Shown: positions 1 through 64,000 of the stretch, one piece after another
Position numbering within the stretch: position 1 is the first letter of the stretch
Layout: every line of letters begins with the position of its first letter
Assembly: GCF_030845195.1 (NCBI RefSeq)
Contig: NZ_CP132543.1
Coordinates: forward strand, 1,443,501 to 1,507,500
DNA from: Sanyastnella coralliicola
Lineage (GTDB): Bacteria; Bacteroidota; Bacteroidia; Flavobacteriales_D; Sanyastnellaceae
Direction: 5' to 3'
DNA: 64,000 nt
Notes under the pieces: generated by a model
Told to the model about the DNA's origin: nothing
Databases searched by the model: none
The model's input: only the letters and a program-made list of their open reading frames with translations
Program-made: the position numbers and the translations under genes

Positions 1-76
1 CGTCGCAATTACTGAGGTGATGCAGGATACGGTCATCAATATAACCGTGGGTGTCTGAGAGCAATCCGATTTTCAT
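1..76 (-). CDS. YfcE/MJ0936-type metallophosphoesterase, 5' end only
   Basis: The first 25 codons of a gene that runs off the left edge. The minus-strand translation begins MKIGLLSDTHGYIDDRIL. The pattern xxGLLSDTHG is the first metal-binding motif (D-x-H) of the small calcineurin-like phosphoesterases of the YfcE/MJ0936 family, which hydrolyse phosphodiesters using two metal ions. The start is the ATG complementary to 74-76. It is divergent from the PorE-like gene, with 49 bp between them. The rest of the protein is outside the window, so the subfamily is uncertain. Confidence 0.75.
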   Translation of the reverse strand, partial: MKIGLLSDTHGYIDDRILHHLSNCD

Positions 77-125
77 AACAGTGCGAAGTTAGTAGTCGTG
101 GCAGGATTTTTGAATCTCCACAGGC

Positions 126-2108
126 ATGAATGATTACCTTCGGTCCATGCATTGGAGAACACACGCCCTATATTCCGCGCTAGCGATACTATTCACTTGT
201 TTCACAATCATAGTATCAGCTCAGCCTGGAAGGTATTCGATCAGCGATAAGAAATCAATCAAGATGTACGAAGAAGCCGTTTCTGCGTACGAAATGAATC
301 TTGATAGAGAAGCAGAACAGCAGATCAATAAGGCGATTGAGCGTTCTCCTGATTTTGCTGAGGCCTACCTTCTTCGCGCTCAAATCAACAGCGACAAAAA
401 AGACATGCAGGCTTCAATCAATGATCTTAGAGAAGTCACTATTCGCAAGCCAAAGATGTTCCCGCAGACTTTCTTCTTTCTCGGAGATTTGTTGATGAAG
501 GAAAGCGATTATGCTGATGCGAAGATCCAATTCGAAGCATTCCGTAAAATGGGAATTGACGATCCCATGATGAACCAGAAAGCTGATCTCATGATCGCCT
601 CGTGTGATTTTGCGGTAGAGGCTATGGCATCTCCAGTCCCATTTGATCCTGTGAATTTAGGACCAGGAGTCAATTCTGAAGCTCCAGAATACTTCCCTTG
701 TATTACAGCTGATTCACAGACATTCCTATACACAAGACTCGTAAAAGACAACCGAGTCAGAGGAGGGAAGCAAGAGGATTTCTACGTTTCACAGCGTACT
801 AATTCTGGCTGGGGACAAGGAGAACCCGTACGAGAAATTAACTCAGCCTTTAATGAAGGTGCGCCAACTTTAAGTGCTGATGGTCAGATGCTTATCTACA
901 CGGCTTGTGAAAGCTACGGAGGCGATTGGGGACCATATTACGGACTAGGAAGCTGCGATCTTTTCGTAGCCCAACGCGTTGGTGGACGATGGATGGAAGT
1001 CCAAAATATTCGTCCTATCAACAGCTATGATTGGGACTCTCAGCCATCGTTCAGTGCAGATGGACGTACCCTCTATTTCATTCGTGGAAAGCACACAGGA
1101 CAAGGCATTCGCAAGCAAGATATTTACTACGCTCAAATCCAAGACGACGGGAATTGGAGTAAGCCGAAACGTATTCCAGGTGAAGTGAATACGCCGTTTG
1201 AAGAAGAGTCAGTAATGATTCACCCAGACGGAGAGACGCTCTTCTTCAGCTCCAACGGTCACCCAGGCATGGGAGGCTTGGATATTTTCATGAGTAAGAA
1301 ACAACCAGATGGTTCCTGGGGAACTCCAGTGAATTTGGGTTACCCAATCAATACCGGAGGAGACGAAAACTCTTTGTTGGTAGATGCTGCCGGTGTTGCA
1401 GCTTACTTTGCGAGTGATCGTGAGGGTGGGTACGGAGACCTCGATCTCTACAGCTTCGAGTTGCCTGAGAATGTACGTCCGAAGGCCATTAGCTATGTAA
1501 CAGGCGAAGTATATGACCGTGTTTCACTCCGTAAACTTCAAGCGAAGGTAGAAGTGATTGACCTTGAATCTGGTCAAGTGGTTACTGAGGCGTACAGCGA
1601 TCCAGAGACAGGAAGGTTCCTAACAGTGTTGCCTCCTGGGAAAGACTACGCGTTTAATGTGGCTCGTCCTGACTACCTCTTTTTCTCTCAAAACTTCTCA
1701 CTGAAGAACGTTGAAGCTGGGGAACGCATCGATCTCGATGCTCCACTAGAGAAGATGAAGCCCGGTAGTAAAATTGTCTTGAATAACGTCTTCTTTGACA
1801 CGAATAGTGATGTGCTCAAAGAGACGTCAAAAGCAGAGCTGAACAAGCTGGCCACGATGATGGAGCAAACTCCGAGCTTGAAAATTGAGATCGGCGGACA
1901 CACGGATAACGTTGGTTCTGACCAAGATAACCAGAGTCTGTCTGAACGTCGTGCAGCGAGTGTTGTAAGCTACCTCGTTTCAAAGGGCATTGCGCAAGAT
2001 CGATTGACTTCAGCCGGTTACGGCGAAACGCAACCAGTGGCGTCCAATGAAACGGATGCTGGTCGAGCACAAAACCGTCGTACGGAAATGAAAATTCTCG
2101 GCCGCTAA
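126..2108 (+). CDS. PorE-like OmpA-family protein (TPR, PD40 propeller, CRD, OmpA)
   Basis: A 660-residue envelope protein. Visible order: an N-terminal signal segment ending near VSAQ (residues ~1-36; an ATG at 147 gives a more typical signal peptide), TPR repeats (~45-150), a PD40/WD40-like beta-propeller with repeated LSADG, FSADG and HPDGETLFFSS blades (~175-450), a carboxypeptidase-regulatory-like domain (~460-545), and a C-terminal OmpA domain (~550-660) with the peptidoglycan-binding pattern IGGHTDNVGS...LSERRA. This is the domain order of PorE, which anchors the T9SS core to peptidoglycan. No convincing lipobox is seen, unlike PorE of Porphyromonas. Many Bacteroidota carry several such paralogues, so identity with PorE itself is inference. 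Its TAA directly abuts the stop codon of the convergent receptor gene. Confidence 0.85.
   Translation: MNDYLRSMHWRTHALYSALAILFTCFTIIVSAQPGRYSISDKKSIKMYEEAVSAYEMNLDREAEQQINKAIERSPDFAEAYLLRAQINSDKKDMQASINDLREVTIRKPKMFPQTFFFLGDLLMKESDYADAKIQFEAFRKMGIDDPMMNQKADLMIASCDFAVEAMASPVPFDPVNLGPGVNSEAPEYFPCITADSQTFLYTRLVKDNRVRGGKQEDFYVSQRTNSGWGQGEPVREINSAFNEGAPTLSADGQMLIYTACESYGGDWGPYYGLGSCDLFVAQRVGGRWMEVQNIRPINSYDWDSQPSFSADGRTLYFIRGKHTGQGIRKQDIYYAQIQDDGNWSKPKRIPGEVNTPFEEESVMIHPDGETLFFSSNGHPGMGGLDIFMSKKQPDGSWGTPVNLGYPINTGGDENSLLVDAAGVAAYFASDREGGYGDLDLYSFELPENVRPKAISYVTGEVYDRVSLRKLQAKVEVIDLESGQVVTEAYSDPETGRFLTVLPPGKDYAFNVARPDYLFFSQNFSLKNVEAGERIDLDAPLEKMKPGSKIVLNNVFFDTNSDVLKETSKAELNKLATMMEQTPSLKIEIGGHTDNVGSDQDNQSLSERRAASVVSYLVSKGIAQDRLTSAGYGETQPVASNETDAGRAQNRRTEMKILGR
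173..185 (+). repeat. Dispersed 13-mer TTCCGCGCTAGCG, exact copy
   Basis: Exact copy inside the signal-peptide region of the PorE-like gene, read in frame as Ser-Ala-Leu-Ala. Confidence 0.9.
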
Positions 2109-4511
2109 TTAGAATTTTCTTCTCACTGAAATCGTACCGTAGTAGTTCGTCTCTGGACTAGGGTTGAAGAATCGACCTCCAAAGGCATTGAATGCGACAA
2201 ATGATGAGTATTCAGTGTCGAGCAAGTTCTGTACACCTCCAGAGAGTGTCGCCGACCAAGGTCCCATATCGATCAAATCGTGCATTCGCACATCCAAATG
2301 CAGGTTCACCAAGTGGTATGAAGCTAACCAAACAGTATTGGCTTCATTCGCCGGCATGCGGTCTGTCCATTGCCAGTTAATGTTCAATCGAACTCCTTGA
2401 AGCGCTTCAATCCATAAGTTTGATCCTGACATCGCTAACGCGGAACCGGGTAGGTACTTATCTTCAATTTCGAGCGCAACATGTGGACCAATTTCATCAC
2501 TGGTTTCGGTCTCAAATTGAAGGTGTTGAAGCGCGCCATTCAACGACAATCCCCAAGCATAGAGACCTTTCTTTCCAACGTAGAAGTTGAAATTCAGTCG
2601 ACCTTCAAGGCCACGAAGAAGCTGGTCGTTCCCATTCACAAAGAAAGTGCCGGTGCTGTCTTCAAACTCACGAATTCCATTTTGAAGTTGCGTTTGATAT
2701 GCTCCTAAATCATAGCTCATCCAGTTCTTAACGGAGCCGCGTAGACCAAGGTCAACATTCAACGCTTCTTCTGCCTCTAAGCTTTCAGAGATCACTCCGG
2801 TACCTGGATCCAACAATTCAAAGAGGCTAGGAGGGCTGACCCCAGCACTTACCCCAGCGTAGATAGACTGATTCTTCAGGTATTCCACGCTTACGCGGAA
2901 GAAGGGAAGGAATCCGTCAAAGTTACGGTCGGTCAATTGCCGAGTCACACTATCTTGAGCAGACTGAATGACGTTTGTGGTGTTGATTGTTCGAAGTGAG
3001 TATGTAGCTCCTGTTTGGATGAGAAGCTTCCTGTACTCAGCAAATAGCGTGAGACCTCCAGTGAATTCTTGCGACAGCGTTTCGTTCTCATATCTCAATT
3101 CACCGGCCTTACCACCGTCGTTATCAAACTCATCTAGCTGATTGTCTTCACGGGTAAATTCCGTAAATAGTCTTGCTTTTAGCTTGAATGGTTTGTTGTC
3201 GATATTGTCGATGAAACGATACTTAAACACGTTTCTGATGCCACCTCCTTGCGCTTTTTCGTCCTTGTAGCCATTGAAGAAGTTTGATGTGCCGTAAGGG
3301 TTGATCTTTGAAGTGTTGTTGATGAAGGCACTGGTGGTGTTAGTGAACCTTCTTTTAGTCCAGCGTTGTGATACTCCAATCCGTTGACGTGTACGATTCA
3401 CATGTGTGTTGTTCTCCACTGCATACGGTCGTGCTTGCCTCGGGTCTTCAGTTGCTTGCTCTTCATTAATCCCTCCTGGGAGCCCCCATTTGCCTTGATA
3501 TTGAACAGCCCATAATTTGTAGTCGAGTGTGTTATTCAATTTGTACGCAAGCTGCACGTCGAATTGCTGACGTTTATTTGCCTCTTGTTCTCGATAACCT
3601 TCTGTTTCTTGGAAGGAATGACTCAGTCGCAAGGCGATATCATCACCTGCAATGTTCAACTCAGAAGCACTTCTAACGTAATTGAAGCTACCTACCGACA
3701 ATGAGGTTCTCAGGAAGTTCCCTCGGTTGAGAATGTCTGGAGACTTAGCGATGAGTACTCCACCAGTTCCAGCGCCATAGACGCTGGCAGCGCTACCTTT
3801 CACAACCACGATTTCACCGATGTTTTGAGGGTCTAGAAGTTCAAGTGATGATTGTCCGTCTGGACTTGTCAATGTGAAATCATCATAGAAGATTTTTACG
3901 TTACGCACCGCAAAAGGAGAGCGTAACATCGAACCACGGATGTTGAGTCGACGACTTCCTCCATTTCCTCTTGATTCAAAGCGAACTCCTGGCACGTCAT
4001 TTAATGCAATCTGAAGAGAGCTCTGATCGCTAGCCGCGAGTTGTTGTGGACGCACCCGTACCGTTGACATGGGGTGGTTGATGGATTCATCTTCGTATGA
4101 GATGACTGCCGCTTCAGGAATACTAACGAGCTGTTGGAATCGTGCGGTGAGCTCAAAAGTCTGAGCATTGAGGTCTTCTGCTTTAAGGTCAATGGTCATT
4201 GGAACACGTTCCCCATAAGCTCCTCCGACAAAGTCTAGTGTGTCAGTGTAGAAAGCAGTGTTGCTATTTAAGCCACCGAGATAAAGGGTGCTGAAAGAGC
4301 TAGATTGACTCCCTTCCGCAAGTACATCAACGTAGAATTCACCTAGTGCATTGGTGTACACAGTGTCTCCAGCAACTTCGAAAACAACGGCTATGCCATT
4401 GATGGGTTCACCGCTATCAACATCGATCACTTTGCCAAGAAAGCCCTGCTGAGAATAAGCAAGCCCTCCAATGAGGAGGGCTGCTAGTAAGAGGAAAGTA
4501 TTTTTAACCAT
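2109..4511 (-). CDS. TonB-dependent receptor, FecA-like
   Basis: An 800-residue outer-membrane receptor for an iron chelate or similar ligand, powered by TonB. The signal peptide is MVKNTFLLLAALLIGGLAYS. A carboxypeptidase-regulatory-like domain follows (residues ~22-85), then a plug domain (~140-260, with RLNIRGSMLR and VVVKGSAASVYGAGTGGVLI), and a long beta-barrel ending in a C-terminal aromatic strand, ISVRRKF. The barrel resembles FecA-type receptors (SPPSLFELLDPGTG, LRGLEGRLNFN), but the ligand cannot be read from sequence. It lies 3 bp downstream of the sugar dehydrogenase gene on the same strand, so the two are probably co-transcribed. Its stop codon abuts that of the convergent PorE-like gene with no spacer. 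Confidence 0.88.
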   Translation of the reverse strand: MVKNTFLLLAALLIGGLAYSQQGFLGKVIDVDSGEPINGIAVVFEVAGDTVYTNALGEFYVDVLAEGSQSSSFSTLYLGGLNSNTAFYTDTLDFVGGAYGERVPMTIDLKAEDLNAQTFELTARFQQLVSIPEAAVISYEDESINHPMSTVRVRPQQLAASDQSSLQIALNDVPGVRFESRGNGGSRRLNIRGSMLRSPFAVRNVKIFYDDFTLTSPDGQSSLELLDPQNIGEIVVVKGSAASVYGAGTGGVLIAKSPDILNRGNFLRTSLSVGSFNYVRSASELNIAGDDIALRLSHSFQETEGYREQEANKRQQFDVQLAYKLNNTLDYKLWAVQYQGKWGLPGGINEEQATEDPRQARPYAVENNTHVNRTRQRIGVSQRWTKRRFTNTTSAFINNTSKINPYGTSNFFNGYKDEKAQGGGIRNVFKYRFIDNIDNKPFKLKARLFTEFTREDNQLDEFDNDGGKAGELRYENETLSQEFTGGLTLFAEYRKLLIQTGATYSLRTINTTNVIQSAQDSVTRQLTDRNFDGFLPFFRVSVEYLKNQSIYAGVSAGVSPPSLFELLDPGTGVISESLEAEEALNVDLGLRGSVKNWMSYDLGAYQTQLQNGIREFEDSTGTFFVNGNDQLLRGLEGRLNFNFYVGKKGLYAWGLSLNGALQHLQFETETSDEIGPHVALEIEDKYLPGSALAMSGSNLWIEALQGVRLNINWQWTDRMPANEANTVWLASYHLVNLHLDVRMHDLIDMGPWSATLSGGVQNLLDTEYSSFVAFNAFGGRFFNPSPETNYYGTISVRRKF
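2433..2445 (-). repeat. Dispersed 13-mer, one mismatch
   Basis: Minus-strand TTCCGCGTTAGCG in the receptor gene, encoding Ser-Ala-Leu-Ala in the barrel. Confidence 0.7.
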
Positions 4512-4514
4512 CGA

Positions 4515-5915
4515 TTATTTAACGATGAAAGTCTTCGTTATTGTTCCCGAACCAGAAGTGGCTGAGATGTAGTATTTACCTGCTGGAAGATCTGTTACTG
4601 GAAGAACCACTCGGTTCTCTGCAATAACGAAACGCTCGATAATTTGACCTGTAAAGCTGATTAGGTGGAAGCTTGCTCCCAAGAAATCATCTGTAAACTC
4701 AATGTTCAAGTTGTCTTGAACTGGGTTAGGGTAGAGCTTTACGTTTTGTCCAAGAACTGGTTGTTCTTCAACACTCAAGTAATCTTCATTGACGAACTCT
4801 TTGATGATGTTCGGTCCTTGACCAGGATAGCTAGGTCCGTTCAATGCTACATATACAGCACCTGTATAAGGGTTTACACATACATCACGAACACGTTGGT
4901 TGAATTCACTGAAGAACTGATCTTCGCTTTCAATCGCTGTACCGTCATCACTCATGTGCAATACTGAAAGTCGCTCGTAGTTCGCTCCTAATCCACCAAG
5001 CACCGCCATCAGTACACTGTTCTGCCATTCTGGAATAGCAGGGTGATTGTAATACTCAATTCCATTTACAGCGATACAAGGTGACCATACTTGAAGTGGC
5101 TCGCGGACATCTAGATCTGCACAAGGACCAGCTTCACCAGCTTGGTCACAGAATCCTTCAACGTCAGGCCATCCGTAGTTACGTCCTGGTTCGATGATGT
5201 TAAACTCATCATTTGTTGATTGTCCATGCTCTGAAGAATAGATCAATCCATTTGGACCGAGACACAATCCTTGAGAGTTACGGTGTCCCATGCTGTATAC
5301 CAATGATGTAGGGTCAGGGTTGTCAGCAGGAATAGTACCGTCGAGGTTCATGCGGAGCACCTTTCCGGCAATGTCGTTTTCATCCTGAGAACTCGCACCA
5401 CCGTCTCCGGTATCACCAGTCGTCATCATGAGCGTGTTATCTGGAAGAATAAGGATTCGGGAACCATTGTGAATACCACCACCAGGAATATTATCTAGAA
5501 TTACTTCTTCGTTCACCAATTCTGAACCATTCCACTCGAAAGAGCTCAATTGCTCAGAGACATTCCAACCACCACCAGTGTTGTAGACGATGAACATTTT
5601 TGGTTCATTCGCCCAATCAGGGTGAGCTGCCATACCAAGCATTCCTGGTTCTCCAGAACCGTTGTTTGGAATGAGGTTGGTCAAGTCAAGTACTGTGGTG
5701 TAATTCCCTGTTGCTGGATCGATGCGAAGTACACGTCCGCGGCGTTCTGTTGCCCAGATGTAATCGTCAGGACCCCAGAGGATCTCCCAAGGAACTTGAA
5801 CCCCGGTAACCAGGTCGTATTCTGTGAGGGTTGTACTTCCAACTTCCCAAGTGTCTTGAGAATAAGAAGAAACGCTGACAAAAGCCGCCAGCACAGTGAG
5901 TAAGAACTTATTCAT
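4515..5915 (-). CDS. Secreted PQQ-type sugar dehydrogenase with T9SS sorting domain
   Basis: A 466-residue secreted beta-propeller of the glucose/sorbosone dehydrogenase family (soluble GDH-like, PQQ-dependent in characterised members). A signal peptide (MNKFLLTVLAAFVSVSSYS) is followed by propeller blades. Family hallmarks include VPWEILWGPDDYIWATERRG, GEPGMLGMAAHPDW, GGGIHNGSRI and MGHRNSQGLCLGPNG, and GRNYGWPDVEG is also typical. Residues ~390-466 form a type A T9SS C-terminal domain (LYPNPVQDNLNIEF ... TKTFIVK), so export across the outer membrane and surface attachment or release are expected. No PQQ synthesis genes are visible here, so the cofactor would come from elsewhere or from the environment. 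It is followed after 3 bp by the TonB-dependent receptor. Confidence 0.85.
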   Translation of the reverse strand: MNKFLLTVLAAFVSVSSYSQDTWEVGSTTLTEYDLVTGVQVPWEILWGPDDYIWATERRGRVLRIDPATGNYTTVLDLTNLIPNNGSGEPGMLGMAAHPDWANEPKMFIVYNTGGGWNVSEQLSSFEWNGSELVNEEVILDNIPGGGIHNGSRILILPDNTLMMTTGDTGDGGASSQDENDIAGKVLRMNLDGTIPADNPDPTSLVYSMGHRNSQGLCLGPNGLIYSSEHGQSTNDEFNIIEPGRNYGWPDVEGFCDQAGEAGPCADLDVREPLQVWSPCIAVNGIEYYNHPAIPEWQNSVLMAVLGGLGANYERLSVLHMSDDGTAIESEDQFFSEFNQRVRDVCVNPYTGAVYVALNGPSYPGQGPNIIKEFVNEDYLSVEEQPVLGQNVKLYPNPVQDNLNIEFTDDFLGASFHLISFTGQIIERFVIAENRVVLPVTDLPAGKYYISATSGSGTITKTFIVK

Positions 5916-5948
5916 GGTTTCAAAATTGCTCGACTAATGTACGAACGA

Positions 5949-5961
5949 TTCCGCGCTAGCG
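5949..5961 (+). repeat. Dispersed 13-mer, exact intergenic copy
   Basis: The only exact copy outside a coding region. It lies in the 78-bp gap between the TauE/SafE-like gene and the start of the sugar dehydrogenase gene, and is followed by AAA. Confidence 0.9.
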
Positions 5962-5993
5962 AAAGCACCGAATAAGTTCAAGTTGGAAAGCTT

Positions 5994-6686
5994 CTAATGG
6001 CAACCACCTACGTTCCCGGTCATAAGATCTAAACCAGGTGAGAGGTAGGGGATATCAAGGTCCATTCCGCGTACGAGAAGCAAGATGCCGAGAGAGGCCA
6101 TTAACCAAGGTGCTATGCGGTTCAAGCTTTTCTGAGCGAAGCCAACGCGATCTTTGATCAGATGAAGCAAGAGCAAGCTCACTGCCGTGCCTGTTCCAAA
6201 TAACATCATGAAGAGCGCACCACCAGCAAAGGAACCCGTGGTTAAAGCTCCAGCAAGTGCGACGAAGATGGCTCCACATGGTAACAAGGCATTGACAGCA
6301 CCCAGGAACACCCATGAGAATACATCTTCACGCTGTAGTTGTTTGAAAAGGGAAGAGCGAGTGTGTCCCAGCCATTTGGCCAACGGCCCTGTGAACTTCA
6401 TTTTGTGGACCAGCGCAGGAACGAGGGCAAAGACTATCATGGCTATGCCTCCAAAGATGGCTACAGAACGTTGCCAAGTGAAGAGCTCAATCCCGTTAGC
6501 GATCAGCCCAGCAATGCTTCCTAAGACGCCATAGACTACAATCCGACCCAAGTGATAGTTGAATCTGTTAAACCATCTGCGTGAAGCTGATTTGTTTCCA
6601 CCGGGAAGTGCGAGAACCAAAGGGCCACACATGCCAAGACAATGGAGTGAACTGGCTAAGCCTAATATGAGTCCTGCCCACAGCAT
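5994..6686 (-). CDS. TauE/SafE (DsbD_2/UreH-like) membrane protein of the cbb3 locus
   Basis: A 230-residue polytopic membrane protein with about six hydrophobic segments. The N-terminus MLWAGLILGLASSLHCLGMCGP carries the HCxGMCG motif typical of the sulfite-exporter-TauE/SafE-like proteins (UreH/DsbD_2 superfamily) found beside cbb3 oxidase genes in Bacteroidota. A role in copper supply or oxidase maturation is inferred from context; the substrate is unknown. The start chosen is the ATG complementary to 6684-6686, which overlaps the last base of the ccoH stop (TAATG) and so suggests translational coupling. An upstream in-frame start would put 18 extra residues inside ccoH. The C-terminus ends with a His-containing GGCH tail. 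It is the last gene of the leftward oxidase operon. Confidence 0.8.
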   Translation of the reverse strand: MLWAGLILGLASSLHCLGMCGPLVLALPGGNKSASRRWFNRFNYHLGRIVVYGVLGSIAGLIANGIELFTWQRSVAIFGGIAMIVFALVPALVHKMKFTGPLAKWLGHTRSSLFKQLQREDVFSWVFLGAVNALLPCGAIFVALAGALTTGSFAGGALFMMLFGTGTAVSLLLLHLIKDRVGFAQKSLNRIAPWLMASLGILLLVRGMDLDIPYLSPGLDLMTGNVGGCH

Positions 6687-7123
6687 TATTTCAGTTCGAT
6701 CTCTTGTTCGAAATAATAATTCGTCCCGTTCATTTCCCAATGTACTTGAACCTCATACCATCCTGGGTTAAGTCCAGTTGTTGGTAGTCCGAAGGTGCCG
6801 GCTACTTCGTTGGTCCATTCGGCCTCGCGGTCACCAAGCTTTGAAGCTGGACTGTACAACTTGATCTTCCCTGAGGTCAATGTGTTGTCATCGTTCAATA
6901 CAACAGCAACTTGCTGATGGTCGATGATGACTTCTGGTTCGATTCCCGCGTTAGCGAGATTCTGCATACGATCTAATTGCTCTTGATAAGCGAGTTCTTG
7001 CTCGTAGTAGTTCTCAGCTACCAAGTCAAAATCGACACTAAATGCCTGAATGGTGAGGTAGCTCATGAAAATGATGAAACCTATAATGAATAGTGTGATT
7101 CCGTGTCCCCAAGTGAATTTCAT
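6686..7123 (-). CDS. ccoH: FixH/CcoH family cbb3 assembly protein
   Basis: A 145-residue protein with one N-terminal membrane anchor (residues ~7-29) and a periplasmic beta-rich domain. It fits the FixH/CcoH family, which is needed for stable assembly of cbb3 oxidase. The anchor is followed by VAENYYEQELAYQEQLDRMQNL, a typical FixH linker, and the end has LNPGWYEVQVHWEMNG. It lies between ccoG (3 bp upstream) and the TauE/SafE-like gene (1-nt overlap), the usual gene order. Confidence 0.85.
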   Translation of the reverse strand: MKFTWGHGITLFIIGFIIFMSYLTIQAFSVDFDLVAENYYEQELAYQEQLDRMQNLANAGIEPEVIIDHQQVAVVLNDDNTLTSGKIKLYSPASKLGDREAEWTNEVAGTFGLPTTGLNPGWYEVQVHWEMNGTNYYFEQEIELK

Positions 7124-7126
7124 AAT

Positions 7127-8530
7127 CTACTGTTTAAATGGTCCGATGAAGTTTGTTTTGACGGTTTCGATGAGTCGTTCACCGTCATAAATACCCACTT
7201 CGACCTTGTTCTTCGTTCCGTCCAAATTGTCACCGTGAATGCGGATGAAGAAGACACCTTCTGCCATGCCTTGTTGTTCGACGAGTGGATTGGCTCCTAC
7301 CATTTCAATGGTTGCGGTAGGGGTGTGTGATTTAAAAGTGACCGGCATGTCAAAATTGGTCTTATTGACAATGGTGAAGTTGTAAAGGTTGGTGAAGTAG
7401 CCGTTGTCTTCTTTTTCGTAAAGCATTCCAGGAGTGCGCAATACGCTTGTCTCCACTTCTGAGCGTAAGATCAATAGACCTGTCATGACCACTATAAGAA
7501 TCCCCAGCACTACGGTGTATGCCTTCGCTCTTTTTGTGAGAGAGAAGGTCTTGTTCTCAGTGATTTGGTTTTCGCTAGCGTAGCGGATAAGACCACGATC
7601 AAGTCCGATCTTATCCATAATGTGATCACAGGCATCGATACAAGCCGTACAGTTAATGCACTCCAATTGAGTTCCGTTACGAATGTCAATACCGGTAGGA
7701 CAAACAGCTACACAAGCGTTGCAATCGATGCAATCACCTTTGCCAGCAGCCGAACGATCTTCGTTTTTACGGAATTTCGAACGGTTCTCACCTCGTACAT
7801 GATCGTAAGCGATGACCACAGAGTCTCGATCTAAGAGCACTCCTTGAAGGCGACCGTAAGGACAAATGGTTGTGCACACCTGTTCGCGAAGGCGCATGAA
7901 TACTCCGAAGAAGATACCTGTGAAAATGAGAAGTCCTGAGAGTCCAGCAACGTGTTGTGAAGGATCGTCGGTAATGATTTCAATCAACTTCTCTGAGCCA
8001 ATGAAGTACGCTAGAAAGGTGTTAGCGATCAGGAAGCTAATAGCGAAGAATATGACGTTCTTCAGCACCTTCTTCCTGATCTTTTCCTTCGTCCATGGTC
8101 CTTTGTTGAGCTTTTTCTGGTGACTGGCATCTCCTTCAATCCAATATTCAATCCGACGGAAAACCATCTCCATGAATATGGTTTGTGGGCACACCCAACC
8201 GCAGAAGATCCTTCCATATACAACCGTGAACACGATGATGAAAACCACCAAGGTGATCATGGCTAATAGGAAAAGATGTGTGTCCTGGGGCCAAAATACT
8301 TGCCCCAGGATCACAAATTTTCGATTCATGACGTCGAGTAGAAGCAGGGGATTGCCTCCGATTCGAATGAATGGCGCAGCAAAGAGGAGGGCTAACAAAC
8401 CGTAGCTCACCCATTTGCGGGCATCAAAGAATCGTCCGCCAGGTTTCTTTGGGTATAACCATACCCGCTTACCCTGTTCGTCGACAGTTGAGATGGCGTC
8501 TCGGAAGCTATTCTCCGGATTCTCCGTCAT
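7127..8530 (-). CDS. ccoG: Cytochrome c oxidase accessory protein CcoG (RdxA/FixG)
   Basis: A 467-residue membrane ferredoxin-like protein of the CcoG/FixG/RdxA family, which reduces copper for the cbb3 oxidase in characterised bacteria. The sequence shows several membrane helices, the GRIFCGWVCPQTIFMEMVFR motif (~105-125), a second Cys motif CTTICPYGRLQG, and two 4Fe-4S clusters CIDCNACVAVCP and CINCTACIDACD (~265-310). A final helix is followed by a periplasmic Ig-like domain (~375-467). Length and motifs are complete. It sits 7 bp downstream of ccoP. Confidence 0.93.
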   Translation of the reverse strand: MTENPENSFRDAISTVDEQGKRVWLYPKKPGGRFFDARKWVSYGLLALLFAAPFIRIGGNPLLLLDVMNRKFVILGQVFWPQDTHLFLLAMITLVVFIIVFTVVYGRIFCGWVCPQTIFMEMVFRRIEYWIEGDASHQKKLNKGPWTKEKIRKKVLKNVIFFAISFLIANTFLAYFIGSEKLIEIITDDPSQHVAGLSGLLIFTGIFFGVFMRLREQVCTTICPYGRLQGVLLDRDSVVIAYDHVRGENRSKFRKNEDRSAAGKGDCIDCNACVAVCPTGIDIRNGTQLECINCTACIDACDHIMDKIGLDRGLIRYASENQITENKTFSLTKRAKAYTVVLGILIVVMTGLLILRSEVETSVLRTPGMLYEKEDNGYFTNLYNFTIVNKTNFDMPVTFKSHTPTATIEMVGANPLVEQQGMAEGVFFIRIHGDNLDGTKNKVEVGIYDGERLIETVKTNFIGPFKQ

Positions 8531-8537
8531 GGTTTTC

Positions 8538-9725
8538 TTATTCGATCGCGCTGATCAATTCTTCTGTATCTGGATCTTCCGTTTCAGGTGTTTCCGCTTT
8601 TTCAACTTCTTCACCTTCAGGAACTGCTGGGTCTACGAAATCACCTTGAGGGTCTTTCGCGTCTGCAGGGTTTGTGCCTTGCATTGATAGGATATAGGTA
8701 GCCACGTTCTGGATCTGAACAGGCGTCAAATCCGCCTTCCATGATTTCATACCCTTTGTTGGGATACCGTATTTAATGGTCTTGAATACATCCTTGATAG
8801 AACCGCCGTGTAGCCAGTATGCATCGGCTAGGTTTGGTCCGTTCTTACCTCCGAGGTCTTCACGGTGACAGGTCACACAGTTCTTGTTAAAGACTGCCTT
8901 TCCTTGAGCGATGCGGTCATCGGCTAAGACATAGCTCACAGACGTTTCATCCACGTTGGTTGCCATACGAGCGAGGTAAGCTTCTACTTCAGCTTCGCCT
9001 TCTTCAATGGCAATGGCAAGTTCTTCCTGGGGAAGAGCCCCTGTCTTTGTCACGTGGAAGTGAATGAGGTAGAAGACTCCAAAGACAATCGAAACGTAGA
9101 ACCCCCATTTCCACCAAGGCGGAAGGTTGTTGTCTAGTTCTCGAATACCGTCGTAGTTGTGGTTGAGAAGGATGTCTTTCTCATCCTTAATCTCACGGTG
9201 GTCGTTGAGTTTTCTCCAAATCACTTCCCAAGCAGGAGTGCGTTCTTCTTCTGGTACATACGCTGGTTCAGCGACGTTGTCTAGTCCTGCAATTTTCTTG
9301 GTAAGTCCTCGTAGAATGCGCACTTGGATCAATGCGAAGAACATGAGGAAGAGATTCACCGTGGCAAAGCCCCAGAATGCCGTGTCAGACATATTGAAGA
9401 GGGGTTCCGCTTCCGCGCTAGCGTCTTGAGCAAACGCCGTTGAAGAAACCAATAGAAGAAGAATAGCTGAGGTCACTTCTTTAGAGGGTTTCCAAAGACT
9501 CTTAGTTTCAGCCAAGTTCTTGATGGTAGAGTTGACCATCAGGATAATCATGGTAAAGAAGGCTGCGGTGGTCATAAAGATCCCGAGCCAGATGTCATCT
9601 CCTAAACCGAAGTGGGTTCCTTGAGGAGCTTGTTCCACAACAGTGGTAGCGGCTTCTTGAGCCAGAACCAAACCGGGCATGGCGCCAAGAAGGACAGTGG
9701 TAATGAGGCTAGTTGCTGCTTTCAT
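8538..9725 (-). CDS. ccoP: cbb3 oxidase cytochrome c subunit CcoP (single haem)
   Basis: A 395-residue membrane-bound cytochrome c subunit that passes electrons to the CcoN catalytic core. An N-terminal signal-like segment (MKAATSLITTVLLGAMPGLVLAQ) is followed by further hydrophobic segments, the CcoP helix NNLPPWWKWGFYVSIVFGVFYLIHF, and a cytochrome c domain with one CVTCH motif (residue ~282) and the distal Met region TKGMKSW. Proteobacterial CcoP has two CXXCH motifs; only one is present here. The acidic tail (EGEEVEKAETPETEDPDTEE) is unusual. The start is the ATG at 9725, one base after the ccoQ stop; an earlier in-frame ATG at 9761 would overlap ccoQ. Confidence 0.9.
   Translation of the reverse strand: MKAATSLITTVLLGAMPGLVLAQEAATTVVEQAPQGTHFGLGDDIWLGIFMTTAAFFTMIILMVNSTIKNLAETKSLWKPSKEVTSAILLLLVSSTAFAQDASAEAEPLFNMSDTAFWGFATVNLFLMFFALIQVRILRGLTKKIAGLDNVAEPAYVPEEERTPAWEVIWRKLNDHREIKDEKDILLNHNYDGIRELDNNLPPWWKWGFYVSIVFGVFYLIHFHVTKTGALPQEELAIAIEEGEAEVEAYLARMATNVDETSVSYVLADDRIAQGKAVFNKNCVTCHREDLGGKNGPNLADAYWLHGGSIKDVFKTIKYGIPTKGMKSWKADLTPVQIQNVATYILSMQGTNPADAKDPQGDFVDPAVPEGEEVEKAETPETEDPDTEELISAIE
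9411..9423 (+). repeat. Dispersed 13-mer, exact copy
   Basis: Exact copy antisense to ccoP. The gene strand reads Ala-Ser-Ala-Glu. Confidence 0.9.
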
Positions 9726-9726
9726 G

Positions 9727-9921
9727 TTATTGGTTTTGACGAGGTTGAACAGGTTCTTCACTTAAAGGCATGTTTGACATGTCTTCTACATGTGCTTTCT
9801 TCATTTTGAACACGTGAACGAATAGCCCAAGGAAGAAGATGAAGAAGATCAGAAATGAGATCAACGGAAAGAGTTCGATGCCGTCAATCGTGGTCATATG
9901 ATGTTTGATGAATTTCAGCAT
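9727..9921 (-). CDS. ccoQ: Small CcoQ/FixQ-like subunit
   Basis: A 64-residue single-helix protein. One membrane span (FPLISFLIFFIFFLGLFVHV) is followed by a basic stretch (FKMKKAH) and an acidic tail. Size, topology and position between ccoNO and ccoP fit CcoQ, the small subunit that stabilises cbb3 oxidase. Sequence conservation in this family is low, so the call rests mostly on context. Confidence 0.75.
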   Translation of the reverse strand: MLKFIKHHMTTIDGIELFPLISFLIFFIFFLGLFVHVFKMKKAHVEDMSNMPLSEEPVQPRQNQ

Positions 9922-9927
9922 GATCTC

Positions 9928-12081
9928 TTAGTTTGCGGCGCTTTCGCTGCCTTGGTTAGATTCGGTGAACTCAGGATTGCTGATGTCAGTTCCTAGGCGT
10001 TGGAGGTAGGCAATCAAGGCGATGATTTCCATGTTCTCACTAATCTCTAGGTCGTCTTCAGCAAGACTAGCTTGGATCCCTCTTGCTTGTGCTTGGAGGT
10101 CAGCTACCGCTTGAGTTTCGTAGCCTTCTTCGTAAGGCACACCCAAGGTGCGCATCACAGAGATCTTCTTCTCCGTATCGTCCATGCTTAGCTCGTTTTC
10201 AAAGAGCCATGGGTAAGGAGGCATCAATGATCCCGGAGACATAGTTCGCGGATCGAGCATGTGGTGGAAGTGCCATGAATCAGGGTACTTATTACCTACA
10301 CGGTGCAAGTCTGGTCCGGTACGCTTACTACCCCATAGGAATGGGTGATCATAAACGAACTCACCGGCCTTTGAATACTCACCGTATCGAGCTACCTCAT
10401 CACGGAAAGGTCTGATCATCTGGGAGTGACAGTTATTACAACCTTCACGGATGTAGATGTCTCGTCCTTCTAGTTCAAGAGGTGTGTATGGCTGCACCGC
10501 ATTAATGGTCGGCACATTCTCACTGATCAACATGGTTGGGATGATTTCAACGATACCACCGATGAGGATGACCACCAAACTTCCGACAAGCATCTGTACA
10601 GGACGACGCTCAATCCAACGGTGCCAGTTCTCACCTGCGTGGCTTTTGTACTTGCCTTCAAGCGCAGGAGCTTCCGCATCTTCGTTGGCAACGAAGCTTC
10701 CAACTTTCACAGTCTTCACAACGTTGTACACCATCAAGAGCGCACCAATCAGGAAGAGCGTTCCTCCAAATGCACGCATCGCGTACATCGGCTTCAACTG
10801 GATTACTGTTTCCAAGAAGTTCGGGTAGAGGAGCATTCCTTCCGGACGGAACTGTTTCCACATCAATGCTTGAGTGAATCCAGCCCAGTACATCGGCAAT
10901 GCGTAGAATAGGATACCGAGGGTGCCAATCCAGAAGTGAACGTTCGCAAGGCGCTTGCTGTGAAGCTTCGTGTTGAACAACTTCGGAATCAAGAAGTACA
11001 CCATACCGAAGGTGAGGAATCCATTCCATCCCAATCCACCAATGTGCACGTGGGCGATGGTCCAGTCAGTGTAGTGTGAGATCGCGTTTACGTTCTTCAA
11101 TGAGAGAAGAGGACCTTCAAGGGTAGACATACCGTAACATGTCACGGCTACCACGAAGAACTTCAAGATCGGTTCATCACGTACTTTATCCCAAGCACCT
11201 CGAAGAGTAAGTAGTCCGTTCAACATACCACCCCAAGACGGAGCGATAAGCATCAAAGAGAATACGGTTCCAAGTGATTGTGCCCAGTCTGGAAGCGCTG
11301 TGTACAATAGGTGGTGAGGACCTGCCCAGATGTAAATGAAAATCAAGGCCCAGAAGTGAATGATCGACAAACGGTAAGAGTAAACCGGTCTTCCTGAAGC
11401 CTTAGGGATGAAGTAGTACATCAATCCCAGGTAAGGAGTTGTAAGGAAGAAGGCTACCGCATTGTGACCATACCACCATTGTACCAAGGCATCTTGAACA
11501 CCTGCATATGCTGAGTAACTCTTCAAGAAGTTAACCGGCATTTCAAATGAGTTGAAGATGTGAAGTACGGCGACCGTCACGAAAGTGGCGATGTAGAACC
11601 AAATGGCTACGTAAAGGTGACGCTCGCGACGCTTGAGAATGGTAGCGAACATGTTCCAACCGAAGACTACCCAGATACCTGCGATGGCGATATCAATCGG
11701 CCACTCTAGTTCTGCGTACTCTTTTCCAGAGGTGATACCCAAGGGAAGCGTCAGTGCGGCAGAAACAATGATCAGCTGCCAACCCCAGAAGTTGATTCTG
11801 GAGAGCTTATCGCTCCACATTCGTGTTTTGAGGAGACGCTGCAGAGAGTAATAAACTCCAGCAAAAATTCCGTTCCCAACGAACGCGAAGATCACCGCGT
11901 TGGTGTGGAGTGGACGAATTCGGCCGAAAGTAAGCCAGCTTGTTCCGAAGTTCATCTCTGGGATGAAGATTTGGAGAGCGGCAATTACCCCGACCAACAT
12001 ACCTACAACGCCCCATAGGATGGTGGCGAAGAGGAACATTTTTACGATCTGGTTATCGTATGAAAACTTCTCAAGCTTCAT
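9928..12081 (-). CDS. ccoNO: Fused cbb3 oxidase subunits I and II (CcoN-CcoO)
   Basis: A 717-residue fusion of the catalytic subunit CcoN (residues ~1-480) with the monohaem subunit CcoO (~500-717). The CcoN part has the expected 12 or so membrane helices and the haem/Cu_B histidine regions, including WWYGHNAVAFFLTTPYLG, the IYIWAGPHHLLYT turn, and DWTIAHVHIGGLGWNGF. The CcoO part has GCNNCHSQMIRPFRDEVARY (haem c at ~546-550) and the Met ligand region SPGSLMPPYPWLF. The oxidase reduces oxygen with high affinity and pumps protons. The fused form is common in Bacteroidota; proteobacteria encode two proteins. The start overlaps the end of ccoS by 11 nt. Confidence 0.95.
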   Translation of the reverse strand: MKLEKFSYDNQIVKMFLFATILWGVVGMLVGVIAALQIFIPEMNFGTSWLTFGRIRPLHTNAVIFAFVGNGIFAGVYYSLQRLLKTRMWSDKLSRINFWGWQLIIVSAALTLPLGITSGKEYAELEWPIDIAIAGIWVVFGWNMFATILKRRERHLYVAIWFYIATFVTVAVLHIFNSFEMPVNFLKSYSAYAGVQDALVQWWYGHNAVAFFLTTPYLGLMYYFIPKASGRPVYSYRLSIIHFWALIFIYIWAGPHHLLYTALPDWAQSLGTVFSLMLIAPSWGGMLNGLLTLRGAWDKVRDEPILKFFVVAVTCYGMSTLEGPLLSLKNVNAISHYTDWTIAHVHIGGLGWNGFLTFGMVYFLIPKLFNTKLHSKRLANVHFWIGTLGILFYALPMYWAGFTQALMWKQFRPEGMLLYPNFLETVIQLKPMYAMRAFGGTLFLIGALLMVYNVVKTVKVGSFVANEDAEAPALEGKYKSHAGENWHRWIERRPVQMLVGSLVVILIGGIVEIIPTMLISENVPTINAVQPYTPLELEGRDIYIREGCNNCHSQMIRPFRDEVARYGEYSKAGEFVYDHPFLWGSKRTGPDLHRVGNKYPDSWHFHHMLDPRTMSPGSLMPPYPWLFENELSMDDTEKKISVMRTLGVPYEEGYETQAVADLQAQARGIQASLAEDDLEISENMEIIALIAYLQRLGTDISNPEFTESNQGSESAAN

Positions 12082-12247
12082 GATTATTTGTTTTCGCAGA
12101 TTGGTTTGGTGTGTTGTCGTTTAGAATGCGGATCGAAGGCGTCACATCGTCTTCGTATTGTCCGGAGCGCATGGCCCAAAGGAAGGCTCCAAGAAACCCT
12201 CCGGCAAGTATGAGACTAGCTCCTATCAAGATGAAAATGACTTCCAT
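12071..12247 (-). CDS. ccoS: cbb3 oxidase maturation protein CcoS
   Basis: A 58-residue protein, translation MEVIFILIGASLILAGGF..., with one membrane helix followed by FLWAMRSGQYEDDVTPSIRIL. The pattern F-W-x-x-R-S-G-Q-Y-x-D is the hallmark of CcoS/FixS, needed for cofactor insertion into CcoN. The start is the ATG complementary to 12245-12247. The TGA stop at 12071-12073 lies inside ccoNO, giving an 11-nt overlap and likely translational coupling. It appears to be the first gene of the structural oxidase operon, preceded by two FNR-like palindromes. Confidence 0.92.
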   Translation of the reverse strand: MEVIFILIGASLILAGGFLGAFLWAMRSGQYEDDVTPSIRILNDNTPNQSAKTNNHEA

Positions 12248-12263
12248 TCAAATCAGTTTTGAA

Positions 12264-12271
12264 CAAAGGTC
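12264..12271 (-). promoter_or_regulatory. Probable -7 element of the ccoS promoter
   Basis: On the minus strand, GACCTTTG resembles the Bacteroidota -7 box TAnnTTTG (one mismatch). It lies ~20 nt before the ccoS ATG and would place transcription start near 12259-12260, so that the proximal FNR-like palindrome is centred close to -41. Confidence 0.45.
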
Positions 12272-12293
12272 AGACTGAATGAAAGGGAGGGAG

Positions 12294-12329
12294 GTGACGG
12301 CAGTCACGGTCAACTCTGACAATTGTCAG
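12294..12329. promoter_or_regulatory. Two tandem FNR/CRP-like palindromes before ccoS
   Basis: GTGAC-GGCA-GTCAC (12294-12307) and CTGAC-AATT-GTCAG (12316-12329) are perfect 5-4-5 palindromes whose centres are 22 bp apart, two helical turns. They share the TGAC-N4-GTCA core expected of a CRP/FNR-family dimer site. Lying between ccoI and ccoS, they probably couple the oxidase operon to low oxygen. Confidence 0.6.
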
Positions 12330-12346
12330 GAAAATGTCACAGCCTG

Positions 12347-14698
12347 TTATTGACGGAGCTTTCGGAAGTGTAGGTGACTGCTGAAAACGGTGAAAAGAAC
12401 CACCGTGACACTACTTGCAGGCATTAGAATTGCAGCTACAAGAGGAGTGAGTAAACCTTGGATGGCAAAGGCGATTCCAATCGCGTTGTAGACGAATGAA
12501 ATAACGAAGCTCCATCGGACAGTTCGCATTGCTTTTTGAGCGTACTCCAAGAAGTTGTGAAACTGGTTCAATGCACCTGCGTGAAGAATAGCATCGCATG
12601 CAGGAGAGAAGGCATACAAGTCGTCGACGACAGCAATACCCATGTCTGCTGCTTTCAGGGCACCGGCATCGTTCAGTCCGTCACCAACCATGGCCACATA
12701 GGCTTCATCACTATGCAATGATTGAACGAACTCCATTTTTCCTTCAGGCGTTTGTTCGAAGTGCATTTGACCCTTGTTGAAGAATGGCGAATATCTCGGA
12801 GCTTCAGAAGCGTTGTCACCACTCAATAGATGGATATTGAACGAGGTGCGTAAAGTCTTTAGCTCAGTTTCGAGTCCTTGACGAATCGGCTTGTCAAAAG
12901 AGAAACAGCCGAGGTGCTCTCCATCAATCATTACATGGACTTGTGAGCCAGAAAGATCTGCCATTGGTACTTTTAACCAAGAGGCGCTTCCCACTTGAAT
13001 ATGGTGTTGGTCAATCTGACATTCGATGCCTTTGCCTTCATACTCTATGAATAGTGAAGCTCTGAGGCGTGAATCTTTGAATTGCTTACTCAATGCTCTG
13101 CTCAAAGGGTGGGCACTTTGATCGACGAGTGTTAGTACTAGTGAACGTTGATAGTCTGAGAGGTTATCACCGTGCCACTCAATTTGATAGTCGTTAGCCC
13201 GTGTGAGGGTGCCAGTTTTATCGAACACCAAGTGCTTGAGTTTACCCATGCGCTCTATCACACGTGTATTCTTCAAGTAAAGACCTGCTTTACCCATAAG
13301 GCGCATGGTACTTCCCAAAGTGAAAGGCAAGGTGAGCGCAAGGGCACACGGACAAGCAACGATCAAGGTTGCGGTAAGTGCATTCCAGGCAATAGATTCA
13401 TTAATAGGATACCAGTAAGCGAAAGCTCCAATGGCAATGGTCAATACAATCCAAGTAAAGTGCTTTGAAATGCGATTCACCGGATCTTCAATGCTGCTTT
13501 TCTGGTCTTTTTGAAAGGTCTCGCTATTCCAAAGTCTGGTGAGCTTTGACTGCTCTACTTCCTTGCTCACTGCCAGTGTGATAGAAGCACCCATTTGTCG
13601 TCCACCAGCTTGAATGGCTTCACCTTGATTGACAATAATGGGTTCACTTTCACCGGTAACAAAGCTGTAGTCAATGCGCGCGCGTTCTGAGAGTAGGATA
13701 CTATCAGCTGGAATAATCTCTTTGTGGTGAATGATGATCTCATCTCCGATTTCAAGATCACTAATAGGTACGAATGCTTCATCCTCAGTATTTCGTTGCA
13801 CCGCAATAGGGAAGTAGCTCTTATAGTCTCGGTCATAAGAGAGTGCGCCGTATGTTCTTGCCTGATACCACTTACCAATTAGTAGAAAGAAGACGAGTCC
13901 GGCGAGTGAGTCGAAATATCCAGCCCCTGAATTAGTCAACACCTCAATGCTTGAGCGGAAGAAGATGGCGAGCATACCAATGCTCACAGGCACGTCAATA
14001 TTGACTGTGCGATTGCGAATGGCTGTCCAAGCGCTGACCAGATACGCTCGGCCACTGTACAAGATGACTGGGAAGGCAAGTAGGAAATTCAAGATCATGA
14101 ACCACCGCTTGAACTTCTCTTCCACAGCTTCTCCTCCGAGGTATTCTGGAAAACTGAACAGCATAATGTTTCCGAAACAGAATCCAGCAACGCCGATTTG
14201 AGTCACCAACTTTCTAGATCGTTTCTTCGAGGCGTCTTTTTTCTCTTGACGAATCTCTGGCGGATAACCAACACGGGCTAACAACGTAGCCAAAGCGCTA
14301 GGTGCCAGTGTATCTTCTTTAAACAGCACCCTTAGTTCCTTTCGCGGGTAATTGACCTCGCTCCTCAGGATACCTTCGTGTTTCAAATGCAGCTGTTCTA
14401 GAAACTGAACGCAGGAAGCACAGTTGATATCAGCTAAGAAGAAAACAGCGGTGGAGGTACCGTCGGCATTCATTTTCAGATATCGAGATCGATAATCCTC
14501 CAAGTCGAGATAGCTGAAGTTTGTCGCATCAATGCTTTCGTCTACTTCAGGAATCGTACACTCGTCATCAATACCGTGAATCAGCTCATGTACGCGCAAA
14601 CAACCGTTGCAACAGTAAACATCATTTCCCTTGAGTACAGGTGATGGTGCATCCTTTCCGCAGTGCACACATTCGAGTACGGGCGCTTGCTTGGTCAT
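12347..14698 (-). CDS. ccoI: Copper-transporting P-type ATPase CcoI/CopA2
   Basis: A 783-residue P1B-type ATPase that exports copper for cbb3 oxidase assembly. The N-terminus has a Cys-rich zinc-ribbon-like stretch CVHCGKDAP...YCCNGCLRVHELI (~10-45) seen in Bacteroidota CcoI proteins, then a heavy-metal-associated domain with NCASC (~91-95). Membrane helices follow, with the ion-binding CPC motif in VACPCALALT (~447), the phosphorylated Asp in DKTGT (~490), and the hinge VGDGLNDAGAL. All ATPase motifs are intact. It lies 1 bp downstream of hemN and 99 bp upstream of ccoS on the same strand. Confidence 0.93.
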   Translation of the reverse strand: MTKQAPVLECVHCGKDAPSPVLKGNDVYCCNGCLRVHELIHGIDDECTIPEVDESIDATNFSYLDLEDYRSRYLKMNADGTSTAVFFLADINCASCVQFLEQLHLKHEGILRSEVNYPRKELRVLFKEDTLAPSALATLLARVGYPPEIRQEKKDASKKRSRKLVTQIGVAGFCFGNIMLFSFPEYLGGEAVEEKFKRWFMILNFLLAFPVILYSGRAYLVSAWTAIRNRTVNIDVPVSIGMLAIFFRSSIEVLTNSGAGYFDSLAGLVFFLLIGKWYQARTYGALSYDRDYKSYFPIAVQRNTEDEAFVPISDLEIGDEIIIHHKEIIPADSILLSERARIDYSFVTGESEPIIVNQGEAIQAGGRQMGASITLAVSKEVEQSKLTRLWNSETFQKDQKSSIEDPVNRISKHFTWIVLTIAIGAFAYWYPINESIAWNALTATLIVACPCALALTLPFTLGSTMRLMGKAGLYLKNTRVIERMGKLKHLVFDKTGTLTRANDYQIEWHGDNLSDYQRSLVLTLVDQSAHPLSRALSKQFKDSRLRASLFIEYEGKGIECQIDQHHIQVGSASWLKVPMADLSGSQVHVMIDGEHLGCFSFDKPIRQGLETELKTLRTSFNIHLLSGDNASEAPRYSPFFNKGQMHFEQTPEGKMEFVQSLHSDEAYVAMVGDGLNDAGALKAADMGIAVVDDLYAFSPACDAILHAGALNQFHNFLEYAQKAMRTVRWSFVISFVYNAIGIAFAIQGLLTPLVAAILMPASSVTVVLFTVFSSHLHFRKLRQ

Positions 14699-14699
14699 C

Positions 14700-16040
14700 C
14701 TAGAGGTTTGAGCTGTACTTTAATTCTGATGTGGCGAAAGAGATATTCGGGTCGAATAAGCTGCACACACTTCTCAAGAACATGCGAGCTTTTTCGTTCA
14801 CAACGATCCGATTTCCTTCAATAGAGATGATTTCATCAGACACTAATTGTGACAAAAGGTTTCCTGTTCCTTTCGCTAGCGCGGAATCGAGCGGTGTTTC
14901 CATGTGGCACATGATGTCAAGAATCTTCTTACGAACGATTCGGTCTTGCTCCGAAAAGCGATGACCGTTGACGAAGAGTGATGCTCCTTGGTACAGCTTC
15001 TCGCGGTAGTTCTCGACTACCTTATCGTTTTGAGCAAATCCGAGGCTCGATTCTGAAATAGAAGACACTCCTAATCCAATCATCAGGTCAGCATGCTGCT
15101 CTGTGTACCCCATGAAATTTCGGTGCAGTTCTTTGCGATCCGCGGCAATGGATAGATTGTCTTCTGGAAGAGCAAAGTGGTCCATTCCGATGGATCGGTA
15201 TCCTGCATTTTCGAATTGTATTCTGCCCATTTCCGCGCTAGCGAAACGAACAGCAGGAGAAGGAAGATCAAGCTCTGAATACCTCCGCTGGCCTTTAGCA
15301 ACCCACGGCACATGGGCATAACCGTAGAAAGCAACTCTGTCAGGACGAAGCTTCAAGACCTCTTCAATGTCTTTTTTGACGAGATCTTCAGTTTGATGAG
15401 GTAGTCCGTAAAGGATATCGAAGTTCACTGATTCATAGCCGATTTCACGGGCCATTTCGGTGATCTTCTGAACCTCTTCAAATGGCTGAATGCGATTGAT
15501 CAGGAACTGAACTTTCGGGTCTAATGATTGCACCCCAAGACTAATTCGTCTGAACCCAAGATTATAGAGCGTCACGAGCTGCTCTTTGGTCGTGAAACTC
15601 GGATGAACTTCAATTGACCAACCGGTGTCAGGTAGGGCGCTCGTGTTATTCAGAATCGCCGAAATGAGGCGATCAAGATTGGATGCGGAAAAGAAAGTGG
15701 GAGTTCCGCCACCTAGATGGAGCTCAGCAATTGAAGGCGTATCCGGCAACACATGGCGGTAGCGTTTCCATTCACTGATGAGGTCTTTGATATATGGGGC
15801 TTCAACCTGATGGTTGACCGTAATACGTTTGTTGCAACCGCAGTAAGTGCAGAGCTTTTCACAAAACGGGAGGTGCATGTATAGAGCCAATCCATTTTGA
15901 CTGTTCGCTGCATCTTCCTCGATGCTTTTGAACCAATCAAATTCAGTGGGCTGCCCATTCCATTCAGGAACGGGAGGGTAGCTGGTATAGCGAGGAACGC
16001 GTTGGCTGTACTTTTGTACAAGTGTGTAATCGAACTTCAT
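14700..16040 (-). CDS. hemN: Oxygen-independent coproporphyrinogen III oxidase
   Basis: A 446-residue radical-SAM enzyme that decarboxylates coproporphyrinogen III to protoporphyrinogen IX without oxygen, supplying haem for the oxidase under low oxygen. The cluster motif CEKLCTYCGC (~residue 60) follows HLPF, and ELHLGGGTPTFF, GVQSLDP and the C-terminal HemN domain are present. Length fits HemN rather than the shorter HemW. The ATG complementary to 16038-16040 (MKFDYTLVQKY) is preferred over an in-frame TTG nine bases earlier because it agrees with the promoter geometry upstream. It heads the cbb3 cluster, 1 bp before ccoI. Confidence 0.93.
   Translation of the reverse strand: MKFDYTLVQKYSQRVPRYTSYPPVPEWNGQPTEFDWFKSIEEDAANSQNGLALYMHLPFCEKLCTYCGCNKRITVNHQVEAPYIKDLISEWKRYRHVLPDTPSIAELHLGGGTPTFFSASNLDRLISAILNNTSALPDTGWSIEVHPSFTTKEQLVTLYNLGFRRISLGVQSLDPKVQFLINRIQPFEEVQKITEMAREIGYESVNFDILYGLPHQTEDLVKKDIEEVLKLRPDRVAFYGYAHVPWVAKGQRRYSELDLPSPAVRFASAEMGRIQFENAGYRSIGMDHFALPEDNLSIAADRKELHRNFMGYTEQHADLMIGLGVSSISESSLGFAQNDKVVENYREKLYQGASLFVNGHRFSEQDRIVRKKILDIMCHMETPLDSALAKGTGNLLSQLVSDEIISIEGNRIVVNEKARMFLRSVCSLFDPNISFATSELKYSSNL
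14874..14886 (-). repeat. Dispersed 13-mer, exact copy
   Basis: Exact copy in the sense strand of hemN, read as Ser-Ala-Leu-Ala before Lys-Gly. Confidence 0.9.
15231..15243 (+). repeat. Dispersed 13-mer, exact copy
   Basis: Second copy in hemN, 345 bp from the first and inverted relative to it. The gene reads Ala-Ser-Ala-Glu. Confidence 0.9.
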
Positions 16041-16055
16041 AATGCGCAATTGAGC

Positions 16056-16099
16056 GCAAGTTCGGAGGAAGGTCTCTCGAGAGAACTGACCTAGATCAG
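16056..16099 (-). promoter_or_regulatory. hemN promoter with FNR/CRP-like palindrome
   Basis: CTGAC-CTAG-ATCAG at 16086-16099 has the same 5-4-5 layout as the ccoS sites, one arm base differing. A perfect 12-bp palindrome TCTCTCGAGAGA (16073-16084) sits next to it. On the minus strand GAACTTGC (16056-16063) is a poor -7 box; if used, transcription starts near 16051 and the site is centred near -41, as at ccoS. Confidence 0.5.
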
Positions 16100-16114
16100 G
16101 ATTTTAGGTGACAT

Positions 16115-17158
16115 TCAATCCAAGTCATCCCACCAGCGCTTATTCGGGTTGTCGTTCAAAGTGAACAATTCTCCGATTTCAGGCGTGCTGTATTTCAGTC
16201 CCAACTTATCAGCCTCAGCCGTAAAACGATCGATCGGATCCTTCCAGTCGTGCTGCGCCAAAGCAAAGCCAGCCCAGTGCACAGCTACAGCGTGCTTCAC
16301 GCCGACTTCAATTGCAGCTTGTACGCTCTCTTCTGGATACATGTGAATTTGATGCCAGTTCTTATTGTATTGACCACACTCCATAAAGGCTAGGTCAGGA
16401 GCTCCGATACGCTTGGCCACTTCTTTAAAGTGATTTCCGTAACCACCGTCACCGCTAAACCACACGTGGTATTGCTGGCTTTTGATCGACCAACCTCCCC
16501 ACAAACACTTCGCTTGATCTCGAACGCCTCTTCCAGATGAATGGCGTGTAGGAGTATAGGTGATTCGGAGGTCATGGAAGGGGTGTTCATCCCACCAATC
16601 AAACTCTACAATGGCATTGCTTGGAATGTCCCATGAAAGCAGGTGACGCGCCGCTCCGAGTGCGACCCACCAAGTCTTCACCTTTCCTTTCAATCGCAGG
16701 ATACTATCCATATCCAAGTGATCATAGTGGTCATGTGAAATCAAGACGATATCGATCTCAGGCAATTGATCGATAATGTCAATGGTATTCTCTGAGAAAC
16801 GCTTCGTTGCAAACGGTGCGATGGGCGAGGCGTTATCGCCGAGCATCGGATCAATGAGAATATTCAATCCTGACAGTCTCATCAACACTACTGAATGCCC
16901 ATACCAGATGAATTGGGGCTCATTGCTCGTAAATGAGGCGGCCTCAAATGCCTTCACCGGTATAGGCTTCGCCGGCTGACGGTGCTTCTTGTCGAAGAAT
17001 TGCTTGTACAACAGCTTCGGCAGTTCATGCATGGTGAATTCAACACCTGTCTTCTCAATATTCACAAAGGTTCCTTCGCTCCAGTTGGTAGACTGCTCAT
17101 AGCGTTCTTTAAGTTCCTTAGTGACTTTGCCACCGAATTGTTGTCCAAATTTCTTCAT
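16115..17158 (-). CDS. NAPE-PLD/UlaG-like metallo-beta-lactamase-fold hydrolase
   Basis: A 347-residue hydrolase with a metallo-beta-lactamase fold. The metal-binding motif SHDHYDHLD fits the HxHxDH pattern, and further ligand regions are ITYTPTRHSSGRG, FSGDGGYGNHF and AVAVHWAGF. The arrangement, with FIWYGHSVVLMRLSGLNILIDPML, is that of the NAPE-PLD/UlaG-like lipid or lactone hydrolases. The substrate is unknown. The ATG complementary to 17156-17158 is chosen over two GTG codons just upstream. It stands alone, followed downstream by the hemN promoter region and preceded by a heptamer array. Confidence 0.82.
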   Translation of the reverse strand: MKKFGQQFGGKVTKELKERYEQSTNWSEGTFVNIEKTGVEFTMHELPKLLYKQFFDKKHRQPAKPIPVKAFEAASFTSNEPQFIWYGHSVVLMRLSGLNILIDPMLGDNASPIAPFATKRFSENTIDIIDQLPEIDIVLISHDHYDHLDMDSILRLKGKVKTWWVALGAARHLLSWDIPSNAIVEFDWWDEHPFHDLRITYTPTRHSSGRGVRDQAKCLWGGWSIKSQQYHVWFSGDGGYGNHFKEVAKRIGAPDLAFMECGQYNKNWHQIHMYPEESVQAAIEVGVKHAVAVHWAGFALAQHDWKDPIDRFTAEADKLGLKYSTPEIGELFTLNDNPNKRWWDDLD

Positions 17159-17213
17159 CACCACGAAGGTACGTTGAGGAAATCACAAGAGAATAACACG
17201 AATCGCTGAAAGG

Positions 17214-17346
17214 GGAACGCGGATCGCGGATTGCGGTGGAATGTGGAACGCGGAACGCAGAACGCGGTGATTGGTTCTTGGTAGCTGGTTCTTAGTTATC
17301 AATTATAGTTTATCGACCCTAGACCCTAGACTCTCGTCTCTAGACT
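17214..17346. repeat. Heptamer-periodic array 1 (19 units)
   Basis: 133 bp divisible without slippage into 19 heptamers. The unit drifts stepwise: GGAACGC, GGATCGC, GGATTGC, then TGTGGAA, CGCGGAA, CGCGGTG, ATTGGTT, CTTGGTA, CTTAGTT, ATAGTTT, ATCGACC, CTAGACC, CTCGTCT, CTAGACT. The block order is the same as in array 2 downstream. It fills most of the gap before the 281-residue unknown gene and ends 28 bp before its ATG. Confidence 0.9.
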
Positions 17347-17374
17347 AATAAGTCCGTTCTTTCGTTGATATGTC

Positions 17375-18220
17375 ATGAAATTCGCCTTAACCCTAGCCTT
17401 AGGCTTGCTCTTCTCGATATGTTCTTATTCTCAAGACACGCTGATTGCAAGTCATTTCTTTCAAGGGATTAACTACTTCATGAATTCAGATTACTTGGTA
17501 AATCGCGGTATTCAATCGCTGGAGTCTACGGTTGAGTTGAAGGGAGAGCGATTCGTGATAGAACAGCTGGTCTTCGATTCAAATGGAGAAACCAGCGTTA
17601 TCAAAGATTGGTACGGAAGTAAGGTGTTACTTGACGATAGCTTGATCCTACAGACCTACGACGATACGTTGATTTGTACCCGCTTGAGTAGCGAACTGCT
17701 TGATGTAGAAGGAGATTCCTGTTTTATAACCAGTCGCAAGTGGAAGGAGGGGGGAAAGCACTATTCCGTGGATACATATACTACCCCAAAAGAGCGAAGA
17801 AGGAAGGAAGCGAAATTCGTGGCGATTTTTGGCACCTCCGCTCCCAAATGGGATTACCCAGAGGATTTGAAAATGGGAAAGTGGTTTCCCGATTCTCGAA
17901 CTGAAACTACCGTAACAAGCCGGAAGAGATCGGAAGTGTTTATTGACTTCATCTACAAAGACAATGTCAAGATCGAGATTGAAACAAATCGAAAGGGACG
18001 AATCAAGTCATACATCTATCGAGAAGCTGACTGGGAAATCCAGGTCAAGTTTAACAGTAAGGGAGCCCCGCTAAGTGTCACAAGAAGAGATGAGGATCAC
18101 TCTGTCTTCAATCAACTCGAGTTTCAGTATGAACAAGGAATTCCTGTGAGTTACACGATCTATGATGGATATAGCAAGGAGGTTTCGACCCCCGTGCGAA
18201 TAGAGGTGACGTACTGGTAG
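17375..18220 (+). CDS. Secreted protein of unknown function
   Basis: A 281-residue protein I do not recognise. It has a clear signal peptide (MKFALTLALGLLFSICSYS, then QDTL) and a mature part rich in beta-strand and charged residues, with YIYREADWEIQVKFNSKGAP resembling the repeated MORN/RHS-like 'toxin-antitoxin variant' strands found in many small Bacteroidota periplasmic proteins. No catalytic motif or T9SS tail is seen. Both sides carry heptamer-periodic arrays in the same orientation, ending 28 bp before the start and beginning 4 bp after the stop, so the gene is framed by long imperfect direct repeats. Confidence 0.7.
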   Translation: MKFALTLALGLLFSICSYSQDTLIASHFFQGINYFMNSDYLVNRGIQSLESTVELKGERFVIEQLVFDSNGETSVIKDWYGSKVLLDDSLILQTYDDTLICTRLSSELLDVEGDSCFITSRKWKEGGKHYSVDTYTTPKERRRKEAKFVAIFGTSAPKWDYPEDLKMGKWFPDSRTETTVTSRKRSEVFIDFIYKDNVKIEIETNRKGRIKSYIYREADWEIQVKFNSKGAPLSVTRRDEDHSVFNQLEFQYEQGIPVSYTIYDGYSKEVSTPVRIEVTYW

Positions 18221-18224
18221 AGGG

Positions 18225-18462
18225 TGGACGGTAGACGGTGGACGGTGGACGGTGGAATGCGGAACGCGGAACGCAGAACGCGGTTGAATGTGGAATGCGG
18301 AACGCGGAACGCGGTGATTGGTTCTTGGTTCCTGGTTTTTAGTTCCTGGTTTTTAGTTCTTGGTAGCTGGTTCTTAGTTATCGATTATAGTCTATCGATT
18401 ATCGTTTCTAGACCCTCGACCCTCGACCTTCGACCCTCGACTCTCGTCTCTCGTCTCTAGAC
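18225..18462. repeat. Heptamer-periodic array 2 (34 units)
   Basis: 238 bp made of exactly 34 heptamers in one phase. Units run TGGACGG (x3, plus TAGACGG), TGGAATG, CGGAACG (x2), CAGAACG, ATGCGGA, ACGCGGA, GATTGGT, TCTTGGT, TCCTGGT, TTTTAGT, AGCTGGT, TCTTAGT, TATCGAT, TATAGTC, TCTAGAC, CCTCGAC (x3), TCTCGTC (x2), TCTAGAC. A 78-codon open frame across it is a product of the period-7 repeat and not a gene. The remaining gap to 18578 holds nothing else recognisable. Confidence 0.92.
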
Positions 18463-18578
18463 CAACCCCAGGTTCACAAAACCGAAAAACCCATGCATTC
18501 AACCAAATTCTAACTCCGCTTACTCAGAACGCTGTCTGGCATAATGTTGGGAATACTTTCTTCGTTCTAAAAAGAAAT

Positions 18579-19301
18579 ATGAGTATGACCTTCAACGAAT
18601 GGCGTAAGTGGTTCGAGTTCAATAAGAACTCGATGGACTCTGTCCCTGCCGATTGCTCTCCCGAATTGTCGATGGCTGAACTCGATTTGATCACGCATTC
18701 GATCCAACAATTCCAACGTGGTGAATACAGCGAAGGGAAGAACCTGCTGAAGTTCGCCAAACAGTGGGGGCGGACAGATTATGTAGAAGCGATCAAGGTG
18801 TTTATCCGTGAAGAGCAACGACACGCGATTGTGTTGGGCGAATTCATGAAAGCTGAGGGCATCGAACGCATCTCGGATCATTGGGTGGATGACACCTTTC
18901 GATTTCTTAGAAAGTACCTAGGGCTGGAGAATTCAATCCGCATCCTAGGTGTAGCTGAGATTATTGCGGTGCCGTACTATGCAGCATTACATGACTGCAC
19001 CAATTCACGACGGTTGAAGGCGATTTGCAAGCAGATACTGCGTGATGAACATAAACACCTGCAGTTTCAAGCCGAGACCATTGAGGTCATCGGGAAAGAG
19101 CAAACCATGCTCAGACGTGAAATCGCCAATGTGCTTCAAGCAGTACTTATGCTGGGCACAATCATGATTGTGTGGTTACACCACCGAAGCATCCTGAAGA
19201 AAGGAGGGTATAGCTTCCTGAGATTCTTGAGGGAATGTGTGTCGTTGTTTGTTCGCCTTGTAGGGCAATCGATGGGTGAGCGTACTGTGGCTATGGGTTG
19301 A
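18579..19301 (+). CDS. Ferritin-like diiron protein with C-terminal membrane segment
   Basis: A 240-residue protein predicted to be mostly helical. Two helices carry the E-x-x-x-H type metal motifs of ferritin-like proteins: EEQRHAIVLGEF (~residue 86) and DEHKHLQFQAE (~155), with possible further Glu ligands in EIIAVPYY. Near the C-terminus is a hydrophobic segment (NVLQAVLMLGTIMIVWL, ~185-202), so it may be membrane-anchored. Such proteins can be diiron oxidases, desaturase-like or iron stores; the exact role is unknown. An ATG at 18585 is an alternative start. Confidence 0.65.
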   Translation: MSMTFNEWRKWFEFNKNSMDSVPADCSPELSMAELDLITHSIQQFQRGEYSEGKNLLKFAKQWGRTDYVEAIKVFIREEQRHAIVLGEFMKAEGIERISDHWVDDTFRFLRKYLGLENSIRILGVAEIIAVPYYAALHDCTNSRRLKAICKQILRDEHKHLQFQAETIEVIGKEQTMLRREIANVLQAVLMLGTIMIVWLHHRSILKKGGYSFLRFLRECVSLFVRLVGQSMGERTVAMG

Positions 19302-19384
19302 TCAATCCTGAATTCCAAGGTTGACATGTGATCCATTCGGAACTTCGTTTGAATCTCCTTATTTTCGACTACCTGCTGACGATT

Positions 19385-21316
19385 ATGAGAAGATTGAAAC
19401 CTGCTGTCTTGATGGTTCTGGCCGCCATCGCATTATTCCTGGCGTCATTCCGCGCTAGCGAAAAACCACAATACCATAACTCTGGTGAATTAAAGCAGTT
19501 CCAAGAACTGAGTGATAGCTTACCTGATTCGTTCAATGGTTTGTTTGCTACTTCTGGAGCTTGTGTGAATTGCCATGGGAGTGATCCGGATGGAATAGCG
19601 AGTGTCACGCCCTTTGGTGAGGATGTGAATGTGGTTGATTCATGGCGCTCGAGCATGATGGCCAATTCAGCTAAAGATCCTTACTGGCAGGCGAAGATGC
19701 GCCAAGAAATGATGACCAATCCAGGTCACGCTGAAGACATTGGGAACTTCTGTACCAAGTGTCACGCACCTCTCGGTCGTCATGCCATGGAATACACCGG
19801 TGTTGAATCTTACACCTTTGAACACCTTCTTACAGACACTGCCGGAATGGACGGTGTATCCTGTGTGGCATGTCATCAGCAGACCACAGAAAACTTAGGA
19901 AACGAAAACAGCGGCAACCTGCATTTTGCAGATGAGCAGGTCGCTTATGGTCCCTTTGAATCTCCTTTGGTGAGCCCAATGGCGTTGAATAGCGGTTATG
20001 AGCCGGTGTATAGCGAGCATATCAAAGACGCTGGCATTTGTGCTAGCTGCCATACGCTGGTCACTGGAACAGTTGACCTAGATGGCAACTCAACCGGTGA
20101 GACCTTCGTTGAGCAAGCAACGTATCATGAATGGCTCAATAGTAGCTATGGTGAAGATGATTTGAATGTCACTTGCCAGAGCTGTCACATGCCAAGCCTT
20201 GGAAACAAGCAACCAATTATTCTCGCTGCAGGCTATGATACGCCGCCACGTGCGCCTTTTGCTGAGCATGAGTTTGCCGGAGCCAACAAGTTGATGCTCG
20301 AAATCATGAAAGACAATAGAGATACGCTTGATATCTCTGCTACTGAAGCTGATTACGATGCAACGATTGCTGCGACCTTAGAGATGCTCCAGCAACAGTC
20401 ATTGGACATGGAGCTGTTTGAAGTTTCGCGTGACGAGCAAATGATTGCATTTGATGTAGAGCTTGAAAATCGTGCCGGACATAAATTCCCAAGTGGTTAC
20501 CCTGCGCGTAGATTGTTTGTACAGACTACGGTTTACGATGACTTAGCAAATACGGTGATTTGGCAGTCAGGGGAGTGGGATGAAGACTTCTACCTTCTAG
20601 ATGAAGACGAGAACTTCGAACCACATTATGATCTCATTACCAATGAAGACCAGGTTCAGATCTATGAAATGGTCATGGCAGATGTAAACGGAGATCCTAC
20701 TACGGTTCTTGAACGCGCAGATGACTATTTGAAAGACAACCGTTTGGTGCCTCTGGGCTTTACCACTGAGCATGAGGTTTACGATACGACTTTAGTAGTT
20801 GGAGACGCACTCACAGATCTAGATTTCAACCAAGACGAATTAGGTTTCCAAGGAACTGGGGGTGACAATATTCATTACCAAGTTGACATGTCGGCAAACC
20901 CTGAATTGGCAATTCGTGTGGAGGTGAAGGTGTACTACCAGAGTATTCCTCCAAAGTGGACTGAAGAGCTGTTCGCTTGGGACGATCCGCTAATCAATCA
21001 TTTTGAATCGATGTATGAGGCCGCCGATAAAACGCCTGTTTTGATTGAAGAATCATCGTTCATCAGCACGTATGTAAGCGTTGATGAAGAGATAATAGAG
21101 GCTCCTTCGGTTTTTGTCAATTCGTATGGTCAGTTGACTTATTCGGCACCTAACGGTGGAACGCTAACGCTTTACACCTTAGGAGGTAGACTCGTGCATC
21201 AAGAGAAGCAACTATTATTGAATTCGTCGTTGGAATTGCAATTGTCGTCAGGTGTTTATGTGACGATCATCGAAACCAGCGATGGCCAATTCATTGATAA
21301 AGTGTACATTCCATAA
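19385..21316 (+). CDS. Pentahaem cytochrome c with T9SS-type tail
   Basis: A 643-residue secreted protein. Signal peptide from the ATG at 19385 (MRRLKPAVLMVLAAIALFLASF). Five CXXCH motifs are visible: CVNCH, CTKCH, CVACH, CASCH and CQSCH, all within residues ~40-275, in a cytochrome c-554-like domain. A middle beta-rich domain follows (ENRAGHKFPSGYPARRLFV), and residues ~575-643 look like a T9SS sorting domain (LTLYTLGGRLVHQEK ... GVYVTIIETSDGQF). The combination suggests a surface or extracellular electron-transfer protein; its partners are unknown. The next gene, another T9SS cargo, starts 67 bp downstream. Confidence 0.8.
   Translation: MRRLKPAVLMVLAAIALFLASFRASEKPQYHNSGELKQFQELSDSLPDSFNGLFATSGACVNCHGSDPDGIASVTPFGEDVNVVDSWRSSMMANSAKDPYWQAKMRQEMMTNPGHAEDIGNFCTKCHAPLGRHAMEYTGVESYTFEHLLTDTAGMDGVSCVACHQQTTENLGNENSGNLHFADEQVAYGPFESPLVSPMALNSGYEPVYSEHIKDAGICASCHTLVTGTVDLDGNSTGETFVEQATYHEWLNSSYGEDDLNVTCQSCHMPSLGNKQPIILAAGYDTPPRAPFAEHEFAGANKLMLEIMKDNRDTLDISATEADYDATIAATLEMLQQQSLDMELFEVSRDEQMIAFDVELENRAGHKFPSGYPARRLFVQTTVYDDLANTVIWQSGEWDEDFYLLDEDENFEPHYDLITNEDQVQIYEMVMADVNGDPTTVLERADDYLKDNRLVPLGFTTEHEVYDTTLVVGDALTDLDFNQDELGFQGTGGDNIHYQVDMSANPELAIRVEVKVYYQSIPPKWTEELFAWDDPLINHFESMYEAADKTPVLIEESSFISTYVSVDEEIIEAPSVFVNSYGQLTYSAPNGGTLTLYTLGGRLVHQEKQLLLNSSLELQLSSGVYVTIIETSDGQFIDKVYIP
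19448..19460 (+). repeat. Dispersed 13-mer, exact copy
   Basis: Exact copy at the signal-peptide end of the pentahaem cytochrome, read as Phe-Arg-Ala-Ser; followed by four A bases after G. Confidence 0.9.
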
Positions 21317-21383
21317 TTCAGATAAAAGAGAACCTTGTGCTATCCTGGAAATAGCACGCCAATTAACATCAAAATCACGCCTT

Positions 21384-24122
21384 ATGAAGCGATTTTACAA
21401 ACCTGCAATGGTAGCGCTGATGATGGCAATCGGGTCGTTCGCGACAGCTCAGGTGAGCTTTACGAACATGAACTCATTGCTACAATCAACAGCTGACTTT
21501 AGTGTAGAAGATTGCGCCGTGGATATGAACGGTGACAAACTCGACGATGTCGTTCGAGTAACCTACAACGGTATTTACATCGATTACCAGCAAGAAGACG
21601 GAACCTTCGTTGGAGAGTACTTCCCAATGACGATTCAAAACCCTCCAACTTGGAGTATTGCTGCCGCAGACATCGATGAGAACGGTCACACTGACCTTTT
21701 ATTCGGAAACGGATCTCGCGTTTCTTTCTGTTACGCTAATGATGACGGAACAGCTTACACAGAAGATGCTCACCCAGAGTACATCTTCTCTCAGCGTTCT
21801 ACATTCTCTGATATCGATAACGATGGTAACCTCGATGCCTTCGTTTGTCACGATGTGGATCAGTCACACCCATACCGCAACGATGGTAATGGTAACTTGA
21901 TCCTTGATCAGTCATTGATCGAGACGCTTGACGTAGGAGGTAACTACGCAGCGATCTGGGTTGACTACGACAACGATTGGGATTGTGACCTTTACATCAC
22001 AAAGTGTCGTGGTGGTGCAGCTGTAGGTGATCCACAGCGTATCAACCTTCTTTACCGTAACAACGGAGATGGAACATTCTCTGAAGTAGGTGAGGAAGCA
22101 AACATGAACGACGGCGATCAAAGCTGGACAACAGTATTCGAAGATTTCGATAACGACGGTGACTTTGATGCTTTCACGGTAAACCACTCATGGGCTAACC
22201 GCTTCATGGAGAACAACGGTGACGGTACTTTCACTGACATCATCGGTACAACTGGAATCAACGCAAACGATCTAGGAGCTTGGAACTGTGATGCAGCTGA
22301 CTTCGATAACAATGGATTCGTTGACATCTTCTCTGAAATGGGAACTGAGCTTTACCTAAACAACGGTGATGGTACGTTCTCAGCACAAGACCTAGGATTC
22401 GATAGCGGTGGTATCGCCGACTTGAACAACGATGGTTTCCTTGATGTACAGAATGGAAACAACATGTGGATCAACGACGGAAACGATAACAACTGGGTGA
22501 AGTTCAACCTTGAAGGAATCGTATCTAATAAGTCTGCTATCGGTGCACGCATTGAGATCTACGGTGATTGGGGAATCCAAATCCGCGAGGTACGTTCTGG
22601 TGAGTCATTCTCTCCAATGGGAACGTTGACAGCACACTTCGGACTTGGTACCGCAACTGAAATTGATGAAGTGGTGATCAAGTGGCCGAGCGGTGTCATC
22701 ACTAGCCTTGACAACATCGACATCAACTCGAACAACACGCTAGTAGAAGCAGAGTGTATCACTGATCCAAACGAGATCACTGTGAACGGTATCTTGACAA
22801 TCTGTCCAGGTGAAACAGTAGAGCTTGTGGCTGACGCAGGTTCAAGCTACACTTGGTCAACTGGTGCAGATACGCAGTCTATCGAAGTTGGAGAGTCAGG
22901 AAACTACAGCGTAGTGATCTGGGAAGACGAATGTGCTTCTATCTCAAATACAGTTACGGTTGAAGTGATTACAGAAGAAGTTCCTTCAATTTCACTTGAC
23001 GGAGACGATGTTGTTTGTGAAGGAACAGAAGTTTACCTCACTGCAAGCATTGGTAGCGGTTACGAGTGGAGCAACGGAGCGACAGATCAGACAATCGTTG
23101 TAACCGAGTCAGGTGAGTACTTCGTGACGATCGACGGACTATGTGAAAACGTAGAGTTGACTTCTGAAGCAATTGAAATCACGATCCTTGATGGAGCAGA
23201 TATGCCAGTTGCAGAGGATGTAACACTTCCAGAACCAAACGTTGCTATGTTGAGTGCAACAGGAGATAACCTACTATGGTACGCTTCTGAAGACGCAACA
23301 GAGCCTGTAGGTGAAGGTCCAAGCTTTACAACTGAGTTTGTGAATGATCAAGTAAGTTACTGGGTTGAAGCCAACGTTATCTACGGTGGTGGAGAAGAAG
23401 AAGGTGGTAAAGAAGATAACTCTGGTGGCGGTGGTCTACCATCAACTGGAGCTTACAGCTACTTCGATGCCTTTGAAGCATTCACAATCAACAGCGTGCG
23501 TGTATACGTTCCAGAAGAAGCAGGAGCTGGTGTACGTACTGTTCAACTGTTCGACGGAAACGGTGCGATGTTGCAAGAAGCAACATTTGACCTAACAGTA
23601 GGAGAGCAGGTAATCGATCTAAACTTCGATGTAGAAATCGGTAACCAGTACTCACTACGTTGTCCTGAAAACAACCTATTCCGTAACAGTGGAGGTGTAA
23701 ATTACCCTTACGCAATCGGTACAGTTGGTTCTATCACAGATTCATTCTACGGAGGTAGCTACTACTACTACTTCTATGACTGGCAAGTAGAGAAGGCATC
23801 AGTAATGTGTCCTTCTGACCGCGTTGAAGTTATTGCTTCTGTAGTAAGCGTGAACGATGTGGAGGCTTTGAGCTCATTCAACATGTTCCCGAACCCAACG
23901 AACGGAGTATTGAACGTAAACATGGAGCTAAAAGAAGTGGCTCCTGTGAATGTGCAGATTCTTGACATCACTGGTAAGCAGGTATTCTCAGCACAATGGA
24001 ATACAGGTGCTCGCGCAGTGAACAACTCAATTGATCTTTCAGAATTGGCGGCTGGTGTATACCAGTTCTCAATCGAGATCAACGGTGAGCGTATGACAGA
24101 GAAATTGGTAATCGAGCGCTAG
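21384..24122 (+). CDS. FG-GAP/ASPIC-UnbV surface protein with T9SS sorting domain
   Basis: A 912-residue secreted protein. The signal peptide starts at the ATG at 21384 (MKRFYKPAMVALMMAIGSFATAQ). Residues ~25-385 hold VCBS/FG-GAP repeats with Ca-binding-like loops (DIDENGHTDLLFGNG, DIDNDGNLDAF, DFDNDGDFDAF, DFDNNGFVDIF). An ASPIC/UnbV domain follows (~390-455, GARIEIYGDWGIQIREVRSG). Two PKD/Ig-like segments (TICPGETVELVADAGSSYTWS) precede a glycine-rich linker and a type A T9SS domain at the C-terminus (MFPNPTNGVLNVNMELK ... TEKLVIER). It is probably displayed on the surface as an adhesin or carbohydrate-related protein. Confidence 0.85.
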   Translation: MKRFYKPAMVALMMAIGSFATAQVSFTNMNSLLQSTADFSVEDCAVDMNGDKLDDVVRVTYNGIYIDYQQEDGTFVGEYFPMTIQNPPTWSIAAADIDENGHTDLLFGNGSRVSFCYANDDGTAYTEDAHPEYIFSQRSTFSDIDNDGNLDAFVCHDVDQSHPYRNDGNGNLILDQSLIETLDVGGNYAAIWVDYDNDWDCDLYITKCRGGAAVGDPQRINLLYRNNGDGTFSEVGEEANMNDGDQSWTTVFEDFDNDGDFDAFTVNHSWANRFMENNGDGTFTDIIGTTGINANDLGAWNCDAADFDNNGFVDIFSEMGTELYLNNGDGTFSAQDLGFDSGGIADLNNDGFLDVQNGNNMWINDGNDNNWVKFNLEGIVSNKSAIGARIEIYGDWGIQIREVRSGESFSPMGTLTAHFGLGTATEIDEVVIKWPSGVITSLDNIDINSNNTLVEAECITDPNEITVNGILTICPGETVELVADAGSSYTWSTGADTQSIEVGESGNYSVVIWEDECASISNTVTVEVITEEVPSISLDGDDVVCEGTEVYLTASIGSGYEWSNGATDQTIVVTESGEYFVTIDGLCENVELTSEAIEITILDGADMPVAEDVTLPEPNVAMLSATGDNLLWYASEDATEPVGEGPSFTTEFVNDQVSYWVEANVIYGGGEEEGGKEDNSGGGGLPSTGAYSYFDAFEAFTINSVRVYVPEEAGAGVRTVQLFDGNGAMLQEATFDLTVGEQVIDLNFDVEIGNQYSLRCPENNLFRNSGGVNYPYAIGTVGSITDSFYGGSYYYYFYDWQVEKASVMCPSDRVEVIASVVSVNDVEALSSFNMFPNPTNGVLNVNMELKEVAPVNVQILDITGKQVFSAQWNTGARAVNNSIDLSELAAGVYQFSIEINGERMTEKLVIER

Positions 24123-24144
24123 TTCGAAACCATCGATATAGTAG

Positions 24145-24174
24145 AAGCCTCGGAGATTTCTCCGGGGCTTTTTT
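24145..24174 (+). terminator. Rho-independent terminator
   Basis: AAGCCTCGGAG, loop ATTT, CTCCGGGGCTT followed by TTTT: an 11-bp stem with one G-U pair. It ends the FG-GAP gene and runs into the stop codon of the convergent LysR gene. Confidence 0.9.
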
Positions 24175-25084
24175 AGTTTGACCAGCTAAAGTACTCCTTG
24201 GTGATCGCTTCTTTGTTCTCTTCGAGATAGCTAATGAGTGCTTCATCAGCAGGAGTGAGGCGCTTGCTCTTGTTGTAGATTAAGTTCCAAGTGGTGATAA
24301 TCGGAAGGCCTTGCATAGGGAATACATGCATGCTTTTTAAGCTGAGCTCGTTGCGTAGTCCGATTAGCGGCATGATGGAGAACCCAATACCAGCATTTAC
24401 AGCCTGTTTTACCGCTTCATTCGAAACCAACTCCATGGATTTACTTGGGGAAATCTTCTTCTTCGCCAAATAGTCTTCCATGGCGTTTCGAGTTGCGGAA
24501 CCTTCTTCGCGGTAGATCAAGGTGAGATCATTTAACTTACTCTTCGTGAGTTTCATGTCAGCATACTTCGAAGAACCTACCATGATTAGCCGGTTCTCCA
24601 TTAATTCTACGGCCTCAACGGGAGTGTCTTCTGGCAGAACCGATACAAGGTAGAAGTCGCTTCTGTTATTATTCAAGTTCTCGATCACTTGGTTCTTGTT
24701 CGAAACATCAATCGATATCTCAACTCCTGGATACTTCTTCATGAATCCTTGAAGGAAATAGGGGATAACGTACTTGCCGGTAGAAACAATCGAGATCTTG
24801 ATTTCTCCTGTTAAGATGCCTTTATATGAATTGACCGTTGCCTTAATTCCATCGGCTTCTTTCAAGATTTTTTTACTCACTTCAGCAATCTCTTGTCCGA
24901 AATCGGTGATGTAAAGTTGCCTTCCAATGACCTCAGTTAAGGGAATTTCGAACTGATCTTGAAGCCTTTTGAGCTGAATTGATACCGCGGGTTGTGTTAA
25001 ATGCAAATCTTCTGAAGCCCGCGTTATACTTCGATGTTCGACAATCTTGAGGAAGATTCTGAGCTGGTGTAAGGTGTAGTTCAT
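24173..25084 (-). CDS. LysR-family transcriptional regulator
   Basis: A 303-residue regulator. The N-terminal winged helix-turn-helix (residues ~1-60) has the LysR signature LRIFLKIVEHRSITRASEDLHLTQPAVSIQLKRLQ, and residues ~90-300 form the periplasmic-binding-like effector domain. It is transcribed away from the small-protein/sbtA pair, the usual layout for a LysR regulator and its target. By analogy with CbbR/CmpR-type regulators of inorganic carbon genes it may control sbtA; that is inference from position. Confidence 0.9.
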   Translation of the reverse strand: MNYTLHQLRIFLKIVEHRSITRASEDLHLTQPAVSIQLKRLQDQFEIPLTEVIGRQLYITDFGQEIAEVSKKILKEADGIKATVNSYKGILTGEIKISIVSTGKYVIPYFLQGFMKKYPGVEISIDVSNKNQVIENLNNNRSDFYLVSVLPEDTPVEAVELMENRLIMVGSSKYADMKLTKSKLNDLTLIYREEGSATRNAMEDYLAKKKISPSKSMELVSNEAVKQAVNAGIGFSIMPLIGLRNELSLKSMHVFPMQGLPIITTWNLIYNKSKRLTPADEALISYLEENKEAITKEYFSWSN

Positions 25085-25089
25085 TTACG

Positions 25090-25108
25090 ATTGTATATCC
25101 ATTGTATA
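25090..25108. promoter_or_regulatory. Direct repeat in the LysR-sbtA divergent region
   Basis: ATTGTATA occurs at 25090-25097 and 25101-25108, 11 bp apart, in the 89-bp divergent gap. This could be a LysR operator; no firm consensus is available. Downstream, GAACTTTG (25144-25151) is a near match to the -7 box TAnnTTTG for the rightward genes. Confidence 0.35.
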
Positions 25109-25173
25109 ATAAGATTAAATAAAAATCAATGGATTTTGTTCTTGAACTTTGCGGAAACAAAACGCATAATCGT

Positions 25174-25443
25174 ATGACGATCACACTCAACAGCCCAGCG
25201 AAGCATCAGCTTGCATCAAGCGCGAACGCGGCAACCGAAGACAAGGCTCTAGCGAAGCGTATCTTCGAAGAAGTAATGCAGAAGAAGTGCGAATACGACA
25301 CTGCAGAGTGCATTTGGACGGATGACAACACCGTAGAAATTACAGGATTATCAGGCCCAGCGGTTCACCGCTTTATCCTAGAGCTAGAAAAGAACGGTAA
25401 GGACGTTTCTTTCGAACGCAAAATGGTCATTCGCATCTCCTAA
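25174..25443 (+). CDS. Small protein of unknown function next to sbtA
   Basis: An 89-residue soluble protein, not recognised. The ATG at 25174 (MTITLNSPAKHQLASSANAA) is preferred over an upstream in-frame ATG at 25129 that would contain the putative promoter. The body has a helix (EDKALAKRIFEEVMQKK) followed by beta-like segments (ECIWTDDNTVEITGLSG, VHRFILELEKNGKDV). It precedes sbtA by 8 bp, so the two are probably translated from one message. Cyanobacterial SbtA is controlled by a PII-like partner, SbtB, from the neighbouring gene; this protein is shorter and shows no PII signature. Confidence 0.7.
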   Translation: MTITLNSPAKHQLASSANAATEDKALAKRIFEEVMQKKCEYDTAECIWTDDNTVEITGLSGPAVHRFILELEKNGKDVSFERKMVIRIS

Positions 25444-25451
25444 GCTTCGGA

Positions 25452-26420
25452 ATGGATCTACATGCAATGGCGGATAACCTTACGAATCCCGCCTTACTCT
25501 TTTTCCTTCTGGGAATCATCGCTGTGCAGCTCAAAAGTGATCTGCGGATCCCAGAAAACTCTTCCAAGTTCATCTCTATCTACCTCCTTCTCTCTATTGG
25601 TTTTAAAGGTGGTCAAGAACTTTCGCACGCCTCACTCAACGCGGAAATTGTATTGAGTATGCTCTTGGGAGTATTTCTAGCTTCAATCGTACCCTTAGTC
25701 TCCTTCTTCATCCTGAAGAGGAAAATGAGTCCGGCTAACGCAGGGGCGATTGCAGCTTCCTATGGTTCAGTAAGTGCCGTCACATTTGTGACGGCTACTT
25801 CTTTTCTAGACTTTGAAAGTCAAGTTTTTAGCGGACATATGATCGCAGTTATGGCATTGATGGAGGCTCCGGCTATCATCATTGGTGTGCTGTTGATCAA
25901 CTACTTTAAACGCAATGAAAATTGTGAAAAGGCTTCTCTTGGAGGTATCATCAAGCACTCCGTTACCAATGGTAGTGTCATGATCATCCTAGGTAGTTTG
26001 GTGATTGGTTTTCTCGCTAGCGCGGAACAAGCAGAAGGCATTAAACCATTTACTACGGATATCTTCAAAGGCTTCCTTGCTGTATTCTTGCTAGACATGG
26101 GAATCACCAGTGGAAGACACCTCTCGGATATGTTGAAGAAAGGAGTCTACCCATTCTTGTTCTCATCAATCATGCCTTTCTTCAACGGACTAATGGCACT
26201 CTTTATCAGTATGCAGATTACTGACTCGCCAGGAAACCAACTCTTATTCGCCATTCTCGGAGCAAGCGCCTCATACATTGCCGTTCCAGCCGCAATGAAG
26301 AACGCCGTTCCAGATGCCAACCCAGGCCTTTATTTGCCTATGGCCTTAGGTATAACCTTCCCGATCAACGTAATCATCGGGATCCCATTCTACTTTTCAA
26401 TTATTCTAGGATTTGGTTGA
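25452..26420 (+). CDS. sbtA: SbtA-family sodium-dependent bicarbonate transporter
   Basis: A 322-residue membrane protein with about ten hydrophobic segments. It matches the SbtA family (formerly DUF897), recognisable from NPALLFFLLGIIAVQLKSDL, FISIYLLLSIGFKGGQEL and GSVSAVTFVTATSFL, with a second inverted-repeat half from ~170 (GSVMIILGSLVIGFL). Known members import bicarbonate with Na+. In a heterotroph this would feed carboxylases under low CO2; that role is inferred. An ATG six codons in (MADNLTNPALLFF) is an alternative start. The TGA stop lies in the first heptamer of array 3. Confidence 0.85.
   Translation: MDLHAMADNLTNPALLFFLLGIIAVQLKSDLRIPENSSKFISIYLLLSIGFKGGQELSHASLNAEIVLSMLLGVFLASIVPLVSFFILKRKMSPANAGAIAASYGSVSAVTFVTATSFLDFESQVFSGHMIAVMALMEAPAIIIGVLLINYFKRNENCEKASLGGIIKHSVTNGSVMIILGSLVIGFLASAEQAEGIKPFTTDIFKGFLAVFLLDMGITSGRHLSDMLKKGVYPFLFSSIMPFFNGLMALFISMQITDSPGNQLLFAILGASASYIAVPAAMKNAVPDANPGLYLPMALGITFPINVIIGIPFYFSIILGFG
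26015..26027 (-). repeat. Dispersed 13-mer, exact copy
   Basis: Antisense copy in sbtA. The gene reads Ala-Ser-Ala-Glu in a loop between helices. Confidence 0.9.
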
Positions 26421-26521
26421 CGGTAGGCGGTGGACAGTGGACGGTGGACGGTTGACGGATTAGTTTCTGTCCACTGTCCACTGTCCACTGTCCACCGTCT
26501 ACCGCCTACGGCCTACTGCTT
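26417..26521. repeat. Heptamer-periodic array 3, forming a long hairpin
   Basis: Fifteen heptamers in one phase: TTGACGG, TAGGCGG, TGGACAG, TGGACGG (x2), TTGACGG, ATTAGTT, TCTGTCC, ACTGTCC (x3), ACCGTCT, ACCGCCT, ACGGCCT, ACTGCTT. The right half is an imperfect inverted copy of the left half, so the RNA can fold into a stem of about 36 bp with mismatches and a short loop around 26459-26465. Both flanking convergent genes have their stop codons inside the array. It may act as a bidirectional terminator. Confidence 0.85.
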
Positions 26522-26935
26522 ACAAACACCACAATCAGCCCGATTGTGAATACCAAAATGAAGCACCTGCGGCTTCGCTGGCTGAATCTTTTCGTCGTAG
26601 ATGACGAGTTGTTCTTTATTGAGCTGAGCTCGAATATCTAATTCACGGAGTTCGCGGAGATCTTTCTTTTCTTGACCTATCATTTGGATTCTGACTAGCA
26701 CCTGATCTTCAGTAAGAAGTGTGTCAGACTCGACTTCATCTGTTCGAAGGTCCAATAGATTAAATTCAGCAGCGTAGTGCTGGAAAACGCTGTCGATTGC
26801 CGCTGATTGATCAGGGGTCAGGGTAATATTTTTGTCGATGGCATCACGTTTGCGCTTATCTACAATAGATAAGTCCTGCGCATATCCGAAATTGGAGGCG
26901 CAGATTAAGACAACAATGATGAATCTTCCGATCAT
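26513..26935 (-). CDS. Small secreted protein of unknown function
   Basis: A 140-residue protein with a signal peptide (MIGRFIIVVLICASNFGYA). The mature part is predicted helical: DKRKRDAIDKNITLTPDQSAAIDSVF..., LTEDQVLVRIQMIGQEKKDLRELRELDIRAQLNKEQLVIYDE. The spacing of 'LTPDQ...ID' and 'LNKEQL..YDE' resembles small periplasmic Spy/CpxP-like helical proteins in layout, although no LTxxQ pair is clear; this is only an impression. The C-terminus has HNRADCGVCKQ with a CxxC. The start codon overlaps that of the divergent dacB gene (CATG). The TAG stop lies inside array 3. Confidence 0.6.
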   Translation of the reverse strand: MIGRFIIVVLICASNFGYAQDLSIVDKRKRDAIDKNITLTPDQSAAIDSVFQHYAAEFNLLDLRTDEVESDTLLTEDQVLVRIQMIGQEKKDLRELRELDIRAQLNKEQLVIYDEKIQPAKPQVLHFGIHNRADCGVCKQ

Positions 26936-28340
26936 GACTTCGAAGTTAAAGCAATCACTTCTGCTTAGCGCAATATTCATGCTAAACATTGCAAACCTTG
27001 TTGCTCAAGGAAATCTTGTCAGTGAATTTGAAAAGCTCTTAGATGACCAACGTCTGGACGGAGCTTGGGTATCAGCGTGTTTCCTGAACCAAAAGACAGG
27101 GGAGGCCATCATGGAACATAATGCTGATTTGGTTGTGAGTCCGGCTTCTTCGATGAAGGTCGTTACCACACACGCGGCGCTCAACATCCTCGGACCAGAG
27201 CATCAGTTTAAGACAGAGTTGATTACTTCAGGAGTTCTTTCTCCTGATGGCACACTTAATGGAAATCTGATCATCAGAGGTTATGGTGATCCAACCTTGG
27301 GTTCTCCAAACTTCAAACAGTCTGACTTCATGCAAGATTGGCTTCTAGCTATCAGAAATGCCGGAATCCGTGCGATCGAAGGCTCTCTTGTTGTCGACGA
27401 CTTATACTTCGAAGGTACTCCTGTTGTAGGTTCAACTTCTATTGAAGATGGGGGGAACTACTACGCCACTGGGGTTTATGGTATTAACCTCTACGACAAT
27501 ACGTGCAAGCTGTTCTTATCTAGTCCAGAAATGGCAGGAGAACTCACGACGCTTGTTAAGGTTGAACCAAGTTTGCCAGGCGTAGAGTTCTTGAATTACG
27601 TAGAGTCTTCAGATCAACGAGGAGATAACGCTTACATCTACGGACAACCTTACGACAAACAGCGGGTGATTCGAGGGACTATTCCGAAGAACAGAAAGAG
27701 CTTCGAGATCAAGGGGGCCATTCCTGATCCTGCTGCAGTGCTTGCTAATGAATTCAAGAATAAGTGTGAGCTGAAAGGAATTCGAATCTCAGAAGGAGTC
27801 AATGTGCTTCGGAGTCTAGAAACATTCGAGAACGAACAAGTCATTCACACAAGCTTCTCACCAAAACTTTCGGAAATAGTTTATTTGACGAATCGCAAGA
27901 GCATCAACCTCTACGCAGCAGCTTTGGTGAAACACCTAGGAATGAAGGAACGAGGAGTTGGAAGCTTCAAAGTGGGAGCAGAGGTAATTGAGAGTTATTG
28001 GAAAGACTTCGGAATAGATGTTACCGGACTTCAAATTGAAGATGGAAGTGGTCTCAGCAGAACCAACTTCATTACCACGCGTCAGCTGGCCAGAACAGCA
28101 GGGTATGTCAGTAAAAAATCGGAAGATGCCTTCCAAAAGAGTTTGCGTCCGTATGCCGGACGTAGCAAGCTGCTTGTCAAGTCTGGATACATAGAGCGCG
28201 TGCGGAGCTTTACAGGAAGAATTACATTGACAGACGGTACAAAAGCGTCATTCTCTATTGTACTGAACAACTTCAATTGTACTGCAAGCCAATCTAGACA
28301 AGTACTTGAAGGCTTTTTAAAGGCAATCACTCAACCCTAA
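26934..28340 (+). CDS. dacB: PBP4-type D-alanyl-D-alanine carboxypeptidase/endopeptidase
   Basis: A 468-residue secreted penicillin-binding protein of the S13 (PBP4/DacB) family, which trims or cleaves peptidoglycan stem peptides. The signal peptide is MTSKLKQSLLLSAIFMLNIANLVAQ. Active-site motifs are SSMK (SxxK, ~residue 66), SIN in NRKSINLYAAALVKHLG (the SxN position), and KSG in VKSGYIERVRSFTG (the KTG position). The family's large insertion is present between SxxK and SxN. The ATG at 26934 is chosen because it gives a clean signal peptide; it overlaps the start codon of the divergent gene, leaving no intergenic promoter region. Confidence 0.88.
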   Translation: MTSKLKQSLLLSAIFMLNIANLVAQGNLVSEFEKLLDDQRLDGAWVSACFLNQKTGEAIMEHNADLVVSPASSMKVVTTHAALNILGPEHQFKTELITSGVLSPDGTLNGNLIIRGYGDPTLGSPNFKQSDFMQDWLLAIRNAGIRAIEGSLVVDDLYFEGTPVVGSTSIEDGGNYYATGVYGINLYDNTCKLFLSSPEMAGELTTLVKVEPSLPGVEFLNYVESSDQRGDNAYIYGQPYDKQRVIRGTIPKNRKSFEIKGAIPDPAAVLANEFKNKCELKGIRISEGVNVLRSLETFENEQVIHTSFSPKLSEIVYLTNRKSINLYAAALVKHLGMKERGVGSFKVGAEVIESYWKDFGIDVTGLQIEDGSGLSRTNFITTRQLARTAGYVSKKSEDAFQKSLRPYAGRSKLLVKSGYIERVRSFTGRITLTDGTKASFSIVLNNFNCTASQSRQVLEGFLKAITQP

Positions 28341-28351
28341 GACCGAATTGC

Positions 28352-28359
28352 TACCTTTG
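28352..28359 (+). promoter_or_regulatory. -7 element TACCTTTG of the cobalamin operon
   Basis: A perfect TAnnTTTG box 12 bp after the dacB stop and just before the riboswitch, at the right place to start its leader. Confidence 0.6.
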
Positions 28360-28367
28360 CGAAGCTA

Positions 28368-28540
28368 TTTGGTTTTGTCACTTCACAAAGAAGGCGACGA
28401 ATTAAAAGGGAATCCGGTGAGAATCCGGAACTGTGCCCGCAGCTGTAAGTTCTAAAAACCCCTTGTTGTCATCTAAGCCACTGCTCTTTGAGTGGGAAGG
28501 CACAACAAGAGAACGAGTCAGAAGACCTGCCTGTAGCTTT
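28368..28540 (+). promoter_or_regulatory. Cobalamin riboswitch
   Basis: The conserved B12-element landmarks appear in order: AAAAGGGAATCCGGTGAGAA, CCGGAACTGTGCCCGCAGCTGT, GCCACTG ... TGGGAAGGC, and GAGTCAGAAGACCTGCC. These match the L5-L13 kissing-loop class of adenosylcobalamin riboswitch. It lies ~40 nt before the receptor start, so control is likely at translation or by an overlapping structure that I could not assign. Boundaries are approximate. Confidence 0.95.
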
Positions 28541-28577
28541 AACCTTCAACAATGCTCGGTGCAAGCATTCAAGAAGT

Positions 28578-30476
28578 ATGAAGCATTTCGCATTAATCAT
28601 AGCAACCCTTTGCTGCACCGTGGTGTATGCACAGCCTGATTCGTTGGAAATCTCCTTCATTTTGCCGGAGGTGGAAGTCGAGCCAGATCGTGAATTGTAT
28701 TCACCAGGATTTGAAGTTACCACTGATTCGGTATTTGCTAAGTACCTTCCGTCTCTATCGCTCGGACAAATATTGGAGATGAATGGTTTGTCAGGTGTAA
28801 GAACCTATGGCGCCAGCGGAACCTTGATTTCTGCACTCAACAAAGGATTATCAAGTGATCATACGCTAGTTACCTGGAACGGTATTCCGTTGAATACACC
28901 GTCATTAGGGAGCACAGATATTTCCTTGGTTCCCTCCGCGCTTTTCAGCAACATTACGTTTCAGTCGGATCAATTCAATTCCGCTGGTTTGTCAGGAGGG
29001 GCTGCCGGAGCTATTCGTCTCAGAGATTATTGGGAGAACGCTACAGTCATCAGTACATACATAGATGACACCTTCAACGCTTCCGCGCTAGCGAGATCAG
29101 GATACCGAATCAATTCAAACTTCAAAGGAATTACCACGCTCAGTGTATTTGACGCGCGAAATGAGTTCGAATATGTTGACCCATTCCAGCCAATTGCACC
29201 AGGGGAATCAGCCATTAGCCAAGAACAAGGTTTCAACAACTTCCATCAAAAAGCTTTTAAGCAGCGATTTGAGTTTGGTTCGACCAACGGTTTATGGGGA
29301 GCGCATGTGGCCATGTGGGCGCAACAGTCACGTTTGGCGATTCCTTCAAACTTCGGAGCATTGAACCACCAAACCGGAGCCCAACGAGATTCGAGCCTAA
29401 GATTCACGGCCAACGTTACTTATGCAAAAGGAGATAGGGAAGTGACCTTGAGGATGGGGCTCTTCAATGATTTCCAGCGGTTCGAATCATTTGTTGATGA
29501 CACGCAGTCGATCATTTCAGAGATTGATAACAGGCGAAACTATTTGTCATTACTAGCTCAAAGAAAGTGGGGTAAAGGCCGGTTCGGCGCTAGCCTGACA
29601 GTCGATGATCAATTAGCCACAGGTGTGAATTACCCGGATGAAGAAGCGAGCCAACTGCTTTATGGTGCACGACTCTTCGGTGCAGTGGAAAGCAATAGTT
29701 GGTTCGCTGAGGGAGATATTCGATTTGATTTGGTCAATGAGAATCTCGCGGTGAACGGAGATGCAAGGGTAGGATATAGGAAGGATCAATGGACATTCTC
29801 TGGATCTCTGCAACGAGTGTTCCGGTATGCCGACTTGAATGAATTGCATTGGATCTCCGGAGGGAATCCTAACCTGAATCCTGAACAAGGATGGTCTTAT
29901 AACCTCAGTACTGACTGGCGCTTTAAAAACGATAAGCAAGCGTTGGAGTTGATGCTGAATGGATATTACACTACCATGGAGTCAGTGATTCTTTGGGTGC
30001 CAGGAGATCAATTCTGGGGTGCACAAAACGTTGATAGTATCCAAACCTTCGGATTGATTGGAGCCATCAATCACTCTGTGAGCTTTGGAGATATGAAGCT
30101 TTCATCAAGGATTCGCGCAAATATTCATCAGGATTCCAACGAAGATGAAGCACTTGAGGCATTTTATCCCGCACTTAGATTGAGCTACATCTTGCAAGGT
30201 AACTGGCGCAGATTGAACGTCGGAGCGAACCTTCGCTACACCGCGAATGAGTGGGAGTACGAGGCGTTGAATGCGACTCAAGGAGAGCAAGATGCCGTCT
30301 TCACTGCCGACGTTTTCGCGGGCATTGCTATCGGGCCAACATCAAGGCCAGTCACCTTGAATTTTTACATCAGAAACCTAGGAAATACCATGGATTACCG
30401 CGTCAGCAGAACACCTTCACCTGGAAGGGTAGTATCTTTGGCGGTGAGCTGGAACATCAAACACCAATCAAAATGA
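28578..30476 (+). CDS. btuB: BtuB-like TonB-dependent cobalamin receptor
   Basis: A 632-residue outer-membrane receptor. The signal peptide is MKHFALIIATLCCTVVYAQ. A TonB-box-like stretch (FILPEVEVEPDRE), a plug domain (residues ~55-165, YGASGTLISALNKGLSSDHTLVTWNGIPLN and GLSGGAAGAIRLRDYWENA) and a beta-barrel follow. The function, vitamin B12 uptake, rests on the riboswitch upstream and the BtuG-like gene downstream. An in-frame start at 28488 would lie inside the riboswitch and is rejected. Its TGA overlaps the ATG of the next gene (ATGA). Confidence 0.88.
   Translation: MKHFALIIATLCCTVVYAQPDSLEISFILPEVEVEPDRELYSPGFEVTTDSVFAKYLPSLSLGQILEMNGLSGVRTYGASGTLISALNKGLSSDHTLVTWNGIPLNTPSLGSTDISLVPSALFSNITFQSDQFNSAGLSGGAAGAIRLRDYWENATVISTYIDDTFNASALARSGYRINSNFKGITTLSVFDARNEFEYVDPFQPIAPGESAISQEQGFNNFHQKAFKQRFEFGSTNGLWGAHVAMWAQQSRLAIPSNFGALNHQTGAQRDSSLRFTANVTYAKGDREVTLRMGLFNDFQRFESFVDDTQSIISEIDNRRNYLSLLAQRKWGKGRFGASLTVDDQLATGVNYPDEEASQLLYGARLFGAVESNSWFAEGDIRFDLVNENLAVNGDARVGYRKDQWTFSGSLQRVFRYADLNELHWISGGNPNLNPEQGWSYNLSTDWRFKNDKQALELMLNGYYTTMESVILWVPGDQFWGAQNVDSIQTFGLIGAINHSVSFGDMKLSSRIRANIHQDSNEDEALEAFYPALRLSYILQGNWRRLNVGANLRYTANEWEYEALNATQGEQDAVFTADVFAGIAIGPTSRPVTLNFYIRNLGNTMDYRVSRTPSPGRVVSLAVSWNIKHQSK
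29081..29093 (+). repeat. Dispersed 13-mer, exact copy
   Basis: Sense copy in the btuB-like gene, read as Ser-Ala-Leu-Ala in an early barrel strand. A two-mismatch relative lies at 29583-29595 in the same gene. Confidence 0.9.
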
Positions 30477-31528
30477 AAAAGCTATTGCTACTTGCGTTTG
30501 TCGCAGGACTAACATTCTCAAGCTGTAAGAAAGACGAAACTCCAGAAGAGGAGCAAACACCGGCCGTTACTTCGGGAATGGTTGTAGGCTGTGAAGGAAC
30601 CTTCGGTCTAGTAAACTCATCAGTTCACTTTATCTATGACGATGCTCGCGTGGCGAACAACGTATTTGAAGGCGCTAACAATGTGGGCCCAGGTGACGTA
30701 ATGCAGCAGTTCCGTATTTACAATGGCTTTGGATATGCAGTAATGAATAACAGCCAAAAAGTTGAGGTGGTACGCGCTTCTGACTTCTCATTTCAAGGGA
30801 GTATCACTGGTTGTGATTACCCGCGTGATGTGATGGTGTTAAATGACAGCAAAGGATACATTTCAAATGGTTCAGGAGCTGGAGAATTGTTGATTTTCAA
30901 TCCAACGACACGTGCAATTACTGGTTCTGTTACTGTAGGAGACGGTCCTGAACAAATCGCTTACAACGGAACACACGTTTTCGTTGCGAATAGCGGTGGA
31001 TGGGGCTTCGATAACTCTGTGAGCGTTGTTGATCCATTGACTGATCAAGTGGTGGCTACTGTAGAAGTAGGAGATCGCCCAGTAGCTTTAGAGGTAGATT
31101 ACCAAAACAACGTTTGGGTGCTTTGTAAGGGAGACATCGAATACGATGAGAACTGGAACATCGTAAACGAAACTCAGGCTACCCTGCACCGCATTGATGG
31201 TACACAGTTTGTGCAAACAGGAGTGTTGAACATCGGTGAAATTGGTGAACACCCTGAATTCATGGATATCAACGGCGCTGCGAACAAGCTGTACATTGAA
31301 AATGACGAAATCGTTGTCTTGTCAATCGTGACTGGTGAGTTCGAAGCCGACCTGACAACAGGGAGCTTTTTCGGAATAGGTGTTCATCCAACCACCGGAG
31401 AAGTGTACCTTGGATCAGCTCCTGATTACACAGGAAATGACCAAGTGTTTGTATACTCGGCTGACGGAACGCAGCTAGAGACCTACGATGTAGGTATTGC
31501 GACGCGTTCTTTCGCCTTTAGAAACTAA
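30473..31528 (+). CDS. BtuG-like beta-propeller lipoprotein (YncE/DUF5074 type)
   Basis: A 351-residue lipoprotein: MKKLLLLAFVAGLTFSSCKK has a lipobox with Cys ~18. The mature part is a seven-bladed YncE/DUF5074-like propeller with repeated blade motifs (SVVDPLTDQVVATVEVGDRPVALEVD, VTVGDGPEQIAYNGTHVFVANSG, GVHPTTGEVYLGSAP). In Bacteroides the surface lipoprotein BtuG has this fold, binds B12 very tightly and caps BtuB. The same arrangement here, coupled to the btuB stop by a 4-nt overlap and under a cobalamin riboswitch, makes a BtuG-like role likely. Sequence identity to BtuG was not tested. Confidence 0.8.
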   Translation: MKKLLLLAFVAGLTFSSCKKDETPEEEQTPAVTSGMVVGCEGTFGLVNSSVHFIYDDARVANNVFEGANNVGPGDVMQQFRIYNGFGYAVMNNSQKVEVVRASDFSFQGSITGCDYPRDVMVLNDSKGYISNGSGAGELLIFNPTTRAITGSVTVGDGPEQIAYNGTHVFVANSGGWGFDNSVSVVDPLTDQVVATVEVGDRPVALEVDYQNNVWVLCKGDIEYDENWNIVNETQATLHRIDGTQFVQTGVLNIGEIGEHPEFMDINGAANKLYIENDEIVVLSIVTGEFEADLTTGSFFGIGVHPTTGEVYLGSAPDYTGNDQVFVYSADGTQLETYDVGIATRSFAFRN

Positions 31529-31529
31529 T

Positions 31530-32390
31530 ATGAAGAAACTCTTTCTATCAATCCTTGTGCTGATTTCGGCTAACGCCGGAATCGCACAGGATTATCCTAG
31601 CCTCTTGTACCGCGTGACATCACCGGAAAGCAATGAGGCTTCTTTTATTTTCGGGACGATGCACGTGAGCGATAGCTCTATCGTGGCTATGGCTGATGAT
31701 TTGCTCAATTACATTGACTCTACAGTGGTATTCTGCAATGAGATCGACCTCACAGATAATCAGCCAGACCAGTCCATGTTCACCAACATGGTATTTGCGT
31801 CCCAAGCTGAACGTGACTCCATCTATTCCGCAGAAGATCAAGCATTGATCACGGAGTTTGCTGACAAGAAGATGCCAGGAATGGGCCAAATGATGCTCAC
31901 CTTAAAACCGTTTTGGGTCATGGCAACCATTGTAGAGATGGATATGCAGATCGACGCGAATCAAGTGCTGGATGTACAACTTCAAGTAGCTGCGGAAAGT
32001 CTAGGGAAGCTTGTTCGTCCGTTAGAAACCCTTGAAAGTCAGATGGGCGCAATCAACGAAGTCCCGCTCAAGGAACAGAGAGATATGCTCGTTGACTACC
32101 TGAATGACTATGAGAATCAAACTGACCTTTCAGGGAAGATGACGGAAGCGTACATCAACAAAGACCTTGATGGAGTCTATGCTGTATACACAAGCAACGC
32201 TTTCGGCAATGAGATGGAGAAACAGTTGGTGTTTGAACGCAACGTTGAAATGACAGAAAAGCTTGTTGAGATTCATAAAATCAATCCGTTCTTCTGTGCT
32301 GTAGGAGCACTGCATTTGCCAGGAAAAGGAGGGATGATCGAGCTTTTAGAAGAAGCTGGATTTACCGTAGAGCCCGTAATTCTCAACTAA
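31530..32390 (+). CDS. TraB/GumN (Tiki-like) family protein in the B12 operon
   Basis: A 286-residue secreted protein, signal peptide MKKLFLSILVLISANAGIAQ. It carries the TraB/GumN landmarks: FIFGTMHVSD near the N-terminus (GxxH), the central ALITEFADKKMPGMGQMMLTLKPFWVMATI, and the C-terminal FFCAVGALHLPGKGGMIELLEEAGF (GxxH). The superfamily includes metal-dependent Tiki proteases; bacterial members are mostly uncharacterised. It starts 1 bp after the BtuG-like stop, so it is probably in the riboswitch operon. A link to corrinoid or metal handling is inference only. Confidence 0.8.
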   Translation: MKKLFLSILVLISANAGIAQDYPSLLYRVTSPESNEASFIFGTMHVSDSSIVAMADDLLNYIDSTVVFCNEIDLTDNQPDQSMFTNMVFASQAERDSIYSAEDQALITEFADKKMPGMGQMMLTLKPFWVMATIVEMDMQIDANQVLDVQLQVAAESLGKLVRPLETLESQMGAINEVPLKEQRDMLVDYLNDYENQTDLSGKMTEAYINKDLDGVYAVYTSNAFGNEMEKQLVFERNVEMTEKLVEIHKINPFFCAVGALHLPGKGGMIELLEEAGFTVEPVILN

Positions 32391-32391
32391 A

Positions 32392-33855
32392 TCAACGGGT
32401 CTTTACCAGAATCTTTAGCTCTTCTAGGTAGAGATCGGTTTCTGACGCGATACTTTCTCTTGTAGCTTTGACAGGAATGTCAGCTGCTACCGGTTTCGGG
32501 TCGTATTCAAATGAACGATCGTTGTTGAATCGGATAGAAGCAATTAACACCGGAACTCCAGTGTTGACAAGCTTGTATTTTACTGGATTCCCCCACGTTC
32601 CACTTTCGGGACCAAGACATGTTTCTCCCAGAATATCTCCCAACTGTTTCTTCTTGAAGTTGCCCGCGAAATTCGCGCTAGCAGACCCTGATAACCCATT
32701 CATAAATAGGTAGGTAGGCCCCTTGTGATGAAATTTAGGTGAAAGCTCCGGATCGTTGAAGTAAATGGTGTCTAGACTGCCAATTGGTTGATCTGCGAGG
32801 TAGGTGTAATTCACAGCATCTTCGTTCTTTTTGGCGAAAGTTCGAAGCAAGAAGCGATTCCATTTCGAGAAGGTGTTATCGTAACGTTCAACAGATGCCT
32901 CACTTTGACGAGCAATCAAATTATCAGGCACGCGCACATCTTCCACATTCAAATAGGAGAGGAGACGCTCCATGCGTCCTGAGTTACCCCCTGTGTTGTT
33001 TCGAAGGTCAATGGCAACGTGTTCAATTCCAGCTTTCTCAATCGTCTTAAATGACTTCTTCAAGAAGCGATCATACTTACCTTGACTCCCGTAGGCAAAG
33101 GAACCAATCTTTACTACAGCGATGCTTTCTTCCTCGAGTACCGTCAGCTTGTAGATCTCAGGGTCAATAGATTTCAGCAACTTCTTCTGTTGCTTAGCAT
33201 TATATCCAGGGTAATGAATCTCCTGTGAGCGAGCTTCTCCTGGAAGTCGCACAATGAGAATGTTGTCTTCCTTGACTTCAGTTTCAAGTCCGATAAATGA
33301 AGGGAAAAGCGCATCAGAAATGCGTTTAAATCCGGTGATGCTGTTTCCTTCATAGATGCTATAGGCCGAAACATCGTTGTGTAGCTTCTTGACCGAAACA
33401 CCGTTGAATCGTTCTAGAACTGTTCCCTCTGGAAGTATGTCTAACCGATCATGTGAAACAACAATCTCTTTATCCGCAGACCATACAGCGAAGTTCAAGG
33501 CTAGCCCGTTATTCGCGCGATAAGCACCAACAGCCCCTGAGAAACTCAGCGAGGTATGGCTGTCACGAAATACGCGAAGCGTACGTGCTACCAGTTTCTG
33601 GAAATCAGCTCCCGTCATGCCTTCAAGCACTGCTTGCTCTGCATTCTCCCAAGCAGCATCCACATCTTCTATTGTACTATAGACGTAAGGATCTGGATGT
33701 ATCTCCGTGATTGCCTGACGCAATTGAGCAAGGTCTTCCTTCAGCAGATCAGCACTGTAAAGTGAGTCTGCTTTGAACTGAGCCCTTGAAAACAAAGTAG
33801 CACCCATGAAGATCATGAGTGCCACTGTATGTATGAGGTATTGCGTGCTTTTCAC
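32392..33855 (-). CDS. S41-family (C-terminal processing-like) peptidase
   Basis: A 487-residue secreted protein with signal peptide MKSTQYLIHTVALMIFMGATLFSRAQ, read from a GTG start (no suitable ATG gives a full signal peptide). An N-terminal helical domain precedes a tail-specific protease domain: HVAIDLRNNTGGNSG, then the nucleophile region FMNGLSGSASANFAGNFK (Ser in GSAS), then GETCLGPESGTWGNP. This is the S41 layout, possibly without a canonical PDZ. The substrate is unknown. The 3' end lies 1 bp from that of the convergent TraB gene. Confidence 0.82.
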   Translation of the reverse strand: MKSTQYLIHTVALMIFMGATLFSRAQFKADSLYSADLLKEDLAQLRQAITEIHPDPYVYSTIEDVDAAWENAEQAVLEGMTGADFQKLVARTLRVFRDSHTSLSFSGAVGAYRANNGLALNFAVWSADKEIVVSHDRLDILPEGTVLERFNGVSVKKLHNDVSAYSIYEGNSITGFKRISDALFPSFIGLETEVKEDNILIVRLPGEARSQEIHYPGYNAKQQKKLLKSIDPEIYKLTVLEEESIAVVKIGSFAYGSQGKYDRFLKKSFKTIEKAGIEHVAIDLRNNTGGNSGRMERLLSYLNVEDVRVPDNLIARQSEASVERYDNTFSKWNRFLLRTFAKKNEDAVNYTYLADQPIGSLDTIYFNDPELSPKFHHKGPTYLFMNGLSGSASANFAGNFKKKQLGDILGETCLGPESGTWGNPVKYKLVNTGVPVLIASIRFNNDRSFEYDPKPVAADIPVKATRESIASETDLYLEELKILVKTR

Positions 33856-33870
33856 GTAGTTACATTTTGA

Positions 33871-35925
33871 TCACGATGATTGGTCGATCTTCTTAACCAT
33901 GGTCAGAATAGTAGCTAAGGCCACTGTCTCACCTTCATCGTCATATACATCAACGAGGAATTTCACGATTCCTTTTGCAATATCATCTTCACTTCGCTTC
34001 TCTTGATCAATTTTCTCCTTCACCGTGAAACGAACACCTATGGTAGTTCCTGGATAAACCGGCTTTGTGAAACGACATTCATCGATTCCATAATTCAAGA
34101 GAACAGGACCTTTTTTGGCGTCAACGAACAACCCTGCAGCCTTTGATAGGATAAAGTATCCGTGGGCAACGCGTTGCTCAAAGATGGTTCCTTCAAGGCT
34201 GGTCTCATCCATGTGCGCGTAGAAGTTGTCGCCGCTTACATTTGCGAAGTTGACAATATCTGTCACGGTAACGGTGTGCTTCGCGGTAGTGACGGTGTCA
34301 CCAACGTTCAACTCTTCGAAGTGCTTGCGGAAAACATGTGGTTCTGATTCAACTTGCTTTCCACCGTACTGATACTGGTTCGTGATAGCTGTGAGGGTAG
34401 TAGGAGACCCTTGAATAGCCGTGCGTTGCATGTAATGGAATACTCCACGTTTACCACCCATTTCTTCACCTCCTCCGGCACGACCTGGTCCGCCGTGTAC
34501 CAACATCGGCATTGGAGAACCGTGACCTGTACTCTCTCGGCCTGAATCGCGGTTAAAGACGAGAATACGCCCATGGTGCGATGCAGCGCCCAAAGTGAAA
34601 TCGCGGGCTGCTTGGTTATCGTAGGTTGCCATTGAACATACGAGAGAGCCTTTTCCAAGCTTGGTGATCTCTACCGCTTCTTCAGTCGTCTTGTAAGGAA
34701 TGATCGTACTCACCGGACCAAAGGCTTCCACCTCGTGTGAGCTTGTTTTGTTGAAGGGATCATCATTGCGAAGAAGAACAGGACTAAGAAATGCTCCTTT
34801 GCCTTTCTCTGCTCCAGTCACGTCGAAGTTTTCAAGGTCACCCCAAACGAGTTCACTTTCACCAAGTAGTTCACTCACTTTCTCCTTGACTTCACTTACT
34901 TGTTCTTGTCCGGCCAATGCACCCATGCGCACTCCATCTACTTGTGGATCTCCGATGACTGTCTTTGATAGCTGAGAACCAATCGCTTTCTCTACGTCTT
35001 CTAAGTATTGCTCAGGAACGATGATACGACGGATAGCTGTACACTTCTGACCACACTTCACTGTCATTTCTTTGCGAACCTCTTTGACAAAGAGGTCAAA
35101 CTCAGGAGTTCCTGGTGCTGCGTCTAGTCCTAGTACTGAAGCATTCAACGAATCTGCTTCCATATTAAATGGAACGGCTTCATCAACAATTCTAGGATGA
35201 GACTTGAGCATTTTACCTGTACTCGCTGACCCTGTGAATGTGACAACGTCTTGTGAACCAACAAAGTCAATAATGTTTCGTGCGGAACCACAAATCAACT
35301 GAAGCGCACCATCAGGCAGAATTCCAGAGTTGTGAATCTCTTGAACCATGTGCTGAGTCAAGTACGAAGTGATGGTGGCTGGTTTTACGATCGCAGGAAC
35401 ACCTGCAAGAAGGTTGACGGCAATCTTTTCAAGCATTCCCCAGATAGGGAAGTTGAAGGCATTAATGTGCACCGCAACTCCTTCTTTAGGCACCATAATG
35501 TGATGCCCGATAAAAGTGCCACCCTTGCTCAAAGGGGCAGTATCACCATCTACATAGTAGGGTTCATTTGGGAACTGGCGTCGCAAGCTTGAGTAGGCAA
35601 AGAGGTTTCCAATCCCTCCTTCAATGTCAATCCAGCTGTCTGCGCGAGTAGCGCCTGTAGCCCAACTAGTCTGATAGAACAGCTCTTTGCGTTCAGTCAA
35701 ATAAAGCGCCAAGGCTTTGAGCATTCTCCCTCTTTCTGGGAAGGTCATTTTGCGAAGTACTGGCGAACCAACTTCTCGACCGTAATTGAACATAGCTTCA
35801 AGATCTAATCCGTCGCTCGAAGCACGGGCAATCTCTTCACCATTAATCGCATTATATAGAGCTTTTCCATCGCCGTCTCCTGGGATCCATTTCCCGAGGG
35901 CGTAGTTTTCAAGAACCTTGGTCAT
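33871..35925 (-). CDS. paaZ: PaaZ bifunctional oxepin-CoA hydrolase/aldehyde dehydrogenase
   Basis: A 684-residue fusion. Residues ~1-520 are an aldehyde dehydrogenase with PWNFP-equivalent AFNFPIWG, catalytic Glu in FNMEADSLNAS and catalytic Cys in VKCGQKCTAIRR. Residues ~545-684 are a MaoC-like (R)-hydratase (FEELNVGDTVTTAKHTVT, VSGDNFYAHMDE). In phenylacetate catabolism PaaZ opens the oxepin-CoA ring and oxidises the aldehyde. No other paa genes are nearby. The ATG complementary to 35923-35925 (MTKVLENYALGKWIPGDG) is chosen because it fits the family N-terminus; an earlier frame extends to 35982. Confidence 0.92.
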   Translation of the reverse strand: MTKVLENYALGKWIPGDGDGKALYNAINGEEIARASSDGLDLEAMFNYGREVGSPVLRKMTFPERGRMLKALALYLTERKELFYQTSWATGATRADSWIDIEGGIGNLFAYSSLRRQFPNEPYYVDGDTAPLSKGGTFIGHHIMVPKEGVAVHINAFNFPIWGMLEKIAVNLLAGVPAIVKPATITSYLTQHMVQEIHNSGILPDGALQLICGSARNIIDFVGSQDVVTFTGSASTGKMLKSHPRIVDEAVPFNMEADSLNASVLGLDAAPGTPEFDLFVKEVRKEMTVKCGQKCTAIRRIIVPEQYLEDVEKAIGSQLSKTVIGDPQVDGVRMGALAGQEQVSEVKEKVSELLGESELVWGDLENFDVTGAEKGKGAFLSPVLLRNDDPFNKTSSHEVEAFGPVSTIIPYKTTEEAVEITKLGKGSLVCSMATYDNQAARDFTLGAASHHGRILVFNRDSGRESTGHGSPMPMLVHGGPGRAGGGEEMGGKRGVFHYMQRTAIQGSPTTLTAITNQYQYGGKQVESEPHVFRKHFEELNVGDTVTTAKHTVTVTDIVNFANVSGDNFYAHMDETSLEGTIFEQRVAHGYFILSKAAGLFVDAKKGPVLLNYGIDECRFTKPVYPGTTIGVRFTVKEKIDQEKRSEDDIAKGIVKFLVDVYDDEGETVALATILTMVKKIDQSS

Positions 35926-36027
35926 TGCAGGGAATTTTGATGCTTCGAAGTTAACCAAAGTTCCTAGCATTCGAAGCACCAAGAGCCAGAGTATGTTGTA
36001 ACTTAGAGCTCAACGAACTACACTCAG

Positions 36028-38109
36028 ATGCGCCAATTATTCACTTCATTTTTCCTTCTTTGGTCTGTGCTCAGTTTCTGTCAACAGGGTACTTCTTTCA
36101 TTCATGTTGATCAATTTGGGTATTTGCCAAATGCACGCAAACTGGCGGTTATGTCAGATCCTCAAGTTGGCTTCAACGCGGCCAATTCGTATACACCGTC
36201 TGCAGTTATTGAATTGAGAAATGCTGCTGATGACATGGTCGTGGCTTCCTATGAAATCAGTGAGTGGAATAATCTTCAAACGCACGAGGCAAGCGGTGAT
36301 CGTGGGTGGTGGGTTGACTTTTCTAGTTACACGACTCCCGGTTCATACTATCTATTTGATCTCGATAATCAGATAGCTAGCGCGGAATTTGAGATTGGAG
36401 ACCATGTTTACAACGAACTCCTAAAGACGGCTGGAAGAGCGTTCTTCTACAATCGTTGTGGCGCCGCCAAACTAGAGGAGTTTGCAGGGGCGTGGAGTGA
36501 TCTTGCTTCGTTTGAAAATCCCGGTCAAGACACTGAATGTCGATACATCTACGACCCGAATAATCCTGAACTGGCCAGAGACCTAAGCGGGGGCTGGTTC
36601 GATGCAGGAGATTATAATAAGTATGTGACATTCCTTTGGGCATGCATGAATGACCTGTTGATGGCATACAGGGAATCAACGATAGCCTTTGGCGACGATT
36701 GGAACATCCCTGAATCAGGCAATGGTATTCCCGATATTCTCGATGAAATCAAGTGGGAGTTGGATTGGTTGATGAAGATGAATAACCCTGACGGGACGTG
36801 CATAATCAAAATGGGTAGCCAGAACTATAACGAGAATACCTTATCTCCGCCAAGTGCGAATACAGACCCTAGATTTTATGGGCCAACCTGCACTTCCGCA
36901 AGCATTGCCTCTGCTTCAGTGCTTAGTCAAGCTGCAGTAGTGTTCGGACAGTATGCAAGTTTCACAGGATATGCCAATCAACTTCATGCACAAGCAGTGG
37001 CAAATTGGAACTACGGAGTAGAAATGGCGTCTCAAGGAATGCTCGAAACAGATTGTGATGATGGCTCAATCGTAGCAGGGGATGCTGACTGGAGCATAGA
37101 GCAACAAGAACAGGTGCTCGTCCAAACAGCCGTTTACCTCTATGAGTTCAGCTATCAAGATGATTATGCGAGCTACTTCATTGATACCTATCAATCGCTA
37201 CCCGCATATACTTGGATCGATAGCTACTCAATGGCCTTTAGCGATGCGATGCTTAATATGAAGAACTTAAACTACAGTGCTTCTTTGACGAACGATTTGA
37301 ATGCTGCACTCAGTACGATGGTCCAAAACGACTTCGAGAACTTCATGGGAGAGGAGACTACCGACCTCTACGGTGCACACATGCCTGACTACTCTTATCA
37401 CTGGGGATCGAATTCACCGAAGGCGAGTTACGGAAACTTAAATTGGTCTGTAGCTCAACTACTGGGAGAAGCAGGAGCACAAGAACACCAATCCAAAGCA
37501 GCAGATTTCCTCCACTACTTTCACGGGGTGAACCCACTCGATTTGGTCATGCTTTCGAATATGTACTCCTTCGGCGCCGAGCACTGCGTGAATGAAATCT
37601 ACCACACCTGGTTTTACAATGGAACAGACTATGATAATGCCATCCTAGACGCCCTTGGTCCGGCCCCAGGTTTTGTCACCGGAGGCCCGAATCAATGGTA
37701 TTCAGGAACTTTCTCGCCCCCGGCGAATCAACCGATTATGAAAAGCTATTTGGACTACAATGATGGCTTTCCTGAAGTGTCATGGGAGATCACTGAACCA
37801 GCAATCTACTATCAAGCAGCGTACTTGCGACTTTTGGCTCACTTCGTAGTCTATGATCCAGGGAATAGTGTGGAGGAAGTAAATCATCTTGAAGCAAATC
37901 TATACCCCAATCCTGCGCAAAGAGAAAGCTATTTTGAATCTGTTGAGAACGGACAAATGATTGTTCTCAATACCAAAGGACAAGTCATTCAACAATTAGC
38001 CAAGAACCAGTCACGACTTCTTATACGTTTAGATGAGCCAGGCTTATATGTCCTTCATTTCTTGGCTGATAATGGGTTATCGCTAACGCGGAAGCTAATC
38101 ATCGAGTAG
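36028..38109 (+). CDS. Glycoside hydrolase family 9 endoglucanase-like enzyme with T9SS domain
   Basis: A 693-residue secreted enzyme. Signal peptide MRQLFTSFFLLWSVLSFCQ, then a CelD-type N-terminal Ig-like domain (FIHVDQFGYLPNARKLAVMSD, ~22-125), then an (alpha/alpha)6 GH9 domain. Catalytic Asp region DLSGGWFDAGDYNKYV (~190) and the late motifs FHGVNPLDLVMLSNMYSFGAE, FVTGGPNQWYSG and WEITEPAIYYQAAYL (possible acid Glu) are visible. Residues ~625-693 form a T9SS tail (NLYPNPAQRESYFESVENG ... RKLIIE). It probably cleaves beta-glucan; the exact substrate is unknown. It is not in a recognisable polysaccharide-utilisation locus. Confidence 0.9.
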   Translation: MRQLFTSFFLLWSVLSFCQQGTSFIHVDQFGYLPNARKLAVMSDPQVGFNAANSYTPSAVIELRNAADDMVVASYEISEWNNLQTHEASGDRGWWVDFSSYTTPGSYYLFDLDNQIASAEFEIGDHVYNELLKTAGRAFFYNRCGAAKLEEFAGAWSDLASFENPGQDTECRYIYDPNNPELARDLSGGWFDAGDYNKYVTFLWACMNDLLMAYRESTIAFGDDWNIPESGNGIPDILDEIKWELDWLMKMNNPDGTCIIKMGSQNYNENTLSPPSANTDPRFYGPTCTSASIASASVLSQAAVVFGQYASFTGYANQLHAQAVANWNYGVEMASQGMLETDCDDGSIVAGDADWSIEQQEQVLVQTAVYLYEFSYQDDYASYFIDTYQSLPAYTWIDSYSMAFSDAMLNMKNLNYSASLTNDLNAALSTMVQNDFENFMGEETTDLYGAHMPDYSYHWGSNSPKASYGNLNWSVAQLLGEAGAQEHQSKAADFLHYFHGVNPLDLVMLSNMYSFGAEHCVNEIYHTWFYNGTDYDNAILDALGPAPGFVTGGPNQWYSGTFSPPANQPIMKSYLDYNDGFPEVSWEITEPAIYYQAAYLRLLAHFVVYDPGNSVEEVNHLEANLYPNPAQRESYFESVENGQMIVLNTKGQVIQQLAKNQSRLLIRLDEPGLYVLHFLADNGLSLTRKLIIE
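36375..36387 (-). repeat. Dispersed 13-mer, one mismatch
   Basis: Antisense copy in the GH9 gene (AGCTAGCGCGGAA on the plus strand); gene reads Ala-Ser-Ala-Glu in the Ig-like domain. Confidence 0.75.
38091..38103 (-). repeat. Dispersed 13-mer, one mismatch
   Basis: CGCTAACGCGGAA near the 3' end of the GH9 gene, read in a third frame as Leu-Thr-Arg-Lys. Confidence 0.65.
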
Positions 38110-38215
38110 CGCCGGTTCCATTAATGTATATCTATCACCGTTCATAAAAACCCGCCGGTTCCGCGAACAGCGAACACGTGGTATTGGTTATCTTGCCATT
38201 CCTTATACCCAATTC

Positions 38216-40528
38216 ATGAGAAAACTGATGATTCTGACTGCCCTGTTCATCGCGGGAAGCAGCTTTGCGCAAGAGAATACCAATCAGAGCAAATTCAAAC
38301 AGCTCGGTACTGATCTACCAACTCCCAATGTTTATCGAACAGCTTCTGGTGCTCCTGGTCACGAATACTGGCAGCAACGCGCTGATTACGATATGAAGAT
38401 TCGTTTGGACGATGAAACGCAACAAATCTATGGTGAGGAGACGGTGACCTACACCAACAACTCTCCAGACGAACTCCGTTACATCTGGATGCAATTGGAT
38501 CAAAACATGCGAGCGAAAGACAGCGATACTTATAAGATTCGCGAAAGCTCAATGGAAGAGCGCATGTCATTTGATGACATCACTCGTCTGGAGCCATGGT
38601 TTGACGGAGGATTCAAGATTGACCATGTGAAAGATGGGAGCGGGAAAGACCTGAACTACTCCATCAACAAAACCATGATGCGCATTGAACTGCCGTCACC
38701 TTTAAAGCCTGGTGGAAAGTTCGTTTTCAATGTAAAATGGTGGTACAACATCAACGATCGTATGAAGATCGGTGGTCGTTCTGGGTATGAGTACTTCGAA
38801 GAAGAAGACAACTACATCTACACCATCGCTCAGTTCTACCCACGTATGGTAGTGTACTGTGATAACGAAGGATGGCAGCACAAACAATTCTTGGGTAGAG
38901 GAGAGTTCACCCTGAACTTTGGAAATTACAAAGTAGCCATCACCGTTCCTTCAGACCACGTTGTAGCATCTACGGGTGTTCTTCAGAATCCAAAGAATGT
39001 ATTGAGCTCAAAAGAGCGCAAGCGCTACGAGAAAGCGAAAAGCACTTACGACAAGCCAGTAATGATTGTTACTGAGGAAGAGGCGATTGAGAAGGAGAAG
39101 AACAAAGAAAAAGGACAGAAAACTTGGGTCTTCGAAGCAGAGAATGTACGTGACTTTGGTTTCGCATCAAGCCGTAAATTCATCTGGGATGCGATGGCAG
39201 TGAAGCTCGATACAAAGACACCAATGGCTATGTCATACTACCCAAAAGAAGGAAATCCTCTCTGGGAGAAGTACAGTACAGAAGCAGTCGCGCAAACGCT
39301 TGAGACGTACTCGAAGTTCACTATCGAATACCCGTACCCAGTGGCAATTTCAGTACACACGAAATGGATTGGAATGGAGTACCCAATGATCTGTTTCAAC
39401 GGAGGAAGACCAGAAGCAGATGGAACATACTCTGAACGTACCAAATACGGTATGATCTCAGTGATTATCCACGAAGTAGGACACAACTTCTTCCCAATGA
39501 TCATCAACAGTGATGAACGTCAATGGACATGGATGGACGAAGGGCTAAATACCTTCTGCCAATACCTGACGGAGAAGGAATGGGACCGTGATTACCCAAC
39601 ACGCCGTGGACCTGCGCGTAACATCGCAAGCTACATGGGAGGTGATAAGTCGCGTATTTCTCCAATCATGACCAACTCGGAGTCAATCTACCAATTCGGT
39701 AACAACGCTTATGGGAAGCCAGCAACAGCCTTAAACATCCTGCGTGAAACGGTCATGGGACGTGAGCAGTTTGACTACGCATTCAAAGAATACTCACGTC
39801 GTTGGGCATTTAAGCACCCAACACCAGCAGACTTCTTCCGCTCAATGGAAGATGCAAGTGGGATTGACTTAGATTGGTTCTGGAGAGGATGGTTCTATAC
39901 GACAGATCACTGTGACCTGTCTCTGAAAGAAGTAAAGTGGTACCAGATCGATACTGGAGATCCAGAAGTTGAAAAAAGCTTTGACCAATCAATGGACGAA
40001 GCAGCACCAACAGATATCGCCAAAGTACGCGATGAATCATTCATTCCTGAGTCACGACTAGAAGCGAAGCCTGAGCTTCACGATTTCTACACAACGGTTA
40101 GCAAGTACGAAGTGATTTCACTCGATAAAGAAGAGTACGAGGAATACCTCTCTAACCTCTCTGAAGACGAGAAAGCACTGCTTCAAAGCAGCAAACAGTT
40201 CTACGAAATCACAGTAGAGAACATTGGTGGATTGGTGATGCCGCTCATCGTACGTTTCGAATATGCAGACGGCACGGAAGAGGTGAGACGTATCCCAGCA
40301 GAGATCTGGAGAATGTCAGAATCTACCGTGACAAAAGTGCTCATCACAGAGAAAGAAGCAGTGCGAATCACACTCGATCCATACTTGGAAACAGCGGATA
40401 CAGATTTGAGCAACAATGCGTGGCCAGCGATCCCTCAACCAACCCGATTTGAGCTGTTCAAAAACGGACAAAGAGGTGGCGGAGGAGAGAATCCAATGCA
40501 ACGTTACCAGCGTTCACAACAGAAATAG
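38216..40528 (+). CDS. M1-family metallopeptidase (aminopeptidase N-like)
   Basis: A 770-residue secreted zinc peptidase. Signal peptide MRKLMILTALFIAGSSFAQ, then a beta-sandwich N-terminal domain (YDMKIRLDDETQQIYGEETVTYTNNS) and a catalytic domain with HEVGHNFFP (HExxH) and a second zinc ligand Glu in WTWMDEGLNTF 18 residues on. The GAMEN exopeptidase motif is replaced by GMEYPMICFNG, so the activity may differ from classical aminopeptidases. The C-terminus is polar (GGGGENPMQRYQRSQQK) with no T9SS tail. Monocistronic by position. Confidence 0.88.
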   Translation: MRKLMILTALFIAGSSFAQENTNQSKFKQLGTDLPTPNVYRTASGAPGHEYWQQRADYDMKIRLDDETQQIYGEETVTYTNNSPDELRYIWMQLDQNMRAKDSDTYKIRESSMEERMSFDDITRLEPWFDGGFKIDHVKDGSGKDLNYSINKTMMRIELPSPLKPGGKFVFNVKWWYNINDRMKIGGRSGYEYFEEEDNYIYTIAQFYPRMVVYCDNEGWQHKQFLGRGEFTLNFGNYKVAITVPSDHVVASTGVLQNPKNVLSSKERKRYEKAKSTYDKPVMIVTEEEAIEKEKNKEKGQKTWVFEAENVRDFGFASSRKFIWDAMAVKLDTKTPMAMSYYPKEGNPLWEKYSTEAVAQTLETYSKFTIEYPYPVAISVHTKWIGMEYPMICFNGGRPEADGTYSERTKYGMISVIIHEVGHNFFPMIINSDERQWTWMDEGLNTFCQYLTEKEWDRDYPTRRGPARNIASYMGGDKSRISPIMTNSESIYQFGNNAYGKPATALNILRETVMGREQFDYAFKEYSRRWAFKHPTPADFFRSMEDASGIDLDWFWRGWFYTTDHCDLSLKEVKWYQIDTGDPEVEKSFDQSMDEAAPTDIAKVRDESFIPESRLEAKPELHDFYTTVSKYEVISLDKEEYEEYLSNLSEDEKALLQSSKQFYEITVENIGGLVMPLIVRFEYADGTEEVRRIPAEIWRMSESTVTKVLITEKEAVRITLDPYLETADTDLSNNAWPAIPQPTRFELFKNGQRGGGGENPMQRYQRSQQK

Positions 40529-40558
40529 AACACTGTAAAAGGCTGAATAACAGTCAAG

Positions 40559-40582
40559 AAGAAATTCTAGCGAGAATTTCTT
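40559..40582 (+). terminator. Stem-loop after the M1 peptidase gene
   Basis: AAGAAATTCT, tetraloop AGCG, AGAATTTCTT: a perfect 10-bp stem with only a short T run. It lies 31 bp after the stop and runs into the -33 region of the next promoter, so it could also be regulatory. Confidence 0.5.
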
Positions 40583-40613
40583 TGGAATTCTGAAAATTCC
40601 CGCCGTAACTTTG
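40582..40613 (+). promoter_or_regulatory. Bacteroidota-type promoter of the methionine operon
   Basis: TTG (40582-40584) and TAACTTTG (40606-40613), spaced 21 bp, match the TTG-N~20-TAnnTTTG consensus and lie 19 bp before the SAM riboswitch. Confidence 0.75.
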
Positions 40614-40631
40614 CGGCAGTTCTTTGCAACA

Positions 40632-40734
40632 CTTATCACGAAAGGTGGAGGGATTAGGCCCTGAGAAACCTTGGCAACCGATTCTGGCAACAGAAAGACG
40701 GTGCCAATTCCTACCTCAGTAGAGGAAAGATAAG
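40632..40734 (+). promoter_or_regulatory. SAM-I (S-box) riboswitch
   Basis: P1 arms CTTATC/GATAAG enclose GGTGGAGGGATTAGGCCC, TGAGAAACCTTGGCAACC, the P3 hairpin, GGTGCCAATTCCTACC and GAGGAAAGA. All S-box landmarks are present. A terminator follows before the coding region, so it should switch transcription off when S-adenosylmethionine is bound. Confidence 0.96.
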
Positions 40735-40769
40735 CGCGATTATGATGACTGTAAGTTCTCGAGATACAG

Positions 40770-40806
40770 AAATCCTTTTCGGCTTGTCCGGAAAGGATTT
40801 TTTCTT
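40770..40806 (+). terminator. Intrinsic terminator of the SAM riboswitch
   Basis: AAATCCTTTTCGG, loop CTTGT, CCGGAAAGGATTT followed by T-rich TTTCTTTT: a 13-bp stem with one G-U pair, placed between the aptamer and the first gene of the operon. Confidence 0.9.
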
Positions 40807-40875
40807 TTCTGGACGTTTTTCGGAATTACGCAGATAAGTGGTGCGCATGTATAATTTAAAACACATGAGTGCCAC

Positions 40876-42054
40876 ATGAAAACTAGCACAAAATTGATCC
40901 ACGACATTCCAGTGGATCCACAAACAGGATCGATCTCAGTACCGATCTACCAAACATCAACTTTTGTCCAGGAAGCCCCTGGAGTGAACAAAGGATTTGA
41001 TTATTCCCGTTCAAATAACCCAACGCGTCAAGCACTGGAAGACCTCCTGGCTAAACTGGAAGGCGGACACAAAGGCTTCGCATTTGCGAGCGGGCTTGCT
41101 GCCATCGATGCAGTGATCAAATTGCTTGAGTCTGGAGACGAAGTAGTTGCAGTAGATGACATCTACGGCGGAACCTTCAGACTGTATTCGTTCCTCTACG
41201 AGAAGTTTGGGGTAAAAGTCAACTTCGTTGATACCAGTGATATCCAGGAGATTAACGATGCAATCACTGATCGCACGAAGTTCATTTGGTTAGAGACGCC
41301 AACCAATCCAACGCTCAAAATCTCAGACGTCAAAGCGATTGGAAAACTCGCAAAAGCGAATGACATCTTGTTGGTCGTAGACAACACCTTCGCCTCACCA
41401 ATTGGACAGCAGCCGCTGCAACTTGGTGCCGATATCGTAGTGCATAGCGCGACGAAGTATCTCGCCGGACACAGCGATGTCATCGCAGGAGCGGTAGTAA
41501 CAAAAGAAGCAGCACTTTCTGAGCGTATCAAATTCATCCAGAACTCAAGTGGGGGCGTGCTTTCTCCTTTTGACAGCTGGTTGACCATCCGTGGAATTGA
41601 GACGCTTGAACTGAGACTCAAGAAGCAAAGTGAAAATGCACAGAAAGTAGCGTCGTGGCTTCAACGCAGACCTGAGGTAGACCAAGTGTTTTACCCAGGA
41701 TTGCCCGATCACCCAGGCTACCACATCGCATGTGAACAGCAGTCATTATTTGGAGGTGTTTTGAGCTTCTCGTTACAAGATGATACCATCGAGTCTGCTA
41801 CGCAGTTTGTCTGTTCCACGAGACTATTCCAGCTAGCTGAAAGCTTGGGAGGAGTGAAGAGCCTTTTATGCCACCCAGCTCAAATGACTCACAAGAGTAC
41901 TCCAGCGGAAGTGAGAAGAAAGGCCGGTGTGGCAGACAGTCTGGTAAGACTCTCTTGCGGTATCGAAGATGCCGACGATCTTATAGCAGATTTGGAAAGA
42001 GCATTTGCCAATAGAATTCAACAAGTACCAACTCTTCAAACTGCATTGAAATGA
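40876..42054 (+). CDS. Trans-sulfuration PLP enzyme (cystathionine gamma-synthase type)
   Basis: A 392-residue PLP enzyme of the Cys/Met metabolism family. PLP-lysine motif SATKYLAGHSDVIAGAV (~residue 200), YSRSNNPTRQALE and the substrate-binding SLGGVKSLLCHPAQMTH are visible. Control by a SAM riboswitch and pairing with homoserine dehydrogenase indicate methionine synthesis, so cystathionine gamma-synthase or acyl-homoserine sulfhydrylase activity is likely. Gamma-lyase cannot be excluded from sequence. Its TGA overlaps the next ATG (ATGA), indicating translational coupling. Confidence 0.9.
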   Translation: MKTSTKLIHDIPVDPQTGSISVPIYQTSTFVQEAPGVNKGFDYSRSNNPTRQALEDLLAKLEGGHKGFAFASGLAAIDAVIKLLESGDEVVAVDDIYGGTFRLYSFLYEKFGVKVNFVDTSDIQEINDAITDRTKFIWLETPTNPTLKISDVKAIGKLAKANDILLVVDNTFASPIGQQPLQLGADIVVHSATKYLAGHSDVIAGAVVTKEAALSERIKFIQNSSGGVLSPFDSWLTIRGIETLELRLKKQSENAQKVASWLQRRPEVDQVFYPGLPDHPGYHIACEQQSLFGGVLSFSLQDDTIESATQFVCSTRLFQLAESLGGVKSLLCHPAQMTHKSTPAEVRRKAGVADSLVRLSCGIEDADDLIADLERAFANRIQQVPTLQTALK

Positions 42055-43190
42055 GCAAGAAAATTGCACTGATAGGTTACGGTTGTGTTGGACAAGCTTT
42101 CGCTGAAATCATCGATAAACAACCGAGTTTGGAGTTAGGTGGAATCGCAGTCAAAGACTTGCGAAAGCCACGGCTGACGAACAAAGAGTTGATTACAGAC
42201 GACGTCATTAGTCTCATTGAGCGTCCAGATATTGATATCGTCGTAGAAGCAAGTGGTGATGACAAAGGTGCATTGATTTGGCAATACAAATGCGCATCGG
42301 TCAAGAAGCCTTTCATTACGGCTAACAAGCAATTCGTTTGGCAGTTTTTGAATGGAGAAATTGGCCAAGATGGAGATGTACTCTACGAAGCTTCTTGCAC
42401 AGCTTCCATTCCAATCATTCGAGCACTGGAGACTTGTTTCCCGCATGGAGTCAAGAAGATTCAGGGCATCCTAAATGGCAGCTCGAATTACATTCTCTCG
42501 AAGGTGTTTCATGATGGTTTGGAGTTTCCCGAAGCACTCAAAAAGGCCCAAGAACAAGGATTTGCAGAAGCAGATCCAACGCTTGATCTCGACGGAACGG
42601 ACGCTGCAACGAAGCTTTCGATTCTCATCCGACACGCATTCCGCGCTAGCGTGACACCCGATCAAATTCAACGCATTGGAATTGATCGTCTCAATGGCGC
42701 AGACATTCATCTCGCGAAACAGCAAGGGGCAGAAATCAAACTCATCGCAGAAGCAGAGCTTTTAGATGACGGTATCTACGCAAGTGTACGACCTGTGCTC
42801 CTAGACAAGGATGATCCATGGTGTGCCGTGAAGAATGAGAAGAATGCAGTGAAAATCACGGATAAAATTGGGGAGGAGTACCTGTTCGAAGGCAACGGTG
42901 CCGGAGGAAGAGCTACGGGAACAGCATTATTGAACGATGTCCTTGCTTACCTCAACGGATACCAATACAGCGTTGATTCATCACTCCCTGAAGAACCTAA
43001 GTCGCGTCGAAAGACCGATTTGTGGTTGCGTACCCACGTGATGGGCGAGCGACCAGACCCATTAGCCTACCGGATCCTGGAGCACCGATTGCATGGTCCA
43101 TTCGATCTTTGGCGCATCGCAGGGCTGCCCACAGACCTTCGGAGTGATCCTTTATTAGATCACCCTGAGAACAGTGTGTTGTTCCTGTAA
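42051..43190 (+). CDS. hom: Homoserine dehydrogenase
   Basis: A 379-residue NAD(P)-dependent enzyme reducing aspartate semialdehyde to homoserine. The Rossmann motif IALIGYGCVGQAF is at the N-terminus, VVEASGD and FITANKQFV follow, and the catalytic domain shows GILNGSSNYILSK and the typical Asp/Lys region FAEADPTLDLDGTDAATKLSIL. There is no ACT domain and no fused aspartokinase. It is the second gene of the SAM-riboswitch operon, supplying homoserine for the upstream enzyme's pathway. Confidence 0.93.
   Translation: MSKKIALIGYGCVGQAFAEIIDKQPSLELGGIAVKDLRKPRLTNKELITDDVISLIERPDIDIVVEASGDDKGALIWQYKCASVKKPFITANKQFVWQFLNGEIGQDGDVLYEASCTASIPIIRALETCFPHGVKKIQGILNGSSNYILSKVFHDGLEFPEALKKAQEQGFAEADPTLDLDGTDAATKLSILIRHAFRASVTPDQIQRIGIDRLNGADIHLAKQQGAEIKLIAEAELLDDGIYASVRPVLLDKDDPWCAVKNEKNAVKITDKIGEEYLFEGNGAGGRATGTALLNDVLAYLNGYQYSVDSSLPEEPKSRRKTDLWLRTHVMGERPDPLAYRILEHRLHGPFDLWRIAGLPTDLRSDPLLDHPENSVLFL
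42639..42651 (+). repeat. Dispersed 13-mer, exact copy
   Basis: Sense copy in the homoserine dehydrogenase gene, read as Phe-Arg-Ala-Ser just after the catalytic ATKLSIL segment. Confidence 0.9.
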
Positions 43191-43198
43191 ATTGGTGG

Positions 43199-43235
43199 AA
43201 AGGCCCAGCTCAAAGAGTTTGGGCCTTTCTTTTTC
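43199..43235 (+). terminator. Rho-independent terminator of the methionine operon
   Basis: AAAGGCCCA paired with TGGGCCTTT around a 12-nt loop, followed by CTTTTTC, 8 bp after the hom stop. Confidence 0.9.
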
Positions 43236-43283
43236 TGTAGAAAGCCTTCCATACGCTATCTTAGAGGCAAACCGCTAGAATTA

Positions 43284-46200
43284 ATGAACAGGCTATTGAT
43301 CTTTAGTTGCGCTTTGGCGTTGCTTTGGTCATGTGGAAACCAGCCCGATCATGTGAATGAGCCTTCTCCTGAACCACAGCGTCAGAGCGGCTTTGAGCTA
43401 CTATCTGAAGAAGAATCGGGCATTGCGTTTTCCAATGACATTCAAGAGAATGATTCGATCAATGTGATCAACTATGACTACCTCTATAACGGGGCTGGAG
43501 TGGCTGTTGGCGATGTCAATAAAGATGGCTTAGAAGATCTGTTCTTCACTGGTAATATGGTTGCCGATAAGCTCTATTTGAATCAAGGTGAGTTGAATTT
43601 TACTGACGCTAGCGCGGAATGGGATATCCCTTCGGATGGCTGGAGTTCAGGAGCGGTGATGGTTGATATCAACCAAGACGGTTGGCTCGATATCTACGTG
43701 TGCCAAACTGGTCCGTATAAATCAGCTTCAAAACACACCAATAGACTCCTCATCAACCAAGAAGGAAAAGGGTTTGTAGATGAAGCCAAAGAATATGGAT
43801 TAGACTACTCAGGTCATACCACCATGGCTGCCTTCTTTGATATGGATCTCGATGGAGACCTCGACTGTTATCTTTTGACACATCCTGATCAATTCAGAAA
43901 TCGATTGAATGGAGCAGAACTTCAGCGCCTTATCCAAGCGGGAGTATTAGAGTCTGATAAACTCTACCGCAATGACAATGGCAAGTTTGTAGACGTAACA
44001 CAAAGCGCGGGCATCTTTGACTTTGCCTTTGGTTTGGGTATCGTCATTGAAGATTTCAACGCTGATGGATGGCCTGATATCTACTGTTCAAATGACTTTG
44101 ATGAAGGCGATTTACTCTACATCAATCAACAAAACGGGACCTTTGTTAACGAAGTAACCAAGCGTTTCAAACACACCTCTAACTACGGCATGGGCTGTGA
44201 TTACGCAGATATCAATAACGACCTACTTCCTGACCTACTTACCTTAGATATGGCCTTTGAGACCCATGAACGCGCCAAAAGAAACATGGCAAGTATGGAT
44301 CTTGACCGCTTTGAAGCACGTTTGAGGATGGGATGGCACTACCAGTACATGCAGAATACCCTACAGCTGAATATGGGCAATGGAATCTACAGTGACATTG
44401 CTCAAATGAATGGGATGCATAAGACAGACTGGTCTTGGGCAGGTCTCATCGCAGATTTCGATAACGATGGAATGCAAGATGTATTCATAACCAACGGATA
44501 CAAACGCGACACGAAAGACAACGATCTTCAAACCAATGTCCAAGAGCTTCAAGCGGCACAACAAGACATTACCTTCGGAGATGTCCTTGACCTCTTGCCA
44601 AGTACCAAACTCAGCAATTACCTCTTCCAGAATCAGGGTCATCTTCAGTTCGATAGAGTCAATGACCAATGGGGGCTCGACCAACGCGTCAACAGTAATG
44701 GCGCGGTCTACGCTGATTTGGACAACGACGGAGACTTAGATCTTGTAGTCAATAATGTAGATGAGCGTGCCTACGTGTACCGCAATCAAATGGGAGGTGA
44801 TTTCACGGGTGTCTACATGAGACCATCACGAGATGTTGGGTCCAGAGTTATTCTCAGGACAGACAAGGGAGATCAGGTGCGCTACTATAATCCAACCCGA
44901 GGCTATCTTGGTTCAGTAGGGAACAAGGTCCATTTCGGAGTTCCAGAAGGAGCAACAGTTGAGCGAATTGAGATCATTTCACCTCAAGGAGATATTTGGG
45001 GTGTTGGAATGGCTAAAATCAACGAATACACTAGTCTGGGCGACGATAAAACAGAATACAAGGTTGAGAATAGTTGGCCTCCAGCTCCACAAAATCAATA
45101 CTTGAAAGACATTACCCGGGAGCAAAGTATCGTTCACCGTCATCAAGAGAATCCATTCAATGATTTTGAAAAGGAAATCCTGTTGCCTCACCGCACTTCA
45201 GAATACGGTCCAGCCATTGCCTCGGGAGATCTCAATGGTGACGGCTATGAAGACGTTTATATCGGAGGCTGTTCTGGTCAACCCGGTAAACTCTATATCC
45301 AAACCCCTGACGGAAGCTTTCTAACTTCGCGTCAAGAGATATTCGAACGTCACCAAGGAGCGGAGGATGTTGATGCGGTAGCCTTCGATGCAGATAATGA
45401 TGGAGATCTTGACCTGTACGTCGTAAGCGGTGATGCCAGTCAAGGAGCGGCTTCACCGTACTTAAGGGATAGACTCTATTTGAATGAAGGCCAAGCGCAA
45501 TTCAGTGATGGAACCAATCGAATTCCAAATTTGACGATTGCTGGAGGTGTGGTACGGGCTGCTGACATTGACAATGATGGTGATCAAGACCTCTTCATAG
45601 GCGGAAGAAATGTTCCTGGAGCCTATCCAACAGCTCCAGAATCCGTAGTGCTGATCAATGATAACCGACTGTTCAGAGATATGACAGCTGACTGGCTGCC
45701 TGAGTTTTCCAAGGGAATGGTCTCGTCTGCCTTGCTAGAAGACATGAATAATGATGGATTGGTTGATCTTGTTGTTGCCGGCGAATGGATGGCACCAACG
45801 ATCTATCATGGTGATGGTGCTCGATTCGGCGCTGCTAAGGAATTGGCACCGGACATGAACGGTTGGTGGTTTGAATTAGCCGCTAGCGATATCAACGGAG
45901 ACGGAATCAAAGACATCATCGCTGGGAACATCGGAGAGAACAACAAATTCCATCCGAGCAAAGACAAACCCTTATTCTGCTATGCCGCTGACTTTGATAA
46001 CAGCGGAACACTCGACATTGTATTGGCCAAGTATGAAAATGACAATCTTCTGCCCGTAAGAGGGAAGGAGTGTAGTTCTGAACAGATGCCTTTCATTTCG
46101 CAGAAGTTCGAGACCTACAATGATTTCGCAAAAGCCAGCTTGTCTGATATCTATTCTGAAGAGAATCTCGCTAGCGCGGAACGCCTAGAGGCTTATGAAT

Positions 46201-46586
46201 TCAAGTCAATGCTTTTCCTTGGTGACGGACAATCTTATAGCGCTCAAGCCTTACCCTTCGGGGCGCAAATGGCACCGGTTCGTTCGATCGTACCTACAGA
46301 CGTTGATGGGGATGGGGACACTGATCTCATCATTGCGGGGAATTACTTCGGAGTAGAGGTGGAGACGGTTCGCTACGATGCTGGTAATGGCTGTGTTCTA
46401 ATCAATGACAACGGAAGCTTCAGAACCTCTTGGTATACCGAATCGGGCTTAACGCTTGCACAGGATGTTCGCAGATCTGTGTTGGTGAACACAGCAAAAG
46501 GAAAGCTGATGGTCAGTGCCATCAACAAAGGCTATGCACGAGTGCACCAGCTCATGTCAACGGTTGAAGATCAACAAGGCAATTGA
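43284..46586 (+). CDS. CRTAC1-like FG-GAP/ASPIC lipoprotein
   Basis: A 1100-residue lipoprotein: MNRLLIFSCALALLWSCGN with lipobox Cys ~17. Many VCBS/FG-GAP repeats with Asp-rich calcium loops are visible (DVNKDGLEDLFFTGN, DINQDGWLDIYVCQ, DLDGDLDCYL, DFNADGWPDIYC, DLDNDGDLDLVVNN). An ASPIC/UnbV segment lies in the middle (~residues 515-575, GSRVILRTDKGDQVRYYNPTRG), followed by a second set of repeats. This is the CRTAC1/'CRTAC1 family' type common near SusCD genes; here no SusCD partner is seen. A surface role in binding is inferred. Its last 30 bp overlap the convergent transporter gene. Confidence 0.85.
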   Translation: MNRLLIFSCALALLWSCGNQPDHVNEPSPEPQRQSGFELLSEEESGIAFSNDIQENDSINVINYDYLYNGAGVAVGDVNKDGLEDLFFTGNMVADKLYLNQGELNFTDASAEWDIPSDGWSSGAVMVDINQDGWLDIYVCQTGPYKSASKHTNRLLINQEGKGFVDEAKEYGLDYSGHTTMAAFFDMDLDGDLDCYLLTHPDQFRNRLNGAELQRLIQAGVLESDKLYRNDNGKFVDVTQSAGIFDFAFGLGIVIEDFNADGWPDIYCSNDFDEGDLLYINQQNGTFVNEVTKRFKHTSNYGMGCDYADINNDLLPDLLTLDMAFETHERAKRNMASMDLDRFEARLRMGWHYQYMQNTLQLNMGNGIYSDIAQMNGMHKTDWSWAGLIADFDNDGMQDVFITNGYKRDTKDNDLQTNVQELQAAQQDITFGDVLDLLPSTKLSNYLFQNQGHLQFDRVNDQWGLDQRVNSNGAVYADLDNDGDLDLVVNNVDERAYVYRNQMGGDFTGVYMRPSRDVGSRVILRTDKGDQVRYYNPTRGYLGSVGNKVHFGVPEGATVERIEIISPQGDIWGVGMAKINEYTSLGDDKTEYKVENSWPPAPQNQYLKDITREQSIVHRHQENPFNDFEKEILLPHRTSEYGPAIASGDLNGDGYEDVYIGGCSGQPGKLYIQTPDGSFLTSRQEIFERHQGAEDVDAVAFDADNDGDLDLYVVSGDASQGAASPYLRDRLYLNEGQAQFSDGTNRIPNLTIAGGVVRAADIDNDGDQDLFIGGRNVPGAYPTAPESVVLINDNRLFRDMTADWLPEFSKGMVSSALLEDMNNDGLVDLVVAGEWMAPTIYHGDGARFGAAKELAPDMNGWWFELAASDINGDGIKDIIAGNIGENNKFHPSKDKPLFCYAADFDNSGTLDIVLAKYENDNLLPVRGKECSSEQMPFISQKFETYNDFAKASLSDIYSEENLASAERLEAYEFKSMLFLGDGQSYSAQALPFGAQMAPVRSIVPTDVDGDGDTDLIIAGNYFGVEVETVRYDAGNGCVLINDNGSFRTSWYTESGLTLAQDVRRSVLVNTAKGKLMVSAINKGYARVHQLMSTVEDQQGN
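43607..43619 (-). repeat. Dispersed 13-mer, exact copy
   Basis: Antisense copy near the 5' end of the CRTAC1-like gene; gene reads Ala-Ser-Ala-Glu. Confidence 0.9.
46169..46181 (-). repeat. Dispersed 13-mer, exact copy
   Basis: Second antisense copy in the CRTAC1-like gene, again read as Ala-Ser-Ala-Glu. A core-only CGCTAGCG is at 45881-45888. Confidence 0.9.
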
Positions 46587-47429
46587 TAGTACCGCGAAAG
46601 CGAGTCCAATGAGCTTTCTCTTCGAAGCCTTTTCAGAGAAGAACAGAATAGCAAGCAAGGAAGAGAAGAGTACAACCCCGAGGTTGTTGATGGGAATGAT
46701 CGCTGAACGGTCTACAAATTTTGATTCGAAGGTGGCAATCAAGAAGTAAATCGAAGCAAAGTTGACAAGCCCAAGAACGGTTCCGCCAATGACTGTAGCC
46801 CAATTGAAAAGGGGCATTCCTTTGATTCCACGAATTATCAATACCACGATTCCAATAGCCATACTGGTCATGAAAGGAGCACTGGTAAACAGGTAACGGT
46901 CAGATTCGCTTTGCAATTGGTTTCCGTCAGAGAAGTGACCTATGACCAAATCAATGACACCACTCCCCAAGAAGACAATGACCGGGAACGCGATGTAACT
47001 CCAATTAAAGTTTCCTTCAGACTTCTTAGAAGAGAGTAATACGGCCAACAGTGCCAGCAATACCGCTACAACCTTGATCCCAGTTACATGGTCATTTGGA
47101 TCGGTAGCCATGAACCACGCCACTGGGATAACTAACGACATTTTGGTCGCAATACTCGAAATGGCTACACCCATGCGCTGAGCAGTAAATGCCATCAAGA
47201 AGAAGATGGAAATGAAGAGCGTCCCAACCATCAAGCCGCCTTTGAACCAAGTGGTTTGAGTCGCCGCTTCAAAATCATAATTAGGCTCGAGCATCAACAT
47301 CCCCAAGGTTGCCGCCACCGCGTAGTTCACTACGATAGCAGGCAGGGTATGTGCACCATACTTCGGAAAGAGCCGAAACAAGACAAAAATGATCGTGGAT
47401 GAAGCAATACTGAGCAATAACCAAATCAT
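46557..47429 (-). CDS. EamA/DMT-family membrane transporter
   Basis: A 290-residue protein with about ten hydrophobic helices arranged as two repeats, the second ending in IIPINNLGVVLFSSLLAILFFSEKASKRKLIGLAFAVLSIALLIF. This C-terminal signature is typical of EamA-type drug/metabolite transporters. The substrate is unknown. The start overlaps the end of ribD by 4 nt, so it belongs to the leftward ribD-folD operon. Its 3' end overlaps the convergent CRTAC1-like gene by 30 bp. Confidence 0.8.
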   Translation of the reverse strand: MIWLLLSIASSTIIFVLFRLFPKYGAHTLPAIVVNYAVAATLGMLMLEPNYDFEAATQTTWFKGGLMVGTLFISIFFLMAFTAQRMGVAISSIATKMSLVIPVAWFMATDPNDHVTGIKVVAVLLALLAVLLSSKKSEGNFNWSYIAFPVIVFLGSGVIDLVIGHFSDGNQLQSESDRYLFTSAPFMTSMAIGIVVLIIRGIKGMPLFNWATVIGGTVLGLVNFASIYFLIATFESKFVDRSAIIPINNLGVVLFSSLLAILFFSEKASKRKLIGLAFAVLSIALLIFNR

Positions 47430-48475
47430 GACCTTCGGTATTGATAGATTCGATCTTGTCCGTACATGTAAACCTGTGCCGCTTTTTGAGGAATGGAAGG
47501 AGCTTTCATTCCTGCACCAAAGGTTTTGTTGCCTTCCAATACCATCGCTTCATCCCAAAGCTCATTCATTAAGAAACGCTGAATGGTAAAGGCTCCGCCT
47601 TCGACCATCAATCGTTGGACTTTTCGCTCATGGAGTGCATTCATTAAGTCTTCAAAGACCTGGTTAGGTGACACTTGAAGCCACTCGTTGCTGCCTTGAG
47701 TAATGCTTTTGGATCCGTTGATGATCAATGTCGGAGCTTCATCATTCAGAATCCGGTGCCCTTCCGCGATAGCGTTATTCAGATCAATCACTACACGCAA
47801 AGGATTTTTACCGGCTACATCGCGAACAGTTAGTTCAGGGTTGTCTATCAGAACCGTCTTGATACCAACGAGAATTGCGTCAGCATCTCCACGCATCGCA
47901 TGAACTAACTTTCGAGTAGAAGGAGCAGTGATCCAAGTAGAACCTAATTCGTTCGTTAGGCGCGATTTATCAAAGAATCCGTCACTAGTTTGTGCCCATT
48001 TCAATTGAATGAACGGACGTTGCTTTGTGTGGTGGGTAAAGAAGTCTCGATTGAGCCAAAGTCCTTCATCTTCAAGAACACCAACAGTAACTTGAATTCC
48101 TGCAGCTTTTAGGCGCTCAATCCCTTTTCCATCAACTTCATCAAACGGATCTCGGTTTGAAATGACAACACGCTGTACTTGATGCTTGATCAGCATATCA
48201 GCGCAAGGAGGCGTTTTGCCATGATGAGCACAAGGCTCAAGATTGACATAAGCCGTTGCTTGGGAAAGGAGGGAAGGGTCTTGAACTGAATTGACAGCAT
48301 TCACTTCGGCGTGATGGCTGCCGTATTCATGATGGTAGCCTTCGCCAATGATGCGTTCACCTAAGGTCAACACACATCCAACAAGCGGATTAGGAGAGAC
48401 GATTCCTCGACCCTGTTCGGCAAGCTGAAAGCAACGCCGCATAAAACGTTCATCGATGTTACGCTGGCTTGTCAC
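47426..48475 (-). CDS. ribD: Bifunctional riboflavin biosynthesis protein RibD
   Basis: A 349-residue enzyme of riboflavin synthesis. Residues ~1-145 are the deaminase domain with zinc ligands in HHAEVNAV and [11 protein letters not shown]; residues ~150-349 are the reductase domain ([53 protein letters not shown]). The GTG complementary to 48473-48475 gives the expected residues before [23 protein letters not shown]; the next ATG (48442) would remove part of the first helix. The start overlaps folD by 17 nt. Confidence 0.93.
47762..47774 (+). repeat. Dispersed 13-mer, one mismatch
   Basis: TTCCGCGATAGCG antisense to ribD; the gene reads Ala-Ile-Ala-Glu. Confidence 0.7.
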
Positions 48476-49337
48476 CGGCAGCTTGAAGCGTGTTTTTGAG
48501 AAGTGAGGCGATGGTCATCGGCCCAACTCCACCTGGCACAGGGGTGATGAAGGAAGACTTAGGAGCTACTTCGTCGAAAGCAACATCTCCCTTGATAACG
48601 TATCCCTTTTCGGTTTCAGGAGCCTCGACACGAGTAATACCCACATCTACGATAACAGCGCCTTCTTTTACCATATCGGCCTTCACGAACTCTGGTCGAC
48701 CAAGTGCAACAATGAGAATGTCCGCTTCACGCGTTAGTTCCTCAAGATTAGTAGTGCGGCTATGAGTGATAGTGACTGTGCAGTTTCCAGGATACCCATT
48801 ACGAGAAAGAAGGATTGACATAGGAGAACCTACAATATGGCTTCGTCCGATCACCACTGCATGCTTACCCTGAGTAGGAACTTCATAACGCTCCAGCATT
48901 TGCATGATTCCGTATGGGGTAGCAGGGAGGAAGGTTGGCAAGTTCAATGCCATTCGTCCAACGTTTTCCGGGTGGAAGCCGTCTACATCTTTCTCGCGCT
49001 TTACTGCTTCTAGGACCTTCTGTTCGTTGATGTGCTTAGGAAGTGGTAGCTGAACGATGAATCCATCGATGTCATCGTCGTTATTCAGCTGATCTACGAT
49101 CTCAAGCAATTCCTCTTCGGTACAGCTACCGTCACGTTTTACCAAGGTACTCTTGAATCCGCAACGTTCACATGCGCGAACTTTGCTATTCACATAAGTT
49201 TGACTCGCACCATCATCACCCACAAGCACTGCGGCGAGGTGAGGGGTTTTCAATCCAGCTGCTTTACGTTTTTCAACTTCAACAGCAATCTCTTCTTTGA
49301 TTGCTTTCGAAGTGGCTTTTCCATCGAGGATCTGCAT
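48459..49337 (-). CDS. folD: Methylenetetrahydrofolate dehydrogenase/cyclohydrolase FolD
   Basis: A 292-residue bifunctional folate enzyme. Family motifs are intact: [13 protein letters not shown] with the catalytic Lys (~residue 56), [13 protein letters not shown], the dinucleotide-binding [17 protein letters not shown] and the C-terminal [15 protein letters not shown]. It provides one-carbon units for purines and methionine. It lies 2 bp downstream of ffh and overlaps ribD by 17 nt, forming a leftward ffh-folD-ribD-EamA operon. Confidence 0.95.
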
Positions 49338-49339
49338 GC

Positions 49340-50686
49340 TTATTTACGTTTTTTACCGCGCATTCCACGAAGCCCTCCGGCCATAGAAGACATGCGACTG
49401 CGGTTTGTCATCATGCGCATCATTTTGCGCGTTTCATCGAATTGCTTGATCAACTTGTTCACTTCATTCACTGAAGTGCCGCTACCAGAAGCGATGCGCT
49501 TCTTGCGGCTTCCGTTGATTGAATTCGGATTGCTTCGTTCGTATGGAGTCATCGAGTGAATGATGGCTTCAATGTGCTTAAACGCATCATCATCGATCTC
49601 AACATTCTTCAATGCTTTCCCCATTCCAGGGATCATTCCAAGAAGGTCTTTTACGTTACCCATTTTCTTGATCTGCTGAAGCTGGTCAAGGAAGTCTTCG
49701 AAATCGAAGGTGTTCTTCTCGATCTTCTTCTGCAGTTTCTTCGCTTTCTCTTCGTCAAACTGCTCTTGAGCACGCTCTACAAGGGAAACAACGTCACCCA
49801 TTCCGAGAATACGGTCAGCCATACGTTTCGGGTAGAAGATGTCGAGTGCATCCATCTTCTCACCAGTACCGATAAACTTGATCGGCTTATTCACTACAGT
49901 CTTAATAGACAGCGCAGCACCACCTCGCGTGTCACCATCAAGCTTCGTTAAGATAACTCCGTCGAAGTTCAAGCGTTCGTTGAAGGTCTTGGCTGTATTC
50001 ACAGCATCTTGACCAGTCATCGAGTCAACAACAAAGAGCGTCTCTGAAGGCTCGATCGCGTTTTTCACCGCTTCGATCTCCTGCATCATCTCTTCGTCGA
50101 TCGCCAAACGACCGGCTGTATCGACAATAACTACGTTATGTCCGTTGCTCTTCGCAAATTGAATCGCATTCTGAGCAATCTCTACTGCATTCTTATTCTC
50201 GCGTTCTGAATAGACATCAACTCCAATAGACTCACCGACTACGTGCAGCTGGTCAATCGCCGCAGGACGGTAGATGTCACAAGCTACGAGAAGTGGATTC
50301 TTTCCTTTTTTCGTCTTCAGCCAGTTCGCTAGCTTTCCAGAGAAGGTTGTCTTACCAGAACCCTGTAGACCAGACATCAAGACCACGCCTGGGTTTCCTT
50401 GGAAGTTGAGTTCAGCTTGATCACCACCCATGAGCTCTGTGAGTTCAGCGTGCGTAATCTTAACCAAGAGTTGTCCTGGCTTAACGGCAGTCAGTACTTC
50501 TTGACCAAGTGCTTTTTCCTTTACACGGTTGGTAAAGTCTTTAGCGGTCTTGAAGTTGACATCGGCATCCAATAGTGCTCGACGTACTTCTTTAAGCGTT
50601 TCTGCTACGTTAACTTCGGTGATCTGGCCCTGTCCTTTTAAGACTTTAAAGGCTTTGTCAAACCGTTCCTGTAATCCTTCAAACAT
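49340..50686 (-). CDS. ffh: Signal recognition particle GTPase Ffh
   Basis: A 448-residue SRP54-type GTPase that targets membrane proteins to the translocon. N domain (~1-85), G domain with [24 protein letters not shown] and [10 protein letters not shown], and a Met-rich M domain ([34 protein letters not shown]). The ATG complementary to 50684-50686 follows a clear AGGAGA ribosome-binding site on the minus strand, and gives the family N-terminus [18 protein letters not shown] -7 box on the minus strand (50711-50718) would start its transcript. Confidence 0.96.
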
Positions 50687-50710
50687 GTTTCTTTCTCCTA
50701 ATAAGGGAAG

Positions 50711-50718
50711 CAAAAATA
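50711..50718 (-). promoter_or_regulatory. -7 element of the ffh promoter
   Basis: Minus-strand TATTTTTG fits TAnnTTTG and lies 25 nt before the ffh ATG. Confidence 0.5.
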
Positions 50719-50726
50719 GTAAACCT

Positions 50727-51350
50727 CTAGGGTCTTGACGACTTTGGCATCGGAAGACTCCAATTTCTCATCACGGCCAACCTTCGAATTGTGATCACAA
50801 CCCCAATGCTGACAAGCAAAGGCCAGAGTTTGTTCTCTGTAAATAATCCTATAAACAAGTAGACCAATCCTCCAGCAATACAAGCCGTTGCGTAGACTTC
50901 TTTTCGGAAAATCAGAGGAACACGATTCACCAAGACATCGCGAACTACGCCACCGAAAACGGCAGATACGGTACCCATCATTAAAGCGATAATAGGAGAG
51001 AGGCCCAATTGTAAGGTCTTCTCAAGCCCTAGAATGGTGAATAGACCAATTCCGATGGTGTCAAAGATGAACATTGTACGTTTCCACTGGGAAATCACCC
51101 GAGTCACAAAAAGCCCAATGATAATCCCGGCAGTAGCTGCAAGCACCCATTCATCGTTCAAAATCCAATTTACAGGCGTGGCTCCAATGAGCACATCACG
51201 CACCGTTCCTCCACCAAGTGCAGTTACAAAACCAATAACAGAAGCACCGAAGACATCGACGTTGTATCGCGATGCTACGGTTACACCTGACACGGCAAAC
51301 ACAAAGGTTCCCGTGAGGTCAATGAAATATAGGATTTGACTTAAGTCCAT
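50727..51350 (-). CDS. TRIC-family membrane channel (YicG/UPF0126 type)
   Basis: A 207-residue membrane protein made of two similar three-helix halves, each carrying a glycine-rich signature: VTALGGGTVRDVLIG and GTVSAVFGGVVRDVLVN. This is the trimeric intracellular cation channel family (UPF0126). The ATG complementary to 51348-51350 (MDLSQILYFIDLTGTFVFAVSG) matches the family start; an earlier in-frame start would add 22 poorly hydrophobic residues. It follows the RNase P RNA gene on the same strand. Confidence 0.9.
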   Translation of the reverse strand: MDLSQILYFIDLTGTFVFAVSGVTVASRYNVDVFGASVIGFVTALGGGTVRDVLIGATPVNWILNDEWVLAATAGIIIGLFVTRVISQWKRTMFIFDTIGIGLFTILGLEKTLQLGLSPIIALMMGTVSAVFGGVVRDVLVNRVPLIFRKEVYATACIAGGLVYLFIGLFTENKLWPLLVSIGVVITIRRLAVMRNWSLPMPKSSRP

Positions 51351-51431
51351 TTCCCTAAAATTGATCTGCAAAGATCGGGGAAAGTAAAAGAAAAAAGGGC
51401 AATGTCGGTGAGACAAATACCCCTTTAAAAC

Positions 51432-51758
51432 AATTGTATAAGCCGGATCCTGTTCATTCCGAAGAATGCTTCGTCATTTATCTATGCAACCTACCCCCTG
51501 ATATCGAGCGAGCAGCCCTCAAGCATCAGTATACGTGGTCTTGCAACCCACAAGGTTTACCTGAGCTACGCAGTCACCTGCGCACTGGTGAGCTCTTACC
51601 TCACCTTTTCACCCTTACCTGTGTTCCGAAGAACCATCGGCGGTATAAATTTCTGCAGCACTATCTGTCATTCTTTCGAAGCCTCCCTTTTGAGGAGTGT
51701 GGCGCTCTATGCTGTCCGGACTTTCCTCTCCGCATACACGAAGCGACGAAGACAATCC
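51432..51758 (-). ncRNA. rnpB: RNase P RNA, bacterial type A
   Basis: Read on the minus strand, the conserved core is present in order: GAGGAAAGTCCGGAC with AGCATAGAGCGCC near the 5' end, TATACCGCCGATGG, AAGGGTGAAAAGGTG, and ATCAGGGGGTAGGTTGCATAGA, with GATCCGGCTTATA near the 3' end. ATTGT near 51755 can pair with ACAAT near 51435 as P1. The catalytic RNA trims tRNA 5' leaders. Ends are approximate. A GC-rich arm AAAGGG...CCCTTT with a T run (about 51388-51425) could be its terminator. Confidence 0.95.
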
Positions 51759-51761
51759 CCA

Positions 51762-51769
51762 CAAAGGTA
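51762..51769 (-). promoter_or_regulatory. -7 element of the rnpB promoter
   Basis: Minus-strand TACCTTTG, a perfect TAnnTTTG box, ends a few bases before the inferred 5' end of RNase P RNA. Confidence 0.7.
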
Positions 51770-51782
51770 AAAATTCACTAAA

Positions 51783-51810
51783 GCCTAACGCCTATAGCCT
51801 AACGCCTAAA
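51783..51810. repeat. Heptamer-periodic array 4 (4 units)
   Basis: GCCTAAC, GCCTATA, GCCTAAC, GCCTAAA, a short array with the same 7-bp period, just upstream of rnpB. Confidence 0.7.
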
Positions 51811-51951
51811 AAAAGGTTATGTATTCATACCATTTGTCTAAAACCCTCATATTTAATTGATTTTTAATTCATTTTCTATTTGTTTTGAATAAGCGATTGA
51901 GTTCAACTGGTTTTTTGTTGAACTGAAAGGCTGTAGGACCAACAATTATTT

Positions 51952-52674
51952 ATGTCAGAATCTATCATGAAAGAGATTCTTCTTAGTCAAGAAGAACTCA
52001 ATGTCATGCGTCATGCCTATGAGAAGGAATACATAGAGCTATCTCGACGTGTGGAACACTTGAAAAGCGTACTTGGTAAACTTGGAAGCGATCTTCCTCT
52101 AACCACAGAACCTGTTTCCATAGCTGCTCCAGCTCCAGCAAAGGTTGCAAAAGCAACAAAGAAGAGAGGGCGCAAAAAGAAACGCGGACCAAAATCGGTG
52201 TGGGGAGACTTTATTGTCAATCGCCTGAAGAGTGTTGATCGTCCGATGAGCTATGAAGAAATGCTCAAAGACGCATTAGTATTGAAGAATGTTCCTGAAG
52301 ACAGAGTGAAAAATGCGAAGGCGAGTATTCTGAATAGTGCATTCCGACTACGTACAATTCACAATAAAATTGATACAGTAGGGGAAGAAGGCAAGAAAAT
52401 GAAGTACATGGTGCTCAAGCGTTGGTTAAACGACGAAGGCAAGCTTCAAGAACCATACAGTAGTCGTTTCGAGCAAATACTCGCAACCACTGTTGAAAAA
52501 GAAGAGGAAGTCAAGCCAAAACGCGGGCCGGGACGACCAAGAAAGAATCCGGAGGAAGCGCCGAAAGCAAAAAGAGGTCCAGGAAGACCACGAAAAAACG
52601 CAGCTCCAAAAGCTGCAACGAAATCCACAGCGAAGAAGCGTGGGCCGGGAAGACCGAGAAAGAATAGTAAATAA
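51952..52674 (+). CDS. AT-hook DNA-binding protein
   Basis: A 240-residue basic protein. The N-terminus is a coiled coil (EELNVMRHAYEKEYIELSRRVEHLKSVL), followed by a basic linker with RGRKKKRGPK, a central folded domain (~residues 80-160, WGDFIVNRLKSVDRPMSYEEML...) and a tail with three copies of the AT-hook core RGPGRPRKN. It should bind the minor groove of AT-rich DNA as an architectural factor or regulator. An ATG at 51967 is an alternative start. A strong bidirectional terminator follows. Confidence 0.8.
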   Translation: MSESIMKEILLSQEELNVMRHAYEKEYIELSRRVEHLKSVLGKLGSDLPLTTEPVSIAAPAPAKVAKATKKRGRKKKRGPKSVWGDFIVNRLKSVDRPMSYEEMLKDALVLKNVPEDRVKNAKASILNSAFRLRTIHNKIDTVGEEGKKMKYMVLKRWLNDEGKLQEPYSSRFEQILATTVEKEEEVKPKRGPGRPRKNPEEAPKAKRGPGRPRKNAAPKAATKSTAKKRGPGRPRKNSK

Positions 52675-52701
52675 AAAAGGGCCTCAATTCGAGGCCCTTT
52701 T
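52675..52701. terminator. Bidirectional terminator
   Basis: AAAAGGGCCTC, loop AATTC, GAGGCCCTTTT: a perfect 11-bp stem with A and T runs on either side, between the convergent AT-hook and pruA genes. Confidence 0.93.
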
Positions 52702-52719
52702 CATTTCGTTATATCTCGA

Positions 52720-54348
52720 TTACCCGAGGAATGGGTAACGGTAATCAGTTGCAGGAACAAAGGTCTCCTTAATTGTGCGAGGGCTCACCCAACGTAGAAG
52801 GTTCAAGTATGAACCAGCCTTGTCGTTCGTTCCAGAAGCACGAGAACCACCGAATGGCTGCTGACCAACAACAGCGCCAGTTGGCTTATCGTTGATGTAG
52901 AAGTTACCAGCTGAATTCTCTAGTGCTTTCGTTGCGTATTGAATCGCGTAACGGTCTTTTGAGAAGATCGCACCAGTCAAAGCGTATTCACTTGTTTGAT
53001 CAAGCATCTCAAGTGTTTCTTCCCACTGATCTGGCTCGTAAACGTAGATCGTCAATACAGGGCCGAAGATCTCTTCACACATCGTGCGGAACTTAGGGTT
53101 TGAAGTCAATACTACGGTTGGCTCAATGAAGTAACCTTTGCTACCATCGTAGTTTCCACCCATGATCACCTCTGCATCGTCTTGCTCTTTCACATAATCA
53201 ATGTAGCTAGTGATCTTATCAAAAGCACGCTTGTCGATTACAGCATTCACAAAATTCGAGAAGTCATCTGGTGCACCCATTTTGAAGCTATTCAAGTCAA
53301 GCTCCATAGCACCACGAACCTCTTCCCAAATGTTAGAAGGAATGTAAGCACGACTTGCAGCTGAACACTTCTGACCTTGGAATTCGAAAGCTCCACGTGT
53401 CAACGCTGTGGCTACCTCTTGTGCATTTGCACTGTGGTGAGCAATCACAAAGTCTTTTCCACCTGTTTCACCTACGATACGTGGGTAAGTCTTGTATTTA
53501 TCGATGTTCATCCCGATCTCCTTCCATAGGTGACGGAAAACTCCAGTTGAACCAGTGAAGTGAAGTCCAGAGAAATCTGCGTGCTTAAATACAACATCAC
53601 CAACTTCTGGTCCATCAACGGTAATCAAGTTGATCACACCATCAGGAAGACCTGCTTCCTTGAATAGCTCCATGATCACTTGTGCACTGTACATTTGGCT
53701 CTCAGCTGGTTTCCAAAGCACAACGTTACCCATCATAGCAGCAGACGCCGGAAGGTTAGCCGCAATAGAAGTAAAGTTGAATGGAGTAATGGCAAGAAGG
53801 AATCCTTCAAGTGGACGGTATTCAAGGCGATTCCAAATTCCAGGCTGCGAATCAGGCTGGTTTTCGTAAATCTCTTGCATGAAGTACGCGTTGAACTTAA
53901 AGAAGTCGATCAACTCACATGCCGCATCAATCTCTGCTTGGAAAGCATTCTTTGACTGCGCCAACATCGTTGAGGCGTTCATCTTCGCGCGGTAAGGTCC
54001 TGCTAATAGATCAGCAGCCTTAAGGAAGATGCTTGCACGGTGCTCCCATGACATATCTGCCCAATCCTTACGTGCAGCAAGGGCTGCGTCTATTGCTTGT
54101 TGAACGTGCGCTGAAGTTCCGTAGTTGAAATGCCCTAGGATCTTGCTGTGCTCGTGCGGAGGCGACATCGGACGCTTGTCATCAGTACGAACCTCTTCAG
54201 ATCCAATGTACATCGGTACATCAATCGGATCTTGGTTATACATTTCCTGGTACATCTCCATGAGCTCTTCGCGCTCTGGACTCCCGGGAGCGTAGCTAAG
54301 TACGGGCTCATTAACCGGATATGGAATGCTAAATACTCCTTTAGGCAT
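52720..54348 (-). CDS. pruA: 1-pyrroline-5-carboxylate dehydrogenase
   Basis: A 542-residue aldehyde dehydrogenase of proline degradation (L-glutamate gamma-semialdehyde to glutamate). Motifs: ITPFNFTSIAANLPASAAMMGN, catalytic Glu region VGETGGKDFVIAH and catalytic Cys in GQKCSAASRAYIP, with GQQPFGGSRASGTNDKAG near the C-terminus. Length and motifs fit the monofunctional PruA/RocA type. The ATG complementary to 54346-54348 (MPKGVFSIPYPVNEP) is chosen; a longer frame upstream crosses the promoter. Confidence 0.95.
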   Translation of the reverse strand: MPKGVFSIPYPVNEPVLSYAPGSPEREELMEMYQEMYNQDPIDVPMYIGSEEVRTDDKRPMSPPHEHSKILGHFNYGTSAHVQQAIDAALAARKDWADMSWEHRASIFLKAADLLAGPYRAKMNASTMLAQSKNAFQAEIDAACELIDFFKFNAYFMQEIYENQPDSQPGIWNRLEYRPLEGFLLAITPFNFTSIAANLPASAAMMGNVVLWKPAESQMYSAQVIMELFKEAGLPDGVINLITVDGPEVGDVVFKHADFSGLHFTGSTGVFRHLWKEIGMNIDKYKTYPRIVGETGGKDFVIAHHSANAQEVATALTRGAFEFQGQKCSAASRAYIPSNIWEEVRGAMELDLNSFKMGAPDDFSNFVNAVIDKRAFDKITSYIDYVKEQDDAEVIMGGNYDGSKGYFIEPTVVLTSNPKFRTMCEEIFGPVLTIYVYEPDQWEETLEMLDQTSEYALTGAIFSKDRYAIQYATKALENSAGNFYINDKPTGAVVGQQPFGGSRASGTNDKAGSYLNLLRWVSPRTIKETFVPATDYRYPFLG

Positions 54349-54364
54349 GGTTTGAAATTTTCTG

Positions 54365-54372
54365 CAAAGGTA
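54365..54372 (-). promoter_or_regulatory. -7 element of the pruA promoter
   Basis: Minus-strand TACCTTTG, a perfect TAnnTTTG box 16 nt before the pruA ATG. Confidence 0.6.
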
Positions 54373-54549
54373 ATAGAGTATATAAGGTGAGAAAACCCTG
54401 AACGTAACCCTTCCTTTAAGTGTACGTACAAAGGAAGCGTTAGTGTCAGTGAAATCTGAAACTAGCGTTGGTAAAGCTTGGGGTGTGGATAAAAGTCTAC
54501 CTTCCCCAAATCGGATGAAAAGCAATTAAGTAACTTGGTCTCTACACCT

Positions 54550-57500
54550 ATGAAACGTCTGGTTACGTCCGTGCTCTTGATCTGCGCAATGGTGGTAAGC
54601 CTGAACGCGCAGACTTCTAAGGAAGAAACTCAGCTACGCGCTGAGGCAGAGGCGGCATTTGAAGCTGGCAAATTTGCACAGGCCTATCCTGTGTATTCCC
54701 AGCTCGTGAGTCTGCACCCTAAGGATGCGGAGCTCAATTTCCGTTTTGGTACCTGTGCATTGTATGCTGGGGTCGAGAAATCCAAAGCAATTCGTCACCT
54801 AAACTTCGCTGTAAAGAAGAATTGCAGCGACGTTCGTGTGTTCTTCTATCTCGGAAGAGCTTACCACCTCAATTATGAATTTGCTCAAGCGAAAGATGCG
54901 TACATGAAGTACCTCATGAAGCTTGATCCGAAAGAAAAGAACCCACTTCCAGCAGAGCGCAATATCCAAATGTGTGATCAAGGAGGTGACCTTCTTTCTA
55001 ATATCAAGGATGTGGTGGTGCTTGAGAAAACCAACGCTGCTTCGTCTGACTTCTTCCGTTACTACAACCTAGAAGAAATCGGTGGTCGAGTGCTGAAGAC
55101 ACCGGAAGACCTACTATCGAAGTACGATAAGAAAGCGGAATTGGTGAGTGTGATGCACTTCCCGGGAAATGCTTTGACCATCTTCTTCACATCGTACGGT
55201 AAAGACGGCAAATACGGCAAAGACATCTACCGCGCAGACATTTTACCTGGAGGGGAGTTCTCGAATCCAATTCGCCTTCCATCAACGGTGAATACGGCGT
55301 ACGATGAAGATTTCGCCTTCATGCATCCCGACGGCAAGACCTTCTATTTCGCTTCCAAAGGACATAATTCAATGGGAGGGTACGATATCTTCCGTTGTGA
55401 TTACGATGCTGCGAGCAATCGCTTTTCGCAAGCGGTGAACCTTGATTTTGCCATCAATACTCCAGATGACGACATTTTCTATGTTGTTGATTCGTTGAAG
55501 CAAACGGCGTACTTCGCTTCGTCGCGTAATACCGCTCAGAATGAAATGAGCGTGTACAAGGTAATGGTCAAGCAGATTCCTGTGAACACTACTTTCATTC
55601 AAGGTGCTTATTTCGCTAACGCGGAAGGGTTAGGTCCTGGAGCGCGCTTGAAAATCATTGATGAGCTAACGGGCAAACCAATCATTGAAACCAAAGCAGA
55701 CGGAGGTGAAAAGGGTTACCTACTCGACCTCCCCAAAGCGGGATTATACACTATTCAAGTGCAACCCGATGAAGGAGCGATCATCCATTCTGGAAGCTTT
55801 GAAGTGCCAGATTTTGGTGGAAGTGTTGCGCTGCGCCAAGAACTGCGCATCGTAGATGAAGGCGGACAACAAAAGCTGTACATCACCAATGAATTTGGAG
55901 CTCCTCTCGATGTGAACATCGCAGAGCTTTCTGCAGAAATGCTCCGCAAGAAGCAAGGTCTCGATGTCAATGTGACCGACGAACTGCTTGATCAGCTGGA
56001 AAACACGCAAGAAGAGGAATCACTTAGAGAAGAAATCAGTGAAGATCAGCTGACCGCATTAGCTGGCTTTGATCGCAACAAAAGTCTTGACGACGTCTTG
56101 TCTGAAATGAAGCAAGCAGCGGAAGACTCAAAGAACTTAGCTCCACAGCTGCAAGACCACTCAGGTGAGCTTCTTCAGAAAGCGGCATCCAACAGTGCAT
56201 TGGCATCTCAGAAGACATTAGAAGCAGAGCAGTTGATGCAAGGGGTGTCAGAAGATGACCCGAGCTACTTTGATAAACTAGTAGCATACCAAGCTCTGCT
56301 AGTCGAGGCTGAAGAATTGCGTCGTGAGGCAAGCAATGCTTTGATCGCGTCAAAGTCACTGCACGATGCTTCAAGCGAGATTGACAATTCCGCGCAAGCG
56401 AAAAATGACAGATACACTGAAGTAACCGAAGCCATTGCATCCAATGACCTGGATAAGGCCTTGAACATCTTGAAGGAATACCACGATGAATCCGAGCAAG
56501 GATTGGATATTCCTGTGATTCAAGAAACGGTGGCAGCTGCAGCGGAAAAAGAAGAAAGCGAGCGCAAGCTCTTGGAGCGAATCTCGAACCTGAGAAATGA
56601 ACGCGATCAACTTGATGCGCGCATGCGCCGAAAAGAAAAGGAGCTGGAATTAGCTTCCAAGAAAGGCGTTCGTGAAGCGCTTCAAGATGAACTGTCTCAA
56701 TTGAATGCTGAAATAGCATCTATTGATGAAGAGATTGAGCGTAAAACACGATCTGCCGAAAACCTCGGTGCAGAAGAACTTGATCTTCGTACCCAGCTTG
56801 AGTTCTATGAGAATGCAGCTAAAGAACCAGCAGGTGAGGCTAGTGCATTCGACGAGTCGCAAGCCACAAAGCTTCAGAATGAATTAGCGCAAACAGAAGA
56901 GAAACTTGACGGATTAGCCATTACAGACCCGCAAACACTCATGAAATTAGATGAGGAGATGCGCGCTACTCGTAATGACATCACATTACTTGAAGGTCTG
57001 TCTGCACAAGCTGTTAGCTACGACGTTCAGCTAAAGCCTGTTACTGGACTGCGTGATACCTACGCTTCAGAGGTGCAACGTATCGACAATGAGTCGATCG
57101 CTCCTGATGAACAGAAGGCAGCACTTCGCGCTATGCAGTTGCGTGATGTGACCGATCAGATTGCATTCTTACGTTCTATGAATGTAGATGCATTGACTCC
57201 TGAAGAACTTGATCAACGAGAAGAGTTGTTGACTTCGTCACTAGACTATCAAGCGACACTTACTGCAGAGCAACGTGCTAATAACGAGACGCCAACAACG
57301 GCAAGCGCTACTCAAGCGAAAGCGACTTACGAGAAAGTATTTGGTGCCGATTCGTGGCGCGAGAAAGGGGAAGCCAATTCAATGGCAGAACGCACGAATT
57401 CACTAGAGTCGATGCGACAAATGGCCCTTGATATCGATGATCGCCTTGACAGCAACGAACGTGCGGTAATGGAAAGCGATGATGCTGCTGAGCTCCGCGC

Positions 57501-60500
57501 TATCCAAGAAGAGTCTCAAGAACTTCGCGCGGCGCAAGCTTACTTGGATTCTCGCATGAATGCCGAGGTATTGAAGTCAGACTATGAAGAAGAATTGCGC
57601 GATGTCATTGCACAGCAACTTCCGTTCGCTGATCAAACGGAGGCACAAATTGAGTTGACTAAGCAATACATTCGAGGACTTGAATCCATCGAGGAACATC
57701 AAATGGGGGATATGACTGCTGTTGAGCATCGTAAACTCAATGATGAAATCTTCTCGAACAAGCAACGTCTTGAGCAATACAAAACAGATCTACAGCTAAG
57801 CCTTTCTGCCAGCGACGAACCTGTAGCCGATGTGAGCATCGACGAAAGTTCAACGTCATCTGATTCAGAAGAGTCTGTTGATTCTTCAACAAATACGGAT
57901 GAACCGGCTGTGAATGCAGTGGAAGAGTCGGCTCCAGCCGTTCATTTACCAGCAGCTCTTGCTGATTCCGAAGCAGAGATTCTTGAGCAATTATCGATTG
58001 ATGTGACTGACTCGGATGCGCAAGATCAGATTGATAACGCTATCGCGGAACGCGTTAACGCTATTGATGCTACTTCAAATGAAGAAGATCGTGATCGACT
58101 TCAGCAAGAAATTGGTCGACTACAAGCGATTGATATTGCTGCTAGTACTTCTGATTTAGCTTCAACTATAGATACAGAAGAATCGGTTGTCACAGAGGTG
58201 GTTGAGAGCATCGATGAATCGAGAGAAGTTGAAGATGCCAGCTCATTGAGCGAAGAAGCACTGACGGCATTGAATGAGCAGTTACAACCTGTTGAAGTGT
58301 TGACTCCAGACGATTTAACGAGTCATCCTGAAATGGTGAATGTAGCTCGCGAGTTACGTGATAACGACAACTTCCAACGCAGCATGAACGAAATCGTTGC
58401 GAATGAGTCGGAAGTGCAAGAGCTACGTCTAGAGCTACAACGCGCAGAGAAAGACGGCAAGAAGAAGAAACTGGACAAGGCCATTGAAAAAGCGTACTTC
58501 GATGCTGCTGCTGCGAAGGTGAAGCGTTCAAAAATCGCTTCAGAAAAAGCAGTGGAGATCTATGAGGCTACAGAGATTGAACTTGATGAAGCTCTAGAGA
58601 ATTCCGCGCTAGCGACAGATGAAGAAACACTCAAGTATATTCAACGGGAGCTAGAACGCGCTGATGACAACATCAACGAAGCCAATCAAATACGTCTAGG
58701 GGCAGCTCCAGAAATTGACGACATCAAACAAGCCTATGAATACGATCAAGCACTAGCGCTAGAGTTAGAGGCGATCGCGATTCAACACCGTGTTCAAGAA
58801 ATGATCAGCAATGAAGAAGAGATTCTGGCGCTTGATCAAGAAACACGCAGCGCTATTGTAAGAGGGCAGTGGGAAGCACCGTCGGATGCTGCTGAAGCGT
58901 TGACCGCAGAGGAAACTTCTGCTGATTCTTCTACGGAAGACACTGCTGGCGTTTCGGAGATATCTAGTACTGCAGATACTGAGTCGGTAAGTGAAACTGA
59001 AGAAGCAGAGACTGCACTTGCGAACAGCTCTGATGCCCAAGATGAAACGTCAAACGATTCCGCGCTAGCGAATGCAGACCCTACTGATGAGTCAGAAGCA
59101 AACACTGCTGAGGAAGAAACTACAACAGCTGATTCTGAAACAAGTATTGCAGAAGAAACGGAAGTGAATACAGTAGCTGAAGAAATAATCGAAAGTCTCC
59201 GTGAAGAGGCTCCAGTAATTCCAACGCTATCACCTTCGCCAGAAGCTACGGTCTTAGAAGACCTACCAACCGAAGAAACCTTGGTAACAAAGCTTGAAGG
59301 AGAATCTGAATGGACACCTGAATACCGAGAAGCCATCGTGAAAACGGTAGCTTATCAGGATATGGTGCGTTCAAGAGAAGCGTTGGAAGCACTACAAGCT
59401 GAACGTCAGAACATCTTCGAATCACGCAATGCGGCTGTTGCCGACTTGAACGAGAATCGCCAACGCATCGCAGAACTTGAACTCGCGTTGAAGGTGGCCG
59501 ATACAGAGGAAGAGCGCAATGAGATTGCAGAAGAAATCAAGCTGCAGTACCGTAACGCAGAAGTGCGCTACCTTGAAGTGCAAGATGCTGATGAGCGCTT
59601 AGCCGCTGCAGATGAAGAAATCAACAACAAAGCTCAAGAGTTACGTAATGCCTTTGTTCTGCTTGACGCCGCAGATATTATCGCAGAAGCACGCACGCAT
59701 GTCCCAACAGCTCGTCCGGCTGGAGATGTAGCAGTGGCAACGGCACCACCAGCGGCGTTGAGTAATTACTTATTCTCGTACCCACCTGTATTGAACAATA
59801 ACCTCTTCGGATTCACTGAAGAAGCCCTTTACTCGGAAGAGACGCCGATTCCAGTTGATCCAGAATTGCCAACGGGAGTTGTGTACAAGGTTCAAGTAGG
59901 AGCCTTCCGTAACCCGATTCCGCAGGATCATTTTGGAGACTTCGCGCCTCTTTCTGCTGAGCAGTTGAATAATGGAATCAAGCGTTACACCGCAGGTTTG
60001 TTCGTCGATTACAACAGCGCAGACAATGCCAAAGGTCAAATTAGACAACGTGGATACAGCGATGCTTTTGTTGTCGCATTCTTGAATGGTGAACGCATTT
60101 CATTGAGTGAAGCTAGAGCCATGTCTACTGATACTGAAGCGTTAGCGGTCAATACAACAAGTACAGAGGAAACTGCATCGAATACTGAGACTACTACCGA
60201 GGCAACAGAAAATCCTGCGTCTTCAACTGCTGAATCAAGCAGCGATGAAACGACATCTACAGAGGAGTCTTCTCCAAGCTTTAGCGCCGATGGCACAGGT
60301 TTAGAAGAGCCAATTCTTACGATTCCGTCATTCGCAACAGATTGGGAAAGTATGGAAGGGGAGTTCTACTCAGTTCAGATAGGAGTTTACAGCAAGCCGG
60401 TTTCTTTGACTGATCTTTACAATGTCAATGATGTGATGGCAGAACGCACGGTGAGCGGATTCATTCGTTATACTTCTGGAAGCTTCACGAACAAGGCTGA

Positions 60501-60870
60501 TGCGGAAGCACGCAAGAACCAAGCACGCGCAAACGGTATCACAGATGCCTTCATTGTGGCATATAAAGACGGTAAGAAGGTGGCTGTATCAAGCATCAAT
60601 CCTTCAACCAACCCTTCAACTTCGCAAGAGGCTGTTGAGCAACCTACTCCTGACCAGGTTTTCAAAGTGAAGATTGGATCTTACACTGATGAAGTGCCAG
60701 GCAAGGCCGCAATGGCTATGCTCATGCTCGAATCAAAGTGGGGGATTTACCAGACGACTTCAAACGGCGTGACGACTTACTGGACACGTGATTTGAATTC
60801 ACAATCAGAGGTGAATCAAGTCATCAACGACTTCAATGAATACGAGGTTTCGGTGACGCAAGTGCCTTAA
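54550..60870 (+). CDS. Giant TPR/PD40/coiled-coil protein with three SPOR domains
   Basis: A 2106-residue envelope protein. The ATG at 54550 gives a clean signal peptide (MKRLVTSVLLICAMVVSLNAQ). Order: TPR (~35-125), PD40 propeller (~145-315, FAFMHPDGKTFYFASKGHNSMGGYDIF), a regulatory-like beta domain (~345-440), a very long acidic, Ala/Glu-rich coiled-coil region with low-complexity Ser/Thr/Glu linkers (~470-1690), and SPOR domains at ~1776 (VVYKVQVGAFRN), ~1937 (EFYSVQIGVYSKP) and ~2035 (VFKVKIGSYTDEV). SPOR domains bind denuded peptidoglycan at division sites in characterised proteins. The first half mirrors the PorE-like protein at 126-2108, with SPOR in place of OmpA. Function unknown. 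Confidence 0.85.
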   Translation: MKRLVTSVLLICAMVVSLNAQTSKEETQLRAEAEAAFEAGKFAQAYPVYSQLVSLHPKDAELNFRFGTCALYAGVEKSKAIRHLNFAVKKNCSDVRVFFYLGRAYHLNYEFAQAKDAYMKYLMKLDPKEKNPLPAERNIQMCDQGGDLLSNIKDVVVLEKTNAASSDFFRYYNLEEIGGRVLKTPEDLLSKYDKKAELVSVMHFPGNALTIFFTSYGKDGKYGKDIYRADILPGGEFSNPIRLPSTVNTAYDEDFAFMHPDGKTFYFASKGHNSMGGYDIFRCDYDAASNRFSQAVNLDFAINTPDDDIFYVVDSLKQTAYFASSRNTAQNEMSVYKVMVKQIPVNTTFIQGAYFANAEGLGPGARLKIIDELTGKPIIETKADGGEKGYLLDLPKAGLYTIQVQPDEGAIIHSGSFEVPDFGGSVALRQELRIVDEGGQQKLYITNEFGAPLDVNIAELSAEMLRKKQGLDVNVTDELLDQLENTQEEESLREEISEDQLTALAGFDRNKSLDDVLSEMKQAAEDSKNLAPQLQDHSGELLQKAASNSALASQKTLEAEQLMQGVSEDDPSYFDKLVAYQALLVEAEELRREASNALIASKSLHDASSEIDNSAQAKNDRYTEVTEAIASNDLDKALNILKEYHDESEQGLDIPVIQETVAAAAEKEESERKLLERISNLRNERDQLDARMRRKEKELELASKKGVREALQDELSQLNAEIASIDEEIERKTRSAENLGAEELDLRTQLEFYENAAKEPAGEASAFDESQATKLQNELAQTEEKLDGLAITDPQTLMKLDEEMRATRNDITLLEGLSAQAVSYDVQLKPVTGLRDTYASEVQRIDNESIAPDEQKAALRAMQLRDVTDQIAFLRSMNVDALTPEELDQREELLTSSLDYQATLTAEQRANNETPTTASATQAKATYEKVFGADSWREKGEANSMAERTNSLESMRQMALDIDDRLDSNERAVMESDDAAELRAIQEESQELRAAQAYLDSRMNAEVLKSDYEEELRDVIAQQLPFADQTEAQIELTKQYIRGLESIEEHQMGDMTAVEHRKLNDEIFSNKQRLEQYKTDLQLSLSASDEPVADVSIDESSTSSDSEESVDSSTNTDEPAVNAVEESAPAVHLPAALADSEAEILEQLSIDVTDSDAQDQIDNAIAERVNAIDATSNEEDRDRLQQEIGRLQAIDIAASTSDLASTIDTEESVVTEVVESIDESREVEDASSLSEEALTALNEQLQPVEVLTPDDLTSHPEMVNVARELRDNDNFQRSMNEIVANESEVQELRLELQRAEKDGKKKKLDKAIEKAYFDAAAAKVKRSKIASEKAVEIYEATEIELDEALENSALATDEETLKYIQRELERADDNINEANQIRLGAAPEIDDIKQAYEYDQALALELEAIAIQHRVQEMISNEEEILALDQETRSAIVRGQWEAPSDAAEALTAEETSADSSTEDTAGVSEISSTADTESVSETEEAETALANSSDAQDETSNDSALANADPTDESEANTAEEETTTADSETSIAEETEVNTVAEEIIESLREEAPVIPTLSPSPEATVLEDLPTEETLVTKLEGESEWTPEYREAIVKTVAYQDMVRSREALEALQAERQNIFESRNAAVADLNENRQRIAELELALKVADTEEERNEIAEEIKLQYRNAEVRYLEVQDADERLAAADEEINNKAQELRNAFVLLDAADIIAEARTHVPTARPAGDVAVATAPPAALSNYLFSYPPVLNNNLFGFTEEALYSEETPIPVDPELPTGVVYKVQVGAFRNPIPQDHFGDFAPLSAEQLNNGIKRYTAGLFVDYNSADNAKGQIRQRGYSDAFVVAFLNGERISLSEARAMSTDTEALAVNTTSTEETASNTETTTEATENPASSTAESSSDETTSTEESSPSFSADGTGLEEPILTIPSFATDWESMEGEFYSVQIGVYSKPVSLTDLYNVNDVMAERTVSGFIRYTSGSFTNKADAEARKNQARANGITDAFIVAYKDGKKVAVSSINPSTNPSTSQEAVEQPTPDQVFKVKIGSYTDEVPGKAAMAMLMLESKWGIYQTTSNGVTTYWTRDLNSQSEVNQVINDFNEYEVSVTQVP
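55614..55626 (-). repeat. Dispersed 13-mer, one mismatch
   Basis: CGCTAACGCGGAA in the giant SPOR gene, read as Ala-Asn-Ala-Glu. Confidence 0.7.
56398..56410 (+). repeat. Dispersed 13-mer, one mismatch
   Basis: TTCCGCGCAAGCG in the giant SPOR gene, read as Ser-Ala-Gln-Ala and followed by AAAA. Confidence 0.7.
58038..58050 (-). repeat. Dispersed 13-mer, one mismatch
   Basis: CGCTATCGCGGAA in the giant SPOR gene, read as Ala-Ile-Ala-Glu. Confidence 0.65.
58602..58614 (+). repeat. Dispersed 13-mer, exact copy
   Basis: Exact sense copy in the giant SPOR gene, read as Ser-Ala-Leu-Ala. Confidence 0.9.
59058..59070 (+). repeat. Dispersed 13-mer, exact copy
   Basis: Exact sense copy 456 bp after the previous one, in the same frame, read as Ser-Ala-Leu-Ala. 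Confidence 0.9.
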
Positions 60871-60960
60871 GTTTTGAATCCCATTTTCGCATAAAGAAAG
60901 GTTAAGCCAATGTTAAGAGCCGACATACTTTCATTATGTTTACCGTGTAAACTTGCAAGC

Positions 60961-62586
60961 ATGCGATTATTTCTTCTTTTGACGGGTGTTTTCTTGGCTA
61001 TCGCCGGAAACGGTCAAGTTGTGATTAATGAAGTTTTGGCTGGAAACCAGAACGATATTCAAGATGACTTCTTCGAATACGACGATTGGATTGAAATCTA
61101 CAATCCAGGAAGCATTATCAACCTTGCCGGTTATTACCTAAGCGATGATCCAGATTCATTGGACAAGTGGTTAATCCCATCGACAAACCCAGGACTAACA
61201 ACCATTCTTCCTGGTGGATACCAAATCTTCTGGATTGATAACGATGAGGAACAAGGTGAAGATCACGCTTCATTCAAGCTTTCTACTGATGGTGAAACAA
61301 TCTTTATTGTAGAGCCAGACGGCGAAACGATTGTTGACCAAGTGAGCTACCCACAACAACAACCAGATATCTCATACGGACGTGAATGTGATGGTTGTGA
61401 TGAGTGGATCTTCTTTGATGTGACTACGCCTGACGCAACGAACCAATACATTCAGCCGGCAACACAAATTCTCTTCGTAAACGAAGTGCTGGCAGAGAAT
61501 AGCTCTGACATCGTTGACCAAGCCGGTGAACACGAGCCTTGGATTGAGATCTTCAACCCAAACCCAATTCAAGTAAACCTTGCTAATTACAAGATTCAGC
61601 TTGATGGTGAAGCGGTATTTACGATTCCTAATAATGATCCTGTTCGTACTACGGTAGATGAGGATGGTTTTCTCGTCCTTTATGCTGATGGTGAACTAGG
61701 GGATGGAGCTGATCACATTTCAAGCGCCATTCAAAACACTTCTGGAACAGTAACTTTGATCGGACCGGACGACTCTACGGTCGATACCTATGAATTTATT
61801 GAGACAGGAGTAGATATGTCGTACGGACGCTCATCAGATGGAGGTCCATCAAGCTCATTCTTTACGATTCCTACGCCAAGAGTGACGAATCAGTTGATCA
61901 TCATTCAACCTGAGGAACTCTACATCAATGAGGTAATGGCTGAAAACGACACTGATACCTTGGATACAGCAGGTGAGAATGAGGATTGGATTGAGCTTTA
62001 CAATCCGAATGACTTCCCAGTGGATGTGGCAGGATATTACCTTTCAGACAATCCGTTCAATCCAACCAAGTGGCAAATCCCAACGGATCATCCTGATTCT
62101 TCAGTGATTGCTGCAGGTGGCTATTTGATCTTCTTTGCAGATGAACAAGGAGGAGAAGGGTGGAACCACACGAACTTCCGCCTATCGAACAACGGTGAGC
62201 ACGTGATTTTGAGAAGTCCTGACGGATTCTCCATTGCAGACCAAATCAGTTTTGGTCCACAGCAAGCTGATACTTCATATGGCCGTTTCACTGATGGTGC
62301 TCCAACTTGGGTGTTGTTCACGGAAACAACTCCTGAGTATTCGAATAACGGCGCTACGGTAGAAGTAGATGAAGTTCAGATGGAGTACATGATTTATCCA
62401 AATCCGGTAACTGCAGGCCAGCCTGTGGTTCTTCCGGAATTCAGTGATGTCAAGGTGTTCAGCATGTCTGGACGTCAGGTTGACCAGCTTCAAAATGTGC
62501 GCGAAATCAACACGGAAGACTTCACACCGGGAGTGTATCTCTTGATCATCAATGATCGCTACCGAAGCAAATTACTGGTGCGATAG
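60961..62586 (+). CDS. Lamin-tail-domain protein with T9SS sorting domain
   Basis: A 541-residue secreted protein. Signal peptide MRLFLLLTGVFLAIAGNGQ from the ATG at 60961. Three lamin-tail (LTD) repeats follow, each starting with INEVLAGN/VNEVLAEN/INEVMAEN and containing DWIEIYNP or WIEIFNP, a YYLSDDP-type turn and SYGR. The C-terminus (~465-541) is a type A T9SS domain (YMIYPNPVTAGQPVVLPEF ... YRSKLLVR). LTD domains of secreted bacterial proteins are thought to mediate attachment; the ligand is unknown. Confidence 0.88.
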   Translation: MRLFLLLTGVFLAIAGNGQVVINEVLAGNQNDIQDDFFEYDDWIEIYNPGSIINLAGYYLSDDPDSLDKWLIPSTNPGLTTILPGGYQIFWIDNDEEQGEDHASFKLSTDGETIFIVEPDGETIVDQVSYPQQQPDISYGRECDGCDEWIFFDVTTPDATNQYIQPATQILFVNEVLAENSSDIVDQAGEHEPWIEIFNPNPIQVNLANYKIQLDGEAVFTIPNNDPVRTTVDEDGFLVLYADGELGDGADHISSAIQNTSGTVTLIGPDDSTVDTYEFIETGVDMSYGRSSDGGPSSSFFTIPTPRVTNQLIIIQPEELYINEVMAENDTDTLDTAGENEDWIELYNPNDFPVDVAGYYLSDNPFNPTKWQIPTDHPDSSVIAAGGYLIFFADEQGGEGWNHTNFRLSNNGEHVILRSPDGFSIADQISFGPQQADTSYGRFTDGAPTWVLFTETTPEYSNNGATVEVDEVQMEYMIYPNPVTAGQPVVLPEFSDVKVFSMSGRQVDQLQNVREINTEDFTPGVYLLIINDRYRSKLLVR

Positions 62587-62592
62587 TCTAAG

Positions 62593-62625
62593 TTGCTGAT
62601 TTGTTAAAGATTATACCTATCTTTG
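62593..62625 (+). promoter_or_regulatory. rpsA promoter, Bacteroidota type
   Basis: TTG (62593-62595) and TATCTTTG (62618-62625), 22 bp apart, fit TTG-N~20-TAnnTTTG. A ~90-nt leader with an inverted-repeat-like GGCCGTTAG/GGCCGGTTAAG stretch precedes the S1 gene and could be a control structure. Confidence 0.6.
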
Positions 62626-62716
62626 CGGCCCGATTTACGCTAATTACGGCCGTTAGCAAAGTATAATCCTCTGATCATTGGCCGGTTAAGATCAGATACA
62701 AGTAAATTCTGGCCAC

Positions 62717-64000
62717 ATGGCAGAAGAAAAAAACGAATCAGCTGAGAACGCTGAGGAGAAAGTAGCAGCAGAACAGGAAGCTCAGACTCCTGAAGCTACA
62801 AACGAAGAAGCAGCAACTCCTGCTGCTGAAGAAGCAACCCCAGAAACATCTGAAGAGGCACCAGCTGCAGAAGCAGCGCCAGCTAAAGAAGAGTCTCAGA
62901 TCGTAGCTCCAGTCGCAGCAAACGTTGCACCGGAGGATTTCGATTGGGAAACTTTCGAAGGTGGAGATGAAGAATACTCGTCTGACGAGCGTTCGCGTCT
63001 TGAAAATCTTTACGGAAACACACTTTCATTGATCCAAGAGAAGGATGTAATGTCAGGTACAGTTGTTTCTGTAGGTAAGAAAGAGGTTGTTGTAAACATT
63101 GGTTATAAGTCTGAAGGGGTTATCGCTGCTTCAGAATTCCGTTATAACCCAGAGCTAAAGCCTGGCGACGAGATCCCTGTATTCATTGAGAAGCAGGAAG
63201 ACGCTAGCGGTCAGTTGGTTATTTCTCACCGTACTGCACGTATTCACAGTGCATGGGAGAATGTGAACAACGCAATGGAGAAAGATGAAATCATCATGGG
63301 TGAGGTGAAGTGCCGCACAAAAGGTGGTTTGATCGTAGATGTATTCGGTATCGAAGCATTCCTTCCAGGTTCACAGATCGACGTGAAGCCTATCCGCGAC
63401 TACGATCAGTACGTAGGAAAGCAGATGGAATTCAAAGTGGTAAAGATCAACCAAGAATTCAAAAACGTTGTTGTTTCTCACAAAGCGCTTATCGAAGCAG
63501 AGCTTGAAGAGCAGAAGAAACAAATTATCGGCGGGCTTGAAAAAGGTCAGGTACTTGAAGGTATCGTTAAGAACATCACTTCTTACGGTGTGTTTGTTGA
63601 CCTTGGAGGTGTTGATGGTCTTATCCACATCACTGACCTTAGCTGGGGTCGTATCAACCACCCAGAAGAAGTGGTTGAGCTTGATCAGAAGATCAACGTT
63701 GTTATCCTTGACTTCGATGATAACAAGAAGCGTATCGCTCTTGGTCTCAAGCAACTTTCATCTCACCCTTGGGATGCGTTGGATGAGAATCTATCGGTTG
63801 GAGATAAGGTTAAAGGAAAAGTGGTTGTTATGGCTGACTACGGTGCGTTCGTTGAGATCGCTGCTGGAGTTGAAGGTCTTATCCACGTTTCTGAAATGTC
63901 ATGGTCGCAGCACCTACGCAGCGCTCAAGACTTCCTAAAAGTAGGAGATGAGATCGAAGCGGTAATCTTGACACTTGATCGTGAAGACCGTAAGATGTCA
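62717..64000 (+). CDS. rpsA: 30S ribosomal protein S1, 3' end outside the window
   Basis: The first 428 codons; the frame is open to the right edge. After a strongly acidic, Ala/Glu-rich N-terminal extension (~residues 1-75) come S1 RNA-binding OB-fold repeats: VMSGTVVSVGKKEVVVNIGYKSEG (~residue 110), IIMGEVKCRTKGGLIVDVFG, VLEGIVKNITSYGVFVDLGGVDGLIHITDLSW and VKGKVVVMADYGAFVEIAAGVEGLIHVSEMSW. S1 brings mRNA to the 30S subunit, which matters in Bacteroidota because most genes lack a Shine-Dalgarno sequence. Confidence 0.96.
   Translation, partial: MAEEKNESAENAEEKVAAEQEAQTPEATNEEAATPAAEEATPETSEEAPAAEAAPAKEESQIVAPVAANVAPEDFDWETFEGGDEEYSSDERSRLENLYGNTLSLIQEKDVMSGTVVSVGKKEVVVNIGYKSEGVIAASEFRYNPELKPGDEIPVFIEKQEDASGQLVISHRTARIHSAWENVNNAMEKDEIIMGEVKCRTKGGLIVDVFGIEAFLPGSQIDVKPIRDYDQYVGKQMEFKVVKINQEFKNVVVSHKALIEAELEEQKKQIIGGLEKGQVLEGIVKNITSYGVFVDLGGVDGLIHITDLSWGRINHPEEVVELDQKINVVILDFDDNKKRIALGLKQLSSHPWDALDENLSVGDKVKGKVVVMADYGAFVEIAAGVEGLIHVSEMSWSQHLRSAQDFLKVGDEIEAVILTLDREDRKMS

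Follow-up and report, generated by a model that had tools for sequence, protein, structure and literature searches.

Drifting heptamer arrays with a recurring block order between genes of Sanyastnella coralliicola

RESULTS

Three heptamer arrays and their neighbouring genes

We examined a 64,000-nt stretch of the Sanyastnella coralliicola genome (contig NZ_CP132543.1, positions 1,443,501 to 1,507,500; the window), using an autocorrelation scan that returned period 7 at 17194–17347, 18201–18480 and 26412–26544. When periods 2 to 15 were scanned, 14 was the one value besides 7 that rang in the window, at two of the same places. The three arrays and the genes around the first two are listed in Table 1. 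A short heptamer array of the CTAAAGC/CTAACGC type was also noticed at 51778–51810.

Table 1. Heptamer arrays and adjacent genes in the window
Feature	Position	Strand	Description
MBL-fold (Lactamase_B_2) gene	16115–17164	−	Left of array 1
Array 1	about 17206–17347	+	~20 heptamers; between divergent genes; GGAACGC/GGATTGC > GGTTCTT > TATCAAT/TATAGTT > GACCCTA > CTCGTCT
281-aa ORF	17375–18220	+	Between arrays 1 and 2; hydrophobic, signal-peptide-like start (by eye)
Array 2	about 18216–18464	+	~35 heptamers; begins at the stop codon of the 281-aa ORF; GGTGGAC > GGAACGC > GGTTCTT > ATCGATT > GACCCTC > CTCGTCT
Rubrerythrin-like gene	18579–19301	+	Right of array 2; marginally above the Pfam cut-off
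Third array	26412–26544	.	Long hairpin, GGTGGAC-type units, between convergent genes

The 281-aa ORF matched no Pfam family at E ≤ 0.001, and a search of 40 genomes found it in its own genome only, with no match among the 39 relatives. The MBL-fold protein has a 97% identical counterpart in a congener (G001), with a heptamer array at the same place after it, and the G001 contig that carries the rubrerythrin-like orthologue also has heptamers upstream of that gene. In G001, heptamers thus follow the left gene on one contig and precede the right gene on another, and each contig stops at this locus. Because non-array sequence adjoins the G001 heptamers and the 281-aa ORF was matched only in S. 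coralliicola among the 40 genomes, other sequence appears to have entered the array 1/2 chain in both species. The units of the third array carry the stop codons of both convergent genes (26418–26420 on the + strand, 26513–26515 on the − strand).

Arrays 1 and 2 drift and are sister copies

To describe the change of unit along an array, we compared unit identity in phase and off phase as a function of lag. Units of array 2 have an in-phase identity of 0.71 at a lag of one unit and of 0.25 at a lag of 13 (off-phase mean 0.26); in array 1 the value drops from 0.64 between neighbours to 0.16–0.20 at lags of 8–17 (off-phase 0.24). The off-phase level is reached at ~13 units in array 2 and ~7 units in array 1. 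Since in-phase identity decays with lag to the off-phase level, the unit genuinely drifts, which bears out the gradual change that a preliminary description of this DNA had reported for both arrays. The same decay is seen when all arrays of at least 70 nt are pooled (0.75 at lag 1, 0.30 at lag 12).

Aligned end to end, arrays 1 and 2 are 90.1% identical across 141 columns. The alignment has three gaps, of 35, 14 and 21 nt. Each gap is a multiple of 7, and the two arrays are therefore sister copies whose differences amount to five, two and three whole units. The blocks follow one another in the same order in both, and the two have rare strings in common, e.g. GGTAGCTGGTTCTTAG, which occurs twice in an 800-kb sample of the genome, both times in the window. 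The earlier claim of a single element present in two copies, which share long stretches but differ in unit number, is thereby upheld. Their flanks are unrelated to each other.

That description had also stated that both arrays keep a strict 7-bp phase with no slip. The period stands, but each array has one 3-nt shift within its GGAACGC block: the anchor words are 10 nt apart in array 1 (17228 to 17238) and 17 nt apart in array 2 (18275 to 18292), so the phase is imperfect.

A dispersed family with a preferred block order

The S. coralliicola genome is a single contig of 4.10 Mb, in which a BLAST search with array 2 gives 64 matches. We sampled 800 kb of it in four blocks, the largest of which (440 kb) includes the window while the others are of 120 kb each. 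A log-odds scan of this sample found 54 period-7 segments: 37 in the 440-kb block and 2, 11 and 4 in the 120-kb blocks. Applied to periods 4 to 28 other than the multiples of 7, the same scan gave 0–7 segments per period, and a shuffled copy of the largest block gave no period-7 segment. Further arrays therefore exist in the genome, and the possibility raised at the outset, that there might be none, can be set aside. Head-to-tail 7-bp units with period 7 favoured are as expected of the heptameric simple sequence repeat (SSR)/STRR class; the sample holds 43 different exact tandem words, however, where that class has one word per array or family.

The comparison of arrays by block order, proposed in the preliminary description, gave the same direction at 37 of 43 decided loci. 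This count covers 44 loci with at least two blocks (37 same, six reverse, one tie), and is to be read with the knowledge that the word sets combine array 2 words with variants met at the examined loci, i.e. were chosen after inspection, that some loci were retrieved by likeness to array 2, and that some G001 loci are orthologues of S. coralliicola loci. The count leaves out arrays 1 and 2 with their G001 counterpart, as well as L003, L010, L011, L013 and L019, all of which either belong to the finding or duplicate another locus, and any locus that holds fewer than two blocks. Within the unselected S. coralliicola sample, 13 loci had the same direction, four the reverse and one was tied (two-sided sign test ~0.05, by our own arithmetic). 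The fullest agreement is at L002, with five blocks in order, and at the S. coralliicola array at 1533030, with four; L004 and L009 have four blocks each with a step back. The shared order is present on both strands.

Similarity between arrays largely stops where the arrays stop. Among 69 array records there were 185 high-identity matches, 170 of which extend at most 20 nt past the array edge. The remaining 15 comprise 12 that stem from overlapping records or local duplications, and three of 47–48 nt, one of them to a distant site; leaving those three aside, no clear recent transfer between distant sites was found among the 185 matches. Paralogous pairs other than arrays 1 and 2 have gaps such as 37 and 5 nt. 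We also noted by eye that period-8 runs, e.g. GGCTAAAT and GGCGAAAT, adjoin some period-7 arrays (near C1:1604.8k and C1:1727.1k).

Arrays lie between genes and favour gene 3' ends

All 54 segments have intergenic midpoints, although 90–93% of the 800 kb is called coding (mechanical ORF calls); together with the 64 BLAST matches genome-wide, this gives the dispersed intergenic copies that are typical of the heptameric SSR/STRR class. For the 47 segments placed in intergenic regions of at least 50 bp, we compared the contexts with expectation by length: 19 are in convergent regions (6.2 expected), 20 in co-directional regions (25.9 expected) and eight in divergent regions (14.9 expected), these contexts being approximate since the mechanical gene call misclassed the region of the third array as co-directional. 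We then counted gene ends in 37 intergenic regions, with one entry each. Where a side faces a gene 3' end (46 cases), the array is at most 10 nt away in 24, against 15.4 expected, and none of 2000 random-placement simulations reached 24; in 14 of the 46 the array touches or overlaps the stop codon. On sides facing a 5' end the corresponding count is 3/28 (5.4 expected).

Hairpins occur in a part of the family but do not explain the drift order

The enrichment at convergent regions and gene 3' ends suits an alternative in which the arrays are 3'-end RNA structures, i.e. transcribed hairpins that end or stabilise mRNAs, with the drift reflecting the two arms of a long imperfect stem. Transcript-stability roles have been suggested for the hairpin-forming STRRs of Nostoc and its relatives (PMC2670836, in the part accessible). 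Individual arrays also fold well: the third array has an MFE of −82.6 kcal/mol over 126 nt, with only 1/100 unit-order shuffles as low, and for array 2 the in-phase unit shuffles that fold as low are 1/100 and 7/200 on the + strand (79/200 on the other strand). As a group, 42 S. coralliicola arrays fold lower than letter shuffles (mean z −1.15, Wilcoxon p 0.009).

Against shuffles of unit order, however, the effect is small (mean z −0.37, p 0.07; −0.48, p 0.03 without G-U pairs). Array 1 folds no better than its shuffled versions (45/100 and 111/200 as low), and when 13 drifting-chain arrays were folded on both strands only one of 26 tests, that of array 2, was at or below 5%, as chance gives. 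Hairpin-like arrays are not commoner in convergent regions (3/8, against 11/29 of the others). A consensus scan of 17000–18700 found no terminator-like site (mean 1.7 in shuffles) and no promoter-like site, and of five terminator-like sites at 26200–26800 none is the third array's own stem; in these consensus scans the arrays did not show the stable stem followed by a T-tract of an intrinsic terminator. Rfam gave seven matches, all to microRNA-hairpin families at the third array and all below the gathering threshold.

Complementarity between neighbours is a point in favour of the RNA-structure reading. Of 44 neighbouring segment pairs, chosen independently of order and with many loci picked by the GGTGGAC word, 26 have complementary words when order is ignored and six have direct similarity. 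The order is mirrored in 7/26 complementary pairs at p ≤ 0.05 and in 4/26 at p ≤ 0.01, against 1/6 of the direct pairs used as a control. (A first count of 12/30 at p ≤ 0.05 was discarded, the pairs having been selected by their real score.) Folding as the cause of the drift order is unsupported for most chains by the unit-order shuffles on both strands, though we retain it for a subset of two-arm arrays. Since most chains fold no better than their unit shuffles, hairpins belong to a part of the family and do not explain its drift order. We consider the 3'-end RNA explanation unlikely.

Comparison with relatives

Array 2 has BLAST matches in three of 40 genomes: its own, that of the congener G001 (~91% identity) and one of another family (G038). 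At 15 G001 sites where both flanks could be matched, period-7 sequence was present at seven by the full threshold and at 11 by a lower one, which none of 400 background pieces reached; four sites had none. Among 11 aligned pairs from the two species, eight have in-array gaps of at least 4 nt and three have none above 1 nt. Nine of the 21 in-array gaps of at least 4 nt are multiples of 7, where ~3 would be expected, and 12 are not; counting gaps of all sizes, 22/31 are not. Outside the arrays, 3/22 gaps are multiples of 7. With respect to phase-variation contingency loci, where a change of unit number between strains switches a gene, the comparison gives a difference between species: unit number at some sites differs between S. 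coralliicola and G001, each species being represented by one genome.

The presence of period-7 sequence at matching sites of a separately assembled genome makes an assembly artefact unlikely. It is true that assemblers stumble at the arrays, as the G001 contigs that end in or near them attest, but the S. coralliicola genome is a single contig, and period-7 sequence recurs at the G001 sites (seven by the strict threshold or 11 by the lenient one, of 15); the chance that the arrays are artefactual is in our estimation negligible.

Several G001 contigs terminate in or near arrays. In another relative (G013), both ends of one contig (L297; contig C1, 1–388 and 19509–19800) are heptamer arrays of the ACTAGTC type. 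When region A of S. coralliicola was compared with G001, an S. coralliicola array lay within 40 nt of six of the 17 junctions listed, a raw count uncorrected for the intergenic bias of the arrays, from which we draw no conclusion on arrays as hot spots of gene gain and loss; the six comprise three gene-size gaps, two gaps of 155 and 229 nt, and one contig end. At one site, the S. coralliicola array C1:1604870–1604983 and the coding sequence that precedes it are absent from the matching G001 site, a possible filled/empty pair.

Such a pair, along with many dispersed copies on both strands and a common internal order, would be expected of a mobile element with fixed ends, e.g. a REP or MITE moved by a transposase. 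We find this very unlikely. The sequences that flank array 1 bear no relation to those around array 2, 170/185 matches end with the array, and the presence of candidate enzymes does not follow the arrays, neither reverse transcriptase nor Y1 transposase being tenable as their maker. The Y1 transposase domain (Y1_Tnp), which should track REP or MITE elements, is missing from the array-bearing G013 and occurs three times in G008, where 40 kb held no array; the reverse-transcriptase domain (RVT_1) is absent from the array-rich G001.

Period-7 arrays with other words were found in four relatives (G002, G013, G027 and G038, the stretches of the last having been chosen around BLAST matches), and a sample of 238.8 kb, drawn from ten more genomes within the family or order, showed no period-7 array. 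This distribution bears on the idea that the arrays are bound by a protein, one reading RNA or DNA seven nucleotides at a time, so that the step is conserved and the letters are free to drift. A constant step with free letters is what the arrays have, period 7 is favoured in unrelated genomes, and cold-shock-type proteins are discussed for the TAACTGA repeats in the accessible text of MacGregor 2015 (PMC4679880). The patchiness among relatives would nevertheless be odd for the site of a housekeeping protein, and the position of the arrays favours gene 3' ends over start codons; binding of this kind is, we think, improbable.

GGTGGAC arrays in other phyla

The exact 21-mer (GGTGGAC)x3 is found in at least 120 stretches of the genome collection, where ~0.1 would be expected in uniform DNA (our own arithmetic). 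Among the matches listed, the record titles name Bacteroidota groups, Gemmatimonadetes, Chloroflexi, Planctomycetota, Lentisphaerota, Treponema and Spirochaetes, as well as Hydrogenedentota, Thermoanaerobaculia, Verrucomicrobia, Omnitrophota, gammaproteobacteria and two actinobacteria. We examined 80 of the at least 120 loci: 79 have a called period-7 segment, 18 have an inverted neighbouring pair, and drift is visible at some (e.g. L142, L193 and L200). In a Saprospiraceae genome that was picked for the GGTGGAC word, a stretch taken blindly (L281) holds at 10214–10332 a two-arm hairpin of GGTTCTT and AGTTATT in mirrored order, both of which are also words of the S. coralliicola genome.

A universal vocabulary of heptamers was considered and rejected. 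Allowing one mismatch, GGAACGCGGAACGCGG occurs in three of 14 genomes with (GGTGGAC)x3 and is abundant in only one; (GGTGGAC)x3 occurs in one of 395 genomes of the phylum, that of S. coralliicola; and (TTGGTTC)x3 occurs in none of 150 genomes of the order, S. coralliicola included.

DISCUSSION

We think it probable that the arrays are non-coding repeats that change by slippage of whole units and spread by the copying of segments, presumably with no dedicated function. Arrays 1 and 2 would then be members of a dispersed non-coding heptamer family comparable to the STRR sequences of cyanobacteria. Whole 7-bp units would be gained and lost, most likely through replication slippage or unequal recombination, a new unit being copied from its neighbour and mutating later. 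Near units would be alike and distant ones not, i.e. the array would drift, because each unit began as a copy of the one beside it. That gain and loss of whole units together with mutation gives the drift is well supported by the sister copies.

From the shared block order and the matches that end with the array, we infer that segments are copied between loci; the simplest route would be ectopic recombination, or gene conversion, involving arrays at different intergenic sites. Such copying would account for the same block order at many loci and for sister arrays on either side of a gene. The arrays may persist where they are least harmful, above all at gene 3' ends. The subset with two inverted, matched arms plausibly arose by fold-back template switching. 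The data themselves establish the period, the drift, the recurring order, the position and the differences by whole units between arrays 1 and 2; slippage, recombinational copying, fold-back and the lack of a dedicated function are our interpretation of them.

Some observations sit less easily with this combination of slippage and copying. That unrelated loci share one direction of order does not follow from slippage by itself, though copying explains it; yet six loci have the reverse order and 12 of the 21 in-array gaps of at least 4 nt are not multiples of 7. Nor does copying inside a single genome account for the presence of (GGTGGAC)x3 in many phyla, where at least 120 stretches have it. 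One might propose that the one-way chain GGTGGAC > GGAACGC > GGTTCTT > ATCGATT > GACCCTC > CTCGTCT is not only copied but written, by a process of fixed 7-nt step common to many bacteria, hence the GGTGGAC arrays and mirrored two-arm arrays of unrelated phyla. We hold out little expectation that this is so.

If copies of one family grow and shrink by whole units, as they appear to do, the arrays are a natural test case for the preference of bacteria for seven-base repeats. Why the unit is of exactly seven bases has been addressed by an idea of polymerase contact, cited in PMC4692102 and PMC4679880 (accessible text of each). The drifting chains would preserve a record of unit addition, loss and copying, so that a comparison of close strains could separate slippage, recombination and fold-back synthesis, and likewise tolerance at gene 3' ends from function.

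Heptamer repeats are already known from cyanobacteria, Xanthomonas, Beggiatoaceae and some Bacteroidetes, and both they and the idea of slippage have precedent in the accessible parts of PMC4692102 and PMC4679880, which cite an earlier account of long simple sequence repeats in prokaryotes (Mrazek 2007). The preliminary description regarded the stepwise form as unfamiliar in Bacteroidota; this has to be revised, as heptamers are described for five Bacteroidetes (PMC4679880, in the part accessible) and comparable arrays turned up in our own searches, both elsewhere in the Bacteroidota and in further phyla. What we did not find described in open-licence PMC papers is a chain that drifts and is ordered. 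Neither work on intrastrand triplex repeats (PMC4666352) nor PMC4046671, each in its accessible part, has a bearing on the arrays.

The STRR (short tandemly repeated repetitive) sequences of filamentous cyanobacteria are intergenic head-to-tail repeats, usually of 7 bp, some with hairpin loops (accessible text of PMC2670836). The arrays described here resemble them in being intergenic head-to-tail 7-bp repeats, and the third array and some others form strong hairpins, which array 1 and most chains do not; they differ in host, in a unit that drifts through at least six words within one array, and in an order that recurs between loci. Among heptameric SSRs, GGGAATC of Xanthomonas and GGGGA(C/T)T of Nostoc are examples (Rehm 2015, PMC4692102, in the part accessible). 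The same source reports that period 7 is over-represented, that SSRs have a non-coding bias and are scarce between divergent genes, and that they lie between the same genes in related genomes with varying length and sequence. The non-coding bias, the scarcity between divergent genes and the variation in length agree with our observations, whereas those SSRs are of one consensus word and the arrays here are drifting chains with a directed order.

A further parallel is that of the TAACTGA heptamers of Beggiatoaceae, cyanobacteria and five Bacteroidetes, for which MacGregor 2015 (PMC4679880, accessible text) mentions 'larger assemblages of heptamer repeats' in one Bacteroidetes, reports contigs ending in repeats, and suggests a role in gene rearrangement. 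Period 7, intergenic position, Bacteroidetes hosts, larger assemblages and contigs that end in repeats are common to both. The TAACTGA repeats, as described in that text, are of one fixed word that in the main species lies mostly before start codons, whereas the words of the arrays described here drift and lie mostly at gene 3' ends.
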